Shown here: positions 1 through 64,000 of the stretch, one piece after another
Position numbering within the stretch: position 1 is the stretch's first letter
How the letters are laid out: each line of letters starts with the position of its first letter
Assembly: GCF_003353425.1 (NCBI RefSeq)
Contig: NZ_QRAO01000001.1
Coordinates: 806,001 to 870,000, forward strand
Length of the DNA stretch: 64,000 nucleotides
From: Marinirhabdus gelatinilytica
Lineage (GTDB): Bacteria > Bacteroidota > Bacteroidia > Flavobacteriales > Flavobacteriaceae
Direction of reading: 5' to 3'
Made by a program: the position numbers and the translations under genes
Notes under the pieces: generated by a model
The model's input: the letters and a program-made list of their open reading frames with translations, nothing else
Databases searched by the model: none
Told to the model about the DNA's origin: nothing

Positions 1-249
1 GCCATTGCAAAATACCTTGGTGCTGCTGGAAGTGCCAGAATGGTAGGCTGGGCGATGAATGCTACCGGAAAGCACCCCAATGTCCCTGCCCACCGTGTTG
101 TGAACCGTAAAGGATTGCTCACGGGCAAACATCATTTCAAGGGTACAAATTTAATGCAACAACTGTTGGAAAGCGAAGGAGTGGTAGTGGTAGATAACCA
201 AGTCCAGGATTTTGAATCGCTCTTTTGGGATCCTATGCTGGAACTATAA
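1..249 (+). CDS. MGMT-fold alkyltransferase-like protein (ATL), 5' truncated
   Basis: The reading frame is open from base 1 and ends with TAA at 247-249, giving the last 82 residues of a protein of the O6-alkylguanine-DNA alkyltransferase fold. The family signature PCHRV, which holds the alkyl-accepting cysteine, reads VPAHRVVNRKG here (around residues 32-42 of the visible part), so the cysteine is replaced by alanine. This is the hallmark of alkyltransferase-like proteins, which bind alkylated guanine and hand the lesion to nucleotide excision repair instead of removing it. The N-terminus is outside the window. Family placement is strong; the ATL role is inferred from the missing cysteine. 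Confidence 0.8.
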   Translation, partial: AIAKYLGAAGSARMVGWAMNATGKHPNVPAHRVVNRKGLLTGKHHFKGTNLMQQLLESEGVVVVDNQVQDFESLFWDPMLEL

Positions 250-496
250 TTATTTCCCAATTTTTTTAAAATTTACAAATAGTAGGACATCCTAATGCTG
301 TTTTTCCGATTTAAAACCTCGTCCCTCTCTTTCCCTTCGGCTGGCTTCAACATTTTAGTGCATTTTTATTCCTAGGGTGCCGGAGTGATTTTATGTCGCA
401 CGAATAAAATTATATCGAAGGCAAATCATTTCAATCTATCTCTTTTCTATTCTGAACCTTGCGCCGTATATTTGCAGCTTAGAATCAATCTTAATA
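250..496 (+). promoter_or_regulatory. Intergenic region with promoter of the mrp operon
   Basis: This 247-base gap has no convincing gene. A TATATTTG box at 467-474 matches the Bacteroidota -7 consensus TAnnTTTG and lies 23 bases before the mrp start; the -33 box is weak (TTTC near 444-447). It probably drives the four-gene Fe-S/redox operon that follows. Confidence 0.5.
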
Positions 497-1633
497 ATGA
501 AATTCAACAAACAAGACATTTTAAAGGCGTTGGAAGCTATCTCGCTGGCTGGAGAAGGAAAGAATATGGTAGAGAGTGGTGCGGTTCTTAACGTAATTAC
601 TTTCGCCAATGAGGTGATCGTGGACATAAAAATGACCACTCCCGCCATGCACATAAAAAAACGTGCAGAGCAGGATATAATAAACACCATTAAGGAAAAA
701 GTGTCCAAGGACGCAGAGGTAAAGGTGAACATAAAGGTTGAAGCTCCCGCAAAGGGCGATGCCAATTTAATAAAGGGGAAACCTGTTCCGGGCATCAAGA
801 ATATTGTAGCGGTAGCTTCAGGAAAAGGGGGTGTGGGAAAATCTACCGTTACCGCAAACCTTGCTGTTACCCTAGCCAAAATGGGCTTTAAGGTAGGTGT
901 GTTGGATGCCGATATATACGGGCCTTCTATCCCTTTGATGTTCGATGTATTTAATGAACGCCCCCTTTCCGTAAACGTAGATGGAAAGAGCAAGATGAAA
1001 CCTATAGAAAACTATGGTGTAAAAGTACTCTCCATAGGATTCTTTACAAAACCCAACCAGGCCGTGATATGGCGAGGCCCCATGGCTTCTAAGGCACTAA
1101 ACCAGTTGATTTTTGATGCCGCCTGGGGCGAATTAGACTTTATGCTGTTGGATCTTCCTCCAGGAACGGGAGATATCCACTTGAGCATTATGCAATCCCT
1201 TCCCATTACGGGAGCGGTAGTGGTTAGTACCCCACAAACCGTAGCGCTTGCTGATGCGAGAAAAGGAGTGGCCATGTTCCAGCAGGAAAACATCCAGGTG
1301 CCCGTGTTGGGAATTGTTGAAAATATGTCCTATTTCACCCCGGCCGAGTTGCCAGAAAATAAATATTATATTTTTGGGGACGGAGGCGCAAAAAATCTCG
1401 CCGAAGATCTAGAAATTCCCTTTTTAGGTGAAGTGCCTTTAGTGCAAAGCATTCGCGAAGCAGGCGATGTGGGCCGTCCGGCTGCCTTGCAAACAGCAAC
1501 GCCCATAGAAAAAGCGTTTGAAGAAATAACCAAAAATGTAGTTTCTGAAACCGTGAAAAGAAACGACACCCTACCACCCACCGAAGCTATTAAAATAACT
1601 ACTATGGCGGGTTGTAGCGCCGTTAAAAAATAA
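497..1633 (+). CDS. mrp: Mrp/NBP35-family Fe-S carrier ATPase
   Basis: A 378-residue P-loop ATPase that carries or inserts iron-sulfur clusters into apoproteins in the cytoplasm. An N-terminal MIP18/DUF59-type domain (about residues 1-90) is followed by the deviant Walker A SGKGGVGKST (near residue 109), the DADIYGPS switch and the LLDLPPGTGD motif. The C-terminal region reads ENMSYFTPAELPENKYY, where many relatives have a CxxC cluster-binding pair, so that pair is absent; this looks typical of the Bacteroidota branch. It is followed after 3 bases by a NifU-type scaffold gene, which supports the Fe-S role. Confidence 0.93.
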   Translation: MKFNKQDILKALEAISLAGEGKNMVESGAVLNVITFANEVIVDIKMTTPAMHIKKRAEQDIINTIKEKVSKDAEVKVNIKVEAPAKGDANLIKGKPVPGIKNIVAVASGKGGVGKSTVTANLAVTLAKMGFKVGVLDADIYGPSIPLMFDVFNERPLSVNVDGKSKMKPIENYGVKVLSIGFFTKPNQAVIWRGPMASKALNQLIFDAAWGELDFMLLDLPPGTGDIHLSIMQSLPITGAVVVSTPQTVALADARKGVAMFQQENIQVPVLGIVENMSYFTPAELPENKYYIFGDGGAKNLAEDLEIPFLGEVPLVQSIREAGDVGRPAALQTATPIEKAFEEITKNVVSETVKRNDTLPPTEAIKITTMAGCSAVKK

Positions 1634-1636
1634 TAT

Positions 1637-1879
1637 ATGGAAACACTCACATTGCATGATAGAATTGAAGCCGCACTGGAAGAAATAAGACCCTTTCTCC
1701 AAAACGATGGTGGCGATATCAAGTTGCTGTCCATCGAGGACGAAAAGATTGTTAAAGTACAACTGCAGGGTGCTTGTGTGGGATGTTCGGTAAACCAAAT
1801 GACCTTGAAGAGCGGGGTGGAGATGACCATAAAAAAACACGCCCCACAAATTGAACAAGTAATAAACGTTGAAGCATAA
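1637..1879 (+). CDS. NifU-like C-terminal domain Fe-S scaffold
   Basis: An 80-residue single-domain protein of the NifU C-terminal (Nfu) family, which holds a transient 4Fe-4S cluster and passes it on. The family core is visible: LQNDGGDIKL near residue 20 and GACVGCSVNQMTLKSGVE with the cluster-binding CxxC near residue 48. It starts 3 bases after mrp ends, so the two are almost certainly cotranscribed and work as scaffold and carrier. Confidence 0.93.
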   Translation: METLTLHDRIEAALEEIRPFLQNDGGDIKLLSIEDEKIVKVQLQGACVGCSVNQMTLKSGVEMTIKKHAPQIEQVINVEA

Positions 1880-1951
1880 CCTACCAAATGTCATAGGTTG
1901 AAATTTCTTCGCTAACTTATTTTTGCTTCAGAAAAAAGGAATTGATTTTTC

Positions 1952-3004
1952 ATGATAAAAACAGATATATTAATCATAGGCGCTGGCCCAACAGGACTTT
2001 TTACCGTTTTCGAAGCGGGCTTGTTAAAGCTTAAATGCCACCTCATAGACGCGCTCCCACAACCCGGTGGACAATGTGCTGAAATTTATCCCAAAAAACC
2101 CATCTACGACATCCCTGCCTTCCCTGAAATTTTAGCGGGCGATCTCGTGGATAACCTCATGAAACAAATTGAACCCTTTCAGCCAGGTTTCACCTTGGGA
2201 GAACGCGCCCAGACCATAGAAAAATTGGAAGACAACACCTTCATTGTAACTACAAATAAGGGTACAAAACATCATGCCCCAATTGTTGCCATTGCTGGTG
2301 GGTTGGGTAGTTTCGAGCCTCGCAAACCCCCTATCACCAATATTTCTGTGTATGAAGACAAGGGTGTGGAATATATTATTAGAGATCCAGAAATCTACCG
2401 AAATAAAAACGTTGTAATCGCGGGAGGAGGCGATAGTGCGCTAGATTGGAGTATTTTTTTAACCGATATAGCCAAGAGTGTAACCCTGGTGCACCGCAGG
2501 AACGAATTTAGGGGAGCACTGGATTCCGTGGAAAAAGTACAAGAACTTAAAAACGAGGGAAAAATAGAACTAATAACACCGGCTGAGGTTATTGATATCG
2601 TTGGCGACACCAAAGTAACGGGTGTTTCCATAAAGAGAGGAGCCGATGTGTTCAATAAGGAATGCGACCACTTTATCCCCTTGTTCGGCCTGGCGCCCAA
2701 ATTAGGACCCATTGCAGATTGGGGGCTGGAAATTGAAAAAAACGCCATAAAAGTAGATAATACCTTAGATTACCAAACCAATATCCCGGGTATCTATGCC
2801 ATTGGTGATGTGAATACCTATCCAGGAAAGCTGAAGTTGATATTATGCGGTTTTCACGAGGCAACCCTCATGTGCCAAAGTGCTTACCAACGTATCTTTC
2901 CAGACAAACGTTATGTAATGAAATATACAACAGTTGGGGGTGTTGAAGGTTTCGACGGAAGCAAAAAAGAAGCTCCGAAAGCCGTTGTAAAAAAAATAGA
3001 ATAA
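1952..3004 (+). CDS. Ferredoxin--NADP reductase (thioredoxin reductase-like type)
   Basis: A 350-residue FAD/NAD(P)-binding oxidoreductase. The N-terminal FAD motif is GAGPTGLFTVFEAG, followed by the QPGGQCAEIYP segment; the NADPH motif is IAGGGDSALDW (about residues 152-162) and the C-terminal FAD motif is YAIGDVNTYPG. There is no redox CxxC in the NADPH domain, so it is not a thioredoxin reductase but the homologous FNR type that exchanges electrons between NADPH and ferredoxin. A 2Fe-2S ferredoxin gene follows directly, the likely partner. Confidence 0.9.
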   Translation: MIKTDILIIGAGPTGLFTVFEAGLLKLKCHLIDALPQPGGQCAEIYPKKPIYDIPAFPEILAGDLVDNLMKQIEPFQPGFTLGERAQTIEKLEDNTFIVTTNKGTKHHAPIVAIAGGLGSFEPRKPPITNISVYEDKGVEYIIRDPEIYRNKNVVIAGGGDSALDWSIFLTDIAKSVTLVHRRNEFRGALDSVEKVQELKNEGKIELITPAEVIDIVGDTKVTGVSIKRGADVFNKECDHFIPLFGLAPKLGPIADWGLEIEKNAIKVDNTLDYQTNIPGIYAIGDVNTYPGKLKLILCGFHEATLMCQSAYQRIFPDKRYVMKYTTVGGVEGFDGSKKEAPKAVVKKIE

Positions 3005-3013
3005 AAGGAACCT

Positions 3014-3053
3014 ACAAGGTTTCAGGTCGCAGAAGCGATGGAAAAAACCTTGT
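3014..3053. repeat. Imperfect hairpin repeat between FNR and ferredoxin genes
   Basis: ACAAGGTTT at 3014-3022 and AAACCTTGT at 3045-3053 are perfect 9-base inverted arms with a 22-base loop. The core (ACCTnCAAGG ... CCTTG) resembles the hairpin at 20630-20676, suggesting a small dispersed element. Confidence 0.5.
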
Positions 3054-3073
3054 GAGTATAGAAGACTAAGCAA

Positions 3074-3406
3074 TTGAACGACATTACCATACATATTACA
3101 GATCGAGACGGGACAACCCATCGAGTAGTTGCCCCAACCGATATGAATATGAACCTTATGGAGTTAATCCGTTCCTACGAGTTGGCGGAAGAGGGAACCA
3201 TTGGGGTATGTGGTGGAATGGCTATGTGTGCCTCCTGCCAATGTTACATAGATAGCGATCACGAACTCCCCGAAATGAGCTACGATGAAGATTTAATGCT
3301 TGCAGAGGCCTTTCACGTAGAAGCGAATAGCCGTTTAGGTTGTCAGCTTTTTATTACTGAAAATTTAGAGGGTTTAAAAGTCACCCTTGCTCCTGCCGAA
3401 GACTAA
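3074..3406 (+). CDS. 2Fe-2S ferredoxin (adrenodoxin type)
   Basis: A 110-residue ferredoxin starting at TTG. The cluster ligands follow the adrenodoxin pattern C-x5-C-x2-C (VCGGMAMCASC, about residues 45-56) plus a distant cysteine in SRLGCQL. The domain order (ITDRDG at the start, ligand loop, hydrophobic C-terminus) fits the family. It sits 69 bases after the FNR-type reductase and closes the operon; its stop overlaps the stop of the convergent lipoprotein gene by three bases. The TTG start is chosen because no ATG precedes the first conserved strand. Confidence 0.9.
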   Translation: MNDITIHITDRDGTTHRVVAPTDMNMNLMELIRSYELAEEGTIGVCGGMAMCASCQCYIDSDHELPEMSYDEDLMLAEAFHVEANSRLGCQLFITENLEGLKVTLAPAED

Positions 3407-4110
3407 TCCACAGCTTGTTTCGCAGTATCAAACAACCTTTCTACAAACAATTTATACGCCTTCCCTGAGGGATGCAGCCCATCGTTTGCAACCAAAGAGG
3501 GATCGTCCAACCCACGCCTTGTGATATCGGTAATATTTATAAATGAAATTTCTTTTCGATGTGCAGTTTGTCGTGCAAAGGCATTGTACTGGTCAATTTC
3601 TGCTGAAATTTGTTCGGGATTTCTACTATTTTGTCCAAACGGTGTAAAAGCATAATCTGGAATAGAGACGACGATCACGCTATTTTTATCACCATTCGCA
3701 AAGCCAATTGCCATATCCAACAACTGCGGAAATTCCTTTTCATACACTGAAAAGGGCTTGCCTTGAAACTGATTGTTAACTCCTATGAGCAAGGTGACCA
3801 GATCATAATCTGAAGCTGGGTTTTGGGTTTCTATTGCATTCAGTAAATTAGTGGTGGTCCAACCTGTTTGGGCAATTATTTTATATGCTCCCGTTTCGCT
3901 CAAATTTTCAGCCAAGCTATCCTGCAACTGGAATGGAAAGTTTTCGGTAGCTGAAACACTCTCGCCTATGGTGTAACTATCGCCAAGAGCCAAATAGGTA
4001 AAATCTGTTTCGGTGGTTTGGGTATTACCGTTTTCTTCGGTATTAGAACATGAAAGAAACCCGAAGAGTGCAAGTATTGGAAATAAGGTAAAAAAGTGTA
4101 TCAGTTTCAT
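3403..4110 (-). CDS. SGNH/GDSL-family lipase/esterase lipoprotein
   Basis: A 235-residue protein with a lipoprotein signal (hydrophobic stretch ending in LSC, cysteine near residue 21) and a Ser/Thr/Gln/Asn-rich linker. The SGNH hydrolase blocks are visible: ALGDSYTIGE (block I nucleophile serine), LLIGVNNQ (block III asparagine) and NDGLHPSG (block V Asp-His). It probably hydrolyses ester or thioester bonds at the cell envelope; the substrate is unknown. The stop is interlocked with that of the convergent ferredoxin gene. Confidence 0.88.
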   Translation of the reverse strand: MKLIHFFTLFPILALFGFLSCSNTEENGNTQTTETDFTYLALGDSYTIGESVSATENFPFQLQDSLAENLSETGAYKIIAQTGWTTTNLLNAIETQNPASDYDLVTLLIGVNNQFQGKPFSVYEKEFPQLLDMAIGFANGDKNSVIVVSIPDYAFTPFGQNSRNPEQISAEIDQYNAFARQTAHRKEISFINITDITRRGLDDPSLVANDGLHPSGKAYKLFVERLFDTAKQAVD

Positions 4111-4136
4111 AGTGTAAAGAATTACGAAATGCTAGG

Positions 4137-5033
4137 TTATTCGGTTTTATAGTCAATCAACTTTTGGGGTCCCTCCAAAAGTCTTCTTATTACTTTTAAG
4201 GTGCCATCCTCCGTAGTGGCAATATGCCATTTTATTAAGGAAATGGCTCCATTCTCTATTTCCAGCCCAGTAATGCTTCTAGGGTGTACACAGCTACCAT
4301 CGTTAAAATAGGCAATATCACCCGGTTCTGGAAAGCGAGGGCGGTGGGTGTGCCCGGTGATGGTAAATAGGTTTTCGTTCTCTATGATCCAGCGCTTGGT
4401 GCGGCGCTCTACCTTAATTAATTCTCGATAATTTTTTGCAGGGCTCGTAGGGTCTCCTATACCAAAAATCTGTAATTGTCTCCATAGGGCACGCACCATA
4501 AACCGGTTGAATTTCCACCCTGTGTAATTCATCCACTCGGCTTGGTGGCCGTGTGCCATGAAGATTTCCTGTCCGTTTGTTTCGTGTGTCAGTATAAGTC
4601 CTTCGGTAAACACAATTCCTGGAAAAAGGGGGTCTTGCTTTCCGGTCACTTTGTTTAGATAGCTATATAAGTGTTTTTCAACATAGCTCTTTCTTTTATA
4701 GACCATATCGTGATTGCCCACTACACGGTGCAGTCTGTTTTCAACGTAGAACAACCGCATGAGGTCGAACACATTTTTATGTGCTTCAAATATTTCCTTA
4801 AATTCAATATTCTCCCATAGTTCGTCTCCATCACCCAATTCGCAATAGGTGAAACCTTCAATGTAATAATGTTTTAGGGCGTGGAAGTATATGTTTCGGT
4901 TATTGGCAAAATCATCAGCAAAACTATTGTCGCCACGATGGCAATCGCTAAAGATGATAAACTTGGAAGAGTCGTTGAATGTAATTCGCTTTGCAGTTTT
5001 ATAAGCGTTGCTAAAACGTGTACGGGAAGACAT
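4137..5033 (-). CDS. Metallophosphoesterase (LpxH/Ser-Thr phosphatase-like)
   Basis: Calcineurin-like phosphoesterase of about 298 residues. Metal-binding motifs appear in order: IFSDCHRGDN, GDGDELWEN, VGNHDMVY, MAHGHQAEW and ITGHTHRPRFP, all near the expected spacing. An upstream in-frame TTG could add 13 residues (to 5072), but the ATG at 5033, preceded by AAGGAAAG, is the better start. The substrate cannot be read from sequence; LpxH-like relatives cleave UDP-diacylglucosamine, others are phosphatases. No membrane segment is seen. Confidence 0.85.
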   Translation of the reverse strand: MSSRTRFSNAYKTAKRITFNDSSKFIIFSDCHRGDNSFADDFANNRNIYFHALKHYYIEGFTYCELGDGDELWENIEFKEIFEAHKNVFDLMRLFYVENRLHRVVGNHDMVYKRKSYVEKHLYSYLNKVTGKQDPLFPGIVFTEGLILTHETNGQEIFMAHGHQAEWMNYTGWKFNRFMVRALWRQLQIFGIGDPTSPAKNYRELIKVERRTKRWIIENENLFTITGHTHRPRFPEPGDIAYFNDGSCVHPRSITGLEIENGAISLIKWHIATTEDGTLKVIRRLLEGPQKLIDYKTE

Positions 5034-5184
5034 ACCTAATTTACTTTCCTTAAATATACAATAACTGTACAATACGTCACTGTAACCGTAACGATTTATT
5101 ATACGGAGCCTTACTGCGGTACGCTTCTACAGAGCCGAAAACAAGACTAGCCCTAACGGGCATTCATTATAACCGAATACAGGT

Positions 5185-5862
5185 TTATTGCGAAACAAGT
5201 TTAGTACCGTGAAAAGGGCAATAGGACCATTTGCCAGAATGTAGTTGCTTGTCCCTTGGGCATTTTTTTTCCAAGAGTAGACTGTTTAAGGGTAGATCTA
5301 CCTTTTTTGTGAAATCACCCAGCGTAAAGGTTACATCGTTCTCCTTCCTAGAATCTATAGGCAATACCTTTGAGGTTATGTTATTTTCAAGAAATACAAA
5401 GTGCATATTTTCGCCCATGGGTCCAAACATATTTACCATCATGGGTTGCATCATTGCGAAGAAATTACCTAGGTCTCCCGTAATCTTTTTTTGGGGAACC
5501 TGCTGGAGTTCTTCACCTTTGTACTCCACCTTTATCTGTTTTAAAATGTCTTCCTTGGGTTCGTAATTAATACCTCCAAAGTAGCCAATGGTCCCTTTTA
5601 CGACTGCTACAATCTCGTAGCCTTCCAATATTGCCTTTAAGGCCTTAAAATCTTCTGGAGAAGTAGTGGGGTCCTGGGCATTGGAAACTTCCCAGAACTC
5701 TAACGGGATCCACCAGATCATCACCAGCTCATCTGGGTCTTCCTTCGTGTACTGGATGTCCAGCATCAATTCGTCAATAGAAACATTTTCCGGTTCTTTA
5801 AATTGACCTTGCGCAATACCCAAGGCACTAAAAAAAACAATAAAAGATAAAATTAACTTCAT
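5185..5862 (-). CDS. Secreted protein of unknown function with C-terminal Cys pairs
   Basis: A 225-residue protein with a signal peptide (hydrophobic stretch ending in GIAQG, about residues 1-19). I do not recognise the family. A methionine-rich patch lies mid-protein (FFAMMQPMMVNMFGPMG), and the C-terminus has a zinc-ribbon-like or short Cys/His segment, KKCPRDKQLHSGKW followed by CPFHG. It starts at TAATG overlapping the stop of the acyl-CoA dehydrogenase gene, so the two are translationally coupled, though a functional link is not obvious. Confidence 0.75.
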   Translation of the reverse strand: MKLILSFIVFFSALGIAQGQFKEPENVSIDELMLDIQYTKEDPDELVMIWWIPLEFWEVSNAQDPTTSPEDFKALKAILEGYEIVAVVKGTIGYFGGINYEPKEDILKQIKVEYKGEELQQVPQKKITGDLGNFFAMMQPMMVNMFGPMGENMHFVFLENNITSKVLPIDSRKENDVTFTLGDFTKKVDLPLNSLLLEKKCPRDKQLHSGKWSYCPFHGTKLVSQ

Positions 5863-7040
5863 TATTTAAAAGCATTAAAACCGGTTACATCCAGCCCAGT
5901 AATCAAGAGGTGGATATCGTGTGTTCCTTCGTAGGTTATCACACTTTCAAGATTCATCATATGGCGCATGATGGGGTATTCGCCTGTAATTCCCATACCG
6001 CCAAGCATTTGTCGTGCTTCACGGGCAATCTTTAAAGCCATATCCACATTGTTGCGCTTTGCCATAGAGATTTGGGCAGAGGTTGCTTTGTCTTCGTTCT
6101 TTAATTGTCCTAAACGTAGGGCTAGCAATTGTGCTTTGGTGATTTCGGTGATCATTTCGGCCAGTTTCTTTTGTTGTAGTTGGAATGCCCCAATAGGCTT
6201 CCCGAATTGGATCCGTTCTTTGGAATACCTTAGTGCCGTATCGTAACAGTCCATGGCAGCACCAATAGCTCCCCAAGCTATACCGTAACGGGCACTATCT
6301 AAACATCCTAATGGCGCGCCAAGCCCAGATTTGTTGGGCAGTAAGTTTTCCTTTGGCACCTTTACATCCTGAAATATCAATTCGCCTGTTGCGCTGGCTC
6401 GTAACGACCACTTATTATGTGTTTCTGGAGTGCTAAACCCTTCCATCCCACGCTCTACGATAAGTCCATGAATTCGGCCTTCTTCATTTTTTGCCCACAC
6501 TACGGCAACATCACAAAAAGGAGAGTTGGATATCCATAGCTTTGCTCCATTCAGCAAATAATGATCTCCTTTGTCTTTGAAGTTGGTTACCATGCCGGCA
6601 GGGTTACTACCGTGGTCTGGTTCGGTAAGTCCAAAAGAGCCCATCCACTCACCCGCAGCTAATTTTGGGAGGTATTTGTTGCGTTGTGCTTCGGTCCCGT
6701 ATTTCCAGATAGGATACATCACTAAAGACGATTGTACCGATGCCGTAGAACGCACGCCACTGTCGCCACGCTCTATCTCTTGCATTATCAACCCATAACT
6801 TATTTGGTCCAATCCTGCGCCACCATACTGTTCTGGGATGTAGGGGCCAAAAGCACCAATCTCTGCCAATCCTGGAATGATAGATTTTGGGAACTCGGCA
6901 TTTTGGGCCGCTTCCTCGATAATCGGGGACACGTCACGTTTTACCCAAGCACGTGCTGCTTCACGTATCAACTTGTGTTCTTCGGTTAAAAGATCGTCTA
7001 TATTGTAGTAATCTGGAGCTTCAAATAAATCGGGTTTCAT
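5862..7040 (-). CDS. gcdH: Acyl-CoA dehydrogenase, probable glutaryl-CoA dehydrogenase
   Basis: A 392-residue FAD acyl-CoA dehydrogenase. FAD/substrate motifs GSFGLTEPDHGSNP and KLWISNSPFCDV lie in the middle domain, and the catalytic glutamate is in VITYEGTHDIHLLI near residue 370. The segment RSTASVQSSLVMYPI and the end LDVTGFNAFK resemble glutaryl-CoA dehydrogenases, which oxidise and decarboxylate glutaryl-CoA to crotonyl-CoA in lysine/tryptophan breakdown. The acyl-CoA dehydrogenase family is certain; the glutaryl substrate is inferred from these signature stretches. Confidence 0.9.
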   Translation of the reverse strand: MKPDLFEAPDYYNIDDLLTEEHKLIREAARAWVKRDVSPIIEEAAQNAEFPKSIIPGLAEIGAFGPYIPEQYGGAGLDQISYGLIMQEIERGDSGVRSTASVQSSLVMYPIWKYGTEAQRNKYLPKLAAGEWMGSFGLTEPDHGSNPAGMVTNFKDKGDHYLLNGAKLWISNSPFCDVAVVWAKNEEGRIHGLIVERGMEGFSTPETHNKWSLRASATGELIFQDVKVPKENLLPNKSGLGAPLGCLDSARYGIAWGAIGAAMDCYDTALRYSKERIQFGKPIGAFQLQQKKLAEMITEITKAQLLALRLGQLKNEDKATSAQISMAKRNNVDMALKIAREARQMLGGMGITGEYPIMRHMMNLESVITYEGTHDIHLLITGLDVTGFNAFK

Positions 7041-7087
7041 CTGTGTTTATTTAGGGTTACAAATGTAAAACTCACAACTTGAAACTC

Positions 7088-7831
7088 CTACATTTTCAGG
7101 TAGAAATCCTGCATTAGCTCTATATATTCTTTTGTGTAAACGTGCCGTTGGGTCTCTATGGTGAGGGTTTCGATGCTAGGTTTTTGTTGCTGAAATGTAA
7201 ATTCCATCAAACTTCTTTTTACTTCGGAAGTAGGTGATCCTTTTACCCTACAGATTCTTTTTGGGAAAAGCTCGTAGTGTTCGGCCATTTCAACAAACTT
7301 TTCTTCCTCGTTCTTGGGAAGGATTACCGCAAAAGTTCCATGGGTTGAAAGTAAGTGCGCAACCGAAACTATAAGATGTTGAAAAGGCAGTGAGTCTGTA
7401 AATCTTGCGACTTTTCTGTTTTCGGGAATTGTGTTGTCCCCCTCTGCTTTCGACATCTCCCCCGAGAGAGGAGCATGGAATGGAGGGTTGGAAACGATTA
7501 AATCATACCGTTCATCAATTTCCGAAACAAATTCCTGTATGGAGGCATGGTAGCAGAACAGCCTGTCTGCCCATGGTGAATTTTCAAAATTCTCGGTACA
7601 CTGCTCGTAGGCGTCTTCGTCTATCTCGATAGCATCTATGGTTTGGGCCAAGGAACGCTGTGACAGCTGTAGCGAGATAACGCCCGTACCGGCTCCAATA
7701 TCCAAAATGCTTTCAGGATTATTTAGTAATGAAACCCATGCGCCAAGCAACACACCATCGGTTCCTATTTTCATAGCGCAACGGTCTTGAGAAACTGTAA
7801 ATTGTTTGAATTGAAAAGGTTTGTGGGCCAT
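7088..7831 (-). CDS. trmN6: tRNA1(Val) (adenine37-N6)-methyltransferase
   Basis: A 247-residue SAM-dependent methyltransferase of the YfiC/TrmN6 group. The SAM-binding motif is ILDIGAGTGVISL (about residues 43-55) and the catalytic N6-adenine motif is VSNPPFHAPL (about residues 113-122). The N-terminal GTDGVLLGAW block is characteristic of the family. It overlaps the stop of rimM through TAATG, forming a translation-related cluster with rimM and rpsP. Confidence 0.9.
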   Translation of the reverse strand: MAHKPFQFKQFTVSQDRCAMKIGTDGVLLGAWVSLLNNPESILDIGAGTGVISLQLSQRSLAQTIDAIEIDEDAYEQCTENFENSPWADRLFCYHASIQEFVSEIDERYDLIVSNPPFHAPLSGEMSKAEGDNTIPENRKVARFTDSLPFQHLIVSVAHLLSTHGTFAVILPKNEEEKFVEMAEHYELFPKRICRVKGSPTSEVKRSLMEFTFQQQKPSIETLTIETQRHVYTKEYIELMQDFYLKM

Positions 7832-8355
7832 TAGATGTAAAGGTCTATCAACCCATTTGGAGCTTGGAGGTGTAACGTTCTGTTTTCCCTGTCAACTTTC
7901 TGTATTATCTCGTCGTTAATAGGGATTAAAATTTCCTTTTGTTCAAATTCAATCTCGAATAGATGTTGGGGTGTACTGTCGTTTACGCCAACAATAGTTC
8001 CTATGGCGCCATGGGTAGTGTCCATTACCTCAAATCCTATAATTTCATGGTAATAAAATTTATTGCCCGTAAGTTTGGGCAGCATAGCTAAGGGCAAATA
8101 CAGTTCTTTTCCCAATAGGGCGTCTGCGTCTGCTTCGTTTTCTACTTCCTCGAATTTTACGCGGAGCAGGGTGGATTTATGGAGGGAAAGCTGTTCAATA
8201 AAAAATGGAACCAAGTTCTTGTGTTGTTCCACAAGAACCGATTCCATTTCTAAAAATTGTTCGGGATCGTCGGTGTCTAGCTTTACTAGCAACTCACCCT
8301 TAAAACTGTACTTTTTTACGATTTTGCCAACGAAGAAACAGTCCTTCTTTTGCAT
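7831..8355 (-). CDS. rimM: Ribosome maturation factor RimM
   Basis: A 174-residue 16S rRNA processing protein that binds ribosomal protein S19 during 30S head assembly. The N-terminal RimM barrel begins with FVGKIVKKYSFKGELLVKL, and the C-terminal PRC barrel contains FYYHEIIGFEV and ILIPINDEII. It lies 12 bases after rpsP, the usual partner in bacterial genomes. Confidence 0.95.
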   Translation of the reverse strand: MQKKDCFFVGKIVKKYSFKGELLVKLDTDDPEQFLEMESVLVEQHKNLVPFFIEQLSLHKSTLLRVKFEEVENEADADALLGKELYLPLAMLPKLTGNKFYYHEIIGFEVMDTTHGAIGTIVGVNDSTPQHLFEIEFEQKEILIPINDEIIQKVDRENRTLHLQAPNGLIDLYI

Positions 8356-8367
8356 TTCGTTTCAGTT

Positions 8368-8940
8368 TTACTCTTCTTCCTTGGCTGCCTCTTCGGTAGC
8401 TTTTGGAGTCTCTTCGGTTGCTTCGGCAGCAGTTTCAGTCTCTTCGGCAGCTTCTGTAGTTGCTTCAGTTTCTTCTTCGGCCACTTCTTCTTCAGGTTGT
8501 GCAGCAGCAATTCTTGCTTCGTTCACAGCCTTTTCTGCAGCTAGTGCTTCGGCTTTCGCTTTTTGATCAGCTTCAGATAGTTTTCCTTTTTTGGCATCAA
8601 TGGCCTTGGCTTTCTCTTCCACCCAAGCGTTGAATTTCTCTTCAGCTTGCTCTTCGGTCAAAGCGCCTTTGGCAACACCGCCCGCTAAGTGCTTTTTTAG
8701 CATCACTCCTTTGTAAGAAAGGATCGCTCTAGCAGTATCGGTTGGTTGTGCCCCGTTTTGTAACCATTGTACAGACCCGTCAATATCTAACTCGATCTGT
8801 GCTGGGTTTACGTTTGGATTGTATATACCTAATTTCTCAAGGTATTTACCATCTCTTTTCGCGCGTGCATCTGCCGCTACGATCCAGTAAAAAGGCTTCC
8901 CTTTTTTACCGTGTCTTTGTAATCTAATCTTTACAGGCAT
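8368..8940 (-). CDS. rpsP: 30S ribosomal protein S16 with long acidic tail
   Basis: The first 80 or so residues are classical S16 (MPVKIRLQRHGKKGKPFYWI, then IYNPN, GAQPTDTAR), a 30S structural protein. The full length of 190 residues is more than twice the usual 80-90. The extra C-terminus starts with a lysine/alanine helix and ends with a low-complexity Glu/Ala/Thr run from about residue 150. Extended S16 is common in Flavobacteria, so this is probably real and not a fusion error. First gene of the rpsP-rimM-trmN6 cluster. Confidence 0.95.
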   Translation of the reverse strand: MPVKIRLQRHGKKGKPFYWIVAADARAKRDGKYLEKLGIYNPNVNPAQIELDIDGSVQWLQNGAQPTDTARAILSYKGVMLKKHLAGGVAKGALTEEQAEEKFNAWVEEKAKAIDAKKGKLSEADQKAKAEALAAEKAVNEARIAAAQPEEEVAEEETEATTEAAEETETAAEATEETPKATEEAAKEEE

Positions 8941-8988
8941 AAAATTAATTTTTGAGGTTCACGACCTCGGTTTATAATTAAAGGACGG

Positions 8989-8996
8989 CAAAGATA
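8989..8996 (-). promoter_or_regulatory. Promoter -7 box of rpsP operon
   Basis: Read on the minus strand, TATCTTTG (TAnnTTTG) lies 49 bases upstream of the rpsP start. A clear -33 box is not seen. Confidence 0.45.
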
Positions 8997-9038
8997 CTAT
9001 ATTTTTGGTCTAAAAGTAGTTACATTCAACTTTTATTT

Positions 9039-9046
9039 TATATTTG
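9039..9046 (+). promoter_or_regulatory. Promoter -7 box of the DUF6252-like lipoprotein gene
   Basis: TATATTTG matches TAnnTTTG and lies 29 bases before the ATG at 9075. It is back-to-back with the rpsP promoter. Confidence 0.45.
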
Positions 9047-9074
9047 CGGGGTAACCTACAAATTTTTTCACCCC

Positions 9075-9881
9075 ATGAAAAAGTATATATTGCTATTTGC
9101 CCTAGCGAGCACGTTTTTTGCTTGTGAAACTATTGAGACAAACACACCGGCGTTCCAAGCCAATCTGGACAATACCTTTTTTGAATCTTTTGACGCCCGA
9201 GGCATCGTTGGCGAAAATGATAGAACCAGTTTTGTTGGTGCCAATGCAGACCAGATGATTACCATAGAGTTGGAAAATTATAGACCAGGATTGTATGAAC
9301 TTACGGTTGGAGGGGCTAATCGAGCCATTTATGAAGACCCATCTGGCCAAATATATACTACAGATAGTATAGGGGGTGGATTTGTTGATTTAAATTTTTG
9401 GGATACCACAAGCCAAACCGTTGGAGGCAATTTTACTTTCGATGTGGTTTTGCAAGGTTTGGATACCATACGTATTAACAAGGGAATATTGTTTAGGGTG
9501 CCCTACGGTAGTGGTACTACAGAAGATCCTACAGATCCCTCAAATCCAGATGGCACCTTTGTTGCTGAAATAGACGGTCAGCTTTTTGAGCCTTCTACTA
9601 TAGTTGCCACCACTACAGATGTTTCCATAATTATAAATGCTGCCCTGGGTGATGATACTATTCAGCTAGTGATACCACTGGATGCCACCGAAGGGACCAA
9701 TGCAATCCCAGGCAATGGATATACCGCGAGCTATTTTGTTGCTGGTGATGAGGAAATGGCCCAGAGCGGTTCCATACGGGTTTTTACACACGATATGGCG
9801 GCACAGACCATTTCTGGGACCTTCAATTTTATGACCGAAAACCACCAGATTTCCTTAGGCCAGTACAACATAAGCTATTAA
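9075..9881 (+). CDS. DUF6252-like lipoprotein
   Basis: A 268-residue predicted lipoprotein: lipobox TFFAC places the acylated cysteine at about residue 17. The mature part has two similar halves, each starting with a 'F-A-x-I/L-D-x-x-x-F' strand (FQANLDNTFFES and FVAEIDGQLFEP) and containing a GTFNF/GNFTF strand, separated by an Asp/Pro/Thr-rich linker (TEDPTDPSNPDG). This fits the flavobacterial DUF6252 group of surface or periplasmic lipoproteins of unknown role. A strong terminator follows. Confidence 0.7.
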   Translation: MKKYILLFALASTFFACETIETNTPAFQANLDNTFFESFDARGIVGENDRTSFVGANADQMITIELENYRPGLYELTVGGANRAIYEDPSGQIYTTDSIGGGFVDLNFWDTTSQTVGGNFTFDVVLQGLDTIRINKGILFRVPYGSGTTEDPTDPSNPDGTFVAEIDGQLFEPSTIVATTTDVSIIINAALGDDTIQLVIPLDATEGTNAIPGNGYTASYFVAGDEEMAQSGSIRVFTHDMAAQTISGTFNFMTENHQISLGQYNISY

Positions 9882-9909
9882 TGCTAACTAACATATTTTT
9901 ACTATATAG

Positions 9910-9936
9910 GACCGATAGGAATATCGGTCTTTTTTT
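9910..9936 (+). terminator. Rho-independent terminator
   Basis: GACCGATA (9910-9917) pairs perfectly with TATCGGTC (9922-9929) around a GGAA tetraloop, followed by a T tract, 29 bases after the lipoprotein stop. Confidence 0.9.
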
Positions 9937-10104
9937 GTATGTGCCTACATTGCGTTAAACCTTGTTAAACCCCGTTAACATTGGGTTAAATAGTTGTGGA
10001 GCTATCTTATTTCTGTTATATTGATGTATATCGAAATAAAGAAAAACAAAGCTTCTGTTTTCGATCAAGATGAAACGCTTTGTACATTTAAAATGAAAGA
10101 GATT

Positions 10105-10551
10105 ATGTATACTGAAAAAATGTCAAATAGATTGAACGAATTGTTAACCAAAAATTACGATGCTGAGGCTGGCTATAAAAAAGCGGCTGAGATCGTAGAG
10201 AACCCACAATTAAAGCAGTTTTTTGAAACAAAAGCCCAAGAGCGATATGATTTTGGTCACGAACTGAAAACTGAAATTCGCAACACAGGCGGAAACCCTG
10301 ATAAAGGAACAAGCTTTACAGGAGATGCGCATAGAACTTGGATGAGTATAAAAGATACTTTTTCGTCCAACGATGAAGAAGCAATTTTAGAAGAAGTAAA
10401 GCGTGGCGAAAAAGCTGCGGTTGAAGAATACCAAGAGGTTATTGCGGACACAACGTTGCCGCCAACAACCAAAAACATCTTGACCAAGCAGGTATCCAAT
10501 GTTGAGAATACACTACAAAACGTTAAGAATTTTGAGACAATTGTAGCCTAA
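10105..10551 (+). CDS. PA2169/DUF2383-family ferritin-like four-helix protein
   Basis: About 148 residues from the chosen ATG at 10105; the frame stays open upstream to 9994, but family members begin close to the YTEKxxNRLNELLxKxYDAExG block, which is seen right after this start. Helices carry E/H residues (FFETKAQERYDFGHEL, EEVKRGEKAAVEEYQEV) typical of ferritin-like bundles in the PA2169 family. Often linked to stress or stationary phase; the biochemical role is unknown. It is followed by a strong bidirectional terminator. Confidence 0.85.
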   Translation: MYTEKMSNRLNELLTKNYDAEAGYKKAAEIVENPQLKQFFETKAQERYDFGHELKTEIRNTGGNPDKGTSFTGDAHRTWMSIKDTFSSNDEEAILEEVKRGEKAAVEEYQEVIADTTLPPTTKNILTKQVSNVENTLQNVKNFETIVA

Positions 10552-10570
10552 TTCTTTAACGATTGAATAG

Positions 10571-10609
10571 AAAAAAAGACCGGAAATTGATTTCCGGTCT
10601 TTTTTTTTA
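10571..10609. terminator. Bidirectional terminator
   Basis: GACCGGAAA (10578-10586), loop TTGA, TTTCCGGTC (10591-10599), with an A tract on the left and a T tract on the right. It serves both the four-helix gene and the convergent barrel gene. Confidence 0.92.
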
Positions 10610-11281
10610 TTCAGATTCTTTTGGTGTGTCTTCTATTTCTTCTTTCTCCGTGGACGCTTCATTGTTCCAAAGGGTAAGGCGTACACCAAAATGTATGTTG
10701 AGATAGTCAATTTTGTTGACTTCCGTATCGATACTTGCAGGGGCGTCTATGTTGAGGCGATCCATCCTAAACTCGGGACCCGCGTAAAGTTGGAAGTATG
10801 TACTTATTACGTATTCAAACTCAGCGCCCAAAGCAAAATAGGTGCCTGTATCGTTAAATTTCTCCCCTCCTTTAGAGTTTCTGTAATTAACAGCACCTAC
10901 GCTGCCCACGGCCAAGATGTTAAAAGTTTTTTGCCTCAACACCACATAGCCCACATCTAGACCAAGGGAAGAAACCCTCGAGCGATCGTACAAGGCATTT
11001 TGGTCTTCGATGTCCAAGCCAAAAAAGTTAATATTCACACCAAGGGTAAGCTTTTCAACCAAATGGAAACGAGCGACAAAGTCAACCCCAAAATCTTGTG
11101 TGCTGTTTTCGGCTATATAACTGTTGCCTATGGCGTTGGGGTAAATGCTTCCCAACGAAAATGAGACTGTTTTGTGTGTCTCGTCGTTGAAAGAAGAGTC
11201 ACTCACCATCTGCGCATTAGTTGCCGAAAAAAGTAGTGAAAAAACTGAAAGGGTGAGGAGTTTTTTAATATTCAAGAACAT
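10607..11281 (-). CDS. Outer-membrane beta-barrel-like protein, unknown function
   Basis: About 224 residues from ATG 11281, with a signal peptide ending in SATNAQ. The mature part alternates polar/hydrophobic strands with aromatic ends (FGVDFVARFHLVEKLTLGVNINFFGL, LNIHFGVRLTLW), as in porin-like barrels, and ends in a Glu-rich tail. A longer frame to 11362 exists but the signal peptide fixes the start. Its start lies inside the 3' end of the preceding lipoprotein gene (17-base overlap), so they form an operon. Confidence 0.72.
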   Translation of the reverse strand: MFLNIKKLLTLSVFSLLFSATNAQMVSDSSFNDETHKTVSFSLGSIYPNAIGNSYIAENSTQDFGVDFVARFHLVEKLTLGVNINFFGLDIEDQNALYDRSRVSSLGLDVGYVVLRQKTFNILAVGSVGAVNYRNSKGGEKFNDTGTYFALGAEFEYVISTYFQLYAGPEFRMDRLNIDAPASIDTEVNKIDYLNIHFGVRLTLWNNEASTEKEEIEDTPKESE

Positions 11282-11939
11282 AAGAGGTGGTTGTGCTGTT
11301 AATGGGGATGTTGATTGTTTCGGGGGCTTGGTTGCCCAGTTGATACGTAAGTGTGGCCTCACTGCCCAGAATTGTTAGGACATTTCTGTCTGTAACCATA
11401 TCATCATTGCTAGAGATTGTTCCTGTAAAAGATTCGGTTTCATAGCAACCCTCCAGCTCTAAACTATCGGTATTTTCTGGGTTGGGGCTGTCCAAGAAGA
11501 TAATGCACCTATCACTGGTATAGGCTATTTCCCATAACAAGGTTTCTGTAGTATTGCTGGTTCTGCGTAGCGAAAGATCCAATCGTGCCTTGGTCTCGAG
11601 GGTCACGTTTGGCGCATCAATATTGGTGGTTTCGGTGTCAAATATTTTAAAAATCGGTTTCGTGAATGCTTCGGAGCTAACATTGTTTATAATAAGGTCG
11701 TATTCTGGGGCATTGCTCCTAAGCGAGATAAAATTATAGGTACCGTTGCTAGTGGTGGTGGCACTATTCAGCACCCTGTTCTCGTCAAACAGTGCTACGT
11801 CAATGTTTCCAGCCGAAGCATTGTTGGGCATTGTAACGGAGCCTGTTACCTGAAGTCTTGCGTTGTCCTCTATTTCAAAATTGTCGAAACACCCCTGCAA
11901 CAACAACCCCAAGGCAAATAGAAAGGGTAGCTTTTTCAT
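11265..11939 (-). CDS. Lipoprotein with carboxypeptidase-regulatory-like domain
   Basis: A 224-residue lipoprotein: lipobox LLLQGC places cysteine at residue 17. Residues 28-70 (VTGSVTMPNN, then IDVALFDENRV and TTSNGTYNF) resemble the Ig-like carboxypeptidase regulatory domain common in Bacteroidota envelope proteins. The rest is not recognised. It is cotranscribed with the downstream barrel protein, so both may form one outer-membrane complex (inference). Confidence 0.7.
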   Translation of the reverse strand: MKKLPFLFALGLLLQGCFDNFEIEDNARLQVTGSVTMPNNASAGNIDVALFDENRVLNSATTTSNGTYNFISLRSNAPEYDLIINNVSSEAFTKPIFKIFDTETTNIDAPNVTLETKARLDLSLRRTSNTTETLLWEIAYTSDRCIIFLDSPNPENTDSLELEGCYETESFTGTISSNDDMVTDRNVLTILGSEATLTYQLGNQAPETINIPINSTTTSYVLEY

Positions 11940-11955
11940 AATATTTTCTTTTCAG

Positions 11956-11963
11956 CAAAGATA
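11956..11963 (-). promoter_or_regulatory. Promoter -7 box of lipoprotein/barrel operon
   Basis: TATCTTTG on the minus strand (TAnnTTTG), 17 bases upstream of the start at 11939. Confidence 0.45.
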
Positions 11964-12152
11964 CATATTGGGCGCTTGGGTTGCGCTGCTTTCCGTTATA
12001 CAATTGTTAATTCCTGTGAACAACTCTTCACAACTTTCTCCCCTGCTTAAAGAGCGATTTTTTATTTTTACTTCTGAAATTGTATTCGCTATTTTTTTAC
12101 TGTATCCAGTTCAGAAACCTACAACCGTAAATCTAAAAGCCACAATCGTTCT

Positions 12153-15100
12153 ATGTACTTAATCTTCGATACCGAAACCACTGGATTGCCCCGTAACTGG
12201 AATGCTCCCTTAACCGATAGTGACAACTGGCCTCGCTGTATACAGATTGCTTGGCAGTTGCACGACGAGATGGGGAACGTCCTGGAGCACGAAGATTTTC
12301 TCATACAGCCCGAGGGTTTCAATATTCCTTTTGATGCCGAAAAGATTCACGGGATTTCTACCGAGTTAGCGCAAAAAGAAGGGATTCCACTTGCTGAAAT
12401 GATGCAGAAGTTTTCAGCAGTCTTAGAGAAAACAAAATTCATAGTTGGACAAAATGTTGGGTTCGACCTCAATATTATGGGAGCCGAGTTCCTCCGGCTA
12501 CACCAAGAAAATGTCCTGCCCAATTTCCCCGTGTTGGATACCTGTACCGAGACTACGGCACAGCTCTGCCAAATCCCGGGAGGTCGTGGAGGAAAATTTA
12601 AACTACCTACCCTTTCTGAGCTGCACGAATTTTTGTTTGACGAAAGTTTTGCCGAGGCCCACAACGCCACTGCCGATGTGGAGGCAACCACCCGCTGTTT
12701 CCTGGAACTCGTTCGCCGCCAGATTTTTACTGCGGAAGAACTGGACGTACAGCCCGATTATTTCGAGAAGTTTTCAGAAGAGAACCCAAAGGAGATTGAG
12801 CTTATTGGGCTGGAGCATATCAACCTCCAGAAAGCCTCCGAAGCCATACGAAAAGAACTCGAGGCGCAAACCCAAACACAGGAAATCTCCAAAGAAGAGC
12901 TTCGGGAAAATATCGAGGTCCTGGAGGATGCTCCTTTTGCACATTTGCACAACCACTCCCAATTCTCCATTTTACAGAGTACTGCCAGCACCCAGGATTT
13001 GGTAAATGCTGCCATAGCCGATAACCAACCCGCAGTAGCCATTACAGATAGTGGTAATATGATGGGCGCCTTCCATTTTACGAGAGCGGTAAATAACCAT
13101 AACGCCGCCCTTCAAAAAAAATACGAAGAGGAGCTAAAAGCCTATGAGGAATTTGACGATACCGCAACCGATTTTGACGGTAAAGTCCCCGATAAACCTG
13201 AACCGCCCCAAGAACTGAAAGCCATTGTGGGCTGTGAGTTTTTTGTGTGCGACGATCACACCAACAAGTCGCATAAGGACAACGGGTATCAAATTGTATT
13301 GCTGGCAAAAAACAAAAAAGGCTATCACAATCTCGCCAAAATGGCCAGTATCGCTTACACAGAAGGTTTTTACTACGTCCCTCGTATAGACCGTGAGGTG
13401 ATAAAAAAATATAAGGAAGATATTATTGTCCTCTCCGGAAGTATGTACGGCGAAGTGTCCAGCAAGATCCTAAATATTGGAGAAAACCAAGCCGAGGAGG
13501 CTTTGTTGTGGTGGAAACAGGAGTTTGGAGCCGATTTCTATCTGGAGATCATGCGCCACGATCAGGAAGATGAGAACAGGGTAAATGAAACGCTGGTCGC
13601 CTTCAGCAAAAAACACGACGTAAAGCTTGTTGCCGCAAACAATACCTATTACATCGATAAGGAAAATGCCAATGCCCACGATATTTTATTGTGTGTAAAG
13701 GATGGTGAAAAGCAGGCAACCCCCATTGGCCGAGGTCGCGGGTACCGTTACGGGCTGCCCAACCAAGAGTACTATTTTAAGTCGCAGGAGGAGATGAAGG
13801 CATTGTTCAAGGACTTGCCTGAAGCGATTGCTACTATTTCAGAAGTGGTTGCAAAGGTTGAATCCTACAGTTTGCAACGGGATGTGTTACTACCAAAATT
13901 TGATATCCCCGACGAGTTCAAAGTTGCTGAAGACGAAACGGACGGCGGCAAACGTGGTGAGAATGCATACCTGAAACACCTCACTTTTAAAGGTGCCAAG
14001 GAGCGCTATGGGGAAGTTACCCCAGAGATCGAGGAACGACTCAATTTTGAGCTGGAAACCATTGAAAATACTGGATACCCGGGCTACTTCTTGATTACTG
14101 AAGATTTTATCCGTGAAGCCAGAAATATGGATGTTTCAGTTGGGCCGGGACGTGGTTCGGCGGCGGGTAGTGCCGTGGCGTACTGTTTGGGGATTACCAA
14201 TATAGACCCCATTAAGTACGACCTGCTTTTTGAGCGTTTCCTAAATCCGGACCGTGTGAGTATGCCCGATATCGATATCGATTTTGATGATGAAGGCCGA
14301 AGCCGTGTGATGGACTACGTAATAAATAAATACGGTGCCAACCAAGTAGCGCAGATTATTACCTACGGAACCATGGCCGCCAAAAGTTCCATTCGGGATA
14401 CGGCGCGGGTACTGGACTTGCCCTTGGGCGATGCCGATAGGATTGCCAAGCTCATCCCCAATATGACCAAGCTCAACAAGATCTTCAAAATGAGCGACCA
14501 GGAACTGCGGTCTAAGTTTAGGAGTGATGAGTTGCCCAAAGTGAACGAGCTGTTGAACCTTTCAGAAGGAAGCGACCTCGAAGCCGAAACCGTAAACCAA
14601 GCCAAGGTGTTGGAAGGGTCGGTACGGAATACTGGGATCCATGCCTGCGGGGTGATCATTACCCCAGACGATATTACCAACTTTGTCCCTGTGGCAACGG
14701 CAAAGGATAGTGATTTATATGTCACACAATTCGATAACTCCGTCGTGGAGAGTGCAGGGTTGCTGAAGATGGATTTCTTGGGGTTAAAAACCTTAACGCT
14801 CATTAAGGACACGGTAAAGCTGGTAAAGCACAAACACAACATAAACCTCGACCCTGATAACTTCCCACTGGACGATGAGAAGACGTACGAGCTTTTCCAG
14901 CGTGGGGAAACCGTTGGGATATTCCAGTATGAATCTGCCGGGATGCAGAAATATATGAAAGAGCTGAAACCTACGGTATTTGCCGACCTTATTGCCATGA
15001 ACGCTTTGTATCGCCCGGGTCCGTTGGAATACATCCCAAGTTTTATCCGAAGAAAAAATGGCGAGGAAGAAATAGACTACGATCTTCCTGCAATGGAAGA

Positions 15101-16583
15101 ATACCTGCAGGAAACTTACGGGATTACCGTGTACCAAGAGCAAGTGATGTTGCTGTCGCAGAAGCTGGCAGATTTCAGTAAAGGTGATGCCGATGTCCTG
15201 CGGAAGGCGATGGGGAAAAAGCAAAAAGCGGTCCTCGATAAAATGAAGCCCCGTTTTATTGAAAATGCAGCCGCAAAAGGCCACGATCCCGAAAAACTGG
15301 AGAAAATTTGGAAAGACTGGGAAGCCTTTGCAAGTTATGCCTTTAATAAGAGTCACTCTACCTGTTATGCCTGGATTGCCTACCAGACCGCTTATTTAAA
15401 AGCACATTACCCCGCCGAATATATGGCTGCCGTGCTCAGTAATAATATGAGCGATATTAAGCAGGTGACCTTTTTTATGGAAGAATGTAAACGGATGGGC
15501 TTGGAAGTACTGGGTCCAGATGTAAATGAATCCTTCTACAAGTTTACGGTAAACGATCGTGGTGCCGTGCGTTTTGGGATGGGTGCCGTAAAAGGTGTGG
15601 GTAGCGGTGCCGTAGCAACAATTGTTGAAAACCGGAAAGACGGCAAGTATAAATCTATTTTCGATCTGGCGAAGCGGGTGGATTTAAGGAATGCCAATAA
15701 GAAAGCCTTTGAAAATTTAATATTGGCAGGTGGTTTCGATAGTTTCGACCAGCACCGTGCGCAATACATGCACGACGAGGGCGACGGGGTGAAGTTTTAT
15801 GAAAAGGTGGTGAAGTTTGCCCAGAAATACCAAGAAACCCAAAATAGCAGTCAGGTGAGTTTGTTTGGCGATGCCAGTGAGGTACAAATTGCCGAACCCC
15901 AAGTGCCACCCTGCGAAGAGTGGGGCACCATGCAAAAGCTGAAACAGGAAAAAGAAGTGGTGGGCATCTATATCTCAGGCCACCCGCTGGACGACTTTAA
16001 AGTAGAGATGAAGAACTTTACCAATTGCAAGGTGTCGGATTTTAACAACCTTGAGAAGTTTGTAAATCGCGAACTCTGTTTTGGTGGTATCGTGAGCGAT
16101 GTACAGCACCGGGAGAGCAAGGCGGGAAAAGGCTGGGCCATCTTTACCGTAGAAGATTATGAAGACAGCTACGAGTTTAAGATCTTTGGCGAAGAATACC
16201 TCAAATGGCGTCATTTCTTAATTCCCAACAGTTTTATTTACGCCCGTGTGTTTGTAAAAGAAGGTTGGACCAATCGCGATACCGGTAAAAAGGGTGACCC
16301 ACGTTTGCAATATACCTTTATGCAAATGTTACACGATGTAATGGATAACCAGGCGAAAAAGCTCACCATCCAAATGCCCGTGCAGGATTTACAGGACGGC
16401 AAGATAGAGCGTTTAAAAGAGTTGTTTAGCTACCATAAGGGAGACCAAAAACTGCATTTTACCATATACGAGGTAGAAGAAAAAGTAAAATTACAGATGC
16501 CCAGCCGTACGCATAAAATTAAAATTTGTAATGAGTTACTGGAGGAGTTGCAATTGGATGGGGTAAAGTATAGGTTGAATTAG
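12153..16583 (+). CDS. dnaE: DNA polymerase III alpha subunit with fused 3'-5' exonuclease
   Basis: A 1476-residue replicative polymerase. The N-terminus (residues 1-190) is a DnaQ-type proofreading exonuclease with all acidic motifs: DTETTG (Exo I), GQNVGFDLN (Exo II) and HNATADVEATTR (Exo III). A PHP domain follows from about residue 262 (HLHNHSQFS, ITDSGNMMG), then the C-family polymerase palm with catalytic aspartates in PDIDIDFDDEGR near residue 705 and GPGRGSAAGS just before it, and an OB fold near residue 1310. The fusion supplies proofreading in cis and is known in Bacteroidota DnaE. The gene stands alone. Confidence 0.95.
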   Translation: MYLIFDTETTGLPRNWNAPLTDSDNWPRCIQIAWQLHDEMGNVLEHEDFLIQPEGFNIPFDAEKIHGISTELAQKEGIPLAEMMQKFSAVLEKTKFIVGQNVGFDLNIMGAEFLRLHQENVLPNFPVLDTCTETTAQLCQIPGGRGGKFKLPTLSELHEFLFDESFAEAHNATADVEATTRCFLELVRRQIFTAEELDVQPDYFEKFSEENPKEIELIGLEHINLQKASEAIRKELEAQTQTQEISKEELRENIEVLEDAPFAHLHNHSQFSILQSTASTQDLVNAAIADNQPAVAITDSGNMMGAFHFTRAVNNHNAALQKKYEEELKAYEEFDDTATDFDGKVPDKPEPPQELKAIVGCEFFVCDDHTNKSHKDNGYQIVLLAKNKKGYHNLAKMASIAYTEGFYYVPRIDREVIKKYKEDIIVLSGSMYGEVSSKILNIGENQAEEALLWWKQEFGADFYLEIMRHDQEDENRVNETLVAFSKKHDVKLVAANNTYYIDKENANAHDILLCVKDGEKQATPIGRGRGYRYGLPNQEYYFKSQEEMKALFKDLPEAIATISEVVAKVESYSLQRDVLLPKFDIPDEFKVAEDETDGGKRGENAYLKHLTFKGAKERYGEVTPEIEERLNFELETIENTGYPGYFLITEDFIREARNMDVSVGPGRGSAAGSAVAYCLGITNIDPIKYDLLFERFLNPDRVSMPDIDIDFDDEGRSRVMDYVINKYGANQVAQIITYGTMAAKSSIRDTARVLDLPLGDADRIAKLIPNMTKLNKIFKMSDQELRSKFRSDELPKVNELLNLSEGSDLEAETVNQAKVLEGSVRNTGIHACGVIITPDDITNFVPVATAKDSDLYVTQFDNSVVESAGLLKMDFLGLKTLTLIKDTVKLVKHKHNINLDPDNFPLDDEKTYELFQRGETVGIFQYESAGMQKYMKELKPTVFADLIAMNALYRPGPLEYIPSFIRRKNGEEEIDYDLPAMEEYLQETYGITVYQEQVMLLSQKLADFSKGDADVLRKAMGKKQKAVLDKMKPRFIENAAAKGHDPEKLEKIWKDWEAFASYAFNKSHSTCYAWIAYQTAYLKAHYPAEYMAAVLSNNMSDIKQVTFFMEECKRMGLEVLGPDVNESFYKFTVNDRGAVRFGMGAVKGVGSGAVATIVENRKDGKYKSIFDLAKRVDLRNANKKAFENLILAGGFDSFDQHRAQYMHDEGDGVKFYEKVVKFAQKYQETQNSSQVSLFGDASEVQIAEPQVPPCEEWGTMQKLKQEKEVVGIYISGHPLDDFKVEMKNFTNCKVSDFNNLEKFVNRELCFGGIVSDVQHRESKAGKGWAIFTVEDYEDSYEFKIFGEEYLKWRHFLIPNSFIYARVFVKEGWTNRDTGKKGDPRLQYTFMQMLHDVMDNQAKKLTIQMPVQDLQDGKIERLKELFSYHKGDQKLHFTIYEVEEKVKLQMPSRTHKIKICNELLEELQLDGVKYRLN

Positions 16584-16602
16584 TCGTATAACAATTATAA
16601 AT

Positions 16603-18567
16603 TTAAATTTCTTTTATTCCTATTTCCTTTAAATATTCAAATGTCTTATCGTAAAATTGCTTAGGCCTTGTGTGGTCAATATCACTACTTTTTGGAACCA
16701 AAATTACCATGCCTTGTCTTGCTCTAGTTAAAAGTACTCTGTAAGTATTTTTTAGATATTCTTTATCTAATTCATTGTTGATATTCTGCCACTTTGTTCC
16801 TTTAAAATTTTGATATTTCCACCCTCTGTCAATCTTATGAAAATTTCCACCCCATGCGACACATGCCCAATCAATTTCTAACCCTTGAATATCAAATTCT
16901 GTTGCTACATCTTCTAAAAAATAAGAGGAGCGAATATCTTGACTTGAATTTAAAAACCAATTAGGTGCTGAGATTTCATTCTTAACATCTATTCCTAATG
17001 GCTTCAGACGTCTTGCTCCAGAAGAACATATGAGTCCTATTTTTTCACTTCCCTTCGCTTGGTCACGGAGCCACTGCTTTGCTTTTTCTAAATCTCTTGT
17101 TAGAACAATTGGATAAAGTTCCTTGATATCTGAATAAATTCTCTTTGTATTTTCTAATTCTATATTTAACAGCTCGTGTATAAAATTTGATAATTTCTCA
17201 GACCTAAATGATCTAACAGAAATTGATAGATGTAATTCTTGTTCGTTAACACCATTATTCATTAGCCACTTTCGTGATTCTTTAGATTTTAAATAATTAT
17301 TGCTATTTAAAATTAAATGTGAATAGTGAACTTTCCAATCAGGAAAAAAGTTTCTTAGTGAGTCGATCCACTCTCCTAAACCCGCTTCACCAGTGTTTAT
17401 TTCTTGTCCTCCACCTATTAAACATACAACTGTACACCAATCAGAATGTCTGTCCATTACATCAATTAGAAATTCGGGCTCTGACTTGTTAAAATTTTCA
17501 ACCCCTTTTTTTCTTTTCATAAATGAACTTACTTGTTTGTTAGTCCAAGCTCTTTGTGCTTCATCAAATACAACAACTCTCTCAACAGGAGCCTTATCTG
17601 ATAACAAATTGTCATCTCTAAAATGATGAATGTTTTGAATAAAAGCATTTGCCTTAATTGCTGCTTGTTTTTTCGTTAGCTTTTTTCCTATATCTTTATT
17701 TCTAAGAACTTCATCCCTAGTTAGTGCTTCTCTTAAGACATCAACTAGAGGACCATTTCCAGATAAAAATACTGCGTGTTCATCTTCAGCTACTTTCATC
17801 CTTTCAACAGCTATATTTAAACCTGCCAACGTCTTGCCTGCTCCTGGGACACCAGTTACAAAACAAATGGATTTTATATTGTTTAATTTCGAATTTTCAA
17901 TTACAGAATTAATACAATCTGCTGTTTTTGATAAATTTATTGTACCTGAATCTGACCTTGTAATCTCTTTTACATTATGTCCCTTGTAAAGTGCTTGAGC
18001 TGCCTCAACAATAGTAGGAGTTGGTTTATAAATTGAATTTTCCCATAAATCAATGTTTATCGTACTTGTGCCAATTCTAAAAAAACACCTTATAGTTTCA
18101 GATAAATTATTTTGATTTGATTTAGCAGCAGTATTATGCTTCTCAACTTCTAATAATGACTCTTTTATTTGTGGAGCATTTGAAGAAACCAAAATTGGTA
18201 TTAATTTTAAGTTGTGACTACCTTCATGAAAATTTTTTAAATCTATTGTATAATCTATGACTTGTTCAATAGCGTGCTTTGGATATGTCCCTTCACCAAT
18301 TTTAAACTCAACAATAAATATTATATTTTTAATAATTATAATATTGTCAACTCGCTTACCCATTCGGGGTATTGCAAATTCAAAATAAATTTTGCCATCA
18401 AATTCTTGGAGCTGATTTTTTAAAATAAGGATCTGATTCCTCCAGGCATTTATTTGTAAATCTTCAAGTGTTCTATTGTTATGGTTAGCTGTAAGTTCGC
18501 CTAAAATATTTGATGGTGAATCATTTAAAAATTCGTAAATTGAATTTGAGTAATAGGATCGTTTCAT
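16603..18567 (-). CDS. PD-(D/E)XK nuclease-DUF2075 helicase-like fusion
   Basis: A 654-residue protein. Residues about 60-130 look like a PD-(D/E)XK nuclease core: RVDNIIIIK gives Asp74 and FIVEFKIGE gives Glu87 and Lys89. A DUF2075-type SF1-like ATPase follows: Walker A GVPGAGKT (239-246), Walker B VVVFDEAQRAW (331-341), GGGQEINTGEAGLGEW (385-400) and an arginine-finger motif LLTRARQG near 612-619. It shares a 4-base ATGA overlap with the XRE regulator gene. Base composition is clearly more AT-rich than flanking genes, suggesting transfer. A role in phage or plasmid defence is inferred from architecture and context, not shown. Confidence 0.82.
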   Translation of the reverse strand: MKRSYYSNSIYEFLNDSPSNILGELTANHNNRTLEDLQINAWRNQILILKNQLQEFDGKIYFEFAIPRMGKRVDNIIIIKNIIFIVEFKIGEGTYPKHAIEQVIDYTIDLKNFHEGSHNLKLIPILVSSNAPQIKESLLEVEKHNTAAKSNQNNLSETIRCFFRIGTSTINIDLWENSIYKPTPTIVEAAQALYKGHNVKEITRSDSGTINLSKTADCINSVIENSKLNNIKSICFVTGVPGAGKTLAGLNIAVERMKVAEDEHAVFLSGNGPLVDVLREALTRDEVLRNKDIGKKLTKKQAAIKANAFIQNIHHFRDDNLLSDKAPVERVVVFDEAQRAWTNKQVSSFMKRKKGVENFNKSEPEFLIDVMDRHSDWCTVVCLIGGGQEINTGEAGLGEWIDSLRNFFPDWKVHYSHLILNSNNYLKSKESRKWLMNNGVNEQELHLSISVRSFRSEKLSNFIHELLNIELENTKRIYSDIKELYPIVLTRDLEKAKQWLRDQAKGSEKIGLICSSGARRLKPLGIDVKNEISAPNWFLNSSQDIRSSYFLEDVATEFDIQGLEIDWACVAWGGNFHKIDRGWKYQNFKGTKWQNINNELDKEYLKNTYRVLLTRARQGMVILVPKSSDIDHTRPKQFYDKTFEYLKEIGIKEI

Positions 18568-18833
18568 ATATCAACTTCAGTTTTTAGTTGATATAATTTT
18601 TGAAGTTTTTGAGAGTCATCAAATTTTAAAAGCTCATCAATTGTTAGTTCAAAAGCTTTTGCAAATACAGCAATATTAGTAAGTGAAATATTTCGTTCAC
18701 CTCTTTCTATCATTCCTATATAAGTTCGATGAAAACCTGTTTTAAAAGAAAGTTGTTCCTGGCTAAGGTTTTCTTGAGTCCGTATATGACGAATTCTATT
18801 CCCAAATTCTTGTAGAAGAAATTTATTTATCAT
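18564..18833 (-). CDS. XRE-family HTH transcriptional regulator
   Basis: An 89-residue protein with a Cro/C1-type helix-turn-helix: RIRHIRTQENLSQEQLS, then FHRTYIGMIERGERN, spanning residues 13-50, and a short C-terminal helix. It precedes and overlaps the nuclease-helicase gene by 4 bases, so it is likely the autoregulator of that cassette. A perfect 11-base inverted repeat brackets its promoter. Such small XRE proteins commonly accompany restriction-modification and other defence genes. Confidence 0.9.
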   Translation of the reverse strand: MINKFLLQEFGNRIRHIRTQENLSQEQLSFKTGFHRTYIGMIERGERNISLTNIAVFAKAFELTIDELLKFDDSQKLQKLYQLKTEVDI

Positions 18834-18837
18834 TAAT

Positions 18838-18882
18838 CAAAACTATACTCATTGTATGCAAGAGACAACCGACAATGAGTAT
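18838..18882 (-). promoter_or_regulatory. Promoter and inverted-repeat operator of XRE/DUF2075 cassette
   Basis: On the minus strand TAGTTTTG (18838-18845) and TTG (18866-18868) are spaced by 20 bases, a canonical Bacteroidota promoter with the start of transcription at or next to the ATG. ATACTCATTGT (18845-18855) and ACAATGAGTAT (18872-18882) are perfect inverted arms bracketing this promoter, a good operator for the XRE protein. Confidence 0.7.
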
Positions 18883-18903
18883 CATTTTTTATGATATTTG
18901 ATT

Positions 18904-18911
18904 TAATTTTG
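18904..18911 (+). promoter_or_regulatory. Possible promoter for small divergent ORF
   Basis: TAATTTTG fits TAnnTTTG, 19 bases before the GTG at 18931. The -33 region falls at the right arm of the XRE operator, so the same regulator could control both directions. Confidence 0.4.
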
Positions 18912-18930
18912 TATTCTAATTCAATTATAA

Positions 18931-19167
18931 GTGAACATAATAAATCAAATAGAGACTCATTATCTAAAGCCAAATAGAACTGTAGAGACCATCTTTATAA
19001 AAAATATCGATAAAATGGTTTACGTATATAATTATGAGGGAAGCCATTTCAGGTTGTTCACAAACTTGATCGATCTTATTGGTTTTTTCCAATTTGGAAT
19101 GGAGCCTAAATTAGACTTTTCAAATGAACTAGATTTAGATGATTTCTTAATAAATGAACTTGTCTGA
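18931..19167 (+). CDS. Small hypothetical protein next to XRE/DUF2075 cassette
   Basis: A 78-residue frame starting at GTG, as AT-rich as the neighbouring cassette. The peptide is mixed and plausible: charged N-terminus, a hydrophobic aromatic middle (LIDLIGFFQFG) and an acidic end (ELDLDDFLINELV). No family is recognised. It is divergent from the XRE gene across a 97-base region with a shared operator, so it may belong to the same acquired module. No ATG start supports it, so the call is tentative. Confidence 0.45.
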   Translation: MNIINQIETHYLKPNRTVETIFIKNIDKMVYVYNYEGSHFRLFTNLIDLIGFFQFGMEPKLDFSNELDLDDFLINELV

Positions 19168-19411
19168 ATTTAAAACGTGCTAGTGAAGATGATTAGCATT
19201 GTAAAGGATAGGTGTAAAATTTGGGATTATTTCCTCTAATGCAATTCTGACGAACTATCCCCAAGAACCTCTTTCATTTTTAATAATTCCTTCTATTACA
19301 TCACAACCCCATCTGTAGTAAACGTAATCCCTTGCTGGCCAATGCTGCCTAGTATGACGGCTTGTATCACGGGATGGAGTTTTTTTGGCGCCCCAGCTTT
19401 TGATTTTATCA
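19168..19411. other. Intergenic, nothing recognised
   Basis: No gene, terminator or repeat could be supported in this 244-base stretch; composition shifts here from the AT-rich cassette back to the chromosomal average, so it may contain the cassette boundary. Confidence 0.3.
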
Positions 19412-20398
19412 TCACATCAAAAAACCATCCACAGCCTCGGTGGGTTTTGGGATGTTGGTGTCGTCTATCATTTCGCGTAGGTCTATTTCGATACCGCGGG
19501 CAATGGCGGTAATGGGTACATCGTTATAGGTCCCCTCGAAAGGGTTTTCGCTATAGTCGCCTATCTTTTCCATTAAAAAGAACACCCAGATAATAATGGC
19601 CGAGATCACGGGCCCCAACCAGTACATCCAGCCCATGGTGGGTCTAAAAATCTCCAAAAGGCCCAAGGGTACAAAAGCACAGAATACAATAGTGAGCCAA
19701 TAGGCGGTAGAGGCGTATTGTCTTGGGAACGGAAAGTTCTTGATACGCTCGCTCTTTCCTTGGTCTTCATAAAACGTCTGGATGAGGTGGTGGAGCTCCA
19801 TATGGCGGAAATCCTCATATAGATTGGCATCGCGTAGTTCCTGCAATCGTTTGGACTGGTTTCTTAGGATTTGTGTCGCTATGTTCGAGTAGGTTGAAAG
19901 CGATTTTAATTCTGTAGCGCTCAAGTACTGCGACAACTCTTTGTGGAGGCCTTTTTCATAGTCTTCGGAAACGGTGGGTGCGTATAATTGTTTTACCCTT
20001 TCCCTGGTATGTTCCCACGGGCGGCTCAATCGCATTTGGTGCCGTAGCGCAGTGAGCCAGGCAATGTGGCGATAGAGGAGTTCTTTTTTAATTTCGGCTT
20101 CCTGGTCTCCCTGTACAAAAGAAACTACGGCTGCGCCAAAGGTGCGGCTGTTGTTTACCATGCTGCCCCAAATTTTACGGGCTTCCCAAGTACGGTCGTA
20201 GGAGCTATTGTTCTTAAACCCTAGATAAAAGGCCACGGCTATACCTATTACCCCCAATGGCTGCCAAGGGATATAAAGTTTGAGTTGGATAAAATAAAAC
20301 AGCAGAAAAAGAAGTGCTGCGTAGAGGAGGCCTACGAGCAACGGCTTTTTGGACCAGTTTAGGGTCATAAAAAAGCCGTAGTTACGTTTGGTGTACAT
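19412..20398 (-). CDS. Bestrophin-family chloride/anion channel
   Basis: A 328-residue membrane protein of the bestrophin/UPF0187 family. Signatures are FKNNSSYDRTWEARKIWGS in the first third, KNFPFPRQYAS before the second hydrophobic pair, and GDYSENPFEG, which matches the conserved acidic calcium-binding-like region. Hydrophobic segments lie near residues 20-60 and 225-275. Bacterial bestrophins are pentameric ion channels; ion selectivity is not predictable here. A monocistronic gene. Confidence 0.9.
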   Translation of the reverse strand: MYTKRNYGFFMTLNWSKKPLLVGLLYAALLFLLFYFIQLKLYIPWQPLGVIGIAVAFYLGFKNNSSYDRTWEARKIWGSMVNNSRTFGAAVVSFVQGDQEAEIKKELLYRHIAWLTALRHQMRLSRPWEHTRERVKQLYAPTVSEDYEKGLHKELSQYLSATELKSLSTYSNIATQILRNQSKRLQELRDANLYEDFRHMELHHLIQTFYEDQGKSERIKNFPFPRQYASTAYWLTIVFCAFVPLGLLEIFRPTMGWMYWLGPVISAIIIWVFFLMEKIGDYSENPFEGTYNDVPITAIARGIEIDLREMIDDTNIPKPTEAVDGFLM

Positions 20399-20851
20399 GG
20401 TGGTGGTATTGGTTGTTATAAAGTTACTAATTTATTGTGTGTAATCCTTAGTTGGGGTTGGTAGGTTCGTTTCGTTCGGGCAGGGATTGAGGACGGCATC
20501 CTTTTTTGGGACACGAAGAATAGCAAGCTTCAACTTGCTGGATTGGGCTTAGTAAAAAAATGGCTTTCTGACCAATACTTGTTTTACCAAAAAAGATATA
20601 GCCGAAAGCCCGGTGCGTGGCAGGGGCGAGACCTGCAAGGTTTTTGCGGTAGATGCGCCTAATAATCTTGCAGGTCCCATAGAAGGAGGGCAGCCCGCCA
20701 AATTGTCAAACAATTGGCTATCAGCTTACCCAATAGCCATATTGTCTAAACTAATGTTAAGCATGTGAGGTTTGGTGTGATTATTGACTATTTTTGCGTA
20801 GTAAATAGTAACATAGATTCTGCAGAGGCAGAAGCACAAAAACTTAATAAA
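20399..20851. other. Intergenic region with hairpin repeat and trxA promoter
   Basis: This 453-base gap has no supported gene. It carries the hairpin repeat at 20630-20676 and, at 20789-20796, TATTTTTG (TAnnTTTG), the likely -7 box of trxA; a TTTG at 20771-20774 is only 14 bases upstream of it, closer than usual for a -33 box. Confidence 0.4.
20630..20676. repeat. Dispersed hairpin repeat
   Basis: GACCTGCAAG (20630-20639) and CTTGCAGGTC (20667-20676) are perfect 10-base inverted arms around a 27-base loop. No T tract follows, so it is not a terminator. A related degenerate hairpin lies at 3014-3053. Confidence 0.6.
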
Positions 20852-21172
20852 ATGGCTTTAGAAATAACAGACGCAACATTTGAAGAAACAGTATTAAAAA
20901 GTGACAAGCCCGTAGTGGTAGACTTTTGGGCAGCTTGGTGCGGACCGTGCCGTATGGTAGGACCCGTAATAGACGAGCTTAGCAACGACTACGAAGGCAA
21001 GGCAGTGGTAGGAAAGGTAGATGTAGATGCCAACCAGGAGTTCGCAGCAAAATATGGTGTACGTAACATCCCAACGGTATTGATCTTTAACAACGGAGAA
21101 TTGGTAGGACGCCAGGTAGGTGTTGCTCCCAAGAACGTATACGCAGAAGCAATTGACGGATTGTTGAACTAA
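20852..21172 (+). CDS. trxA: Thioredoxin
   Basis: A 106-residue thioredoxin with active site FWAAWCGPCRMVGPV and the cis-proline segment VRNIPTVLIFNNGE. Its dithiol reduces protein disulfides in the cytoplasm. The frame is open from 20765, but the ATG at 20852 gives the exact family N-terminus (MALEITDATFEE). A terminator follows closely, so it is probably a single-gene unit. Confidence 0.95.
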   Translation: MALEITDATFEETVLKSDKPVVVDFWAAWCGPCRMVGPVIDELSNDYEGKAVVGKVDVDANQEFAAKYGVRNIPTVLIFNNGELVGRQVGVAPKNVYAEAIDGLLN

Positions 21173-21192
21173 GCTCCTGCAAATAAAAGCAT

Positions 21193-21224
21193 AAAGGCTT
21201 GGCAGTTTGTCAGGCCTTTTTTAT
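21193..21224 (+). terminator. Terminator after trxA
   Basis: AAAGGCTTG (21193-21201) pairs with CAGGCCTTT (about 21211-21219, one G-T pair), followed by a T-rich tract. Confidence 0.75.
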
Positions 21225-21248
21225 TTTTCATACTTCGTAATAGTGCCC

Positions 21249-21313
21249 GTTCGAGCGCAGTCGAAAACTTTATGTTTAGGGACAATTTACAAACCTCTCG
21301 ACTGCGTTCGAGG
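21249..21313. repeat. Dispersed inverted repeat upstream of clpP
   Basis: GTTCGAGCGCAGTCGA (21249-21264) and TCGACTGCGTTCGAGG (21298-21313) are near-perfect inverted arms. A relative with the same GAGCGCAGTCGAAA core lies at 45581-45645. Confidence 0.65.
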
Positions 21314-21329
21314 AGAGAAAACAATAAAA

Positions 21330-21881
21330 ATGAGCGACGATAAAAAACTAAAAGTACAGGATAAGATAGCACAGCAACAACTGGACGACCGTACCATTTT
21401 CCTATGGGGACAGGTGGACGACAAGACCGCAAAACATATTGTGGATAGGTTGCTATATCTAGATAGTATTAATCATGACGAGATAAAATTATACATAAAT
21501 AGTCCTGGAGGATATGTTACTGCTGGCTTTAGTATGTACGATACGATAAAGCAGATTAAAAGCCCTGTCTCTACTGTTTGTACAGGACTGGCTGCCAGTA
21601 TGGGGAGCATATTGCTTTCGGTTGGCGAAAAGGGGCGTAGGTTTATCCAGCCACACGCCCGGGTGATGATCCATCAGCCAAGTGGAGGAGCAAGAGGCCC
21701 TGCTAGCGATATTGAAATTACCGCACAGGAGATCCTGAAAACAAAAGAGATTTCGGCAAAGATCTTAGCCGATAATTGTGATCAGGATTTTGAAAAAGTA
21801 ATGAAAGACTTTCAGAGAGATCACTGGATGGATGCTGAGGAGAGCGTGAAGTATGGGATTGTGGATGGCATTCTTTCTTAG
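21330..21881 (+). CDS. clpP: ATP-dependent Clp protease proteolytic subunit
   Basis: A 183-residue ClpP serine protease. The catalytic serine is in GLAASMGSIL, the histidine in RVMIHQPSGG and the aspartate in the C-terminal third (CDQDFEKV region). It forms tetradecamers that degrade unfolded substrates fed by ClpX/ClpA. The start at 21330 (MSDDKKLKVQ) is preferred over upstream codons because the dispersed hairpin repeat lies just before it. No clpX follows here; the next gene is an inserted four-helix gene. Confidence 0.93.
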   Translation: MSDDKKLKVQDKIAQQQLDDRTIFLWGQVDDKTAKHIVDRLLYLDSINHDEIKLYINSPGGYVTAGFSMYDTIKQIKSPVSTVCTGLAASMGSILLSVGEKGRRFIQPHARVMIHQPSGGARGPASDIEITAQEILKTKEISAKILADNCDQDFEKVMKDFQRDHWMDAEESVKYGIVDGILS

Positions 21882-21892
21882 TGAGCGGTGAA

Positions 21893-21910
21893 TGGTGAAT
21901 TGTGAGCAGT
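21893..21910. repeat. Left inverted repeat flanking four-helix gene
   Basis: TGGTGAATTGTGAGCAGT at 21893-21910 is the exact reverse complement of 22292-22309. Together they bracket the 348-base four-helix gene. Further GTGAGCGG/GTTCACCG heptamer-like repeats extend both arms. Confidence 0.8.
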
Positions 21911-21923
21911 AAATACTTTAGCA

Positions 21924-22271
21924 ATGGATCATAAGGAAATGGATGTTTGGAAAAAGAGTATGGACTTAGTGGAAGCTGTTTATACGATGAGCGCACAATT
22001 TCCAGTTGATGAACGATATGGACTTACGAGTCAGATAAGACGTGCTGCCATTTCTATCCCGTCAAATGTTGCCGAGGGAGCTGCGAGAAAAAGTGATAAG
22101 GAATTTATTCAATTTATTAGCATTGCTTTAGGCTCTTTGTCTGAAGTTGAGACACAATACCAACTAGCTATTCGCTTAAAATTTATAAATAATTTGTCTG
22201 AAATAGAAAGTTTGATTACTTCTGTGGGAAGATTGCTGATTGGGACTAAAAATTATTTATTAAAAAAATAA
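21924..22271 (+). CDS. Four-helix bundle protein (23S rRNA IVS/S23 family)
   Basis: A 115-residue helical protein of the S23/IVS-type four-helix family: MDVWKKSMDLVEAVY, RYGLTSQIRRAAISIPSNVAEGAAR and EFIQFISIALGSLSEVETQ are the family blocks. These proteins were first found inside 23S rRNA intervening sequences and are also free-standing in Bacteroidota; the biochemical role is unclear. It sits between clpP and a DUF58 gene and is bracketed by an exact 18-base inverted repeat, which suggests it arrived as a discrete small element. Confidence 0.9.
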   Translation: MDHKEMDVWKKSMDLVEAVYTMSAQFPVDERYGLTSQIRRAAISIPSNVAEGAARKSDKEFIQFISIALGSLSEVETQYQLAIRLKFINNLSEIESLITSVGRLLIGTKNYLLKK

Positions 22272-22291
22272 TAACAAACCGTTCACCGTTC

Positions 22292-22309
22292 ACTGCTCAC
22301 AATTCACCA
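22292..22309. repeat. Right inverted repeat flanking four-helix gene
   Basis: ACTGCTCACAATTCACCA, exact inverse of 21893-21910; it ends 4 bases before the DUF58 gene start. Confidence 0.8.
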
Positions 22310-22313
22310 ATAA

Positions 22314-23243
22314 ATGGATATAGAAAAACAAATAAACGAGATTACAGGCTTTAAAAACCTAGAGCTACTCGCTACCCAAGTGGTAGAAGGGTTTATCTCT
22401 GGGTTGCACAAGAGTCCGTTTCACGGCTTTTCTGCTGAATTTGCCGAACACAAGATCTACAACAACGGTGAAAGTACCAAGCATATAGATTGGAAGCTCT
22501 ACGCCAAGACGGATAAGCTCTACACAAAGCGCTATGAAGAAGAAACGAACCTGCGTTGCCATTTAATTTTGGACAACAGTAGTTCGATGCACTATCCAAA
22601 GTTGAAGGACTTTAATATAAATTCCTTGAACAAGATAGGTTTTTCGGTACTGGCTAGCGCAGCGATTATGAATTTGCTGAAACGCCAGCGTGATGCTGTG
22701 GGAATGAGTATTTATAGCAACGAATACGAATTCTACGCAAACGAAAAAGGAAGCGAACGCCATCACCAGATGTTGTTACAACATTTAAATAATGCATTAT
22801 CACGATCACGCAAGGAAATAGGGACTAAAACCTACACACACTTACATCTTATCGCTGAAAAACTGAAACGTAGAAGCCTTGTGTTTTTATTTACTGATAT
22901 GTTTCAGAGCGATGCTGAAGAGGAACAACTATTTGAAGCCCTTCAACATTTAAAATACAACAAGCACGAGGTGGTATTGTTCCACACCTTTGATAAGGGT
23001 AAGGAGCTGGAATTCGATTTTAACAACCGTCCCAAGCGCTTTGTAGATGTAGAGACAGGAGACCATATAAATTTATACGCCGATAATGTTAAGGATACGT
23101 ATGAAGTCGCTGTCCAAGAATATTTTGATGCCTTGAAGCTAAAATGTGGCCAATACAGAATTAAATACGTGCAAGCAGATATCAATGAGGGGTTCAATAA
23201 AATATTGACAACCTATCTTGTAGAGCGCCAGAAGTTTGGGTGA
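22314..23243 (+). CDS. DUF58 domain protein (MoxR-associated, vWA-like)
   Basis: A 309-residue protein with the DUF58 block GESTKHIDWKLYAKTDKLYTKRYEEE (split here into GESTKHIDWKLY and KRYEEETN) and a vWA-like MIDAS-type DNSSSMHYP segment near residue 90, followed by FLFTDMFQ. DUF58 proteins are usually encoded with MoxR AAA ATPases and BatA/BatB proteins and act in chaperone-like or stress complexes. No such partner is next to it here; the tRNA-Asp array follows. Confidence 0.88.
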   Translation: MDIEKQINEITGFKNLELLATQVVEGFISGLHKSPFHGFSAEFAEHKIYNNGESTKHIDWKLYAKTDKLYTKRYEEETNLRCHLILDNSSSMHYPKLKDFNINSLNKIGFSVLASAAIMNLLKRQRDAVGMSIYSNEYEFYANEKGSERHHQMLLQHLNNALSRSRKEIGTKTYTHLHLIAEKLKRRSLVFLFTDMFQSDAEEEQLFEALQHLKYNKHEVVLFHTFDKGKELEFDFNNRPKRFVDVETGDHINLYADNVKDTYEVAVQEYFDALKLKCGQYRIKYVQADINEGFNKILTTYLVERQKFG

Positions 23244-23303
23244 TTTGTTTTTTTGGGTTGAAATAAAAAAACAGTAAAAAAGTTCATTTTTTTGAGCAAA
23301 ATA

Positions 23304-23334
23304 TTTGCAAGAATAAAAACACGGTGTATATTTG
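23304..23334 (+). promoter_or_regulatory. Promoter of tRNA-Asp array
   Basis: TTTG (23304-23307), 19 bases, TATATTTG (23327-23334): a textbook Bacteroidota promoter. Transcription from about 23341 would cover all four truncated copies and the intact tRNA. Confidence 0.75.
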
Positions 23335-23393
23335 CACTCGCTTCTAGCAATAGGGGCACAGACAAGCTTTTAAAGTCTTTAAAATAGTAGCAC

Positions 23394-23838
23394 GGTCTGG
23401 TTAGTTCAGTTGGTTAGAATATCCCGATTGCATCGGGAGGGTCGCTGAGCCAAAACATAGATTGGTAAGAAATTGACGAGCTTTACGTCATAAAATAATA
23501 AGCACGGTCTGGTAGTTCAGTTGGTTAGAATATCCCGATTGCATCGGGAGGGTCGCTGAGCCAAAACATAGATTGGTAAGAAATTGACGAGCTTTACGTC
23601 ATAAAATAACAAGCACGGTCTGGTAGTTCAGTTGGTTAGAATATCCCGGTTGCATCGGGAGGGTCGCTGAGCCAAAACATAGATTGGTAAGAAATTGACG
23701 AGCTTTACGTCATAAAATAACAAGCACGGTCTGGTAGTTCAGTTGGTTAGAATATCCCGATTGCATCGGGAGGGTCGCTGAGCCAAAACATAGATTGGTA
23801 AGAAATTGACGAGCTTTACGTCATAAAATAACAAGCAC
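23394..23838 (+). repeat. Four tandem truncated tRNA-Asp-like copies
   Basis: Units begin at 23394, 23506, 23617 and 23728 (lengths 112, 111, 111, 111). Each starts with the tRNA-Asp acceptor and D arm (GGTCTGG, TAGTTCAGTTGGTTAGAAT), then replaces the anticodon arm by a perfect hairpin TCCCG/CGGGA with loop ATTGCAT (GTTGCAT in unit 3, still pairing by G-T), keeps GGGTCGC, and then diverges: no T arm and no CCAGACC. The rest of the unit is a conserved spacer with a TGACG/CGTCA hairpin. Units are nearly identical; unit 1 has one extra T. Confidence 0.9.
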
Positions 23839-23912
23839 GGTCTGGTAGTTCAGTTGGTTAGAATACCTGCCTGTCACGCAGGGGGTCGCGAGTTCGAGTC
23901 TCGTCCAGACCG
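23839..23912 (+). tRNA. tRNA-Asp (GTC)
   Basis: 74 bases with full cloverleaf: acceptor GGTCTGG/CCAGACC, D arm, anticodon stem CCTGC/GCAGG with loop CTGTCAC (anticodon GTC), T arm GCGAG-TTCGAGT-CTCGT, discriminator G. CCA is not encoded. It is the fifth and only intact member of the array. Confidence 0.97.
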
Positions 23913-23995
23913 CAACTTATTCACACGAGTGAGTAATTGAAAATGTTGTGTTGTTCCGCTTTAAGCGGAATGTGGTTTAGAAATAGACCGATGAG

Positions 23996-24026
23996 AAGCT
24001 TATCCGAATGGATGGGCTTTTTTTGT
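23996..24026 (+). terminator. Terminator after tRNA-Asp
   Basis: AAGC(TTA)TCC, loop GAAT, GGA(TGG)GCTT followed by a T tract. A second hairpin TTCCGCTTTAAGCGGAA lies upstream at 23954-23970 without a T tract and may help 3' processing. Confidence 0.7.
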
Positions 24027-24120
24027 TTTTACAATAAACTATTTTGAAATGGCTATACCTTACACAATAGGAAAAGGCCACTTCATTATTTCGGTAAGTT
24101 AAGCTTGTGTTAAACAATTG

Positions 24121-24150
24121 TTGCTATAATAATTTTTTATTTTACATTTG
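24121..24150 (+). promoter_or_regulatory. Promoter of predicted small RNA 1
   Basis: TTG (24121-24123), 19 bases, TACATTTG (24143-24150): canonical Bacteroidota promoter in a region with no credible protein gene. Confidence 0.65.
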
Positions 24151-24155
24151 CAGGG

Positions 24156-24347
24156 TAAACGAAGAATTAAAAAATCTTACTTTTCACTATCCCCAATTTC
24201 AAAATACTTATACAGTTCGAGATTGCTGCTTTGGACATATCCTGTCCATACGGGATATTGTGTTAAAACAGCATAATCTCATATTTTTCATAAGTAAGAG
24301 ATTATATATTGGTTAGAAGAAAGCCCTTCCGAAAGGAGGGGCTTTTG
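24156..24347 (+). ncRNA. Predicted 190-nt structured small RNA, 6S-like
   Basis: Bounded by a canonical promoter and a terminator hairpin (AAGCCCTTCC, GAAA loop, GGAGGGGCTT, T tract, 24321-24346). It can fold as a closing stem AATCTTACTT (24173-24182) with AAGTAAGAGATT (24292-24303), a large internal bubble, and a long terminal hairpin: GAGATT (24219-24224)/AATCTC (24275-24280), GCTG/CAGC and ATATCC (24237-24242)/GGATAT (24253-24258). A long hairpin with a central bubble and this length are the 6S RNA layout, so a 6S-type RNA polymerase regulator is possible. Identity is inferred by eye only. Confidence 0.5.
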
Positions 24348-24406
24348 TATTTAACGGTTTAAAATTTGCACCTTAACGAAAACATATTTTTATAGGAAGA
24401 TCTTTC

Positions 24407-24437
24407 TTTGTAAAGCAACTTTACTGTTTTAATTTTG
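24407..24437 (+). promoter_or_regulatory. Promoter of predicted small RNA 2
   Basis: TTTG (24407-24410), 19 bases, TAATTTTG (24430-24437): canonical Bacteroidota promoter. Confidence 0.65.
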
Positions 24438-24442
24438 TGCCA

Positions 24443-24547
24443 TCATAATTAAAGATGAGGTTATATACGTTACGTTAAGGATATGATTTCCCCATAATCA
24501 TATTTATTGTCAACCCTTCCAGAGCATAAGGTTTGGAAGGGTTTTTT
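24443..24547 (+). ncRNA. Predicted 105-nt small RNA
   Basis: Between the promoter above and a strong terminator (AACCCTTCC 24512-24520 / GGAAGGGTT 24535-24543 plus T tract). It contains an internal hairpin ATATGAT (24481-24487)/ATCATAT (24497-24503) and has no reading frame of note. Together with small RNA 1 it explains the 770-base gap between tRNA-Asp and the nitroreductase gene. Function unknown. Confidence 0.5.
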
Positions 24548-24682
24548 TATGTCTTTTTTTTACGCTATAAATTTGCTGTACCTGTTTTCAAAGCAAAGGG
24601 CATATAAGATACTGTAGTGTGGGACCACATTTTTAGACTTTAGTTTCAGTATCTTTGGAATTCATTATTTGAACTGAACACT

Positions 24683-25240
24683 ATGCTAGCCGAAACTATC
24701 AAAAACCGCCGTGCCATCTACCCAGATGCTTACAATCAAGAACCCATTTCAAAAACTGAAGTAACACAGGTCCTCGAAGCTGCCAACTGGGCACCTACCC
24801 ATAGACGCACTGAGCCATGGCGCTTTAAGGTCTTTCACTCAGAAGACTCCCGCAACAAGCTTTCAACGTTTTTAGGTGAAGCATACGAGAGGTCAGTCGA
24901 TAAGCCTTCAGCCTTTAAAAGGAAAAAAATGGAGCAAAAAGCAATACAATCGGGTTGTGCTATCGCTATTTGCATGCAGCGCGACCCAGAGGAAAGTATT
25001 CCGGAGTGGGAAGAAGTTGCATCTGTAGCCATGGCGGTACAAAATATGTGGCTTACGGCGCAAAGTCTTAAAATTGGTGCTTATTGGAGCTCGCCCAAAC
25101 TCATAGCATTTTTTGGTGAACACACACCACTAGCTGAAGGTGAACGATGCCTCGGTTTCTTTTATATGGGAAAATACCACGGGGAATTGCCGCAAGGAAC
25201 CAGAAAATCTACAATCTCAGAAAAAACCCAGTGGTTGTAA
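24683..25240 (+). CDS. Nitroreductase-family protein (YdjA-like)
   Basis: A 185-residue FMN-dependent oxidoreductase of the short nitroreductase group. The N-terminal FMN motif is IKNRRAIYPDAY, the WAPTHRRTEPWRF block is typical, and ASVAMAVQNMWLTAQSLKIGAYW forms the dimer/FMN helix (shown here only in part: AMAVQNMWLTAQ). The C-terminus GFFYMGKYHGELPQGTRK fits YdjA-type proteins. Substrate unknown. Its stop directly abuts the stop of the convergent DUF456 gene. Confidence 0.88.
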   Translation: MLAETIKNRRAIYPDAYNQEPISKTEVTQVLEAANWAPTHRRTEPWRFKVFHSEDSRNKLSTFLGEAYERSVDKPSAFKRKKMEQKAIQSGCAIAICMQRDPEESIPEWEEVASVAMAVQNMWLTAQSLKIGAYWSSPKLIAFFGEHTPLAEGERCLGFFYMGKYHGELPQGTRKSTISEKTQWL

Positions 25241-25744
25241 CTAAGAGAAAAATAGCTCCCAATTCATAAATACCTTATAGATAAATAGACCCAAGTACAC
25301 TAGCGTAGCAAAAACCTTGATGAATGTGGAGGCCAAGAAACCAATAAAGGAACCGAATGCCGCTTTTAAAGCTTTGCTCCCTTCGGTTTGGTTAAAGATA
25401 AGTTCGCCCAATAATGCTCCCACAAAAGGACCTATTAATATCCCAAAGGGGATGGGGGCCAAAATCCCTACAATGAGGCCAATGGTGGTACCCCAAGCTC
25501 CCGCTTTACTTCCTCCAAAGCGCTTGGTGCCCATAGCGGGAATAATATAATCCAAGATATAAAGGGTGATGGCAACCACTCCAGTGATGATGATAAACGT
25601 CCAATCAAACGGAAGGGAAGGAGCCAAATACAAACAAAGTAGCCCTAGCCAACTTATGGGCACCCCAGGGATAACGGGTAATATGGCTCCAGCAATTCCA
25701 ACGAGGGTTAGTATAAGGCCAATAACGAGTAACAGTATATCCAT
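25241..25744 (-). CDS. DUF456 membrane protein
   Basis: A 167-residue glycine-rich membrane protein with four or five hydrophobic segments. DUF456 blocks are visible: PVIPGVPISWLGLL near residue 22, DYIIPAMGTKRFGGSKAGAWG (given here as IPAMGTKRFGGSKAGAWG) and GPFVGALLGE. The glycine-zipper pattern resembles small inner-membrane proteins of unknown function. Divergent from the secreted hydrolase gene, with a shared double-palindrome operator between them. Confidence 0.88.
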   Translation of the reverse strand: MDILLLVIGLILTLVGIAGAILPVIPGVPISWLGLLCLYLAPSLPFDWTFIIITGVVAITLYILDYIIPAMGTKRFGGSKAGAWGTTIGLIVGILAPIPFGILIGPFVGALLGELIFNQTEGSKALKAAFGSFIGFLASTFIKVFATLVYLGLFIYKVFMNWELFFS

Positions 25745-25786
25745 AACAGCGGGTTAGACACCAAAACTACTGTATTGTTACAATTT

Positions 25787-25826
25787 TATAACTAAAAAAT
25801 TAGTTTTAACTAATTTTTTAGTTATA
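25787..25826. promoter_or_regulatory. Double palindrome operator between DUF456 and hydrolase genes
   Basis: Perfect 19-base inverted arms (25787-25805 and 25808-25826) around a 2-base centre. Each arm is itself a palindrome AACTAA-N4-TTAGTT, so there are two 16-base operators repeated with an 18-base period. The right end overlaps the -7 box TATATTTG (25823-25830) of the hydrolase gene, and the site also covers the -33 region expected for the minus-strand box TAGTTTTG (25762-25769). Confidence 0.75.
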
Positions 25827-25854
25827 TTTGGTTTCTGTTTAGAACTAAATCCAG

Positions 25855-27366
25855 TTGTACGTGGTTTCGGTAAAATATATCATTTTCGTCATCCTATCTT
25901 GCTCCGTAGGGGTTTTGCAATCCCAGACCTATGTGGGAGAATTGCTGCATGGCAACAAGTATCAATATGCCAAGATAGTGGTAACCGATAGTATCTCAAC
26001 TTTTACGCTTCCTTATGTAGACGGCGACAAAAAGTATCAAATTTCAGGCGATGTTGATGTGGATGGAGCTTGGACCATTGTACGGGATTTTGAAACTTGG
26101 CGGTTTAAAACATATCGAACCAACAGTGTTATTACAGGAGAACTGTATGTAAACCAAAAAACACAACCTGTTTCATTCTTTCAGCAAGAAGACGCACTCT
26201 CTAAAGATGAACTCTATAAATATGAAGGCATCTTTGAAGATAAAACAGGAAACCGTGCCATTGTGTATGCCAGAAATGACTATTTACATCTTATTTCGCC
26301 TTTCAGTAAAAGAACTATGTCCCTAAAACCTACGGGAAAAGATACCTTTTGGAGTGTTTCTGGCGAAGTTTCCATGTTTGAAGGAACAGAGGTCTCAAAG
26401 ACTTCGCTTACAATTTCAGATAGATTTAATGAGAGTGTTACATTTAGGAAACAACCACCCACCAACATAGAGGAAGTCTGGATTCCCGTGGGGAAGGACA
26501 CCCTCTACGGAAAGATATTCCTTCCACCTTCAGCAGAAAATGTCCCCGCTTGTTTGGTGTTGCCAGGTGGAGGCGCTGTGGGAATGGATAACTACGAGTA
26601 TGAGGCCCGCTATTTTGCTGCAAATGGATTGGCAGCCATGCTCTTTGATAAATCTGGAAACGGAAAATCCAAAGGTCCTGGAAATTTCAGGTTGCAAACG
26701 TTCGAGGAAAAGACAACGCAATACCTACAGCTATACAAGTACCTACAAAACCACCCCAGTGTTGACAAGACCAAAGTGGGTGTTCACGGTCCCAGCGAGG
26801 GCGGACGTTTGGCGCTGATGATGGCGATAGACGACCCTGAAATCGCTTTTGTAAATGCAACAGCTGCCCCGATCATGAATATGCGGGACGGGCAATTGTA
26901 TGCTGTTCAGCATTATGTGCGAAACCGGGAGATTGCCGAAAGGGATAATGCAGCCATTGCCAACATTTGGGATACGTATTACCAAGAAATAATAGATGGG
27001 GAGATACAGCCGCAAACTATAGAGCTCGCGAACGTGTATAGAGAAAAGTATGAGCGTTTGTTCCTCCCACCCAATTCAACCCAGGTGCCAGGTTCTCCCA
27101 CTGCATCAGACCTGTTGAATGACCGTGTGGCCAAAGAAGCAGGAAAGATATCGTGCCCCATATTTTTACAATATGGCGAGAAGGACGAGCGTGTAAACGC
27201 ACAAAAAAGCATCCAAAACTTTGTGGAGTACGCCAAAGAGGACTTGCCAATTAGGGTAAAATTATACCCGCGGGCAAACCATTCCTTCATGACACCAGAA
27301 TTTGAAATTTCCCACGGCTATCTATACGACAAGAAAATGTGGCTCCAACATATAGGAATTCTATAA
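25855..27366 (+). CDS. Secreted alpha/beta hydrolase
   Basis: A 503-residue protein with a signal peptide ending in VLQSQ, an N-terminal beta-rich region of about 200 residues, and an alpha/beta-hydrolase domain: PGGGAVGMDNYEYEARYF, DKSGNGKSKG, nucleophile elbow GVHGPSEGGR (serine near residue 315), and the acid/histidine part YGEKDERVN and ANHSF. It resembles exported dienelactone-hydrolase-like esterases or peptidases; substrate unknown. No ATG start exists: TTG at 25855 or GTG at 25861 both give the signal peptide. Confidence 0.85.
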   Translation: MYVVSVKYIIFVILSCSVGVLQSQTYVGELLHGNKYQYAKIVVTDSISTFTLPYVDGDKKYQISGDVDVDGAWTIVRDFETWRFKTYRTNSVITGELYVNQKTQPVSFFQQEDALSKDELYKYEGIFEDKTGNRAIVYARNDYLHLISPFSKRTMSLKPTGKDTFWSVSGEVSMFEGTEVSKTSLTISDRFNESVTFRKQPPTNIEEVWIPVGKDTLYGKIFLPPSAENVPACLVLPGGGAVGMDNYEYEARYFAANGLAAMLFDKSGNGKSKGPGNFRLQTFEEKTTQYLQLYKYLQNHPSVDKTKVGVHGPSEGGRLALMMAIDDPEIAFVNATAAPIMNMRDGQLYAVQHYVRNREIAERDNAAIANIWDTYYQEIIDGEIQPQTIELANVYREKYERLFLPPNSTQVPGSPTASDLLNDRVAKEAGKISCPIFLQYGEKDERVNAQKSIQNFVEYAKEDLPIRVKLYPRANHSFMTPEFEISHGYLYDKKMWLQHIGIL

Positions 27367-27377
27367 TATTTTGAAAT

Positions 27378-27800
27378 ATGAAAACGATTATAACCTTATT
27401 GATATTTGCGTGTTTTACTACAACGATTTGTGCGCAAACCATTTCGGATGAAATTTTAAAACAGAATCGAAATATGGAAGCAGCATACAACAGTGGAGAG
27501 TTGGCAAAAATAGCCGATTATTATACTGAAAACGCCACTATGGTGGGTCCTAAAACTGAAGTTATTGGCAATGAAAATATTACGAACTACTGGAAAGGAC
27601 TGGAAGGAAGAACCGTAGATTGGAAGTTGGAGAATATTGAAATTACGGCCTATGGGGATGTAGCGATTCAACGCGGAATTTCACATCTACGGATGTATTA
27701 CAAGGAGAACATTGTACAGTCGGACGTAATGTTTACCCTTGTTTGGATCAAGGAACATGACCAATGGAAAATTAATCTAGACCATTATTCACCGTTATAG
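27378..27800 (+). CDS. Secreted DUF4440/SnoaL-like (NTF2 fold) protein
   Basis: A 140-residue protein with a signal peptide ending in TICAQ. The mature part fits the NTF2-like cone fold of DUF4440: MEAAYNSGELAKIADYYTENATMVGP and DHDQWKI-like end (here EHDQWKINLDHYSP). It lies 11 bases after the hydrolase gene and is likely cotranscribed. No catalytic function can be assigned. Confidence 0.85.
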   Translation: MKTIITLLIFACFTTTICAQTISDEILKQNRNMEAAYNSGELAKIADYYTENATMVGPKTEVIGNENITNYWKGLEGRTVDWKLENIEITAYGDVAIQRGISHLRMYYKENIVQSDVMFTLVWIKEHDQWKINLDHYSPL

Positions 27801-27847
27801 GTATGAAAGCACATCAATATTACAACCCTCCTAAAAATAGGTTTTGT

Positions 27848-27862
27848 GGTATAACTTATACC
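27848..27862. promoter_or_regulatory. Palindrome upstream of BlaI/M56 operon
   Basis: GGTATAACTTATACC is a perfect 15-base palindrome, 99 bases before the BlaI-type gene. It could be an operator but lacks the TACA-N2-TGTA core seen upstream of the second BlaI gene. Confidence 0.4.
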
Positions 27863-27924
27863 CTGGTTAAGTTAAATGGATATAAAAGAAAACAATATGT
27901 ATAACCTAGGCTGGTCACTACCAA

Positions 27925-27944
27925 CTACAAGCGTAGCGTCCTAC
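27925..27944. repeat. Short dispersed repeat, copy 1
   Basis: CTACAAGCGTAGCGTCCTAC occurs here and, with one change, at 43213-43232. Both copies sit in intergenic DNA beside ACTACCAACT-type low-complexity sequence. Confidence 0.6.
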
Positions 27945-27961
27945 CCACTACCAACTAAAAA

Positions 27962-28327
27962 ATGAAACAACTCACAAAAGCCGAAGAAGACATTATGCAC
28001 ATCCTCTGGGACCTGGGCGAGGGCAACGTGGCCGCCATACTAGACGAGCTCCCTGAGCCAAAACCCGCGTACAATACCGTGAGTACCATTGTACGGATTT
28101 TGGAAAGCAAGGACTTTGTGGATTATCGCAAAGAAGGCCGTGGCCATATTTACTTTCCGAAGGTAAAAAAGACCGAATACAGCAACCAATCCATCAACAA
28201 ACTGGTGGATGGGTATTTTCAGGGATCGTTTAAAAGTATGGTTTCATTTTTTATGAAAAAGAACGATATAAGCCTTCAGGAACTGGAAAGTGTGCTCGAA
28301 GAAATCAATAAAACCGAAAAGCCATGA
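27962..28327 (+). CDS. BlaI/MecI/CopY-family repressor
   Basis: A 121-residue winged-helix repressor: MKQLTKAEEDIMHILWDLG, PAYNTVSTIVRILESKDFV and RGHIYFPKVKKTEY are the family blocks, with a C-terminal dimerisation helix region. It overlaps the M56 peptidase gene by 4 bases (ATGA), the usual BlaI-BlaR1 arrangement in which the membrane peptidase senses a signal and relieves repression. Confidence 0.93.
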   Translation: MKQLTKAEEDIMHILWDLGEGNVAAILDELPEPKPAYNTVSTIVRILESKDFVDYRKEGRGHIYFPKVKKTEYSNQSINKLVDGYFQGSFKSMVSFFMKKNDISLQELESVLEEINKTEKP

Positions 28328-29769
28328 TACATTACATTTTACAAGTCATACTATTTCAGCTGTTGTTGCTGGTAGTGTACGATGTTTTTTTGAAGAGAGA
28401 GACCTTTTTCAGCGCAAACCGAATCTACTTATTGGCAACTTCGGTACTCAGTTTTGTGCTGCCTTTTATTAAAATTGAAGCAATACAGCAAAGCATTCCG
28501 CAGGAGTTTAGGGTGCAATTGCCCGCAGTGATCATTGGAGAAACAACTGGGGGAGGCGTTACAAGTGCTCCGGTACTGTTGGACGGTGTCCTTATTGCGC
28601 AACAAGGAATTTCGTGGAGTACATTTTTTATAGGCCTGTATGCAATTGGGGTGGTTCTTTCCGTAGTGTTGTTTGTACTTAAACTTCGGAAATTGTACAG
28701 ATTGAAACAAAGCGCCACCAGTATCATTGTTGAAAATTACACCATTGCAACGGTACCAAATACCCATATCGCCTTCACATTCTTAAAAACGATTTTTCTG
28801 GGGGAACACATTTCAGAAACACAAAAAACACATATCCTGCAACACGAATTGGTACACGTAAAACAGCGTCACACCTTGGATTTACTGTTTTATGAAGTAT
28901 TGCGAATCCTCTTCTGGTTCAATCCCCTCGTGTATGTTTTTCAGAAAAAAATACGGGAACTGCACGAGTATACGGCAGATCGTTTGGTGGCTTCGCAGGA
29001 TAAGGCGGCATACTATCAAAAGCTACTCTCAGGAGTGTTTGGCACCACGGAAATTTCGTTTATCAATACATTTTATAAATCATCATTCATCAAAAATCGA
29101 ATCGTTATGTTACAAAAATCAAAATCCAAAAAAATAGTCCAGTTAAGATACTTATTGCTCATCCCGGCCGTGTGTGCTATGGTGTTGTATACTTCCTGTG
29201 CGGAAGATGCTTCAACCCAAAATGCAGATCTGGTTTCAAAAATCGAGAACCTTTCAGCAGAGCTTTCCAGCAAGGATGAACTTTCAGAAGAAGAAAAAAG
29301 TGCTTTAGGAGCTCTTATTTACAATCACTATCCTAAAGATGTGAAAGGAATCCCTGGCGAAAAAGGAGAAATTCACTTTGATAAGGATCGTAAACATTTT
29401 AAAACTGAAGGTGTCCCCTTTGGAACTTTAGACCGAGCACCAATCTTTCCTGGATGTGATGCAGAAGCTTCCGAAGAAGAAAACAAAAAGTGCTTTACTG
29501 ATATGGTAAGCAAAGAAATTGTCGAAAATTTCAACACAAAATTAGCAAATGATCATAATCTTTCTGGACGACAAAGAATTTCAGTTCAGTTTATAATAAA
29601 CGAGCAAGGAAACCTAACGAACATAAGGGCTCGGGCCGCAAACCCCATACTGGAAAAAGAGGCCATGCGGGTTGTTTCGAATTTGCCAAAAATGATCCCT
29701 GGTGAACATGGGGGGAAAACAGTAAGTGTGCTCTATGCGCTACCAATTATCTTTGAAATAGATGAATAA
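28324..29769 (+). CDS. BlaR1-like M56 peptidase with TonB-like C-terminal domain
   Basis: A 481-residue integral membrane protein. Hydrophobic segments lie near residues 5-20, 35-50, 95-118 and 275-295. The zinc peptidase motif HELVH is near residue 176 with the downstream LFWFNPLVY and ELHEYTADR blocks. The periplasmic C-terminus (about 390-481) resembles a TonB C-terminal domain: ISVQFIINEQGNLTNIRA and ALPIIFEI. Probable sensor-protease partner of the BlaI repressor; the signal is unknown. It overlaps the TPR gene by 8 bases. Confidence 0.9.
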   Translation: MIHYILQVILFQLLLLVVYDVFLKRETFFSANRIYLLATSVLSFVLPFIKIEAIQQSIPQEFRVQLPAVIIGETTGGGVTSAPVLLDGVLIAQQGISWSTFFIGLYAIGVVLSVVLFVLKLRKLYRLKQSATSIIVENYTIATVPNTHIAFTFLKTIFLGEHISETQKTHILQHELVHVKQRHTLDLLFYEVLRILFWFNPLVYVFQKKIRELHEYTADRLVASQDKAAYYQKLLSGVFGTTEISFINTFYKSSFIKNRIVMLQKSKSKKIVQLRYLLLIPAVCAMVLYTSCAEDASTQNADLVSKIENLSAELSSKDELSEEEKSALGALIYNHYPKDVKGIPGEKGEIHFDKDRKHFKTEGVPFGTLDRAPIFPGCDAEASEEENKKCFTDMVSKEIVENFNTKLANDHNLSGRQRISVQFIINEQGNLTNIRARAANPILEKEAMRVVSNLPKMIPGEHGGKTVSVLYALPIIFEIDE

Positions 29770-30898
29770 ATTCTCAATCTTCATATGGCTGGTAATTTGC
29801 ATAACCAAGGCCGATGCCCAAAACGCGTCGGCTTTACACATTGGCGATAGTCTTTATGCCCTCGGAAAGTATAGCCAAGCCATAATTCATTTCAAAAAAA
29901 CCGAAGATGCCGAGGAAAAAATAGCCCGAGCTTATGAAGCACTTGGAAATACTACCAATGCAATACACTATTACCAAACGGTACTTGCCCAAAAAAAGGT
30001 GGGCGAGCTCACAAAATACAACTACGGGAAACTTTTGTTGAAAGCTGGGCGGCACAAGACAGCCGACAGCCTTTTCCAGAGGCTTGCTGAGAGTACCCCG
30101 GACAATCCAGAGTTTTATTATTGTTTAGCAATAGCGAAAGAAAAGCTAAGGGACTCTACAGCGATTTATTTTTTTAAGATGGCTTTAAAGAAAGACCCCA
30201 ACCATCAAAATGCCTTGTACAAAGTGGCAAAACACCAAGCTGAAAAAAGAAGTTTTGAGGAGGCAAAAGCCAAAGTAGCGCTTGGACTGGAGGCCGATCC
30301 CAATAATATCAATTTTTTGAACCTAAAAGCGATTATCGCTTATGTACATAAAGACTACCACAATGCGGCGAGCATCTACGAAAAATTGCTACAACTAAAT
30401 CAAGGCAATGCCCAACTTCACGAAAACCTTGCCTTGAGCTACAACCGCACCAACCGCTTTGAAGAGGCCATAGCCCAATATACCATCCTAATTAATGGGC
30501 ATGACGATAAAAATCCGTTGTGGCATTACAACATAGCCAAAAACTTTGAAGCCTTACGGTATTTGGAAAAAGCACAACACCATTTTGAGGTGGCTATCCA
30601 GTTACAGGATATTCCGCTGGACGACTCGTATATTGCATTGGCTTCGGTATTCAAGAAACAAAAGGAGTTCAAAAAACAATTTGAGACCCTTCAAAAAGCA
30701 GTACGGGAAAACCCAGAAAACCAACGCGCCAAATACCTATTCGCCACTGCGGCCGATAATTATTTTAAGGACGACACCAAGGTAATTCCCTATTATGAGG
30801 CTTATCTAAAAACCTTTGGTGAAGACGGCCAGTACGCCCAGTTTGCACAACAGCGTATCAAGGATATTAAGAATGCGTTGCATTTTGAGAAGAACTAG
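29762..30898 (+). CDS. Secreted tetratricopeptide repeat protein
   Basis: A 378-residue protein with a signal peptide ending in ADAQN and about ten TPR units, for example YALGKYSQAIIHFKK, AYEALGNTTNAIHYYQ, NLALSYNRTNRFEEAIAQY and YNIAKNFEALRYLEKAQHHF. TPR proteins scaffold protein complexes. It is the third gene of the BlaI/M56 operon, so it may assemble or feed the envelope signal sensed by the M56 protein (inference). Confidence 0.9.
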   Translation: MNKFSIFIWLVICITKADAQNASALHIGDSLYALGKYSQAIIHFKKTEDAEEKIARAYEALGNTTNAIHYYQTVLAQKKVGELTKYNYGKLLLKAGRHKTADSLFQRLAESTPDNPEFYYCLAIAKEKLRDSTAIYFFKMALKKDPNHQNALYKVAKHQAEKRSFEEAKAKVALGLEADPNNINFLNLKAIIAYVHKDYHNAASIYEKLLQLNQGNAQLHENLALSYNRTNRFEEAIAQYTILINGHDDKNPLWHYNIAKNFEALRYLEKAQHHFEVAIQLQDIPLDDSYIALASVFKKQKEFKKQFETLQKAVRENPENQRAKYLFATAADNYFKDDTKVIPYYEAYLKTFGEDGQYAQFAQQRIKDIKNALHFEKN

Positions 30899-31182
30899 CT
30901 GTTGGGCCGTCGCCTCAAGTAATTTTCATTGGTGTCTTAAAACACAAGTGATAATTTTAACGAGAGGGAGGGTTGTTGGTTACCTTCAATATACGAGTGC
31001 TTCTTGATACTATTTTTAAATGAGTTCATTTTTATTTAAAAATTTGCTCGAAGTGACACTAATTATATTATCAAAGTTGTCTCACGTCACCTCGAGTGAT
31101 TTCAAAACGCGAGAACAGTTTTGGAATAGTATCGAGAGTCAATCGCCTAAAAATTTGTACTTTCGGAGGGTAGTTGCGCCCT
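30899..31182. repeat. Intergenic region with degenerate inverted repeat
   Basis: CTTGATACTATT (31003-31014) and AATAGTATCGAG (31125-31136) are inverted with one mismatch. Several CTCGAGTG/CTCGAAGTG fragments lie between. It looks like a decayed dispersed element; no gene is seen. Confidence 0.4.
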
Positions 31183-31662
31183 ATGAAGCATTTTAAGTTA
31201 CTTTTTGTTGTATTGCTCTGCACTTCCTGCCAGTTTTTTGAGACTGAAAAAATTTCGTCCGAGACTTTTTACGAATCAGCTGTAAAAACGATAGACTGGA
31301 ATAATGTGGACAGCTATCCTGTCTTTTCTGCTTGCGAAGCACTTTCAGAGAAACCCAAACAAAAACAATGTTTTGAAAACGAACTGGCTTACCAGCTACA
31401 TCAGCGAATGATGGCACAAGGTGTAAAGGCACTTAAGGATGTAAATGATACAATCGTATTGTCTTTTGCCATTTCGGAAAATGCCAAAATCTCTATTCTA
31501 CACATGCAAATAGACAGTGTCTTGCAGAAGGAATTCCCGCACTTACAAGATAGCTTACTATATTCTATGGGGGCACTTGAATTGGTGGCACCTGCCTACA
31601 AACGGGGCATCCCCGTAAAGACACAGTTTACGTTGCCTATATTGGTAACAACGCAAGATTGA
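31183..31662 (+). CDS. Lipoprotein, TonB-C-like, unknown function
   Basis: About 159 residues from the ATG at 31183, with a lipobox LLCTSC (cysteine near residue 16). The mature part shows FSACEALSEKPKQKQCFENELAY split by conserved cysteines and an end GIPVKTQFTLPILV that is like the last strand of flavobacterial TonB-C-type 'energy transducer' proteins. The first half resembles the FPGCD/C-x-C block in the neighbouring M56 protein, so it may be a stand-alone relative of that domain. Confidence 0.7.
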   Translation: MKHFKLLFVVLLCTSCQFFETEKISSETFYESAVKTIDWNNVDSYPVFSACEALSEKPKQKQCFENELAYQLHQRMMAQGVKALKDVNDTIVLSFAISENAKISILHMQIDSVLQKEFPHLQDSLLYSMGALELVAPAYKRGIPVKTQFTLPILVTTQD

Positions 31663-31665
31663 AAG

Positions 31666-32544
31666 CTATAGGTTAAACTTATACCCCAGTGTAAAATCTA
31701 TTGGGAAATTATCGTGGCTGTCCTGCCCCAATCCTACAATATCGTTATAGCTAAAGAACAAGTACCCATTGCCCAACTTATAGTCGGCACCCAGCCCAAA
31801 GATACCATGGGCCGTAAAATCTCCTCCCGAACTGGACTCCAGCACCACAGAGTTGTCAGGCTGTATTACAGGGAAGTCATCACGGCTAGAGTGGGTGTAG
31901 CTTACAAATTTGGTGTTTAGAAAGACATCGAGCGTTTCTGTTTTAATAAATTTTAGGCGATAGTTCAAGGAAGCTTGAAACGCATTGTATTGAAACTCAT
32001 CGTTCCCGAAGGTTTGTTTCAATCGTAACACTAAAGCATGTCGTTTCAGCTTTACTTCGTCTATAATCTCAAAATCTGCACCTATGGTTGGGAGTAATTC
32101 GTTAGTGGTGTTTTGTGTAAAAATAGCGTTGCTCACTCCTGCAAAAGCTCCTAGTCTGAATCCCAGCTGAATGGAAGGTCGCTCATTGGAAAAACTGGGG
32201 TCAACTTGTTTGTTGTAGGTATTTATGTACTCCCGAAGGCTTGCTAGGGTAAGATTGACTTTGGCTGTGGATACTGGGTTGTCTGCCGTAAGTAGCTGTA
32301 ATGCTTCTTTAAATTCTTCTTGGTAGGTGCCATTGCTTTTTGTGTTTTTCAACTCGGTAATAGCATTGTCTTTTTGTGCAAAGTAACGATACTCACCATC
32401 TATAGTATTCCAAAGTAGCGATAGGGTGCCGTCTACTTCGGTTTTTAGGGTGTAGGTCTGGCCTTCAACAGTATAGGTCTCTTGTGCAAATACTTGTAGG
32501 TGAGCCATTATCAGAAAGCTCAAAACTAAGAAAATACGTTTCAT
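31666..32544 (-). CDS. Outer-membrane beta-barrel-like protein
   Basis: A 292-residue protein with a signal peptide ending in VFAQE. An N-terminal soluble part of about 100 residues (WNTIDGEYRYFAQKDN) is followed by alternating amphipathic strands (LGFRLGAFAGVS, LNYRLKFIKTETLDVFLNTKF) and ends FTLGYKFNL with a terminal hydrophobic residue, as in outer-membrane barrels. No enzyme motif is seen. Convergent with the upstream lipoprotein gene, with 3 bases between the stops. Confidence 0.72.
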   Translation of the reverse strand: MKRIFLVLSFLIMAHLQVFAQETYTVEGQTYTLKTEVDGTLSLLWNTIDGEYRYFAQKDNAITELKNTKSNGTYQEEFKEALQLLTADNPVSTAKVNLTLASLREYINTYNKQVDPSFSNERPSIQLGFRLGAFAGVSNAIFTQNTTNELLPTIGADFEIIDEVKLKRHALVLRLKQTFGNDEFQYNAFQASLNYRLKFIKTETLDVFLNTKFVSYTHSSRDDFPVIQPDNSVVLESSSGGDFTAHGIFGLGADYKLGNGYLFFSYNDIVGLGQDSHDNFPIDFTLGYKFNL

Positions 32545-32651
32545 TGTAGGTAGATTTTGGTATGGTTAAAGGTAGAAAAAAATATGAATTGGTAATAAAG
32601 CTGAGCACTTTATGTGTTTATGGGTTTTGTGGGAATGCCCAAAGTAATTTT

Positions 32652-33788
32652 TTATAGCTTCTCAAACCTACGTCCCTTCCATACATACCTTCCCCAAAAG
32701 CTTGAAATTACTACAAGTATAGTGACTATTGGATAAACAAACATACTCCCTAACAAGCTCAAAAAACTGAAAAACGGAAATCGCTTTCTAAAAAATTGCG
32801 CACTTTTCCATAGTAGCAAAAAGTCGATACAGAATTTATACAGCAGCAAAGCCCCCACGGCATTAGAATGTTGTGGACAAAAAATTGTCAATAGTATTGA
32901 TAGAGGGATCAATATGTTAACAACAAAAACTAGCAAGCCCAAAGCTTTTGTAGCAGCACTGTTTTGCTTTGCTGTTTTGGATGCCCAGCGTATTCTCTGC
33001 GAGATTAATTGCTTCCAAGTTTCTACGGGTTTTGTAGTCACCACAGCATTTCGGGATTTTAAATAACCGATTTTTTCTGGAAACCTTCGTTTGAGTTTTT
33101 CAAGCAAAAACATATCATCACCGCTTGCAATGTGAAGGTTGCCTTCAAAACCATTTACACTTTTAAAAGTATCTTTGGTATATGCAAAATTGGCACCATT
33201 GCTCAACAACATAGCTCCCAGTCCAAAGCTTCCCACCGTTACAGCCTGCAAGCTCCAATTGTCCAGCTGTTGGTACAGGTGCAAGAACGAATTGTTTGTG
33301 GTATAGTCCACGGGCATTGCTACACAAACCGGTTCGGTCTTTAGGATAAAATCGTTCAGGATTCGTAACCAGTGGGTGGGAACTTCACAATCTGCATCTG
33401 TAGTTACGATCCAAGGGTGCTTTGCTATGGAAATAGCCTTTGTGATCGCCGTTTTTTTAGGCGAAAGCTGGTTGGGTGTATTCTGAAGGATTTGAAAATC
33501 AATGCTACTACCTTTTAGGTGCTGGATGATGATATCTTCAGAATTGTCTTCGGAAGCATCGTTCACAAAAATTAGTTCAAAATGGCTCGTTGGATAGTGC
33601 AATTGCTGAAGCGATCGCGCCAAAGCCGAAAGATTTTCAGCTTCATTTCTAAAAGGGATAACAATTGAAAATTTTGTTTCGGGAACACTGCCAACCACCG
33701 AAAAATAAGGAACCATTTTATACCCTATGCAAAGCAATGCGATGGCAAAGAAATACAATGAAATGATTATAAACCCAACCCAAATCAT
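32652..33788 (-). CDS. Family 2 glycosyltransferase, membrane-bound
   Basis: A 378-residue GT-A glycosyltransferase anchored by an N-terminal membrane segment (about residues 3-25) and C-terminal segments (about 285-375). Motifs: FSIVIPFRNEAENL, FVNDASEDNS, the DxD-like TTDADCEVP, SGDDMFLLEKL and the QRIRWASK block (Q/R-x-x-RW type). It probably transfers sugars to a lipid or polymer acceptor at the inner membrane. It overlaps the flippase-like gene by 4 bases, suggesting a joint role in an envelope glycolipid (inference). Confidence 0.88.
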   Translation of the reverse strand: MIWVGFIIISLYFFAIALLCIGYKMVPYFSVVGSVPETKFSIVIPFRNEAENLSALARSLQQLHYPTSHFELIFVNDASEDNSEDIIIQHLKGSSIDFQILQNTPNQLSPKKTAITKAISIAKHPWIVTTDADCEVPTHWLRILNDFILKTEPVCVAMPVDYTTNNSFLHLYQQLDNWSLQAVTVGSFGLGAMLLSNGANFAYTKDTFKSVNGFEGNLHIASGDDMFLLEKLKRRFPEKIGYLKSRNAVVTTKPVETWKQLISQRIRWASKTAKQNSAATKALGLLVFVVNILIPLSILLTIFCPQHSNAVGALLLYKFCIDFLLLWKSAQFFRKRFPFFSFLSLLGSMFVYPIVTILVVISSFWGRYVWKGRRFEKL

Positions 33789-34729
33789 GAATAGTTCGGT
33801 TTAAAAGTGAGCACAAAATAACTGCCTATGATTGCCGGAAGTACCGTGTTGAGTACCCACATACAAAATACGGTGGAAAGTACAGCAACTTCAGAAACAC
33901 CCAAGTAAGAGAACAACCATACCGCCACACCACCACGTATCACAACATCCAGCACAAAAAAAGACGGAATAACAGAAACCAGTAAATACATAGCAAAAAT
34001 GGTCGCAAAACCTTTAAAAAGTGGTGCTTCACCTCCAAAAAATTGAAGTAAAAACCAGAAAAGCAAACTAAAAACCAAATACCGTATTACGGAAAGCGAT
34101 AAGATCCCCAGCTTTCTTTTTACTGAAATTTCTTTCAACTTAGCGAATACGTTGGCGATGGAAAAACCTGAAATGAACAGTTGTTTTTTTCGGTATGTGT
34201 AGCCCAAAAAAGTGAATAAAAGTATGGAGCTAACCAACACAATAATTTTTGTGACAGCAATAGATACACCGTGTTCCAAAATAAAATAAACCAGAGCGGG
34301 AAGGCCAAAAACAATAGTGACCAGCATTTGCGAGCTGCTATGCACAAAATTCAAAAAAACAACTTTTTTTCGGTCCTTAGGTTCAAAATACATAGCTTTT
34401 GCACCATATTCCCCAATCCGGTTTGGGGTAACAAGTGAAGCCGTGAGTGAGCCCAAAGCTTGTTTTGTGGCGGTTTTAAGATCTATTGAAAACCAAATAT
34501 TCACACTTGTTTTCCATTTGTATATTTCAAAAGACCAATTAAGCACAGCTAACCCCAAGAAAAACAGCAAATGTGGGGTATGCCGCAAGGAAAAATGTTG
34601 CTTGAAATGGGTCGTCACCACAAGTTGCTCTCCCTTTATTTTATATACAATATATCCCACTGCCAACACAAGTACCAAAACCTTTAGGGCAACGAGCCAA
34701 TATTGCTTAGATTTGTGGGAGGTCGTCAT
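33785..34729 (-). CDS. LPG synthase TM-like (UPF0104) membrane protein
   Basis: A 314-residue integral membrane protein with about eight hydrophobic segments. The LTPNRIGEYGAKAMYF block (near residue 100; here SLVTPNRIGEYGAKAMY) is typical of the lysylphosphatidylglycerol synthetase transmembrane region found without the synthetase domain. Such stand-alone proteins are thought to move lipids or lipid-linked glycans. It is translationally coupled to the glycosyltransferase gene downstream. Confidence 0.85.
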   Translation of the reverse strand: MTTSHKSKQYWLVALKVLVLVLAVGYIVYKIKGEQLVVTTHFKQHFSLRHTPHLLFFLGLAVLNWSFEIYKWKTSVNIWFSIDLKTATKQALGSLTASLVTPNRIGEYGAKAMYFEPKDRKKVVFLNFVHSSSQMLVTIVFGLPALVYFILEHGVSIAVTKIIVLVSSILLFTFLGYTYRKKQLFISGFSIANVFAKLKEISVKRKLGILSLSVIRYLVFSLLFWFLLQFFGGEAPLFKGFATIFAMYLLVSVIPSFFVLDVVIRGGVAVWLFSYLGVSEVAVLSTVFCMWVLNTVLPAIIGSYFVLTFKPNYS

Positions 34730-34847
34730 TACTTACGAAAGTAGTGAAACCGTGGTTGAAACCGAAATCGAAGAGGAAGATAAAAAAGATGTACTACTAA
34801 GTAGACGTACAATGTAAGACCAAAACTTCACCCTCTGGGAACTTAAA

Positions 34848-35429
34848 TTGAGTAAATTTTTGAACAAAAAAACAATACATACTGAAAAAATTATCCTAGG
34901 GATTGACCCCGGAACCACCATCATGGGTTTCGGACTTATTAAGGTTGTAGGTAAACAAATGGAGTTTATGCAATTGAACGAATTGCAACTCTCCAAACAC
35001 CACGACCACTACAAACGCTTGCGCCATATTTTTGAGCGTACCATAGAGCTTATAGACAGCTACCACCCAGACCATATTGCCATTGAGGCTCCATTTTTTG
35101 GAAAAAATGTACAATCTATGCTCAAGCTGGGCAGGGCACAGGGGGTTGCCATGGCCGCTGGATTGTCCCGCCAAATCCCTATTACCGAATATTCCCCCAA
35201 AAAAATAAAAATGGCCATTACCGGTAACGGGAACGCCAGTAAAGAACAGGTCGCAAAAATGCTGCAGAGTACCTTGGGACTCAAGGAACTCCCCAAGAAT
35301 TTGGATAGTACCGATGGTTTGGCAGCTGCGGTATGTCATTTTTATAATGAAGGAAGGGTGCAAGTTGGCAAAAATTATAGCGGTTGGGCTGCGTTTGTTA
35401 AGCAAAATGAAAAACGAATCGATAAATAA
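34848..35429 (+). CDS. ruvC: Holliday junction resolvase RuvC
   Basis: A 193-residue RuvC endonuclease that cuts Holliday junctions during recombinational repair. Acidic active-site residues appear in ILGIDPGTT, AIEAPFFGKN and the C-terminal STDGLAAAVCHF; SPKKIKMAITGNGNASKEQV is the conserved DNA-contact block. The start is TTG, giving a 17-residue leader before the first strand. Followed by hemW. Confidence 0.94.
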   Translation: MSKFLNKKTIHTEKIILGIDPGTTIMGFGLIKVVGKQMEFMQLNELQLSKHHDHYKRLRHIFERTIELIDSYHPDHIAIEAPFFGKNVQSMLKLGRAQGVAMAAGLSRQIPITEYSPKKIKMAITGNGNASKEQVAKMLQSTLGLKELPKNLDSTDGLAAAVCHFYNEGRVQVGKNYSGWAAFVKQNEKRIDK

Positions 35430-35499
35430 TAAGGTACAGTTGGCTGTCGCAGTTAACAGCATATTATCCCACACTGCCAATGCTATTTAAAAAGAAAAA

Positions 35500-36630
35500 A
35501 TGAGCGGCATCTATATCCACATCCCCTTCTGTAAGCAGGCGTGCCACTACTGCGACTTCCATTTTTCTACCTCACTGAAAAAGAAGGACGATTTGATAGA
35601 GGCCCTCTTGAAGGAAATCCAACTTCGGAAAGAGGAGCTCACCGGCATTGTAGAGACCATTTACTTTGGAGGCGGAACCCCTTCATTATTGCCCATTCAA
35701 GATTTACAATCGCTTATTGACGAGGTATACAAACATTTTAAGGTGTCCGAAAACCCGGAAATCACCCTCGAAGCAAACCCGGACGATGTATCTGAGGCAC
35801 TTATTCGTCAAATGGCAAACTCACCTATAAACCGTCTTTCCATTGGAGTGCAATCTTTTTTTGAGCAAGATTTAAAGTTGATGAACCGCGCCCACAATGC
35901 AAAGGAAGCAGAAACATGCATCACGCTGGCCAAGGAGCACTTCAATAACATAAGTATCGATCTTATCTACGGAATACCACAAATGTCCAATGACCGATGG
36001 TTGGCAAATGTTGAGAAGGCGCTACGGTTGGATATTCCACACCTATCGTGTTATGCGCTAACGGTTGAACCAAAGACAGCGTTGGAAAATTTCATCAAAA
36101 AAGGCATAGTGACACCGGTGGAAGATGACGTTGCCCAAGAACAGCACAGGTTGTTACTCGAACACACGGAAACCGCTGGGTACCGGAATTACGAATTTTC
36201 AAATTTCAGCAAACCAGGGTGGGAATCGAAAAATAACACAGCCTATTGGCAGGGAAAACCCTATTTGGGGATTGGTCCCAGTGCACATAGTTACGATGGT
36301 GAAAGGCGGAGCTGGAATGTGGCGAACAATTTCATTTACATAAATAAAATTACAGCGGGAGACCTTCCGTTGGAGCGAGAAGCCCTATCAACAAAGGATA
36401 AATACAACGAGTACGTGATGACCCGCTTACGAACCGCTGGCGGAATTTCAGTAACCGAGGTTTCTTCAAAATTTGGAGAAAAGTTTAAGGAATATCTTTT
36501 GCAACAAGCCGCACAGCACATTAAAAACGAACTTTTGGATTTTAATAACGGGCGGCTTATAGTTGCCAAAAAAGGGAAGTTTTTAAGCGATGGGATTGCC
36601 AGCGATCTATTTTTAATAGAATTGCAGTGA
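35500..36630 (+). CDS. hemW: Radical SAM heme chaperone HemW
   Basis: A 376-residue radical SAM protein. The cluster motif CxxxCxxC reads PFCKQACHYCDFHF at residues 9-22, followed by GGGTPSLL. The sequence matches HemW (short N-terminus, YxHIPFC start) and not the coproporphyrinogen oxidase HemN; HemW binds and delivers heme. The ruvC-hemW pairing is a plain housekeeping context. Confidence 0.92.
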   Translation: MSGIYIHIPFCKQACHYCDFHFSTSLKKKDDLIEALLKEIQLRKEELTGIVETIYFGGGTPSLLPIQDLQSLIDEVYKHFKVSENPEITLEANPDDVSEALIRQMANSPINRLSIGVQSFFEQDLKLMNRAHNAKEAETCITLAKEHFNNISIDLIYGIPQMSNDRWLANVEKALRLDIPHLSCYALTVEPKTALENFIKKGIVTPVEDDVAQEQHRLLLEHTETAGYRNYEFSNFSKPGWESKNNTAYWQGKPYLGIGPSAHSYDGERRSWNVANNFIYINKITAGDLPLEREALSTKDKYNEYVMTRLRTAGGISVTEVSSKFGEKFKEYLLQQAAQHIKNELLDFNNGRLIVAKKGKFLSDGIASDLFLIELQ

Positions 36631-36663
36631 TAAATTGTATCTTACCAAGTGAAATTGAACCCG

Positions 36664-37410
36664 ATGCACGCTACCATACAAGTAAATAAAGAATTGCGAA
36701 CTATAGATTTATCGAGACCATTGGATATTTCAATTCCGTTAACCGATGGTTCAAAAAATCCGTTGGCTTGGTACTTGGACAAACCAGTGATAGAGCCTGT
36801 AAGAGTAGATAATTGGGTGGGGCAAGTGAGTGAGGGAGCTTCGGTAAACTTCAACACTATTCGGTTTAATCCACATGCACATGGGACACATACCGAGGGC
36901 GTGGGGCATATTTCCAAGGAGTTTCACTCGGTGCAGGAATCGTTGCAACAGTTCTTTTTTACTGCGGAAGTAATTTCGGTCACGCCAGAAAATTTTGGGG
37001 AGGACCTCGTGGTACCTTCGGCACAGTTAAAAGGGCTGCTCCAAGGTAAAAACCCTGAAGCCGTAATAGTAAGGACCTTGCCCAATACTTCAGCAAAAAA
37101 GAGCAAGAATTATTCACATACCAATTGGCCATACCTACATGAAAATGCAGCAAAACTCCTTCGGGAACTCAGCGTAAAACATTTGTTGATAGACCTTCCC
37201 AGTGTAGACAAAGAGAAGGACGATGGCAAACTATTGGCACATAAAGCTTTTTGGGACTACCCGAAAAACCCACGCCTGGATGCCACTATCACTGAGTTTA
37301 TATACGTCCCAAACCATATTGGGGACGGAAGCTATATTCTTAACTTACAGACCGCCAATTTTGTGAACGATGCCACGCCCAGCCGTCCAGTTTTATACAA
37401 ATTACTATGA
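36664..37410 (+). CDS. Cyclase-family metal-dependent hydrolase
   Basis: About 248 residues from the ATG at 36664 (a GTG at 36649 is also possible). The cyclase/kynurenine formamidase family signature is complete: LSRPLDISIPLTDG near the start and the metal-binding NPHAHGTHTEGVGH near residue 78, followed by LIDLPSVDKEKDDG. Members hydrolyse amides or esters such as N-formylkynurenine; the substrate here is unknown. It overlaps the DUF4260 gene by 4 bases. Confidence 0.88.
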   Translation: MHATIQVNKELRTIDLSRPLDISIPLTDGSKNPLAWYLDKPVIEPVRVDNWVGQVSEGASVNFNTIRFNPHAHGTHTEGVGHISKEFHSVQESLQQFFFTAEVISVTPENFGEDLVVPSAQLKGLLQGKNPEAVIVRTLPNTSAKKSKNYSHTNWPYLHENAAKLLRELSVKHLLIDLPSVDKEKDDGKLLAHKAFWDYPKNPRLDATITEFIYVPNHIGDGSYILNLQTANFVNDATPSRPVLYKLL

Positions 37411-37757
37411 AAACAATCTTAAAAATAGAGGAAGCGGCCCTATTTGCATTGGGTGTTTTTATGTTTGCACAACTGCCTTTTGCATGGTGGTGGTTCCTTA
37501 TATTGCTTCTATTGCCGGATATTGGGATGTTAGGCTATCTTGTAAACACAAAAACCGGAGCTTTTTTGTATAATTTGTTCCATCACAGGGCTGTCGCGGT
37601 AATACTGCTTATTTTTGGCTACATTTATGGTAATGATATTGTCCTGTTAAGCGGCGTAATAATATTTTCGCACATAGCTTTGGACAGGATGTTTGGATAT
37701 GGTTTAAAATATCCCGACAGCTTTAAAAACACACACTTAGGACAGATAGGAAATTAA
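37407..37757 (+). CDS. DUF4260 membrane protein
   Basis: A 116-residue membrane protein with four hydrophobic segments. The LPDIGMLGYLVNTKTGAFLYN and HIALDRMFGYGLKYPDSF blocks (quoted in part) are characteristic of DUF4260. Function unknown. It is packed between the cyclase and DUF4230 genes with overlapping ends, so it is part of that operon. Confidence 0.9.
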   Translation: MKTILKIEEAALFALGVFMFAQLPFAWWWFLILLLLPDIGMLGYLVNTKTGAFLYNLFHHRAVAVILLIFGYIYGNDIVLLSGVIIFSHIALDRMFGYGLKYPDSFKNTHLGQIGN

Positions 37758-38368
37758 TGGAATTACTTTTTATAGGGTTGGCCTTTGGTGCCATTGTAGC
37801 GTATTTTTTATTTCTGAAATTCAGCGGGGGACGTAAACGCGAGAAGACCGAAACACAATCGGTTATCTTGATGGAAAAGATACGTACCGTTTGTAAATTT
37901 ATCACGGTTGAAGGTGATTTTTCTGAAATATACCACTACGAGAACGTAAAGGACAAGTGGCTCAATCTAGTGTTAGGAAAAAAGAAAGCACTGGTTTTAA
38001 TCGAGGCAAAGGCCCATGTGGGTTTCGACCTCACCAAGATTAAGATGGAGGCAGATATCAAGACAAAAACCATTACGCTCACCAATTTCCCACAACCCGA
38101 GTTGCTCACCGTGGAAACCGACTTTAAATACTACGACAAAAAAGAAGGCTGGGCCAACCCGTTTACCGCTTCCGATCTAACTGAAATCAACAAAGAAGCA
38201 AAGCAGCACATTGTCGACAAAATCCCCAGCAGTGGCTTGCTCTCCGAAGCATCTTCCCAAGCTTTGGATACCATTCAGTTAATGGAAAAAATAGTAGAGA
38301 CCATTAACTGGAAATTGAATTACACTGCTTTGGAAATTTCAGAACCTACAAAACAAATCAATCCGTGA
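37757..38368 (+). CDS. DUF4230 membrane-anchored protein
   Basis: A 203-residue protein with one N-terminal membrane segment (residues 3-22) followed by a basic stretch, so the bulk is probably outside the cytoplasm. DUF4230 blocks: EGDFSEIYHYENV, ALVLIEAKAHVGFDLTKI and ITLTNFPQPELL. Function unknown. Its start shares a base with the stop of DUF4260, and its end overlaps the transglutaminase gene by 4 bases. Confidence 0.88.
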   Translation: MELLFIGLAFGAIVAYFLFLKFSGGRKREKTETQSVILMEKIRTVCKFITVEGDFSEIYHYENVKDKWLNLVLGKKKALVLIEAKAHVGFDLTKIKMEADIKTKTITLTNFPQPELLTVETDFKYYDKKEGWANPFTASDLTEINKEAKQHIVDKIPSSGLLSEASSQALDTIQLMEKIVETINWKLNYTALEISEPTKQINP

Positions 38369-39300
38369 GACATATTCTACAACTCTTTTTTTTAGCTTTT
38401 GTAATGACAGGGGTTTTACAGGCCCAAGATTTCAGCCAAGTAGATGCAACCATAAAATTTTATCCGAAATCGTTCGATGAGGTTACGGAGCTCTCCGATT
38501 TTATTGCCCGTGATTTCAAGACCGACGAAGAGAAGGTACGTGCCATTTACGGCTGGATTATCCATAATGTAGCATACGATCTGGACGAGTATGATGTTTT
38601 CAATTACAAATTCAAAAATTATAGGGAGCGTAATGCCAAGGAGGAAATTACACGTATAAAAATCATTCAGCGTACGCTTCAAAAGGGTGTTGCGGTGTGT
38701 GAGGGCTATGCCATGCTGTTTGAGAAATTGTGCGAGTTGCAGGGCATACAGAATTATTTGGTACGGGGCGATATAAAAACCAGTTTTAAGGATATTGGGA
38801 GGAGTTTTCAGAAAATACATATGTGGAACGTGGCATATATAAATGGAGAGCCCTTTTTGTTCGACCCCACCTGGGGAGCGGGCAAGTACAACCAAAGATT
38901 TATCAAGGAACCCAGTTACTATTGGTACAAAACCGAGCCCAAACTGTTCATCAAATCACACTATCCAGATTTGGTAGAGGATACCTTTTTGGAGATAAAC
39001 ATAAGCAAACAGGTATTTGCCAGATTACCATTGATCATTAAAAAAGACCTGTTGGTAACCGATGTGCTCACCCCAAAATACGGAATGATAAACCAAGGCG
39101 ATTACGGCAAGGAAATAGAGTTTGAGCTAAAGACCGAGGCACCTTCGGTTATTTCGTATTCGTATGATTTCGGAGACAAAAAGAAAATGGTAGATTTTTC
39201 TACTGAAGGTGATTTGCTAAAATTTCCCATTAAGAAAAAAACGGGCGAACTTATTGTCTATTTCAACGATAAGCCTGCCTTAGCGTATAAAGTTGAATAA
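38365..39300 (+). CDS. Secreted transglutaminase-like cysteine protease fold protein
   Basis: A 311-residue protein starting at GTG, with a signal peptide ending in VLQAQ. The transglutaminase core triad is visible: Cys in GVAVCEGYAMLF (near residue 114), His in QKIHMWNVAYI and Asp in FDPTWGAG. The C-terminal 100 residues are a beta-rich domain. Such proteins cleave or crosslink peptides, often in cell-wall metabolism. It overlaps DUF4230 by 4 bases. Confidence 0.88.
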   Translation: MRHILQLFFLAFVMTGVLQAQDFSQVDATIKFYPKSFDEVTELSDFIARDFKTDEEKVRAIYGWIIHNVAYDLDEYDVFNYKFKNYRERNAKEEITRIKIIQRTLQKGVAVCEGYAMLFEKLCELQGIQNYLVRGDIKTSFKDIGRSFQKIHMWNVAYINGEPFLFDPTWGAGKYNQRFIKEPSYYWYKTEPKLFIKSHYPDLVEDTFLEINISKQVFARLPLIIKKDLLVTDVLTPKYGMINQGDYGKEIEFELKTEAPSVISYSYDFGDKKKMVDFSTEGDLLKFPIKKKTGELIVYFNDKPALAYKVE

Positions 39301-39333
39301 TTATGTATCTTTAAGTAGTCTAAATTTCGAGAT

Positions 39334-40038
39334 ATGAACAAGTTAGTTTTATTTTTAATCCTCATACTCACCACTAGCATTTCGCTTGCACAAAGCTATG
39401 GAGACCCAAGAATGTTGACATATTTTTATCTGAAATCTATGAAGATTGATGGGAACATTACATACATTAGCTCAAACACGGAATTTTCAGACATCGAATT
39501 CGTTTTTTCAGAGTCCCCCTTTTTACTAAATACGAAAGTCTGTAAAACAGGTGAGATATCTGTACTGCCAGATGATTTTTCATTTACTCTTTCAGGAGAC
39601 TTTAATTTCACAGGGGATCCCTGTCAAGATAGTCAAGTACTCGAAACAGAGGATGAATATTTTTCATTTTATACAAGTTCTCTAAATGAAACTTTTCAAA
39701 TATTTGTGGGGGAAATAAATCCAGGAAATTTAGTTTTTATGAATATACTAAAAGACAATGGAGATTGGGTGTATTTTGAAGAAACTAGGATTTTAGTGGT
39801 AGATGAGGAGACTAAAGATACTTTTGTCATATTTCCCAATCCAGTAACAGATATACTAAACATTTACTCAAGTGAAAAAAAAGATGTTTCCTTCAAATTG
39901 ATGAACCTAAATGGATCTATTGTGGCCGAGGGATTTGGGAGTATGGTTTCCACTGAAAATGTACCAACAGGAATTTATTTCTTAGAAATCGAAAATGATG
40001 TAGGTGAGATACAAGTAGAAAAAATTATAAAAAGGTAG
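39334..40038 (+). CDS. Type IX secretion (T9SS) type A sorting domain protein
   Basis: A 234-residue secreted protein: signal peptide ending in SLAQS, a central beta-rich part with a cysteine pair (TKVCKTGE, DPCQDS), and a C-terminal T9SS type A domain: FPNPVTDILNIYS, then VSFKLMNLNGSIV, GIYFLEI and a lysine/arginine end (VEKIIKR). The tail directs export by the Por machinery across the outer membrane. The function of the cargo part is unknown. Confidence 0.88.
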   Translation: MNKLVLFLILILTTSISLAQSYGDPRMLTYFYLKSMKIDGNITYISSNTEFSDIEFVFSESPFLLNTKVCKTGEISVLPDDFSFTLSGDFNFTGDPCQDSQVLETEDEYFSFYTSSLNETFQIFVGEINPGNLVFMNILKDNGDWVYFEETRILVVDEETKDTFVIFPNPVTDILNIYSSEKKDVSFKLMNLNGSIVAEGFGSMVSTENVPTGIYFLEIENDVGEIQVEKIIKR

Positions 40039-40044
40039 TTATTC

Positions 40045-40401
40045 GTGAACATTGAAAAACTAAGAGATTATTGCCTTGCCAAAAAAGGTGTTACCGAGTC
40101 GCTCCCCTTTGGGCCAGACACCCTGGTGTTTAAGGTGATGAACAAGATGTTTGCCATTTGTGGGCTGGAACGTACCCCAACGCAAGTAAACTTGAAATGC
40201 GACCCAGAACGCTCCGAGGAACTCCGTGAAGCGTATGACGGTCTCATCATTCCCGGTTGGCACATGAACAAACACCACTGGAATACCGTTTTTATAGAGG
40301 ACATACCGCCAAAATTAGTTGTAGAATTAATAGACCATTCTTACAACTTAATTGTAGCTTCGCTTACCAAAAAATTACAGGCAGAGCTAGCCGCGTTATG
40401 A
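40045..40401 (+). CDS. MmcQ/YjbR-family DNA-binding-fold protein
   Basis: A 118-residue protein starting at GTG. Family blocks: RDYCLAKKGVTESLPFGPDTLVFKV, MFAICGLER and HHWNTVFIEDIP (quoted in short pieces). The CyaY-like fold of MmcQ/YjbR was linked to DNA binding and toxin-antitoxin-like settings, but its role is poorly known. It overlaps the membrane MutS-like gene by 4 bases (ATGA). Confidence 0.9.
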   Translation: MNIEKLRDYCLAKKGVTESLPFGPDTLVFKVMNKMFAICGLERTPTQVNLKCDPERSEELREAYDGLIIPGWHMNKHHWNTVFIEDIPPKLVVELIDHSYNLIVASLTKKLQAELAAL

Positions 40402-42176
40402 AGCAATCCCCAAGAGATTTTTACCAAACACAAATAGAGGAGTATACCCAATTGCACCAAAAATTAAAAAAGCAATTGGTGCTGTCCAGTGTATTTCGGT
40501 TGGTGGTTTTTTTAGCGATATGTGTTGGGGTGTATCTTACATTTGGCAATACAAAATTGGTGTTGGCCATACTTGCTGTTGGAATAGGAGTCTTTGTCCT
40601 CTTGTTGACACGCCACAGTAAACTCCAATACGATAGGGATTTAAAAAGTGCGATGCTCCAACAAAATTTTACTGAGATTGAATCCCTCGACAGAAATTTT
40701 GACATGCTATATGATGATGGCAAAACATTTGTAAACTCCCAGCATCCCTACAGCCAGGATATAGATTTGTTTGGGTATGCCTCTTTCTACCATTACATCA
40801 ACCGAACCTCGTTAACAATGGGTGCTAAGGCCTTGGCTGCATTACTCACCGAAAATAGCATAGACAGGATTCCCGAAAAGCAGGAAGCGGTAAAAGAGCT
40901 ATCAAAACTTGCGAGGTGGCGGCAATCTTTCTCCGCCATTGCCTCTTTGGTGAAGACGGAAGCTTCCTCAGCGCTAGTGATAAGATGGCTTCAAGGTTAC
41001 AAGCCATTTGTTCCAAAGTTCAGTAAGGTGCTTTCAGTAGTGTTTTCTGTAATTTCGGTAGTGCTTTTTGGGTTGTACTTCTTTGGGAACATGTCTGGAT
41101 ATCTATTGTTTGGATGGTTTTTGTTAGGACTGTTCATTAGTGGAAGCTATCTTAAAAAGGTGAGCCAACTATCACGGCATACTTCAAAGATACAGAGCAC
41201 CTTTGAGCAATTCCATAAACTGATTTTAGAAATTGAAACACAAAAGTTTTCTTCCTCCTTACTTTCAGAAAAAAAGGCGCTCATTGTCACTTCAAAAGAA
41301 AAAGCTTCAGAAACCTTAAAGAAATTTGCCAAACATCTCGATGCTTTGGACCAACGTAACAATATGCTGGTAGGAGTGCTACTGAACGGATTTATGCTAC
41401 GCGACCTGGCAATTGCTTCAAAAATTGAAAACTGGATAGAAAACCACAGTGGCGAGGTAGAAGCCTGGTTCAACACCATCACTTTTTTTGATGCCTATAA
41501 TAGTTTGGGGAATTACGCATTTAACCATCCCGCCCAGGTTTTTCCTAAAATAACAAAAGATAAAACTGTTTTACAGGTGGAAGGCGGAGGACATCCATTG
41601 CTCAATCCCGAGACCATGGTGCCAAACAATCTTACCATAAACGAACAGGAATTTTTTATTGTCACAGGAGCCAATATGGCTGGAAAGAGCACCTTCTTGC
41701 GTACGGTCTCCTTGCACATCGTGATGGCAAATACAGGACTGCCCATTTGCGCTTCGGCAGCAGTGTACAGCCCTGTAAAGCTCATTACCAGTATGCGCAC
41801 CACCGATAGTTTAACCAATGATGAATCTTACTTTTTCAGTGAATTGAAACGATTGCGGTTTATTGTTTCAAAAATTAAGGAAGACCGCTATTTTATCATT
41901 CTGGATGAAATTTTAAAAGGAACAAACAGTACCGACAAGGCGATTGGTTCCCGTAAATTTGTTGAGAAACTGGTTGCAGGCAATAGCACAGGGATTATCG
42001 CCACACACGATTTGAGCCTTTGCGAAGTTTCAAAAGAATTGCCACAGGTTAAAAACTATTATTTTGACGCACAGATAGTAAATGACGAATTGTTTTTTGA
42101 CTATACCTTTAAACCAGGAATTTGCCAAAATATGAACGCATCTTTTTTACTGAAGAAAATGAATATTGTAGACTAG
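40398..42176 (+). CDS. Membrane-anchored MutS-like ATPase
   Basis: About 592 residues from the ATG at 40398. Two hydrophobic segments near residues 31-48 and 54-70 and two more near 215-250 indicate a membrane-bound N-terminus. The C-terminus is a MutS ABC ATPase: Walker A GANMAGKSTFLRT (near residue 425), RTTDSLTNDESYFFSEL and Walker B FIILDEILKGTNS (near residue 500). The mismatch-recognition domain of MutS is absent, so a role in mismatch repair is doubtful; function unknown. Confidence 0.85.
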   Translation: MKQSPRDFYQTQIEEYTQLHQKLKKQLVLSSVFRLVVFLAICVGVYLTFGNTKLVLAILAVGIGVFVLLLTRHSKLQYDRDLKSAMLQQNFTEIESLDRNFDMLYDDGKTFVNSQHPYSQDIDLFGYASFYHYINRTSLTMGAKALAALLTENSIDRIPEKQEAVKELSKLARWRQSFSAIASLVKTEASSALVIRWLQGYKPFVPKFSKVLSVVFSVISVVLFGLYFFGNMSGYLLFGWFLLGLFISGSYLKKVSQLSRHTSKIQSTFEQFHKLILEIETQKFSSSLLSEKKALIVTSKEKASETLKKFAKHLDALDQRNNMLVGVLLNGFMLRDLAIASKIENWIENHSGEVEAWFNTITFFDAYNSLGNYAFNHPAQVFPKITKDKTVLQVEGGGHPLLNPETMVPNNLTINEQEFFIVTGANMAGKSTFLRTVSLHIVMANTGLPICASAAVYSPVKLITSMRTTDSLTNDESYFFSELKRLRFIVSKIKEDRYFIILDEILKGTNSTDKAIGSRKFVEKLVAGNSTGIIATHDLSLCEVSKELPQVKNYYFDAQIVNDELFFDYTFKPGICQNMNASFLLKKMNIVD

Positions 42177-42201
42177 TTTTAACTTTATCTAACCTCTAGT
42201 T

Positions 42202-43197
42202 TTGGATTCTTTAACGCAAATAGTACTCGGTGCCGCAGTAGGCGAAGCCGCTCTTGGTAAAAGAGTGGGCTATAAGGCTGCATTATATGGTGCTATTGCA
42301 GGGACCATCCCAGACTTGGACATTATCTCCCAAGCCTTTGTAGATACGGTCACGGCACTGGAATGGCATAGAGGGATAACACATTCAATCGTATTTTCAA
42401 TTGTTGGCGGACTGTTTTTTGGTTGGTTGGTTTCGCTTTGGGAAAAACGGGCCAATTGGAAACAATGGTACTGGCTCTGGATTCTTTGCTTTGTAACCCA
42501 CCCCTTGTTAGACGCCCACACCACTTGGGGTACACAATTGTTTTGGCCGTTGGATATGCGATTGGCCTATAAGAATATCTTTGTGATAGATCCGCTCTAT
42601 ACCATTCCATTTTTGGTGTTTCTCATTTTGGCCTTACGGCGTAAACAAACCGACCCAAAACGAAGGAAACTTAATAACCTTGGGCTCTTGGTAAGCAGCA
42701 GCTACTTGTTGCTCACACTTTTATTGAAGGGGGTCACATTCCTGAAATTTGAAAATGCACTACAAGAACAAAACATAACATACACCGAAATTGAGACCAA
42801 ACCGGCCCCTTTGCAAGCCATTCTTTGGACGGCAAACGTGGAAACAGAAGATGAATTTTTAATTGGCTACTATTCCCTGTTCGATTCGCGGCCCATCACT
42901 TTTGGAAATCACCCCAAAAACCATCAACTTTTAGGGGGATTGGCCGAAAATGATAAGATAAAACGGCTCATAAAACTTACCAACGGATTTTACACCATCA
43001 CTAAAACCGAAGGTAAGCTATACTTCAATGACCTACGCTTTGGGACCCTGAGTGTAAATCCCAATAATCAGCAATATGTATTCAGTTTCTTGATTGAACA
43101 AACAAAAGGGGGCGTCACCATTACCGAAAACCGAAAACGTCCCGAAGATGCCCAAAAGATTCTAACCGAACTGTGGGAGCGTATTTTTGGGAATTAA
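42202..43197 (+). CDS. YdjM-family membrane metal-dependent hydrolase
   Basis: A 331-residue protein starting at TTG (MDSLTQIVLGAAVGEA). The metal-dependent hydrolase/COG1988 blocks are seen: GTIPDLDII, HRGITHSIVF and THPLLDAHTTWGTQL, with His/Asp residues near membrane segments. A soluble C-terminal half of about 150 residues follows. The family is membrane-embedded and its substrate is unknown. Confidence 0.88.
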   Translation: MDSLTQIVLGAAVGEAALGKRVGYKAALYGAIAGTIPDLDIISQAFVDTVTALEWHRGITHSIVFSIVGGLFFGWLVSLWEKRANWKQWYWLWILCFVTHPLLDAHTTWGTQLFWPLDMRLAYKNIFVIDPLYTIPFLVFLILALRRKQTDPKRRKLNNLGLLVSSSYLLLTLLLKGVTFLKFENALQEQNITYTEIETKPAPLQAILWTANVETEDEFLIGYYSLFDSRPITFGNHPKNHQLLGGLAENDKIKRLIKLTNGFYTITKTEGKLYFNDLRFGTLSVNPNNQQYVFSFLIEQTKGGVTITENRKRPEDAQKILTELWERIFGN

Positions 43198-43212
43198 GTT
43201 TTGAGCAGTGAG

Positions 43213-43232
43213 CTACAAGCGAAGCGTCCTAC
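43213..43232. repeat. Short dispersed repeat, copy 2
   Basis: CTACAAGCGAAGCGTCCTAC, 19 of 20 bases identical to 27925-27944. Confidence 0.6.
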
Positions 43233-43249
43233 AGGCTACCAACTATTAG

Positions 43250-43681
43250 CTAACTCGACATATCTGCCACGATCTTCCACTCCCCGTCAATTTTCTTGAA
43301 GATGATAAGAAAGTTTCCGTTGGCATCGCCCACCTTTCGTTGCAGATAGTAGCGTCCCATCACCCAGTAGCTGTTGTTCTCGATAGGCGAAATGTCGTCT
43401 ATTTCAAATCTTAGCCTGCCACTGTGGTCCTTAGTGGGATACCCATTTTTGTAATTATCCAGCGTTTGTTGCCAGCCTTTGGTGAGGCCCCGGCTTCCGT
43501 AGAATTTGAGCGAATCGCTTTTCCAGTAACCCTGCATAAAACCTTCCAGGTCGTTCTGGCTCCACGCTTTTTCCTGAGCTTTCATTACATTGAGAATGGC
43601 CTCTTTATCCTTTTCAACTTGTGTTTGTGCAGCACAAGCCATAAAAACCATTGAAAATAAAAGGCACTGTAAAAGTTTCAT
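43250..43681 (-). CDS. DUF4440/NTF2-like lipoprotein
   Basis: A 143-residue protein with a lipoprotein-type signal (VFMAC, cysteine near residue 16). The mature part is an NTF2-like fold protein: QEKAWSQNDLEGFMQGYWKSD, then SGRLRFEI and KKIDGEWKIVADM. Members often bind small molecules or lack catalysis. It is monocistronic and convergent with the hydrolase gene on its left. Confidence 0.85.
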   Translation of the reverse strand: MKLLQCLLFSMVFMACAAQTQVEKDKEAILNVMKAQEKAWSQNDLEGFMQGYWKSDSLKFYGSRGLTKGWQQTLDNYKNGYPTKDHSGRLRFEIDDISPIENNSYWVMGRYYLQRKVGDANGNFLIIFKKIDGEWKIVADMSS

Positions 43682-43744
43682 ATTGCAGAAATTTTAATTG
43701 GTTTGAAAGATACGTAATTTTGAAATGAAGAAACCCAATGCTTT

Positions 43745-44698
43745 ATGACAGACGTAACCATAGTAACCTGCCAGAAACACTTGCTACCGTCCACAGCCGA
43801 CGATTATACGAAGAATATATTTATTGAATACAAATTGCTGAAGCATGCTCTGGAAGCCAAGGGACTTACCGTGAAGCGAACCTTTTGGGACGATCCTAAC
43901 TGCAATTGGGGCCAGACAAAAGTAGCGGTAATCCGTACCGTTTGGGACTATTTTGAGCGTTTTGACGAGTTTAAGCAATGGATGTTGCAAACTGCTGCAG
44001 TCACGAACCTTATCAACCCCTTACCCTTACAACAATGGAACAGCCATAAATTTTATCTTCGGGATTTGGCTGAAAGAGGCGTGGATGTAGTTCCAACGGA
44101 GTTTATAAAAAAAGGATCAAAAATAACATTGCAGGAAATTTCAGCAAATAGAAATTGGAGTGCCATGGTCATGAAGCCTGCCATTTCAGCAGCAGCGTTC
44201 CATACCTATAAAATTCCTGCCTCGCCCGCAGGCAGGTCAGCCACAACTATACATGAGATGGAAGCTAAGTTCCAAGAATTATTGGCCTCCCGGGATATGT
44301 TGTTGCAACCTTTTGTTGAGACCATTACCAAAAGGGGAGAAGCCTCTTTAATGGTTTTTAACGAAAAGTATACCCACGCTATCCTTAAAAAAGCAAAGCA
44401 GGGCGATTTTAGGGTGCAGGACGATTTTGGAGGGACGGTACACGATTACGAACCTACCGAAAAAGAAATACAATTTGCCGAGTTTGCAAATGCCCAATGC
44501 CCAACAAAACCTGTTTACGGTAGAGTTGACATTGTTTGGGATAGCGACGGAAACCCTATGCTTTCCGAAATGGAATTCCTCGATCCTGAAATCTGGTTAC
44601 GTAATTGTCCAACTTCTGCTGAAAAAATTGCCGAGGGAATAGTAAAATATTTGGATTCCCCCTTTGACTTACCTCCTACGAATGAGGCACGAATTTGA
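43745..44698 (+). CDS. ATP-grasp domain protein (RimK/glutathione synthetase-like)
   Basis: A 317-residue protein with a weak ATP-grasp pattern: SAMVMKPAISAAAFHTYK (lysine of the ATP lid), DMLLQPFVETI, GEASLMVFNEKYTHAILKK and YGRVDIVWDSDGNPMLSEMEF, which carries the acidic metal ligands and the LxExE-like end. It probably ligates a carboxylate to an amine or thiol; the substrate is unknown. Residues PASPAGRSA are coded by a GC-rich hairpin (44216-44236) that looks like an inserted repeat. Confidence 0.75.
   Translation: MTDVTIVTCQKHLLPSTADDYTKNIFIEYKLLKHALEAKGLTVKRTFWDDPNCNWGQTKVAVIRTVWDYFERFDEFKQWMLQTAAVTNLINPLPLQQWNSHKFYLRDLAERGVDVVPTEFIKKGSKITLQEISANRNWSAMVMKPAISAAAFHTYKIPASPAGRSATTIHEMEAKFQELLASRDMLLQPFVETITKRGEASLMVFNEKYTHAILKKAKQGDFRVQDDFGGTVHDYEPTEKEIQFAEFANAQCPTKPVYGRVDIVWDSDGNPMLSEMEFLDPEIWLRNCPTSAEKIAEGIVKYLDSPFDLPPTNEARI
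44216..44236. repeat. GC-rich hairpin repeat inside ATP-grasp gene
   Basis: CCTGCC (44216-44221) and GGCAGG (44231-44236) are inverted arms inside the coding frame. The core GCAGGCAGG recurs at 51382-51403 in intergenic DNA. Confidence 0.5.
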
Positions 44699-44747
44699 GG
44701 AAGGCACAACTAGGGGGGTAATTCCGAATGTTCTGGAAAATGCTCAA

Positions 44748-45527
44748 TTAAAAACGCTCTTTAAAAAGTAAAGAAGGATTTGGGCATAATTTTCTCCATC
44801 GTTCCATTTCAGAAGGGAACGCCACCCCATTATAGTTTTCGGTCTCGCCCAATAAATCTGTAATTACTTGAAAATGTAAATGCGGTACCCAGTGGCCGTT
44901 CTCTGCTTCGTTACCAATGTGAGCAAGCAACTCCCCTTTTTTTATTTTTTTTCCTTTAGGTGAAAACTTTAATGAGTCTAGGGTTAAGTGGCCGTAAAGT
45001 GTGTAGTAACAGCTCTTATGCATTCCTCTCGATCGTGCCTCTTGTGTCATTCTCTCGTTTCTATCGGCACGCAGGCTCAAGGGCGGATTGTCGGTCCCTT
45101 TTGTCACGTGTTTAATCACCAGTAGCGGGCCGTAATCTTTATGAAAATTGTTGTGGTGGGAAATCACTATTTCACCATCAAGAATTGCATGTACAGGTGT
45201 TTGCGCAGGTACCCAAAAGTCGGTTCCCAGATGAATGTTCCGGTATTCTGTGATGCCATTTTTGGTTCTTTGGAAGCGAGGGGTGTTGTAAAAAGAGCGC
45301 TCTTCCAGATAGCCATTGGCCAAGAGTGCATCAGGATATTTCTGCTGAAATTCATCTAACCTCTTAGTTGCTAATTCTAGATTCTCATGCTGTGGATCCT
45401 CCCCAAAAAAGTGGCTGGCGGCGCTCATATCGGGAACAGCGACTCTACTGAAAGTGAGCGTTGGGAATAACTCGTGAAGCGATGCTTTATTATCGTGATT
45501 AGCTTGTATGAGAGCTTCTGGTTTCAT
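44748..45527 (-). CDS. M23 peptidoglycan endopeptidase-like protein
   Basis: A 259-residue LytM/M23 family metallopeptidase. Zinc ligands: His and Asp in IHLGTDFWVPA (HxxxD) and the HxH pair in WVPHLHFQV. No signal peptide is apparent. Between VTKGTDNP and CYYTLYGHL it has an extra stretch of about 25 residues (includes SLRADRNERMTQEARSRGM) not expected in the family; its DNA is a copy of the dispersed repeat also found at 51336-51383. The catalytic core remains intact, so the gene may still be active. Confidence 0.83.
   Translation of the reverse strand: MKPEALIQANHDNKASLHELFPTLTFSRVAVPDMSAASHFFGEDPQHENLELATKRLDEFQQKYPDALLANGYLEERSFYNTPRFQRTKNGITEYRNIHLGTDFWVPAQTPVHAILDGEIVISHHNNFHKDYGPLLVIKHVTKGTDNPPLSLRADRNERMTQEARSRGMHKSCYYTLYGHLTLDSLKFSPKGKKIKKGELLAHIGNEAENGHWVPHLHFQVITDLLGETENYNGVAFPSEMERWRKLCPNPSLLFKERF
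45026..45073 (-). repeat. Dispersed repeat copy inside M23 gene
   Basis: Read on the minus strand this matches 51336-51383, sharing GTGCCG-TAGAAACGAGAGAA and, after a short difference, ACAAnAGAG-CACGAT. It keeps the M23 frame open and codes for the extra residues. Confidence 0.75.
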
Positions 45528-45580
45528 ACTACAAGGTTACTGAAAAAATTGTCTAAAAAATGATGAAATTCGCTTTGTCC

Positions 45581-45645
45581 GGTTGAGCGCAGTCGAAACC
45601 TTTTTTAACAAGCAATGGGTTGTAGTGCTCGACCTGCGCTCTACC
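45581..45645. repeat. Dispersed inverted repeat
   Basis: GGTTGAGCGCAGTCGAAACC (45581-45600) and TGCTCGACCTGCGCTCTACC (45626-45645) form an imperfect inverted pair. It shares the GAGCGCAGTCGAAA core with the element at 21249-21313. Confidence 0.6.
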
Positions 45646-45723
45646 AGATATGACAGCTTACTTTTTAAATAAGCATTTAACAGGATATATTATTTTTTAG
45701 GCACTACGATTCCTCAACGCTTT

Positions 45724-46824
45724 TCACAACACGCTTTTCTGTTTTTTATAAAAGGCATTGGCCTGGTCTTGCATTAGTTCACGGGCAATCTTACGTTTGT
45801 AGTCGTATAATTCCTGTTCGTCCGCAATGTCTGCGTACACGCGATTGTTTACTTCCTGGTCTGTAGCGACCAAGACATCGCGCTGACTTTTTTGCTGTAC
45901 TACCCAGCTTTTAAGCGCACCTTCCTGCTCTGCCAATTTCAAATCGTATGCTCCTTTGGGAGAGATGAGTTTTGCAAAGATTGGCGAGGTTTCAATGGCT
46001 AAGAATAGTAAAAAGATAAAAAAGGAGGGGAGCCATGGTAATTCTCCCAATGCATTTACACGTGCCATTAGGCCATCAAAACCGTCAATGATAGGTTGGG
46101 TTTCGGCTACCTTGTTTTGGTATTGCGTGGCCAGTTGTGCTATTTGTGCTTCGGTGGCTTCAATTTTTGTGCTGTTGGTTTCTTTTAATTGGTTTAATGC
46201 AGCAAGCTCTGCATCGTGCTTTTCCCGTTTTTCTTTATAAACGGGTCCTTTGCCTATCTTTTCAGTCCCAGCGGTGCCTTCCGCTTCAGCAATATAGGTG
46301 TTGTAGAGTGCATTTACTTCGGCTTCTTTAGCGGTCACTTCGTTTTTAAGAGTTTCAACTTCAGTGGTCAGAGCCTCTATAGTTGGTGTGTATTGAAGTG
46401 CCAATTGATCTTTGTTCTCGAGGGTCAACTCATTTTTTTGCTCCAAGAGTACTTGGTTGATTTCTTTTTCAAAAATCTTGAGCTCCAATGGTTTTGAAAT
46501 CACTACAGCAATAATCACCGCGAGCAGAATACGTGGCGAAGCTTGTATTAGTTCGTCAATAAAACTCTCTCTCTTTTTAATGGTCGAAACAATAAAGCGG
46601 TCCAGATTAAAAATGAGCAGTCCCCAAATAAGGCCAAAAAAAACTGCCATGAACACATTGTCAAAAACAGTAAAAAGTGCATAACTTCCAGCGATGGTAG
46701 CCATTATAGCGGTGAAGAACACGGTGGCGCCAATGCCCGCGTATTTAGTGTTTTCGCCAGAAGAACAATTTTCTAAAATATCGGTATCTGCGCCGGAGCA
46801 GAAAATGAAAAAGCGTTGTAACAT
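45724..46824 (-). CDS. DUF4407 membrane protein
   Basis: A 366-residue protein with two hydrophobic pairs near residues 28-75 and 93-112, a long coiled coil (about 120-230, rich in Glu/Lys/Ala: LTTEVETLKNEVTAKEAEV) and another membrane segment near 258-278 (LPSFFIFLLFLAIETSPIF). The N-terminal FFIFCSGADTDIL and LIFNLDRFIVSTIKK blocks are DUF4407 signatures. Function unknown; a structural or mechanosensing role would be speculation. Confidence 0.9.
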   Translation of the reverse strand: MLQRFFIFCSGADTDILENCSSGENTKYAGIGATVFFTAIMATIAGSYALFTVFDNVFMAVFFGLIWGLLIFNLDRFIVSTIKKRESFIDELIQASPRILLAVIIAVVISKPLELKIFEKEINQVLLEQKNELTLENKDQLALQYTPTIEALTTEVETLKNEVTAKEAEVNALYNTYIAEAEGTAGTEKIGKGPVYKEKREKHDAELAALNQLKETNSTKIEATEAQIAQLATQYQNKVAETQPIIDGFDGLMARVNALGELPWLPSFFIFLLFLAIETSPIFAKLISPKGAYDLKLAEQEGALKSWVVQQKSQRDVLVATDQEVNNRVYADIADEQELYDYKRKIARELMQDQANAFYKKQKSVL

Positions 46825-46979
46825 AAAGAGTTGGTTTTTTAATTGATGAAATATTCTAACGGAAAAACAACTAAAATGTTGTTATAATAGAGTGGTTTTG
46901 AGGCTGGATACACATTTTTGAAAGAACTTGAAAAGTTGTTAAAACACGTATTTAAACGATAAAATTAACTTTTAATCGT

Positions 46980-46987
46980 TATTTTTG
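46980..46987 (+). promoter_or_regulatory. Promoter -7 box of secreted protein gene
   Basis: TATTTTTG (TAnnTTTG), 22 bases before the ATG at 47010. Confidence 0.45.
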
Positions 46988-47009
46988 CTTATTAAAACCT
47001 CAAATTGCT

Positions 47010-48437
47010 ATGTTTAAATATGTTACGTTTTTTTGTTCTTTAATTTTTATCATTACCACAAATGCACAGGTTGGAATTGGCACTGTAACTCCAGATCCAT
47101 CGGCTGCATTCGAGATCTCTTCTACAGACGGCGGAATGCTCACTCCAAGGATGACAACTGCCCAACGAACAGGTATTTCAAATCCTGCAACGGGATTATT
47201 GGTGTTTGATACAAACGTAAATTCATTCTACTTTTTTGACGGTACCACGTGGCAGGCACTTAGAGGTGCGGAAATTAGAGATAACTATAAGTTGGTAAAG
47301 AATATTTCTGATCTCTCAGAAGAATTCTCTGGTGGAACTTACACCTTACAAACAGGTTATTTGTATGAAATAAATGGAACTATAGCTGTAGATGCGCCTA
47401 TTGATTTAAATGGTGCATATGTAGAGGGAGTAGATGTAAGAGACGACATTTTACTCAATGCTTCTGGAGGTACTCTTTTTACTGGTTCAACAGGTGGGAG
47501 TATGCGTAATATCACTATAAGTGGTAATGGAAATCAAATTTTTGGATTAACTGGAGGAAGTTTGGTAGTGAACAATACCCTTCTTACCGGAGCTTCTAGT
47601 GTAGGAACCCTAAATGGAATGGGTCTAATTTTTACGAGTATTGTACAATTAGTGAATAATACAGACGGGTTGACCGTTTCAGGAACTACCGGTTCTTTTT
47701 TTATGAGCAATACTTTTTGGACCGATACTAATTCTGGAACATTCTTAGATTTAGATGGAACTTATGATAATTTACAGATGGCCAATGGTAGGATCGTTGC
47801 CGATGCCAGTGAAACGGGTTTAGATGTTAGTTCAAACCCTACGATTAATAATGCTGCACTTTTATCAGGTTTAAGTTTTGTTGGGGCCGGTAATTTTGTT
47901 GAGCCTTATACAACCGGGACGTATCCTGGATACAGTTTTTCTGTAGATTGGGATGTAAATTGTGAAGGAATACCGTTGGAAACCGATGCCAATGCTACAG
48001 GCGACCTAAATTTTAATTTTACTGCCGGTGGAGGTGCTAATACTATTTTTACTGCAAACCAGGCACCCGTTAAACTAAATGGAGCAACAACTTCAGATAA
48101 CCTGTTCCGGTTTTCACGGTCGGGGAACAATAAAATAGTTTACGATGGAAAAAAAACCAGATATTTTACGGTAACCGCAAGTATTTCGTTTGAAGGAAAC
48201 ACAAGTCAAGATCGCTATATTTTTTATATAGCCAAAGGAAATAGTGGTAGCCCAACCCCAACGGTACTTGATAAAACCGGAGTATGGAGACGAATTGGTG
48301 GTGCTTTCGACATTGGTGCAGTTCCCTTGATAGGAACTGTAGAACTATCTCCAGGTGATTATATTGAAGTTTGGGCCGAACGTTTTAGCGGCTCGGGAAG
48401 TCTTTTTACCGTTGCATTGAATTTAGCAATAAGATAA
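47010..48437 (+). CDS. Secreted flavobacterial surface protein, unknown function
   Basis: A 475-residue protein with a signal peptide ending in TTNAQ. Residues 20-85 carry the flavobacterial tail-fibre-like opening VGIGTVTPDPSAAFEIS, MLTPRMTTAQRTGI, GLLVFDTNVNSFYFFDG. The middle is Asn/Gly/Thr/Ser-rich with beta-helix-like periodicity (LFTGSTGGSMRNITISGNGNQ), and the end is a compact beta domain. No T9SS tail or enzyme motif is visible. Probably exported to the surface; role unknown. Confidence 0.75.
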   Translation: MFKYVTFFCSLIFIITTNAQVGIGTVTPDPSAAFEISSTDGGMLTPRMTTAQRTGISNPATGLLVFDTNVNSFYFFDGTTWQALRGAEIRDNYKLVKNISDLSEEFSGGTYTLQTGYLYEINGTIAVDAPIDLNGAYVEGVDVRDDILLNASGGTLFTGSTGGSMRNITISGNGNQIFGLTGGSLVVNNTLLTGASSVGTLNGMGLIFTSIVQLVNNTDGLTVSGTTGSFFMSNTFWTDTNSGTFLDLDGTYDNLQMANGRIVADASETGLDVSSNPTINNAALLSGLSFVGAGNFVEPYTTGTYPGYSFSVDWDVNCEGIPLETDANATGDLNFNFTAGGGANTIFTANQAPVKLNGATTSDNLFRFSRSGNNKIVYDGKKTRYFTVTASISFEGNTSQDRYIFYIAKGNSGSPTPTVLDKTGVWRRIGGAFDIGAVPLIGTVELSPGDYIEVWAERFSGSGSLFTVALNLAIR

Positions 48438-48561
48438 TTACGTAAGTCCCTAATTTTAGAAATCCTGTCCAAATATTTCCAACCCCTTTTTTTAGGTTTT
48501 GCGTGTTTGGGGTTGGTCATTGAATAAGGGGGACAAAAGTATTATTGCAATCCTTACAAAT

Positions 48562-50844
48562 TCAATGTTTTGTAACTAATACATTAAAAATAACCGAGGG
48601 CACATCGTGCGGACTGTCCTGAATCTCAATTACTACTTTTTTATACTTTTTCAATAGCGATAGGGCCTCACCCTTTGTGATCTCACTCCCTTGGCCCCAA
48701 AGTCTCGAATTGTGTTGCAGCATCAACTCCAACACTTCTTTCGGTTCTTTGCTCGTTATCTGTGGCCCCAAGTTGGGTGGGTCAAAAAGAATCATTTTTA
48801 GGGTAGTTTCCTTTTGGATAGTATGTGCTTTAGCTTGTTCATCAGTTAAAGTGATAGGCTTCTTAGAAATTTTCACCCTTGGGTTTTTTGAAGAAGTTCC
48901 AGTGCTTTCAACATTAAGACTCTTGTTGTTTTTAAGCAATTCAATCGCTTTGTTTGAAGTGATTTGTTTTTCTTCAAAATAGAAGGCAGCACCTTTTTTT
49001 GCCATTTCAATAATGTGGTCTATCGCGCTAGGTGGGGGTGGTGGGGGTGGTATGTCTGTCCCATTGGCATTTGGTGCAGGTGGAGGTGGTGGTGCCATTT
49101 CAGAACCGGTCATAGAAACCTTGGGAGCATCTGGTGCTGGAGGCGGCGGCGGCGGGGAGGTAGGGATAATATTTTCGCCAGTAAGCTTATAATATCTTGT
49201 TTCTTTAAACGCTACTGCAAGTTGTTCCATAAAACTACTTGGAGTGCTCGCTACCAATACCGAAGGGTGCGCTGCTTCAAAATCTGCTTTGGTCCAATCC
49301 CTGGTTGCCTTGTCAATCGCTTTTGCAAAGTTTTTAATAGACGTTCTTTTGCCGTTTACCATTACTTCGCTAACGTTAATGGTCACTACAATACTTTTTT
49401 TGTTGTTTGTGGCGGCACCATTGTTGTAGGATGTTGCGTAGCCTTCTTCCCAAGTGATCTGGTTTTTTGGAAGACACTCGGGAAAGGGCTGTACGTTGCT
49501 CTTTTGTTCCTCGGTCATGTTCCGGTAGATGGTTTCTAATGTTTTTAGATCTTCCCAGCCAATTTTACGCTCGGCCACAGGAATGGCGTTGTACTTTCTT
49601 GCCAGCCTGTTGTAAAGAGCGATTTGGTGAGGGCTGACTTTTTCTTCGGAATTTCCTTGGCTCTTTTGGCGCACCGAACTCATGATTTCATCAAAATCTT
49701 CTCTCGAAAGACTTTTTGAACCTTCTGTTGGGCTAAAGACCTGCATACAATTGGCAACATCCAGTCGCACCAATTCTGTGACTATATTTTTGGCAAAAGG
49801 AACACTTGCGTGGGGCGAAACAGTAAGTGCTGCGTTGGTATAATCTTCTTTTTTCACAAGAGGTTCAAGATCTTGCAACATTATGAGGGTACTCTCGAAT
49901 ATAATTTTATTTTCTTCAGTAACCTTTAGGTTTAAGGTGTTTTCGTCCTGGATCGCTGTGTTTGCTATTTCGGCGGTGATGAACTCGGTTTCGGTTGTGC
50001 TGAAACCATACATTAATACTGCTATTAACGGTAGTATCAATAATCCTTTGAGCCATGCGGCTCTCTTTGTGGTGTGTGTTTTCATAACTGTAAATCGTTT
50101 TTTGAATGATGAATAATTGATTGAATGTGCCATCGCAGGCGCGCTGGATTGTGATGAGTAATCCAGTAAAATAGTTTGATAAACGGTACGGTCTGCCCCT
50201 TGGTCAAGTACGGTACGGTCTGCCAGGAATTCGTGGTTCAGTTTTATACTACGCTTCATGAAATATAGTAGCGGGTTGAACCAAAATACAATTCGGAACA
50301 TTTCAACAAACAGTAAGTCCCAACTATGCTTTTGTTTTACATGGGCAGTTTCGTGTAGGAATACTTCCTTTGGGATGTTGTCAGTTTCATAGTCGTTTTT
50401 GTTGAAGAATATATAGTTGAAAAAGCTATGGGGCGTTACCGGGAATTTCAGCAATACGTGGAAAATAGATTGTTTCTTTAAGGATGGGTTGTGTTTTACT
50501 TTTCTGAAAAGATTCCAAATACTTCTAGCAAACCGAATGCTAAAAAGAAGCACTCCCAATACATATACCCCACCTAAAAAATAAGGAAGATAGTTTGTAG
50601 GTTGGACCACGGCCTGGGTTGGTTCAAAAGTCGTTATAGGAATTTCAGAAATAGTGTTTGAAACAACAGGTTGTATTTCTACATATTCCGTAAATGTAAC
50701 AAAGGGAATGAGCATAGATACTACCAGGCTACCCAATAAAAAGAACCGCTTTGTGGTGTGCAACGAAGTGTTTTCTAGGGATAGTTTGTAAAAGAGGAAC
50801 AAGATGCCCAAACATGCAACAGATTTTAAAAAATATACCTCCAT
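48562..50844 (-). CDS. BlaR1-like M56 peptidase with proline-rich extension
   Basis: A 760-residue membrane protein. Four hydrophobic segments lie in the first 285 residues; the M56 zinc motif is EVFLHETAHVKQKHSWDLL (HETAH near residue 168) with FWFNPLLYFM and NHEFLADRTV downstream. The remaining 470 residues are periplasmic, including two polyproline runs (around residues 570-620), and a short repeat: KNNKSLNVE and LKKYKKVVIEI are related segments. It overlaps nothing but lies 2 bases from the BlaI gene. Likely sensor-protease with an unusually long sensor part. Confidence 0.88.
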   Translation of the reverse strand: MEVYFLKSVACLGILFLFYKLSLENTSLHTTKRFFLLGSLVVSMLIPFVTFTEYVEIQPVVSNTISEIPITTFEPTQAVVQPTNYLPYFLGGVYVLGVLLFSIRFARSIWNLFRKVKHNPSLKKQSIFHVLLKFPVTPHSFFNYIFFNKNDYETDNIPKEVFLHETAHVKQKHSWDLLFVEMFRIVFWFNPLLYFMKRSIKLNHEFLADRTVLDQGADRTVYQTILLDYSSQSSAPAMAHSINYSSFKKRFTVMKTHTTKRAAWLKGLLILPLIAVLMYGFSTTETEFITAEIANTAIQDENTLNLKVTEENKIIFESTLIMLQDLEPLVKKEDYTNAALTVSPHASVPFAKNIVTELVRLDVANCMQVFSPTEGSKSLSREDFDEIMSSVRQKSQGNSEEKVSPHQIALYNRLARKYNAIPVAERKIGWEDLKTLETIYRNMTEEQKSNVQPFPECLPKNQITWEEGYATSYNNGAATNNKKSIVVTINVSEVMVNGKRTSIKNFAKAIDKATRDWTKADFEAAHPSVLVASTPSSFMEQLAVAFKETRYYKLTGENIIPTSPPPPPPAPDAPKVSMTGSEMAPPPPPAPNANGTDIPPPPPPPSAIDHIIEMAKKGAAFYFEEKQITSNKAIELLKNNKSLNVESTGTSSKNPRVKISKKPITLTDEQAKAHTIQKETTLKMILFDPPNLGPQITSKEPKEVLELMLQHNSRLWGQGSEITKGEALSLLKKYKKVVIEIQDSPHDVPSVIFNVLVTKH

Positions 50845-50846
50845 GA

Positions 50847-51212
50847 CTATTTGCTTTTAATTTGTTGGTCAATTATTTTTTTGAGCTGCTCGAGTTGCGT
50901 TTTGCTCAAGTTGGTAGTTTCGGTAAAAAAGGAGGCAAACTGCGTAGCGTCGTTGTTAAAAAAGTTCTTGATAAGCCCGTTTACGTGTTTCCCGAAATAC
51001 TCTTTCCGTTTTACCAACGGATAGTATTCGCGCGATCTCCCTACCTGTTCATATCCCACAAAGCCTTTATCCTGCATCCGCTTCAGTAACGTTGCAATGG
51101 TAGTGGTAGCAGGTTTTGGATCGTCGTACGCATTTATCAAATCCTTGGAAAATGCTTTTTTTTGCTTCCACAGGTAGTGCATTAATTGTTCTTCGGCATT
51201 GGATAAGGTCAT
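50847..51212 (-). CDS. BlaI/MecI/CopY-family repressor
   Basis: A 121-residue winged-helix repressor: LSNAEEQLMHYLWKQKKAF, PATTTIATLLKRMQDKGFV and GRSREYYPLVKRKEYF. It precedes the 760-residue M56 gene by 2 bases, the BlaI-BlaR1 pattern. Two TACA-type operators overlap its promoter, so it is probably autoregulated. This is the second such pair in the window; the two repressors are clearly related but not close copies. Confidence 0.93.
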   Translation of the reverse strand: MTLSNAEEQLMHYLWKQKKAFSKDLINAYDDPKPATTTIATLLKRMQDKGFVGYEQVGRSREYYPLVKRKEYFGKHVNGLIKNFFNNDATQFASFFTETTNLSKTQLEQLKKIIDQQIKSK

Positions 51213-51230
51213 AACTAGTTCAGTTTAGCT

Positions 51231-51270
51231 CTACAAACATAGAATAAATATTTTAATTCTACAAATGTAG
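51231..51270 (-). promoter_or_regulatory. BlaI-type operators over promoter
   Basis: CTACAAATGTAG (51259-51270) is a perfect palindrome with the BlaI-family core TACA-N2-TGTA; CTACAAACATAG (51231-51242) is a second, one-sided site. On the minus strand they contain the -33 (TTTG, 51262-51265) and -7 (TATGTTTG, 51234-51241) boxes, spaced 20 bases, so a bound repressor would block both. Confidence 0.8.
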
Positions 51271-51335
51271 AGTTAAAAAAGTCCAACTCGTTTCCTTTTT
51301 GTTCGCTCCTTGAGCTTGCATCCCTTGTCATCGAC

Positions 51336-51403
51336 GAGTGCCGTTAGAAACGAGAGAAGTACAAAAGAGTCACGATGGAGACCCCGCCTGTCCGGCAGGC
51401 AGG
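51336..51403. repeat. Dispersed repeat plus GC hairpin between BlaI and phnA
   Basis: 51336-51383 matches the insertion in the M23 gene (45026-45073, inverted). It is followed by the GC-rich hairpin 51382-51403 whose GCAGGCAGG core recurs in the ATP-grasp gene. The 357-base gap otherwise holds only promoters. Confidence 0.7.
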
Positions 51404-51503
51404 GAATGCGGAAGGGGTGTATTTATCCATTTCATATTTTATTCGAAATTAAAATCGCTCAGCTTCCTAAAACTCTTTAAGGTTCAACTTTCACGAGAAA
51501 AGG

Positions 51504-51511
51504 TATCTTTG
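51504..51511 (+). promoter_or_regulatory. Promoter -7 box of phnA
   Basis: TATCTTTG (TAnnTTTG), 58 bases before the phnA ATG. Confidence 0.45.
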
Positions 51512-51569
51512 TGGTTCAATAAAAAAAGTCGATTGCGGGAAAGAGATTCCTGCCTTTGCGGAAATAGAA

Positions 51570-52151
51570 ATGAGCCTAGAAAGAGAAGTAACCAAAAGAG
51601 CCGGAAACAAATGTGAGTTATGCGGTGCAGAAGAAAAACTTGCCATTTATAAAGTGCCAGAAACACCCGCAAGGATTGAGGGTGCAGAAGGTGCAATTTT
51701 GGCCTGTAACACTTGCGAGTCGCAATTTGATGCTGAAGTACGTGATGCCAATCACTGGCGGTGCTTAAATGATAGTATTTGGAGTCCGGTCTCGGCAGTA
51801 AAAGTGATGTCTTTTAGAATGCTCCACAGGTTAAGAGCTGAAGGCTGGCCACAGGATTTACTGGATATGATGTATCTGGAAGAAGATGAGCGTGAATGGG
51901 CAAAAGCAACGGGTGATGCCGAGGATAAAAGCAAGCAGTTGGTACACCGTGACAGCAACGGTAATGTTTTGCAGGCTGGAGACAGCGTGGTGCTTATTAA
52001 AGACCTAAAAGTAAAGGGTAGCAGTATGATTGCCAAACAAGGGACTGCGGTGAGAAGAATTTCGCTGGACCACGAAAACCAAACCTATATTGAAGGCAAA
52101 GTGGATGGGCAGCTAATCGTGATAATAACCGATTATGTAAAGAAAATATAA
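51570..52151 (+). CDS. phnA: PhnA-like zinc-ribbon protein
   Basis: A 193-residue protein. The N-terminal zinc ribbon has two CxxC pairs: NKCELCGAEEKL and LACNTCESQF. The C-terminal PhnA domain contains VHRDSNGNVLQAGDSVVLIKDLKVKGSS (quoted in part as VLQAGDSVVLIKDLKVKG). Despite its name, PhnA proteins of this type are not shown to hydrolyse phosphonates; function unclear. Followed by a bidirectional terminator. Confidence 0.9.
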   Translation: MSLEREVTKRAGNKCELCGAEEKLAIYKVPETPARIEGAEGAILACNTCESQFDAEVRDANHWRCLNDSIWSPVSAVKVMSFRMLHRLRAEGWPQDLLDMMYLEEDEREWAKATGDAEDKSKQLVHRDSNGNVLQAGDSVVLIKDLKVKGSSMIAKQGTAVRRISLDHENQTYIEGKVDGQLIVIITDYVKKI

Positions 52152-52174
52152 TCGCGTTGACAGTTTATATTCAA

Positions 52175-52210
52175 AAAAACCTCCCAAGTGTAAAGTCAGG
52201 AGGTTTTTTT
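52175..52210. terminator. Bidirectional terminator after phnA
   Basis: AACCTCC (52178-52184) and GGAGGTT (52199-52205) with A and T tracts on the outsides; it serves phnA and the convergent dipeptidase gene. Confidence 0.88.
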
Positions 52211-52224
52211 AATATGTGCCTGCG

Positions 52225-53619
52225 TTATTTGGCTGTTTTCAATTTCGTGAATTCTGAATAGAACTGTGGGATAGTCTCGATACCCTTTAAATAGTTCCAA
52301 ACTCCAAAATGCTCGTTAGGGGAGTGTATGGCATCACTGTCCAGCCCGAAGCCCATTAAGATAGTTTTACTCTTCAATTCCTTTTCAAAAAGAGCAACTA
52401 TTGGGATGCTTCCTCCACTACGCTGTGGTATTGGGGTTTTGCCAAAGGTGTTCTCGTAAGCTTTGCTCGCAGCTTGGTAACCATCGCTATCGATTGGGGT
52501 AACATACGCTTGCCCTCCATGGTGTGGCTTTACTTCAACTTTTACACCCTTTGGGGCAATGCTCTCAAAATGGTCTTTAAAAAGTTGTGTTATCTTTTTC
52601 CAATCTTGGTCCGGCACTAAGCGCATGCTTATTTTTGCATACGCCTTGCTGGCAATTACGGTTTTGGCGCCTTCGCCTATGTAACCACCCCAAATTCCGT
52701 TTACGTCCAGTGTTGGTCTAATACTATTGCGTTCATTTGTGGTGTATCCGGCTTCACCGTAGGTATCCTCAATATCCAGGGCCTTGCAATATACCTCTTT
52801 GCTGAAGGGGGCTTCGGCCATTTTTGCGCGTTCTTCGGTAGAGAGGATTTCAACATCATCATAAAATCCGGGGATAGTGATGTGGTTGTTCTCGTCGTGC
52901 AACGAAGCAACCATTTTTGTAAGAACGTTAATAGGGTTTGCCACGGCACCACCGTACAAGCCGCTATGAAGATCTCGGTTGGGCCCCGTAACTTCTACTT
53001 CAACATAACTCAATCCGCGCAGTCCTGTGGTGATGCTGGGAATATCGTTCGCGATCATACCGGTGTCGCTTATTAGAATTACATCGTTGGCCAATTTTTC
53101 TTGGTTTCGGGTTACGAACCATTCTAGGCTCTCACTGCCCACTTCCTCTTCGCCTTCGATCATAAATTTCACGTTGCAGGGCAATTGGCCAGTGTTTGCC
53201 ATATATTCCATGGCCTTTACGTGCATGTACATTTGGCCTTTGTCATCGCAGCTTCCCCTGGCAAATATAGCGCCTTGGGGATGTAATTCGGTTTTTTTGA
53301 TAACGGGCTCAAATGGCGGACTGTGCCATAGATCCAATGGGTCTGGCGGTTGTACATCGTAGTGGCCGTATACCAACACGGTGGGTAGGGTCTTATCTAT
53401 TATTTTTTCGCCATACACGATAGGGTAGCCGGGTGTTTCACATATTTCAACAGTATCACAGCCTGCTTTTTCCAAGCTTTCCTTTATCACGGAAGCAGTT
53501 TTAATGACATCGTCTTTATAAGCTGAATCTGCCGAGATAGAAGGAATCTTCAACAGTTCGATGAGTTCGTCTATAAAACGTTGTTTGTGTTCTTCAATAT
53601 AGGGTTTTGCGCTTTTCAT
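52225..53619 (-). CDS. M20-family dipeptidase
   Basis: A 464-residue zinc metallopeptidase of the M20 (CNDP-like) family. Zinc and catalytic motifs: VLVYGHYDVQPPDP (His-x-Asp), ARGSCDDKGQM, FMIEGEEEVGSES and, near the C-terminus, DSDAIHSPNEHFG. It hydrolyses dipeptides or similar amides in the cytoplasm; no signal peptide is seen. A single-gene unit. Confidence 0.93.
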   Translation of the reverse strand: MKSAKPYIEEHKQRFIDELIELLKIPSISADSAYKDDVIKTASVIKESLEKAGCDTVEICETPGYPIVYGEKIIDKTLPTVLVYGHYDVQPPDPLDLWHSPPFEPVIKKTELHPQGAIFARGSCDDKGQMYMHVKAMEYMANTGQLPCNVKFMIEGEEEVGSESLEWFVTRNQEKLANDVILISDTGMIANDIPSITTGLRGLSYVEVEVTGPNRDLHSGLYGGAVANPINVLTKMVASLHDENNHITIPGFYDDVEILSTEERAKMAEAPFSKEVYCKALDIEDTYGEAGYTTNERNSIRPTLDVNGIWGGYIGEGAKTVIASKAYAKISMRLVPDQDWKKITQLFKDHFESIAPKGVKVEVKPHHGGQAYVTPIDSDGYQAASKAYENTFGKTPIPQRSGGSIPIVALFEKELKSKTILMGFGLDSDAIHSPNEHFGVWNYLKGIETIPQFYSEFTKLKTAK

Positions 53620-53678
53620 CTAAAAATTTTTGGTTTTCACGAAGGTACAAAACAAGTGAATTTTTAAGGGTTAAATAG

Positions 53679-53708
53679 TTTGTAAATTCTGAAAAGTGTT
53701 TATCTTTG
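53679..53708 (+). promoter_or_regulatory. Promoter of tRNA-Leu array
   Basis: TTTG (53679-53682), 18 bases, TATCTTTG (53701-53708). The first truncated tRNA copy begins 11 bases downstream, so one promoter serves the whole array. Confidence 0.75.
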
Positions 53709-53718
53709 CCGTCCCAAA

Positions 53719-53866
53719 GCGGATGTGGTGGAACTGGTAGACACGCTAGACTTAGGATTAAACCTAATAAAAGTTCTTAAAATATTGAAAAAGCGGGCGT
53801 GGTGGAATTGGTAGACACGCCAGACTTAGGATTTAACCTAAGAAAAAGTGTTAAAAAATTTAAAAT
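53719..53866 (+). repeat. Two tandem truncated tRNA-Leu copies
   Basis: Units start at 53719 and 53793, both 74 bases long. Each repeats the acceptor 5' strand, D arm and anticodon loop of tRNA-Leu up to GACTTAGGAT, then turns back into a hairpin (TTAGG-CCTAA in unit 1; CTTAGG-CCTAAG in unit 2) and continues as an AT-rich spacer. No T arm or acceptor 3' strand is present. Unit 2 has compensating changes in its acceptor (GCGGGCG). Confidence 0.9.
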
Positions 53867-53948
53867 GCGGATGTGGTGGAACTGGTAGACACGTCAGACT
53901 TAGGATCTGATGCCGCGAGGTGTGCAGGTTCGATTCCTGTCATCCGCA
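53867..53948 (+). tRNA. tRNA-Leu (TAG)
   Basis: 82 bases: acceptor GCGGATG/CATCCGC, D arm GGTGGAACTGGTAGACACG, anticodon stem TCAGA/TCTGA with loop CTTAGGA (anticodon TAG), long variable arm, T loop GGTTCGATTCC, discriminator A. CCA is not encoded. A terminator follows at once. Confidence 0.97.
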
Positions 53949-53949
53949 C

Positions 53950-53977
53950 AAAAGCCGAAGAGAAATCTTCGGCTTTT
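53950..53977 (+). terminator. Terminator after tRNA-Leu
   Basis: AAAAGCCGAAGA, loop GAAA, TCTTCGGCTTTTT: a strong perfect hairpin with T tract. Confidence 0.92.
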
Positions 53978-54019
53978 TCGTTTTAAAAAAGTAAGTTTTC
54001 TTCACGATTTTTGACCTTG

Positions 54020-54040
54020 GGTACAACATAGGTACAACAT
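54020..54040. repeat. Tandem 10-base repeats near island boundary
   Basis: GGTACAACAT at 54020-54029 and again at 54031-54040 (11-base period). It lies between the tRNA-Leu terminator and the metal-resistance genes, in AT-rich DNA that is a possible integration scar. No integrase is visible. Confidence 0.45.
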
Positions 54041-54154
54041 TTTGTTATTTTAAGTGTGTCATTTTAATTGATGTCAAATAAAATGTTTTATTAATAAACT
54101 CTAAGATTTATATCTTTTTAGTTATTAAATAATTAATATTTCAGTATTCATTGC

Positions 54155-54199
54155 TATTATTTAAGTATTTGCTTAAATAATATAATAATGATATATTTG
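54155..54199 (+). promoter_or_regulatory. Promoter and ArsR-type operator
   Basis: Perfect 11-base inverted arms TATTATTTAAG (54155-54165) and CTTAAATAATA (54172-54182). The 6-base centre contains the -33 TTTG (54168-54171); the -7 box TATATTTG (54192-54199) is 20 bases on. A repressor bound here would block the promoter. Confidence 0.75.
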
Positions 54200-54221
54200 T
54201 AACCACTTTAAATCAAAAAAG

Positions 54222-54593
54222 ATGAGCTTGGAAATAACTTGTACACGGAACGAAGCAGACAAGAAGCAAATATCGAGATGCAAGGAAACAATAGAGAATT
54301 CTTCGGACAGCCTTAATGCAATAAGCAAAGTTTTGTCTCTCGCGGGAAGCGAGGTACGACTGAAAATTCTATTCCTATTGAACATAGAGAATGAATTGTG
54401 TCCTTGCGATATTGCGGACATTCTTGAAATGAGTGTTCCCGCCGTATCCCAGCATATCCGAAAAATGAAGGATGCAGGAATTATTACATCGAGACGTGAA
54501 GGGCAAACATTGTATTATTCGCTGGTAAAGAGTGAGCACAATGTTTTGAATGGAATTTTCAATTCAATTTCGACAAAAAAGAAAACAGCTTAG
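54222..54593 (+). CDS. ArsR/SmtB-family metal-responsive repressor
   Basis: A 123-residue winged-helix regulator. SLAGSEVRLKILFLL and IADILEMSVPAVSQHIRKMKDAGI form the HTH, and RREGQTLYYSL the wing. The ELCPCDIAD segment carries two cysteines at the usual ArsR metal site (ELCVCDL in ArsR), and another cysteine lies near residue 20. It likely represses the following mer-like genes until a thiophilic metal binds. An inverted-repeat operator covers its promoter. Confidence 0.9.
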   Translation: MSLEITCTRNEADKKQISRCKETIENSSDSLNAISKVLSLAGSEVRLKILFLLNIENELCPCDIADILEMSVPAVSQHIRKMKDAGIITSRREGQTLYYSLVKSEHNVLNGIFNSISTKKKTA

Positions 54594-54605
54594 AAAGTTT
54601 ATATT

Positions 54606-55229
54606 ATGACACCGAATAAAACCTCAAACACCGCGGCCTATACTGGCATTTTTACCGCAGTTGTAGCATCAATATGTTGTATTACACCTGTTTTGGCATT
54701 AATTGCCGGAACAAGTGGAATTGCATCAACATTCTCTTGGGTCGAGCCATTTAGACCTTATCTTATCGGCTTGACCATTATTGTTTTGGTCTTTGCCTGG
54801 TACCAGAAACTACGGCCGAAAACTCAGGAAGAAATAGATTGCGTCTGTGAGGATGATGCAAAACCTACGTTTTGGCAATCCAAACGGTTCTTATTGATAG
54901 TGACACTATTCGCCGCATTGATGCTAACCTTCCCGTACTATGCCAACATATTTTACGCACAGCCTACCAAGGAAATCGTCTATGTCTCTCAATCCAATAT
55001 CGAAAAGCACACTTCTGAAGTTGAGGGAATGACCTGTGCAGGATGTGAGGCACACGTGGAAAGCGAAGTCAATAAGTTGGATGGAATTATTTCTGTAAAA
55101 GCCAGCTACGAAAATGCCAATACCATAGTGGAATTTGATAATACTAAAACCGATTTGCCCACAATCCAAAAAGCCATAGAGAAAACAGGATACAAAGTAG
55201 TAGAGAAAACCGCTAAAGAAAATAAATAG
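54606..55229 (+). CDS. merTP: MerTP-type mercuric transport fusion
   Basis: A 207-residue membrane protein joining a MerT-like importer to a MerP/HMA domain. The MerT part has three hydrophobic segments and the cysteine pair SICCITPVLALI near residue 24, plus a cytoplasmic CVCEDD. The C-terminal domain (about 140-207) has the heavy-metal motif EGMTCAGCEAHVE. It imports Hg(II) or a similar soft metal ion for detoxification. It follows the ArsR gene by 12 bases and abuts the reductase gene. Confidence 0.88.
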   Translation: MTPNKTSNTAAYTGIFTAVVASICCITPVLALIAGTSGIASTFSWVEPFRPYLIGLTIIVLVFAWYQKLRPKTQEEIDCVCEDDAKPTFWQSKRFLLIVTLFAALMLTFPYYANIFYAQPTKEIVYVSQSNIEKHTSEVEGMTCAGCEAHVESEVNKLDGIISVKASYENANTIVEFDNTKTDLPTIQKAIEKTGYKVVEKTAKENK

Positions 55230-56576
55230 ATGAAAAAATTTGATGTTTTCGTTATTGGTTCGGGTATGGCCGGTATGACAATCGCCAATAAATGTGCCTC
55301 AAAAGGTCTTTCCGTCGGCATAACCGATGAACTACCTTATGGTGGCACCTGTGCCCTACGAGGCTGTGACCCCAAAAAAGTAATTATCGGCGCTACGGAA
55401 GTGCGCGAATTTGCCAAAAGGCTTAAAGGGAAAGGCATTGATACCATTCCGGATATTAACTGGAAGGATATAATGGCGTTCAAACAGACTTTTGTCGATG
55501 AAATGCCGAAGAAAATAGAAAAGGGGTACAAGAAAAACGGCATCGACACCTATCACAATTCCGCTACGTTTATTGATGAAAATAACTTAAGAGTTGGTGA
55601 AGATAACATTCAAGCCGATAAAATTGTAATTGCATCCGGTTCAAAACCAAAAGTTTTAGACTTTGAAGGCGGACAGCTTGCGCAAACGAGTACGGATTTT
55701 CTAAACCTTAAGGAATTACCGCAATCCCTGCTTTTCATCGGTGGTGGATATATCGCTTTTGAATTTGCCCATATAGCCGCACGTTCCGGTGCCGAGGTAA
55801 CGATAGTACATCGAGGTAAACATCCGTTGGAAAATTTTGACAGGGATATCGTTAAACATTTAGTCGATGCCACACGTAATTTAGGGATTAAGATTGTTCT
55901 GGAAACCGAAGTTTCTAAAATTGAACGTAAAGATGGCCACTACATAACCACAGGAATTTCAAACGGAAACGAAACTACCTACAAATCGGCAGCGGTATTT
56001 AATTCCGCTGGTCGTCCCCCAGCCATTTTCGATTTAGAATTGGAAAAAGCAGGTATATCCTTCTCAAAAAAGGGCATAGAGGTCAACGAATATCTTCAGA
56101 GCACATCGAACGCAAACATCTATGCAGCTGGCGATGCAGCGGACTCAAGAGGACTGCCCCTAACACCCGTAGCTGTTTTGGAAGGGCATATCGTGGCTTC
56201 TAATATCATCAAAGGGAACCAGAAAAAAGTCAGTTATCCCCCAATGCCTTCCGTAGTTTTCACTTTGCCCACTATGGCAACCGTTGGCCTATTGGAAGAT
56301 GAAGCCAAAGAAAAAGGATACGACATCAATATCAATTTTGAAAAAGTTGATAATTGGTTCAATGCGAGACGCCTGAACGTGGATGAATATGCTTTTAAAA
56401 CAATCATCGATAAAAATAATAATACCATTTTGGGCGCGCATCTGATCGGGCCTCATTGTGAAGAAACAGTAAATCTTTTTGCAATGGCGATAAAGACCAA
56501 GATGACTATAAGCGATTTGCGGACAATGATATTTTCATACCCTACAATGGCATCCGACCTAACCTATATGCTTTAG
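55230..56576 (+). CDS. FAD-dependent disulfide oxidoreductase, MerA-related
   Basis: A 448-residue flavin disulfide reductase. FAD motif VIGSGMAGMT (residues 8-17), redox-active pair GGTCALRGCDPKK (about 42-54), NAD(P) motif FIGGGYIAFEFA (about 166) and YAAGDAADS. Position directly after merTP suggests a mercuric reductase role, but the N-terminal HMA domain and the C-terminal vicinal cysteine pair of MerA are both missing: the protein ends SDLTYML. It could reduce another metal or a glutathione/bacillithiol-type disulfide. Confidence 0.85.
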   Translation: MKKFDVFVIGSGMAGMTIANKCASKGLSVGITDELPYGGTCALRGCDPKKVIIGATEVREFAKRLKGKGIDTIPDINWKDIMAFKQTFVDEMPKKIEKGYKKNGIDTYHNSATFIDENNLRVGEDNIQADKIVIASGSKPKVLDFEGGQLAQTSTDFLNLKELPQSLLFIGGGYIAFEFAHIAARSGAEVTIVHRGKHPLENFDRDIVKHLVDATRNLGIKIVLETEVSKIERKDGHYITTGISNGNETTYKSAAVFNSAGRPPAIFDLELEKAGISFSKKGIEVNEYLQSTSNANIYAAGDAADSRGLPLTPVAVLEGHIVASNIIKGNQKKVSYPPMPSVVFTLPTMATVGLLEDEAKEKGYDININFEKVDNWFNARRLNVDEYAFKTIIDKNNNTILGAHLIGPHCEETVNLFAMAIKTKMTISDLRTMIFSYPTMASDLTYML

Positions 56577-56618
56577 TATTCATTACAATGAAACAGATTA
56601 TTGATTTAAATAAAAAAA

Positions 56619-57002
56619 ATGAAATTAAAAATTTGCCCAACTTGTGGTTGCTCTTTAGTTCGATTGGGAATAAAAAGCACACCGCGCTTATCAATAAAAT
56701 ATAAAGATCAAGATTACTTTTTTTGTTGTCAAGGATGTATTGAGCAATTCCAAAACAATGAGGAAAAATATATTGCAGAAATAAAAAATCTAATTATTTG
56801 TCCAGTCTGTCTTGCTGAAAAACCAGAAAACCAAGTAGTAAGTATTCTATACAACGAACGGAACTTCTTATTTTGTAGATGTCCGCAATGTGTTTTAGAG
56901 TTCAATAAAAATCCAGGATATTTTATCGATAGATTAAACGAAAAGATTCCTTATAAAGGTGTTTTTGAGATTTCTTGTTGTAATGATTCAGTAAAAAAAT
57001 AA
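56619..57002 (+). CDS. Double TRASH/YHS-like cysteine-rich protein
   Basis: A 127-residue cysteine-rich protein with two similar modules: CPTCGCSL, then DYFFCCQGCIEQFQNNEEKYI; and CPVCLAEKP, then NFLFCRCPQCVLEFNKNPGYFI. Each ends like a TRASH/YHS metal-binding finger (CxxCxxxFxxNPxxY). It also has a final CC. It probably binds thiophilic metal ions in the cytoplasm, as sensor or chaperone. More AT-rich than the mer genes upstream. Confidence 0.7.
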   Translation: MKLKICPTCGCSLVRLGIKSTPRLSIKYKDQDYFFCCQGCIEQFQNNEEKYIAEIKNLIICPVCLAEKPENQVVSILYNERNFLFCRCPQCVLEFNKNPGYFIDRLNEKIPYKGVFEISCCNDSVKK

Positions 57003-57007
57003 TAAAT

Positions 57008-57208
57008 ATGATATTAACATCAGAAATTTCGTGCCCATACTGCAGTCACAAAAAAAAAGAGCAAATGCCTACAGATGCCTGTCAATTCTTTTACGAATGT
57101 GAGAATTGCAAACAAATACTAAAACCAAAAGAAGGCGATTGCTGTGTATTCTGTTCTTACGGTAATGTCGCCTGTCCACCGATTCAGGAAGGTTCAAATT
57201 GTTGCTAA
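57008..57208 (+). CDS. GDCCVxC-domain protein
   Basis: A 66-residue cysteine-rich protein with a PYCSHKK pair, CENCKQ, the family signature GDCCVFCSYG near residue 47 and a terminal NCC. This is the GDCCVxC family, known as (seleno)proteins associated with mercury resistance genes; here all positions are ordinary cysteines. It follows the TRASH protein gene by 5 bases and closes the mer-like operon. Confidence 0.85.
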   Translation: MILTSEISCPYCSHKKKEQMPTDACQFFYECENCKQILKPKEGDCCVFCSYGNVACPPIQEGSNCC

Positions 57209-57252
57209 TAACTTTTAATTATAGTTGATATTATTGTTTCCACAATATATCT

Positions 57253-59481
57253 TTAAAAACTGAATTGTAACCCTGCATTAAATCCAAAAGGATGTCCGGG
57301 ACGTAAACCTGCTGGGACACGGGATACTGCATATTCTGAATCAAATAAGTTTATTATGTTTGTTGATAGCGTAAAATTTTCATTAAGAAAATAATGCGCA
57401 GATAAGTCAACGATAAAATTAGAATCTACTTTAAAATTTTCTGGAATCTGTCCAGAACCAGCCTTGGTTCTAAATGCACCTGTATAACGTGAATTTAGGT
57501 TTACTTCAAATTTCTTATGCTGTAGCCCTAAGGTAGCATTTAATTGGTTTTTTGCAATGTATGGTATTTCATCCCCTTTGGTCACTACCCCATAAATATC
57601 TTCATTACTATCAAAACTGGTCAGGAATTCGGTATCGGTAAGGGTGTAGGAAATCGATATAGGAAGTTTAAATTTCCCTGATGTATTGTATAGCAAATTG
57701 TAATTTAGCAAAAGTTCAATGCCACTTACACGCACTTCACCAGCATTAAACTGGTCAAGGCTTCCTGTACCACCTGTTGCGGCCAAATCACTTCCCAGCA
57801 GGTTTTGATAATCATTGTAGAATCCGACAAGTTCCCCAGAAAAACCTTTAAAGCCAAATCGGGAACCCAACTCATAATTAATACTTTCTTCTGCATTTTG
57901 TCCCGGTGTATTACTTGGTGGCGAAAATCCTTTATGTATCCCACCGAAAACCGATATATGGTTATTGAATCTGTAATTTGCACCTATGCCTGGAATCCAT
58001 ACATCTACGTTATTTTCGCGAATAGCTATATCCTCACCAGTTCTGTTTGGGTCGCTCGTGCCATAATCCGTTCGGGTAAGGGTTATATTTTCATAACGCA
58101 AACCAGGTGTTAAAGTAAGGTTCTCAATTTTAAGGGTGTACAAGAGGTGTGCCGCCAATGCTTTTGCACTACTTATACGATTGGCATCTGCACCTTTTTC
58201 GCCTACTGTGGTTCGTATTAATTCTTGGTTTTCAAAAGCATATCTGTCCACCCATTGAAATCTGTCCTCATTATCTTCGTGGTAACGTATTCCAGCTTCC
58301 AGAGTTTGTAACCAGCCAGAACCCCATCGTAATTTGGCAATGGATTGAGCACCATTTGAGGTGTATGTTCTGTTGTTTGCCTTTATGCCCATAACATCGT
58401 CTTGGGTGTCTTCGTTTCCTAAAATGGTTTGGTATTCTAAGGGGTAATCCTGTGGTGATGATAGGATGCTGTTTATGCTCACTCTTTCGCCAAGGTTTAC
58501 ATCGGTTAACTTATACCAATTCCGTTTGAATTTATTCAAGTAACCAGTGGTACTTATATTTAACGATGGGGATACTTGTATAAAATGGGTAAGTTGGTAT
58601 TGTTGATGTTCGGCGTTCATTACATCCTCAGACGATGCCCTGTATCTTCTATAAGGGTTTTCTTCAAAGTCTTCATCGGTCAATCCCAAGTAAGTTTCGT
58701 TTGCCTCTTCTTCAGAATATTGGATTTTAAATGTTAGTGACTGATACATTTTTGCATCTAAATTTGAGTTGACCCTAAACTTGGCTAAATAATCAGATTT
58801 ATCAAATCCTGTATTGCCATCACCATCTAAATCCTTAAAACCGTCTGAGCTGTAATTGAAATAATCCGTTACAAATCCAAAGTTTTGATAGCTGTCACCA
58901 ATGACTAATTGCGTGTTTCTTGAGCCATAATTCCCTGCGGCAATGGAAGCTCGTCCAGAAAATTCGTCAGGAATTCGGGAAGAAATCATATTAATAGCAC
59001 CACCAGTGGTGTTGGGTCCATATTGAATTTGACTGCTTCCTTTTAAGATTTCGACGGCCTGCATACGCCCAATGGTTGGGAAATAATAGGCGGCAGGTGC
59101 GCTGTAGGGTGCAGGGGCTATGAGAACGCCATCTTCCATCAAATTTATTTTTGCACTACGTTCAGGTGATGTGCCTCGTAAACTTATATTTGGGCGTAGT
59201 CCAAACCCATCCTCTTCGTAAATATTAATTCCTGGAACTGTTTGTAAAACCCTGTTGATATTGGTGTAAGAGAATTTTTTTAAATCCTCTTCAGAAATAT
59301 AACTCGCAGATCCCGTTTTGTTTTTAATCTCAAATTTACTGCCCAGTATGGTGTTGGCAGATATAATAACCTCTTTTAGACGTTCCGTTTTTTGTTGGAT
59401 GGTATCTTCTTTTTGAGGATTTGTTTGCCCCCATATATACGTAAACTGTAGGATAAATAGTAGAAAAAATAGAATTCTCAT
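57253..59481 (-). CDS. TonB-dependent outer-membrane receptor (FecA-like)
   Basis: About 742 residues from the ATG at 59481 (signal peptide ending in TYIWG); the frame extends to 59541. The plug domain has QTVPGINIYEEDGF, NISLRGTSPERS and EILKGSSQIQYGPNTTGGAIN; the barrel runs to a terminal phenylalanine (AGLQFSF) after NLFDSEYAVSRVPAGLRPG. It takes up a metal chelate or siderophore using TonB energy; the ligand is unknown. The usual flavobacterial N-terminal carboxypeptidase-like domain is absent. Two Fur-like boxes lie upstream. Confidence 0.9.
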   Translation of the reverse strand: MRILFFLLFILQFTYIWGQTNPQKEDTIQQKTERLKEVIISANTILGSKFEIKNKTGSASYISEEDLKKFSYTNINRVLQTVPGINIYEEDGFGLRPNISLRGTSPERSAKINLMEDGVLIAPAPYSAPAAYYFPTIGRMQAVEILKGSSQIQYGPNTTGGAINMISSRIPDEFSGRASIAAGNYGSRNTQLVIGDSYQNFGFVTDYFNYSSDGFKDLDGDGNTGFDKSDYLAKFRVNSNLDAKMYQSLTFKIQYSEEEANETYLGLTDEDFEENPYRRYRASSEDVMNAEHQQYQLTHFIQVSPSLNISTTGYLNKFKRNWYKLTDVNLGERVSINSILSSPQDYPLEYQTILGNEDTQDDVMGIKANNRTYTSNGAQSIAKLRWGSGWLQTLEAGIRYHEDNEDRFQWVDRYAFENQELIRTTVGEKGADANRISSAKALAAHLLYTLKIENLTLTPGLRYENITLTRTDYGTSDPNRTGEDIAIRENNVDVWIPGIGANYRFNNHISVFGGIHKGFSPPSNTPGQNAEESINYELGSRFGFKGFSGELVGFYNDYQNLLGSDLAATGGTGSLDQFNAGEVRVSGIELLLNYNLLYNTSGKFKLPISISYTLTDTEFLTSFDSNEDIYGVVTKGDEIPYIAKNQLNATLGLQHKKFEVNLNSRYTGAFRTKAGSGQIPENFKVDSNFIVDLSAHYFLNENFTLSTNIINLFDSEYAVSRVPAGLRPGHPFGFNAGLQFSF

Positions 59482-59492
59482 TGGTAATAAAT

Positions 59493-59513
59493 TATTTAGA
59501 ATGATTTTAAATA
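59493..59513. promoter_or_regulatory. Fur-like box 1
   Basis: TATTTAGAAT-G-ATTTTAAATA: 10-1-10 inverted repeat with one mismatch, just upstream of the receptor start. Confidence 0.55.
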
Positions 59514-59552
59514 GAAGACAAATGTAATGTGCTGATTTCAAAAAACCAATAT

Positions 59553-59573
59553 TATTTAGAATTATTCTTAATA
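59553..59573. promoter_or_regulatory. Fur-like box 2
   Basis: TATTTAGAAT-T-ATTCTTAATA: 10-1-10 inverted repeat with one mismatch. It shares the left 12 bases ATTATTTAGAAT exactly with box 1 and lies 60 bases away, in the divergent region. Confidence 0.6.
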
Positions 59574-59699
59574 ATACTTTTGAAGTATTTTATATTCAGT
59601 AGTTTATATCTTATAAGAATTTTAAATTTATTAAAGTGTCTAATAATGGATTACTTAATTAAATTTCTGTTAATCCCAATAAAAACTGTTAAAATTTTG

Positions 59700-59707
59700 T
59701 AATTTTG
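59700..59707 (+). promoter_or_regulatory. Promoter -7 box of HYC_CC_PP gene
   Basis: TAATTTTG (TAnnTTTG), only 6 bases before the ATG at 59713, which would give a nearly leaderless transcript. Confidence 0.4.
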
Positions 59708-59712
59708 CAAAG

Positions 59713-60132
59713 ATGAAACAAGTTATCCATAAAATATTATCTATTTCGATGGCTTTTGTAGTGATGTTTTCTACAATGTCTTTTACCGTGGATATGCACT
59801 ATTGTGGGGGAAACTTGGTTGATTTCAGTTTATTCTCAAAAGCTGAAGGTTGTGGAATGGAAAAGGCACAACCAGTCAAAAGTTGTGAGAATCCTAAAAT
59901 GACTGAGAAATCTTGTTGTACAGACCAACAAATTGTAAAGGAAGGTAAAGACGACCTTAAAATATCTTTTGACACGCTTTCATTTGAGCAGCAAACGTTC
60001 ATCGCTGCTTTTACATATTCTTATATAAACTTATTTGAAGGAACCGAATCTGAAGAAGTTCCTTTTGAAGATTACCCGCGACCCTTTGTCAAACGGGATG
60101 TGCAAGTGCTGCACCAGACTTTCTTAATTTGA
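59713..60132 (+). CDS. HYC_CC_PP-family protein
   Basis: A 139-residue secreted protein with a signal-like N-terminus (about 1-26). The family motifs are visible in order: DMHYCGGNLVD (HYC), KSCCTDQQ (CC) and EDYPRPFV (PP). Members are found beside heavy-metal efflux genes in Bacteroidota and may bind copper or another soft metal in the periplasm. It lies 108 bases before the CusA-type pump gene. Confidence 0.88.
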   Translation: MKQVIHKILSISMAFVVMFSTMSFTVDMHYCGGNLVDFSLFSKAEGCGMEKAQPVKSCENPKMTEKSCCTDQQIVKEGKDDLKISFDTLSFEQQTFIAAFTYSYINLFEGTESEEVPFEDYPRPFVKRDVQVLHQTFLI

Positions 60133-60240
60133 TTTGTTAGATTTTTTGAATGAAGCCCAACAGCTACGCTGTAGTGGGCTAAAACTCGTGTTTGTCATTT
60201 TTTGCAGCACGTAATTCCAAAACTCTAATAATCAAATGCT

Positions 60241-63200
60241 ATGCTGAATAAGAGCATTAAATTTCTCATAGAAAACAAACTTGTTGCCGTTCTACTACTC
60301 GCCCTATTTGTGGGTTGGGGCGTGGTCAACGCACCCTTTAATTGGGAAACAGGCTTTTTGCCTACAGACCCAGTATCCGTTGATGCCATACCTGATATTG
60401 GCGAGAACCAACAAATTGTTTTTACAAAGTGGCAAGGTCGCTCGCCACAGGATATTGAAGACCAAATTACCTATCCGCTAACCACTTCGCTTCTGGGCAT
60501 ACCAGGCGTGAAAACCATCCGTAGTTCTTCTATGTTTGGATTTTCCAGCATCTACATCATTTTTGAAGAAGATATCGAATTCTATTGGTCGCGCAGTCGC
60601 ATACTCGAAAAACTGAACTCACTTCCTGCAGACCTTTTACCTGATGGTGTCAACCCATCACTTGGTCCAGATGCCACAGGACTCGGACAGATATTTTGGT
60701 ACACTTTGGAAGGTCGTGATAAAGACGGAAACGTAACTGGTGGTTGGGATTTACAGGAATTACGTAGCATACAGGATTACTATATCAAATATGGATTATC
60801 CTCTGCAAGCGGTGTTTCTGAAGTGGCTTCCATAGGTGGCTATGTTCAGGAATATCAAGTGGATATTGACCCAGAAAAAATGCGCCAATATAACGTGAGT
60901 ATGGGCGATGTGGTAAAAGCCGTGAAGCAGAGTAATCAAGATATAGGCGCACAAACACTCGAAATCAATCAAGCGGAATATCTCGTGCGCGGATTGGGCT
61001 ACGTAAAGTCCATAGCAGATATTGAAAATGCGGTAGTAGATTCTGAAAACTTTACATCCATACGCATTAAGGATGTGGCAAACGTTCATTTGGGACCAGC
61101 GGCAAGACGTGGTATTCTCGATAATGAAGGTGCCGAAGTCGTAGGCGGTGTCGTAGTCGCTCGCTACGGTGCAAATCCCTTGGAAGTCATTAACAATGTC
61201 AAGGCTCAAATTGCCGAAATAAGCTCGGGACTTCCCACAAAAACACTATCAGATGGTCGCACTTCACAAGTAACCATCGTGCCATTTTACGACCGTACCG
61301 AACTCATACAAGAAACGTTGGGCACTCTCAACGAAGCCCTGACTTTGGAAATCTTGATTACCATTTTGGTTATCATAATAATGGTATTCAACCTACGTGC
61401 ATCCATCCTTATTTCAGGATTGTTACCCGTAGCCGTTTTGATGGTTTTTATCACGATGAAGCTCTTTAATGTAGATGCCAACATTGTCGCATTATCGGGT
61501 ATCGCCATTGCCATAGGAACGATGGTCGACGTGGGCGTCATACTTGCTGAAAATATGATACGACACTTGGAAGATGAAAAGCTGCGCCTTAATAAAAATG
61601 GTACCGAATACACCACAAACGAAATCATCTACAACGCAACTGCCGAAGTTTCTGGCGCTATCCTAACAGCAGTTTTAACAACAATAATCAGTTTCCTGCC
61701 CGTATTTACAATGATAGGTGCCGAAGGAAAACTGTTCCGCCCGCTTGCTTTTACCAAAACAATGGCACTCACGGCATCACTCATCATTGCGTTATTTCTC
61801 ATTCCACCCATCGCGGCATTCCTGTTCCGCAAGACGAGTGTGCGGGAACGTACACAGTATGTCATCAATGGCTTACTTGTTTTATTGGGAATTATCGCCA
61901 TCGTTTACGGTTTTTGGTTAGGACTAATTCTTATCGCCTTTGCCGCAACATCATTTTTAAGGATGCGAGGTACGCTTTCGCTAAAGCGCAAAAACCTGCT
62001 TGACATCATCATTTCATCGGTTGCCATCGTATTCCTTCTGGCAGAATACTGGCGACCATTAGGTTTCGACCGAAGCATTGTGATGAACCTGGTATTTGTT
62101 TCCATCATCTGTTTTGGACTTCTTGGTGTGTTTTCGATTTTCAGGATATACTATGAGCGTATTTTGAAATGGGCACTTCAGAATAGGTATCTGTTCTTAA
62201 TCGTTCCGGCTACGGTACTCACGCTGGGTATCATTATAATGCGGAATACGGGCAAAGAGTTTATGCCAGCGCTCAATGAAGGTTCATTCCTATTGATGCC
62301 CACATCCTTACCGCACGCAGGTGTTGAAGAAAACAAGCGTGTGCTGCAACAGCTCGATATGGCGGTGGCAAGCATCCCAGAGATTGAAACTGTGGTGGGA
62401 AAGGCTGGAAGAACGGAAAGCGCACTCGACCCAGCACCACTCTCAATGTATGAAAATGTTATTCAGTATAAATCTGAATATATGCGGAATAGTTCTGGCG
62501 AGCGACAACGCTATAAGGTCAATGACGATGGGTTATTTGTACTGAAGAATAACAAATTCATTATCAACCCAAATTACGAGGTAGATGAGGATGCCAATTA
62601 TGACGAAGCCTCACTCAAAACCACTGCCACACGGGAAGATTTGATTGAAGATGAAAACGGCGAATACTACCGAAACTGGCGACCAGACATTCAAAGTCCA
62701 GATGATATTTGGAACGAAATTGTGCGAGTAACCAAGTTGCCAGGCGTTACATCTGCACCCAAGTTGCAACCCATCGAAACACGATTGGTTATGCTACAAA
62801 CAGGAATGCGAGCACCTATGGGCATCAAGGTAAAAGGGCCTGATTTAAAATCCATAGAAAACTTCGGACTGGAATTGGAAGACATTTTAAAACAAGCCGA
62901 AGGCGTTAAGGAACAAGCTGTTTTTGCAGACCGTATCGTGGGCAAACCCTACTTGCTCATCGATATTAAGCGAGACCAATTGGCTCGATATGGCATATCC
63001 ATTATGGATGTACAGGAAATCCTGCAAGTGGCCGTGGGCGGGATGCCACTTACGCAAACTGTGGAAGGTCGTGAACGCTATGCCGTGCGTGTGCGCTATC
63101 CACGAGAATTACGGGCAAATCCAGACGACTTGCGTAATATCTATGTTCCCGTTGAGAAAGGAAGTCCTGTACCGCTGGGCGAATTGGTTGAAATTCGATA

Positions 63201-63993
63201 CGAACAAGGACCACAGGTCATTAAAAGTGAAGACACTTTTCTTATTGGCTACGTGCTGTTTGACAAACTCGATGGCTTTGCCGAAGTGGATGTGGTAGAA
63301 AATGCCCAAGCCTTGATTCAAGAAAATATTGATAACGGTTCGCTGGTCGTACCACAAGGTGTTAGCTATCGCTTTACGGGTACTTATGAAAATCAGTTGC
63401 GGGCAGAGAAAACCTTATCGGTTGTCGTACCACTCTGTTTGCTGGTTATTTTCTTGATTTTGTATTTCCAATTTAGGTCGGTTTCTACATCGCTTATGGT
63501 GTTTACCGCCATTGCCGTAGCCTTTGCAGGTGGTTTCATAATGATTTGGTTGTATGGGCAAGATTGGTTTTTCAACTTCAGCTTTTTCGGCGAAAATCTG
63601 CGGGACTTGTTCAATATGAAAACCATCAATTTAAGTGTGGCCGTTTGGGTAGGTTTTATTGCCCTTTTCGGTATCGCAACGGATGATGGTGTAGTAATGG
63701 CCACCTATTTAGACCAATCTTTTAAAAGCAACGAGCCAGACAACCAAAAAGGCATACGACTCGCCACTTTGGAAGCCGCAGGTAAACGTATTCGTCCGTG
63801 TTTGATGACAACCGTAACCACAGTTTTGGCACTACTACCAGTACTCACATCTACAGGAAAAGGAAGCGATATAATGATACCGATGGCGATTCCCATTTTT
63901 GGCGGAATGATAATCGATGTCACGTCCTATTTCCTACTGCCAGTCCTATATAGCTGGAAAAAGGAATACCAACTTAAAAAAGCAAACAGATGA
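60241..63993 (+). CDS. cusA: CusA/CzcA-family RND heavy-metal efflux pump
   Basis: A 1250-residue inner-membrane proton-driven pump. N-terminal membrane helix (about 12-30), then the porter domain VDAIPDIGENQQIVFT and MFGFSSIYIIFEED, a first membrane bundle with ALSGIAIAIGTMVDVGVILAEN (quoted in part: GTMVDVGVILAEN) holding the proton-relay Asp, a large second porter domain, and a second bundle GIATDDGVVMATY. The residues QTGMRAPMGIKV fit the Cu/Ag branch, with methionines in the substrate path. It exports Cu(I)/Ag(I) or a divalent metal with an adaptor and outer-membrane channel. It is longer than the usual 1040-1050 residues because of inserts near residues 530-640 and 745-815. Confidence 0.92.
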   Translation: MLNKSIKFLIENKLVAVLLLALFVGWGVVNAPFNWETGFLPTDPVSVDAIPDIGENQQIVFTKWQGRSPQDIEDQITYPLTTSLLGIPGVKTIRSSSMFGFSSIYIIFEEDIEFYWSRSRILEKLNSLPADLLPDGVNPSLGPDATGLGQIFWYTLEGRDKDGNVTGGWDLQELRSIQDYYIKYGLSSASGVSEVASIGGYVQEYQVDIDPEKMRQYNVSMGDVVKAVKQSNQDIGAQTLEINQAEYLVRGLGYVKSIADIENAVVDSENFTSIRIKDVANVHLGPAARRGILDNEGAEVVGGVVVARYGANPLEVINNVKAQIAEISSGLPTKTLSDGRTSQVTIVPFYDRTELIQETLGTLNEALTLEILITILVIIIMVFNLRASILISGLLPVAVLMVFITMKLFNVDANIVALSGIAIAIGTMVDVGVILAENMIRHLEDEKLRLNKNGTEYTTNEIIYNATAEVSGAILTAVLTTIISFLPVFTMIGAEGKLFRPLAFTKTMALTASLIIALFLIPPIAAFLFRKTSVRERTQYVINGLLVLLGIIAIVYGFWLGLILIAFAATSFLRMRGTLSLKRKNLLDIIISSVAIVFLLAEYWRPLGFDRSIVMNLVFVSIICFGLLGVFSIFRIYYERILKWALQNRYLFLIVPATVLTLGIIIMRNTGKEFMPALNEGSFLLMPTSLPHAGVEENKRVLQQLDMAVASIPEIETVVGKAGRTESALDPAPLSMYENVIQYKSEYMRNSSGERQRYKVNDDGLFVLKNNKFIINPNYEVDEDANYDEASLKTTATREDLIEDENGEYYRNWRPDIQSPDDIWNEIVRVTKLPGVTSAPKLQPIETRLVMLQTGMRAPMGIKVKGPDLKSIENFGLELEDILKQAEGVKEQAVFADRIVGKPYLLIDIKRDQLARYGISIMDVQEILQVAVGGMPLTQTVEGRERYAVRVRYPRELRANPDDLRNIYVPVEKGSPVPLGELVEIRYEQGPQVIKSEDTFLIGYVLFDKLDGFAEVDVVENAQALIQENIDNGSLVVPQGVSYRFTGTYENQLRAEKTLSVVVPLCLLVIFLILYFQFRSVSTSLMVFTAIAVAFAGGFIMIWLYGQDWFFNFSFFGENLRDLFNMKTINLSVAVWVGFIALFGIATDDGVVMATYLDQSFKSNEPDNQKGIRLATLEAAGKRIRPCLMTTVTTVLALLPVLTSTGKGSDIMIPMAIPIFGGMIIDVTSYFLLPVLYSWKKEYQLKKANR

Positions 63994-64000
63994 AAAAATT
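63990..64000 (+). CDS. Start of next gene, truncated by window end
   Basis: ATG at 63990 overlaps the cusA stop by 4 bases (ATGA), followed by two lysine codons and a partial codon. It likely codes for the next efflux component, but nothing more can be read. Confidence 0.4.

Follow-up and report, generated by a model that had tools for sequence, protein, structure and literature searches.

A tandem array of truncated tRNA-Asp copies in Marinirhabdus gelatinilytica, best read as part of a GIY-YIG-linked tRNA-gene element of the Bacteroidota

SegB of the T-even phages is a free-standing GIY-YIG homing endonuclease that lies beside tRNA genes and cuts within them, that has RAWTSGAAC as its reported cut motif and that is inherited at high frequency in co-infections, according to the parts of the two sources consulted (PMC13096335, PMC2988022); the first of these also ascribes to it the tandem amplification of a tRNA segment via homologous recombination (PMC13096335). 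Mobile ORF elements have been described in fungal mitochondria, at Allomyces atp6 and at Glomus atp6, atp9, cox2 and nad3, where, in the portion of the source used here, an endonuclease ORF is inserted together with a replacement gene end and the native end is displaced downstream (PMC3630166). Titles and abstract openings in the open-licence PMC literature yielded no description of GIY-YIG genes joined to half-tRNA repeats in Bacteroidota, and the consulted part of PMC1564403 contains no mention of 'bacteroid' and nothing on the neighbourhood of tRNA genes.

Here we analysed a window of Marinirhabdus gelatinilytica DNA (the whole stretch of 64,000 nucleotides from position 806,001 to 870,000 of contig NZ_QRAO01000001.1) in which the most likely reading of an array of tRNA-Asp fragments is that it belongs to a GIY-YIG-linked element found at tRNA genes throughout the phylum, new in its arrangement and related in its mechanism to the known homing endonucleases. 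Judged by analogy, SegB would be the closest known system in mechanism: like the bacterial element it combines a GIY-YIG gene at tRNA genes with the tandem amplification of a tRNA segment, and the reverse complement of its motif appears, in our own reading, to be a T-loop sequence. SegB is, however, phage-borne and is presented in the consulted parts of its sources without split half-tRNAs or an anticodon-arm hairpin, whereas the bacterial element is chromosomal and has both. The fungal mobile ORFs would share with the proposed bacterial element the logic of replacement and displacement, but in the portion of the source used they belong to organellar protein genes of which only the 3' end is replaced, whereas the bacterial element sits at chromosomal tRNA genes, has halves on one or both sides and carries a hairpin at the junction. 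The rtT repeats, which are tandem and lie downstream of E. coli tyrT, resemble the Asp array in being partial-tRNA repeats beside an intact gene, but they hold the 3' part of the tRNA gene and stand downstream of it; at the gathering score, Rfam reported in the window two tRNAs and an S16-Flavobacteria ribosomal protein leader (8944-8978, minus strand) only, with no rtT match.

The array consists of four units of about 111 nt, placed head to tail at 23394-23838 upstream of a single intact tRNA-Asp (Table 1), and Tandem Repeats Finder gave it a period of 111, 4.3 copies and 98% matches. The original prediction, made from the letters alone, had reported four near-identical units of 111-112 nt before the intact tRNA, and this was confirmed, as was the loss of the T arm and the 3' acceptor strand from the units. 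Each unit runs from tRNA-Asp positions 1-27 through TCCCG-N7-CGGGA in the place of the anticodon arm to GGGTCGC, which matches the tRNA-Asp variable region, and ends in a tail unlike tRNA. The claim that the 5' half of tRNA-Asp is copied exactly stood for unit 2 and, with at most one difference from it, very nearly for the other members of units 2-4, but not for unit 1, in which one extra T in the D arm accounts for the length of 112 nt and whose tail has one substitution. All four predicted hairpins were located, including that of unit 3, where an A to G change leaves a G.T pair. Sequences of the form TCCCG-N3-12-CGGGA occur at only 4 places in the 64-kb window, all of them in the Asp units, against 0.21 expected (0 of 100 shuffles reached 4), and a search of the own genome with the Asp unit gave no other match (E <= 0.001). 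The array is free of Ns, but the tRNA-Arg and tRNA-Val arrays of the same genome hold runs of them, so that in this assembly, of unstated read type, the copy number of four could be off. We take TTG-N19-TATATTTG to be a Bacteroidetes-type promoter, and a like sequence precedes tRNA-Asp in the relatives that lack the array.

Table 1. Coordinates of the Asp array, its control elements and the integrase of the tRNA-Leu island
Feature	Position	Strand	Remark
Probable Bacteroidetes-type promoter, TTG-N19-TATATTTG, of array and tRNA-Asp	23305..23334	+	read by eye
Resident-type leader, here ahead of the first truncated copy	23361..23393	+	
Unit 1, 112 nt: tRNA-Asp 5' half with extra T in D arm, hairpin, tail	23394..23505	+	
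Unit 2, 111 nt: exact tRNA-Asp 1-27, hairpin, tail	23506..23616	+	
Unit 3, 111 nt: hairpin with G.T pair	23617..23727	+	
Unit 4, 111 nt: tail is the leader of the intact tRNA-Asp	23728..23838	+	
Hairpin TCCCGATTGCATCGGGA at anticodon-arm position	23422..23438	+	others 23533-23549, 23644-23660, 23755-23771
Second leader type (TTGACGAGCTTTACGTC...), directly 5' of intact tRNA-Asp	23806..23838	+	
Intact tRNA-Asp(GTC)	23839-23913	+	ARAGORN; Rfam 67.9 bits
404-aa tyrosine integrase	L249:1811-3025	-	far end of Leu island (loci L029 and L249)

Comparison of the orthologous tRNA-Asp locus within the genus showed it to be empty in three genomes (G664, G773 and G774) and occupied in a fourth (G464). The leader GACAAGCTTTTAAAGTC..., which lies directly 5' of tRNA-Asp in the three empty genomes, is found in the window ahead of truncated unit 1, and the leader TTGACGAGCTTTACGTC... 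ends every unit of the window and recurs with small differences in the occupied G464 and in a genome of another genus, G405. The two leaders are alike, and the second could therefore be an old diverged duplicate. Between the window and G405 the Asp unit has an identity of 94.6% over 112 nt, against 77% over 678 nt for the flanking DUF58 gene, and we count this closer likeness in favour of a probable horizontal movement. The Asp pattern found units in 4 of the 397 family genomes (G000, G405, G465 and G503) and missed the unit of G464, which belongs to the same set, and its reversed control gave one match (G535) among the family genomes. A match in G552 was dropped as a palindrome in another context. 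According to the original prediction, absence from close relatives would favour a neutral duplication: three of the four same-genus genomes are indeed empty, but other genera carry homologous units, which despite the empty sites would indicate a mobile element. No GIY-YIG gene was found at the Asp array of the window or in the fetched flanks of G405 (where the contig breaks inside the array), G465 and G503. The link of the Asp type to GIY-YIG is thinner than that of the Val and Arg types, its sole case being G785, in which Asp hairpin units occur together with a GIY-YIG gene that follows a full-length Asp pseudo-tRNA and seems to be frameshifted, its profile match covering positions 26-80 only. 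Copies of 23-24 nt of the tRNA-Asp 3' end were also seen about 19 kb downstream of the intact tRNA-Asp in G405 (C18:51-19463) and about 46 kb downstream in G464 (C12:840464-886167), as expected of ordinary islands, and G405 has an integrase match in the first 3 kb behind tRNA-Asp (L210).

The M. gelatinilytica genome has 32 tRNAs above the Rfam cut-off, and sister arrays stand at its tRNA-Arg(TCT) and tRNA-Val(TAC). The former is preceded by 78-nt copies of the 5' half, which have TCCCGCTTCATAGCGGGA as their hairpin and gave four matches (Ns break the last), and is followed by a 357-nt repeat that joins the tRNA 3' half and a terminator to a small ORF and to TCCCGCTGCCAGCGGGA as its hairpin; tRNA-Val has the downstream GIY-YIG type of unit only. 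The ORFs at both tRNAs encode GIY-YIG proteins (PF01541). Scanning 84,980 species with the Arg-linked protein, we kept the best 80 of 109 loci, and 62 of these 80 have a tRNA or a tRNA-like copy 18-188 nt ahead of their first GIY-YIG match and in the same orientation: Val-TAC in 55, Arg-TCT in 5 and, in the remaining 2, an odd call (Val-AAC, Lys-TTT) with the look of a hairpin pseudo-copy. The other 18 comprise 10 loci whose start is no more than 250 nt from the end of a contig and 8 that have no tRNA within 400 nt, and in 4 of these 8 (L078, L102, L105 and L122) a tyrosine integrase match lies upstream, so that an island may have inserted between the tRNA and the nuclease gene. The hairpin was present within 700 nt in 74 of the same best 80 loci. 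When first-order random sequence modelled on these segments was used instead, the mean over 20 runs was 4.05 and the highest count 9; among far flanks taken from the loci, each of 900 nt and shorter than the segments tested, 8 of 96 had it. Of these best 80 of 109 loci, 32 are truncated by the end of a contig no more than 2 kb away, to which short contigs contribute.

Taking the hairpin as the starting point, its strict pattern occurred in 11 of 395 Bacteroidota genomes (the reversed control had no match among those listed), and a GIY-YIG match lay within about 3 kb at 8 of the 11 loci. Presence is again patchy, and at tRNA-Val the GIY-YIG gene is carried by 3 of the 30 fetched relative loci (own, G404 and G776) and is missing from the same-genus G664, G773 and G464. 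A profile built from 31 nucleases matched in all 12 genomes tested (E <= 1e-5), and 23 of the 30 profile loci, some of them overlapping, have a tRNA, including Met, Asn and other Arg types, with 7 lacking a called tRNA. At tRNA-Arg(TCG) of G465, repeated units of A (the tRNA 5' half), palindrome and ORF, the last of them made up in part of Ns, lead directly into the intact tRNA, and at tRNA-Arg(ACG) of G774 there is one 5'-half unit with an ORF inside whose frame holds a stop; truncated 5' copies before an intact tRNA thus occur with and without a nuclease gene, and since the palindromes of these two genomes differ from TCCCG/CGGGA, there must be subfamilies. The same anatomy and hairpin are met at tRNA-Val and tRNA-Arg of other Bacteroidota, which upholds the view that the array is more than a decayed duplicate. 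We also observed tandem GIY-YIG units with tRNA-Met 3' halves and a period of about 350 (L261, G664:C1:1517112-1518036, and L259 in G774), whose different junction palindrome, TCCGCCGCGGCGGA, marks a further subfamily. Separately, short repeats of tRNA 3' ends lie about 75-330 nt behind tRNA-Met, Ala, Arg(ACG), His and Thr (L007, L015, L024, L025 and L010), some of them with a TGAGC...GTCGAAG-type repeat between, and these belong to a different class of insertion, one at the 3' end of tRNAs.

The anatomy of these loci was examined in the 71 that have an intact tRNA-Val(TAC) or tRNA-Arg(TCT), out of 89 given. Partial copies are found upstream in 32, downstream in 48 and on both sides in 20. Compared with the inner tRNA, the upstream copies have a median identity of 1.00 in the 5' part and 0.40 in the 3' part, a pattern seen in 32 of 32 loci, and the downstream copies have 0.55 in the 5' part and 1.00 in the 3' part, a pattern seen in 42 of 48, some downstream copies being still full-length pseudo-tRNAs. 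This asymmetry is what a cassette between the halves of a split gene would be expected to show, for the outer arms would stay homologous to the target and the inner sides would be free to decay. First and inner leaders differ (identity < 0.8) in 25 of 29 loci, those of the 32 with upstream copies in which the leaders were long enough to score, with 10 of the 25 falling at 0.6-0.8, where shuffles reach 0.7. At one locus (L096) the outer halves fit each other (GGGAGCT/AGCTCCC), the inner tRNA has GGGAGTT/AACTCCC and the terminators differ; L066 gives the same picture more weakly. Such coherent outer halves were found in these 2 loci only, L118 and L125 misfit a simple insertion, and most loci are uninformative on gene replacement because their halves are identical to the inner tRNA.

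The hairpin itself provides evidence of conservation. Its position at the anticodon arm is exact on both tRNA sides, with tRNA sequence flanking it left and right (GAATA|hp|GGGTC), and its loops vary. In 87 distinct entries of locus, side and hairpin, pair 2, at which the search pattern permitted a mismatch, is C-G in 68, T-A in 19 and mismatched in 0; pairs 1 and 3-5, prescribed by that pattern, give no test. Standard base pairs make up 86 of 87 entries at pair 6, 82 of 85 at pair 7 and 35 of 52 at pair 8. The upstream and downstream hairpins of one locus have the same pair-2 type in 18 of 20 loci, an agreement that is descriptive, since the rows of the hairpin and left/right tests are related and their P values not independent. 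The pairs co-vary, so the structure is kept, in DNA or in RNA, and these compensatory changes across loci agree with the original suggestion that the hairpin is maintained. As a separate observation, dead tRNA copies at several loci (L137, L152, L053, L118 and L221) have their D or T arm broken by palindromes of the REP type TCCCGATAG, as if these preferred tRNA-like hairpins.

The tRNA-linked nuclease is a protein of about 80-90 aa, and in two such proteins, of 81 and 90 aa, the GIY-YIG domain spans residues 3-72 and 3-75 (PF01541 at 61.1 and 54.5 bits, cut-off 22.6). An alignment of 31 of the 38 sequences tried (7 were left out), none of them from the Asp array, has Y6, Y17 and E52 invariant and G19 and R28 conserved in at least 90%. 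The structure predicted for the L046 relative (mean pLDDT 91.9) found as its best solved match UPF0213 BH0048 (1zg2, E 2.6e-4), followed by Slx1 (6seh, E 0.024). The small GIY-YIG proteins of UPF0213 and Slx1 type thus have the fold and size of the linked nuclease, which is set apart from them by its genome context of tRNA genes and half-tRNA repeats. Enzymes of the I-TevI type have a separate DNA-binding region next to the catalytic domain; the spans of the domain in the 81- and 90-aa proteins leave no such region beside it, and we therefore call the nuclease SegB-like in its working only and do not file it as a member of the SegB family. A phage or plasmid vehicle was considered and rejected: the Val-linked protein had no match in 50,697 phage records, IMG/VR held 0 loci for the Arg-linked and 1 for the Val-linked protein, and the plasmid records gave 7 matches at 35-40% identity.

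A second array in the window, outside the original finding, lies at tRNA-Leu(TAG) and shows what an integrase island leaves behind. Two 5'-half copies (53719-53866) precede an apparently foreign intact tRNA-Leu (the whole region being 53719-53949), which is identical to the tRNA-Leu of G405, from another genus, in 83 of 83 positions and matches those of the same-genus G464, G773 and G664 in 78, 76 and 76 of 83. Unit 1 has the resident-type 5' half (...CACGCTAGACTTAGGAT), and the resident-type 3' half is found about 111 kb downstream (G000:C1:971265-971318), where it adjoins a tyrosine integrase (Table 1); MerT/HMA and pyridine-nucleotide-disulphide oxidoreductase genes are among the cargo near the left end. 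This array is the left-end scar of an integrase island of about 111 kb inserted in the anticodon loop, unlike the Asp system. Tyrosine-recombinase islands resemble the Asp, Val and Arg loci in using tRNA genes as sites and in displacing part of the tRNA, but they are large and integrase-coded, and the Leu scar has no TCCCG/CGGGA hairpin. An integrase-like ORF was noticed by eye at L269, which the query with the Leu integrase did not report.

Taking these results together, we consider it probable that the Asp array is the ORF-less, amplified left (5') end of a small homing-endonuclease-like mobile cassette that sits at tRNA anticodon arms and carries a replacement tRNA. The full form of such a locus would be (A-hp-b'-x)n - A-ac-B - (ORF-a'-hp-B)m, where A and B are the 5' and 3' halves of the tRNA, ac its true anticodon arm, hp the TCCCG/CGGGA hairpin and ORF the minimal GIY-YIG nuclease. 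The nuclease would cut the resident tRNA gene at the anticodon arm, and a donor with A-hp and hp-B ends, each sharing homology with one of the broken halves, would serve to mend the break. This would leave the resident gene split into A-hp and hp-B, with the donor's complete tRNA between them taking over, and the repeated A (or B) would let homologous recombination add or drop units. The Asp locus lacks the ORF side, for which the nucleases encoded elsewhere in the genome, at tRNA-Arg and tRNA-Val, could stand in by acting in trans. A stronger version, which we advance only tentatively and hold to be rather doubtful, is that of a cleave-and-rescue element, whose GIY-YIG nuclease would destroy an essential tRNA gene at the anticodon arm, leave hairpin-capped halves and supply the only working copy, the Asp array being a non-autonomous amplified left end. 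Points that count against a cassette, besides the missing GIY-YIG gene at the window's Asp array and the 8 of 80 loci with no tRNA nearby, are that the nuclease has scarcely anything beyond its catalytic domain and that the intact tRNA would seem open to cleavage too, unless the flanks matter.

A neutral origin, in which the 5' region of the tRNA was recently duplicated in tandem and its decayed copies were amplified by unequal crossing-over, would account for units that are 99-100% alike and head to tail and for the absence of the array from three same-genus genomes, and it is also compatible with the inner terminator being repeated with the tRNA end (identity >= 0.8) behind the last matched downstream copy, not always the outermost, in 21 of 40 other loci (those of the 48 downstream loci with a copy keeping at least 5 of 7 acceptor bases). 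Duplication does not, however, predict the same hairpin in the same place with compensatory changes across the phylum, units that are more alike in another genus than the flanking gene is, first leaders that differ from the inner ones in most loci scored, or the association with a GIY-YIG gene, and we regard it as unlikely. We likewise find it improbable that the units work as RNA, with transcription preceding that of the tRNA, selection on the hairpin and a role as decoy, insulator or small RNA. Their place behind the tRNA promoter, the co-varying pairs and a unit that folds somewhat better than its shuffles (z -2.18, single fold) speak for such a role, but pairing between the 5' half and the tail, attractive in one fold, did not stand out across 31 units from different loci (mean 10.6 pairs vs 9.9 with shuffled tails), units are missing from most of the relatives searched, equivalent hairpins occur on the 3' side beside ORFs, and unit tails differ between loci. 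The original proposals of decoys for tRNA-processing enzymes or of half-tRNA regulatory RNAs are hence not favoured by this pairing test nor by the patchy distribution in close relatives and the hairpins behind the ORF; among the options that it offered, the comparative data point to pieces of an amplifying element.

The tRNA-Leu island, as a tRNA-carrying element inserted in an anticodon loop, makes an insertion at tRNA-Asp more plausible, yet it also supplies a rival, in which the Asp array and its sister loci are scars of tyrosine-recombinase islands that integrated in the anticodon loop with their own tRNA and have since been lost. The Leu array shows an integration of this kind, and relatives of its integrase occur in 5 of 101 hairpin-type loci (L078, L102, L105, L122 and, in G405, L210). 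The other 96 gave no match, though with one query, flanks of at most a few kb and distant integrases liable to be missed, and a Pfam scan of ten ORFs at 19.4-28.3 kb of the window, in the region of the Asp array, found no integrase, although an island there may since have been lost. The hairpin moreover retains tRNA sequence on each side, which the Leu scar does not, the recurrent gene is GIY-YIG instead, and at the first four of the five loci the integrase occupies the place of the missing tRNA, as a later island would; scars of this kind are in our view a poor prospect. Lowest of all we rank a REP-like palindrome, TCCCGA-N-TCGGGA, moved by another enzyme into duplicated tRNA arms with the GIY-YIG gene as a passenger. 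Such palindromes number 20 in the genome, 16 of them outside these arrays, and those of the TCCCGATAG type break D or T arms elsewhere, but the exact anticodon-arm placement on both tRNA sides with variable loops and the strong linkage to GIY-YIG make this explanation very unlikely.

Homing with rescue is familiar mainly from designed gene drives. A natural form is also present in fungal mitochondria, according to the portion of the source used (PMC3630166). If the mobile-cassette reading of the Asp array is true, the Bacteroidota would hold a phylum-wide class of mobile elements for which essential tRNA genes are target and payload at once, and the array and its relatives would offer a bacterial model for homing with rescue. 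Such a class would account for partial tRNA copies of a kind that is readily overlooked, and would predict that assemblies tend to break at these arrays and that some tRNA genes of the Bacteroidota have been replaced horizontally.
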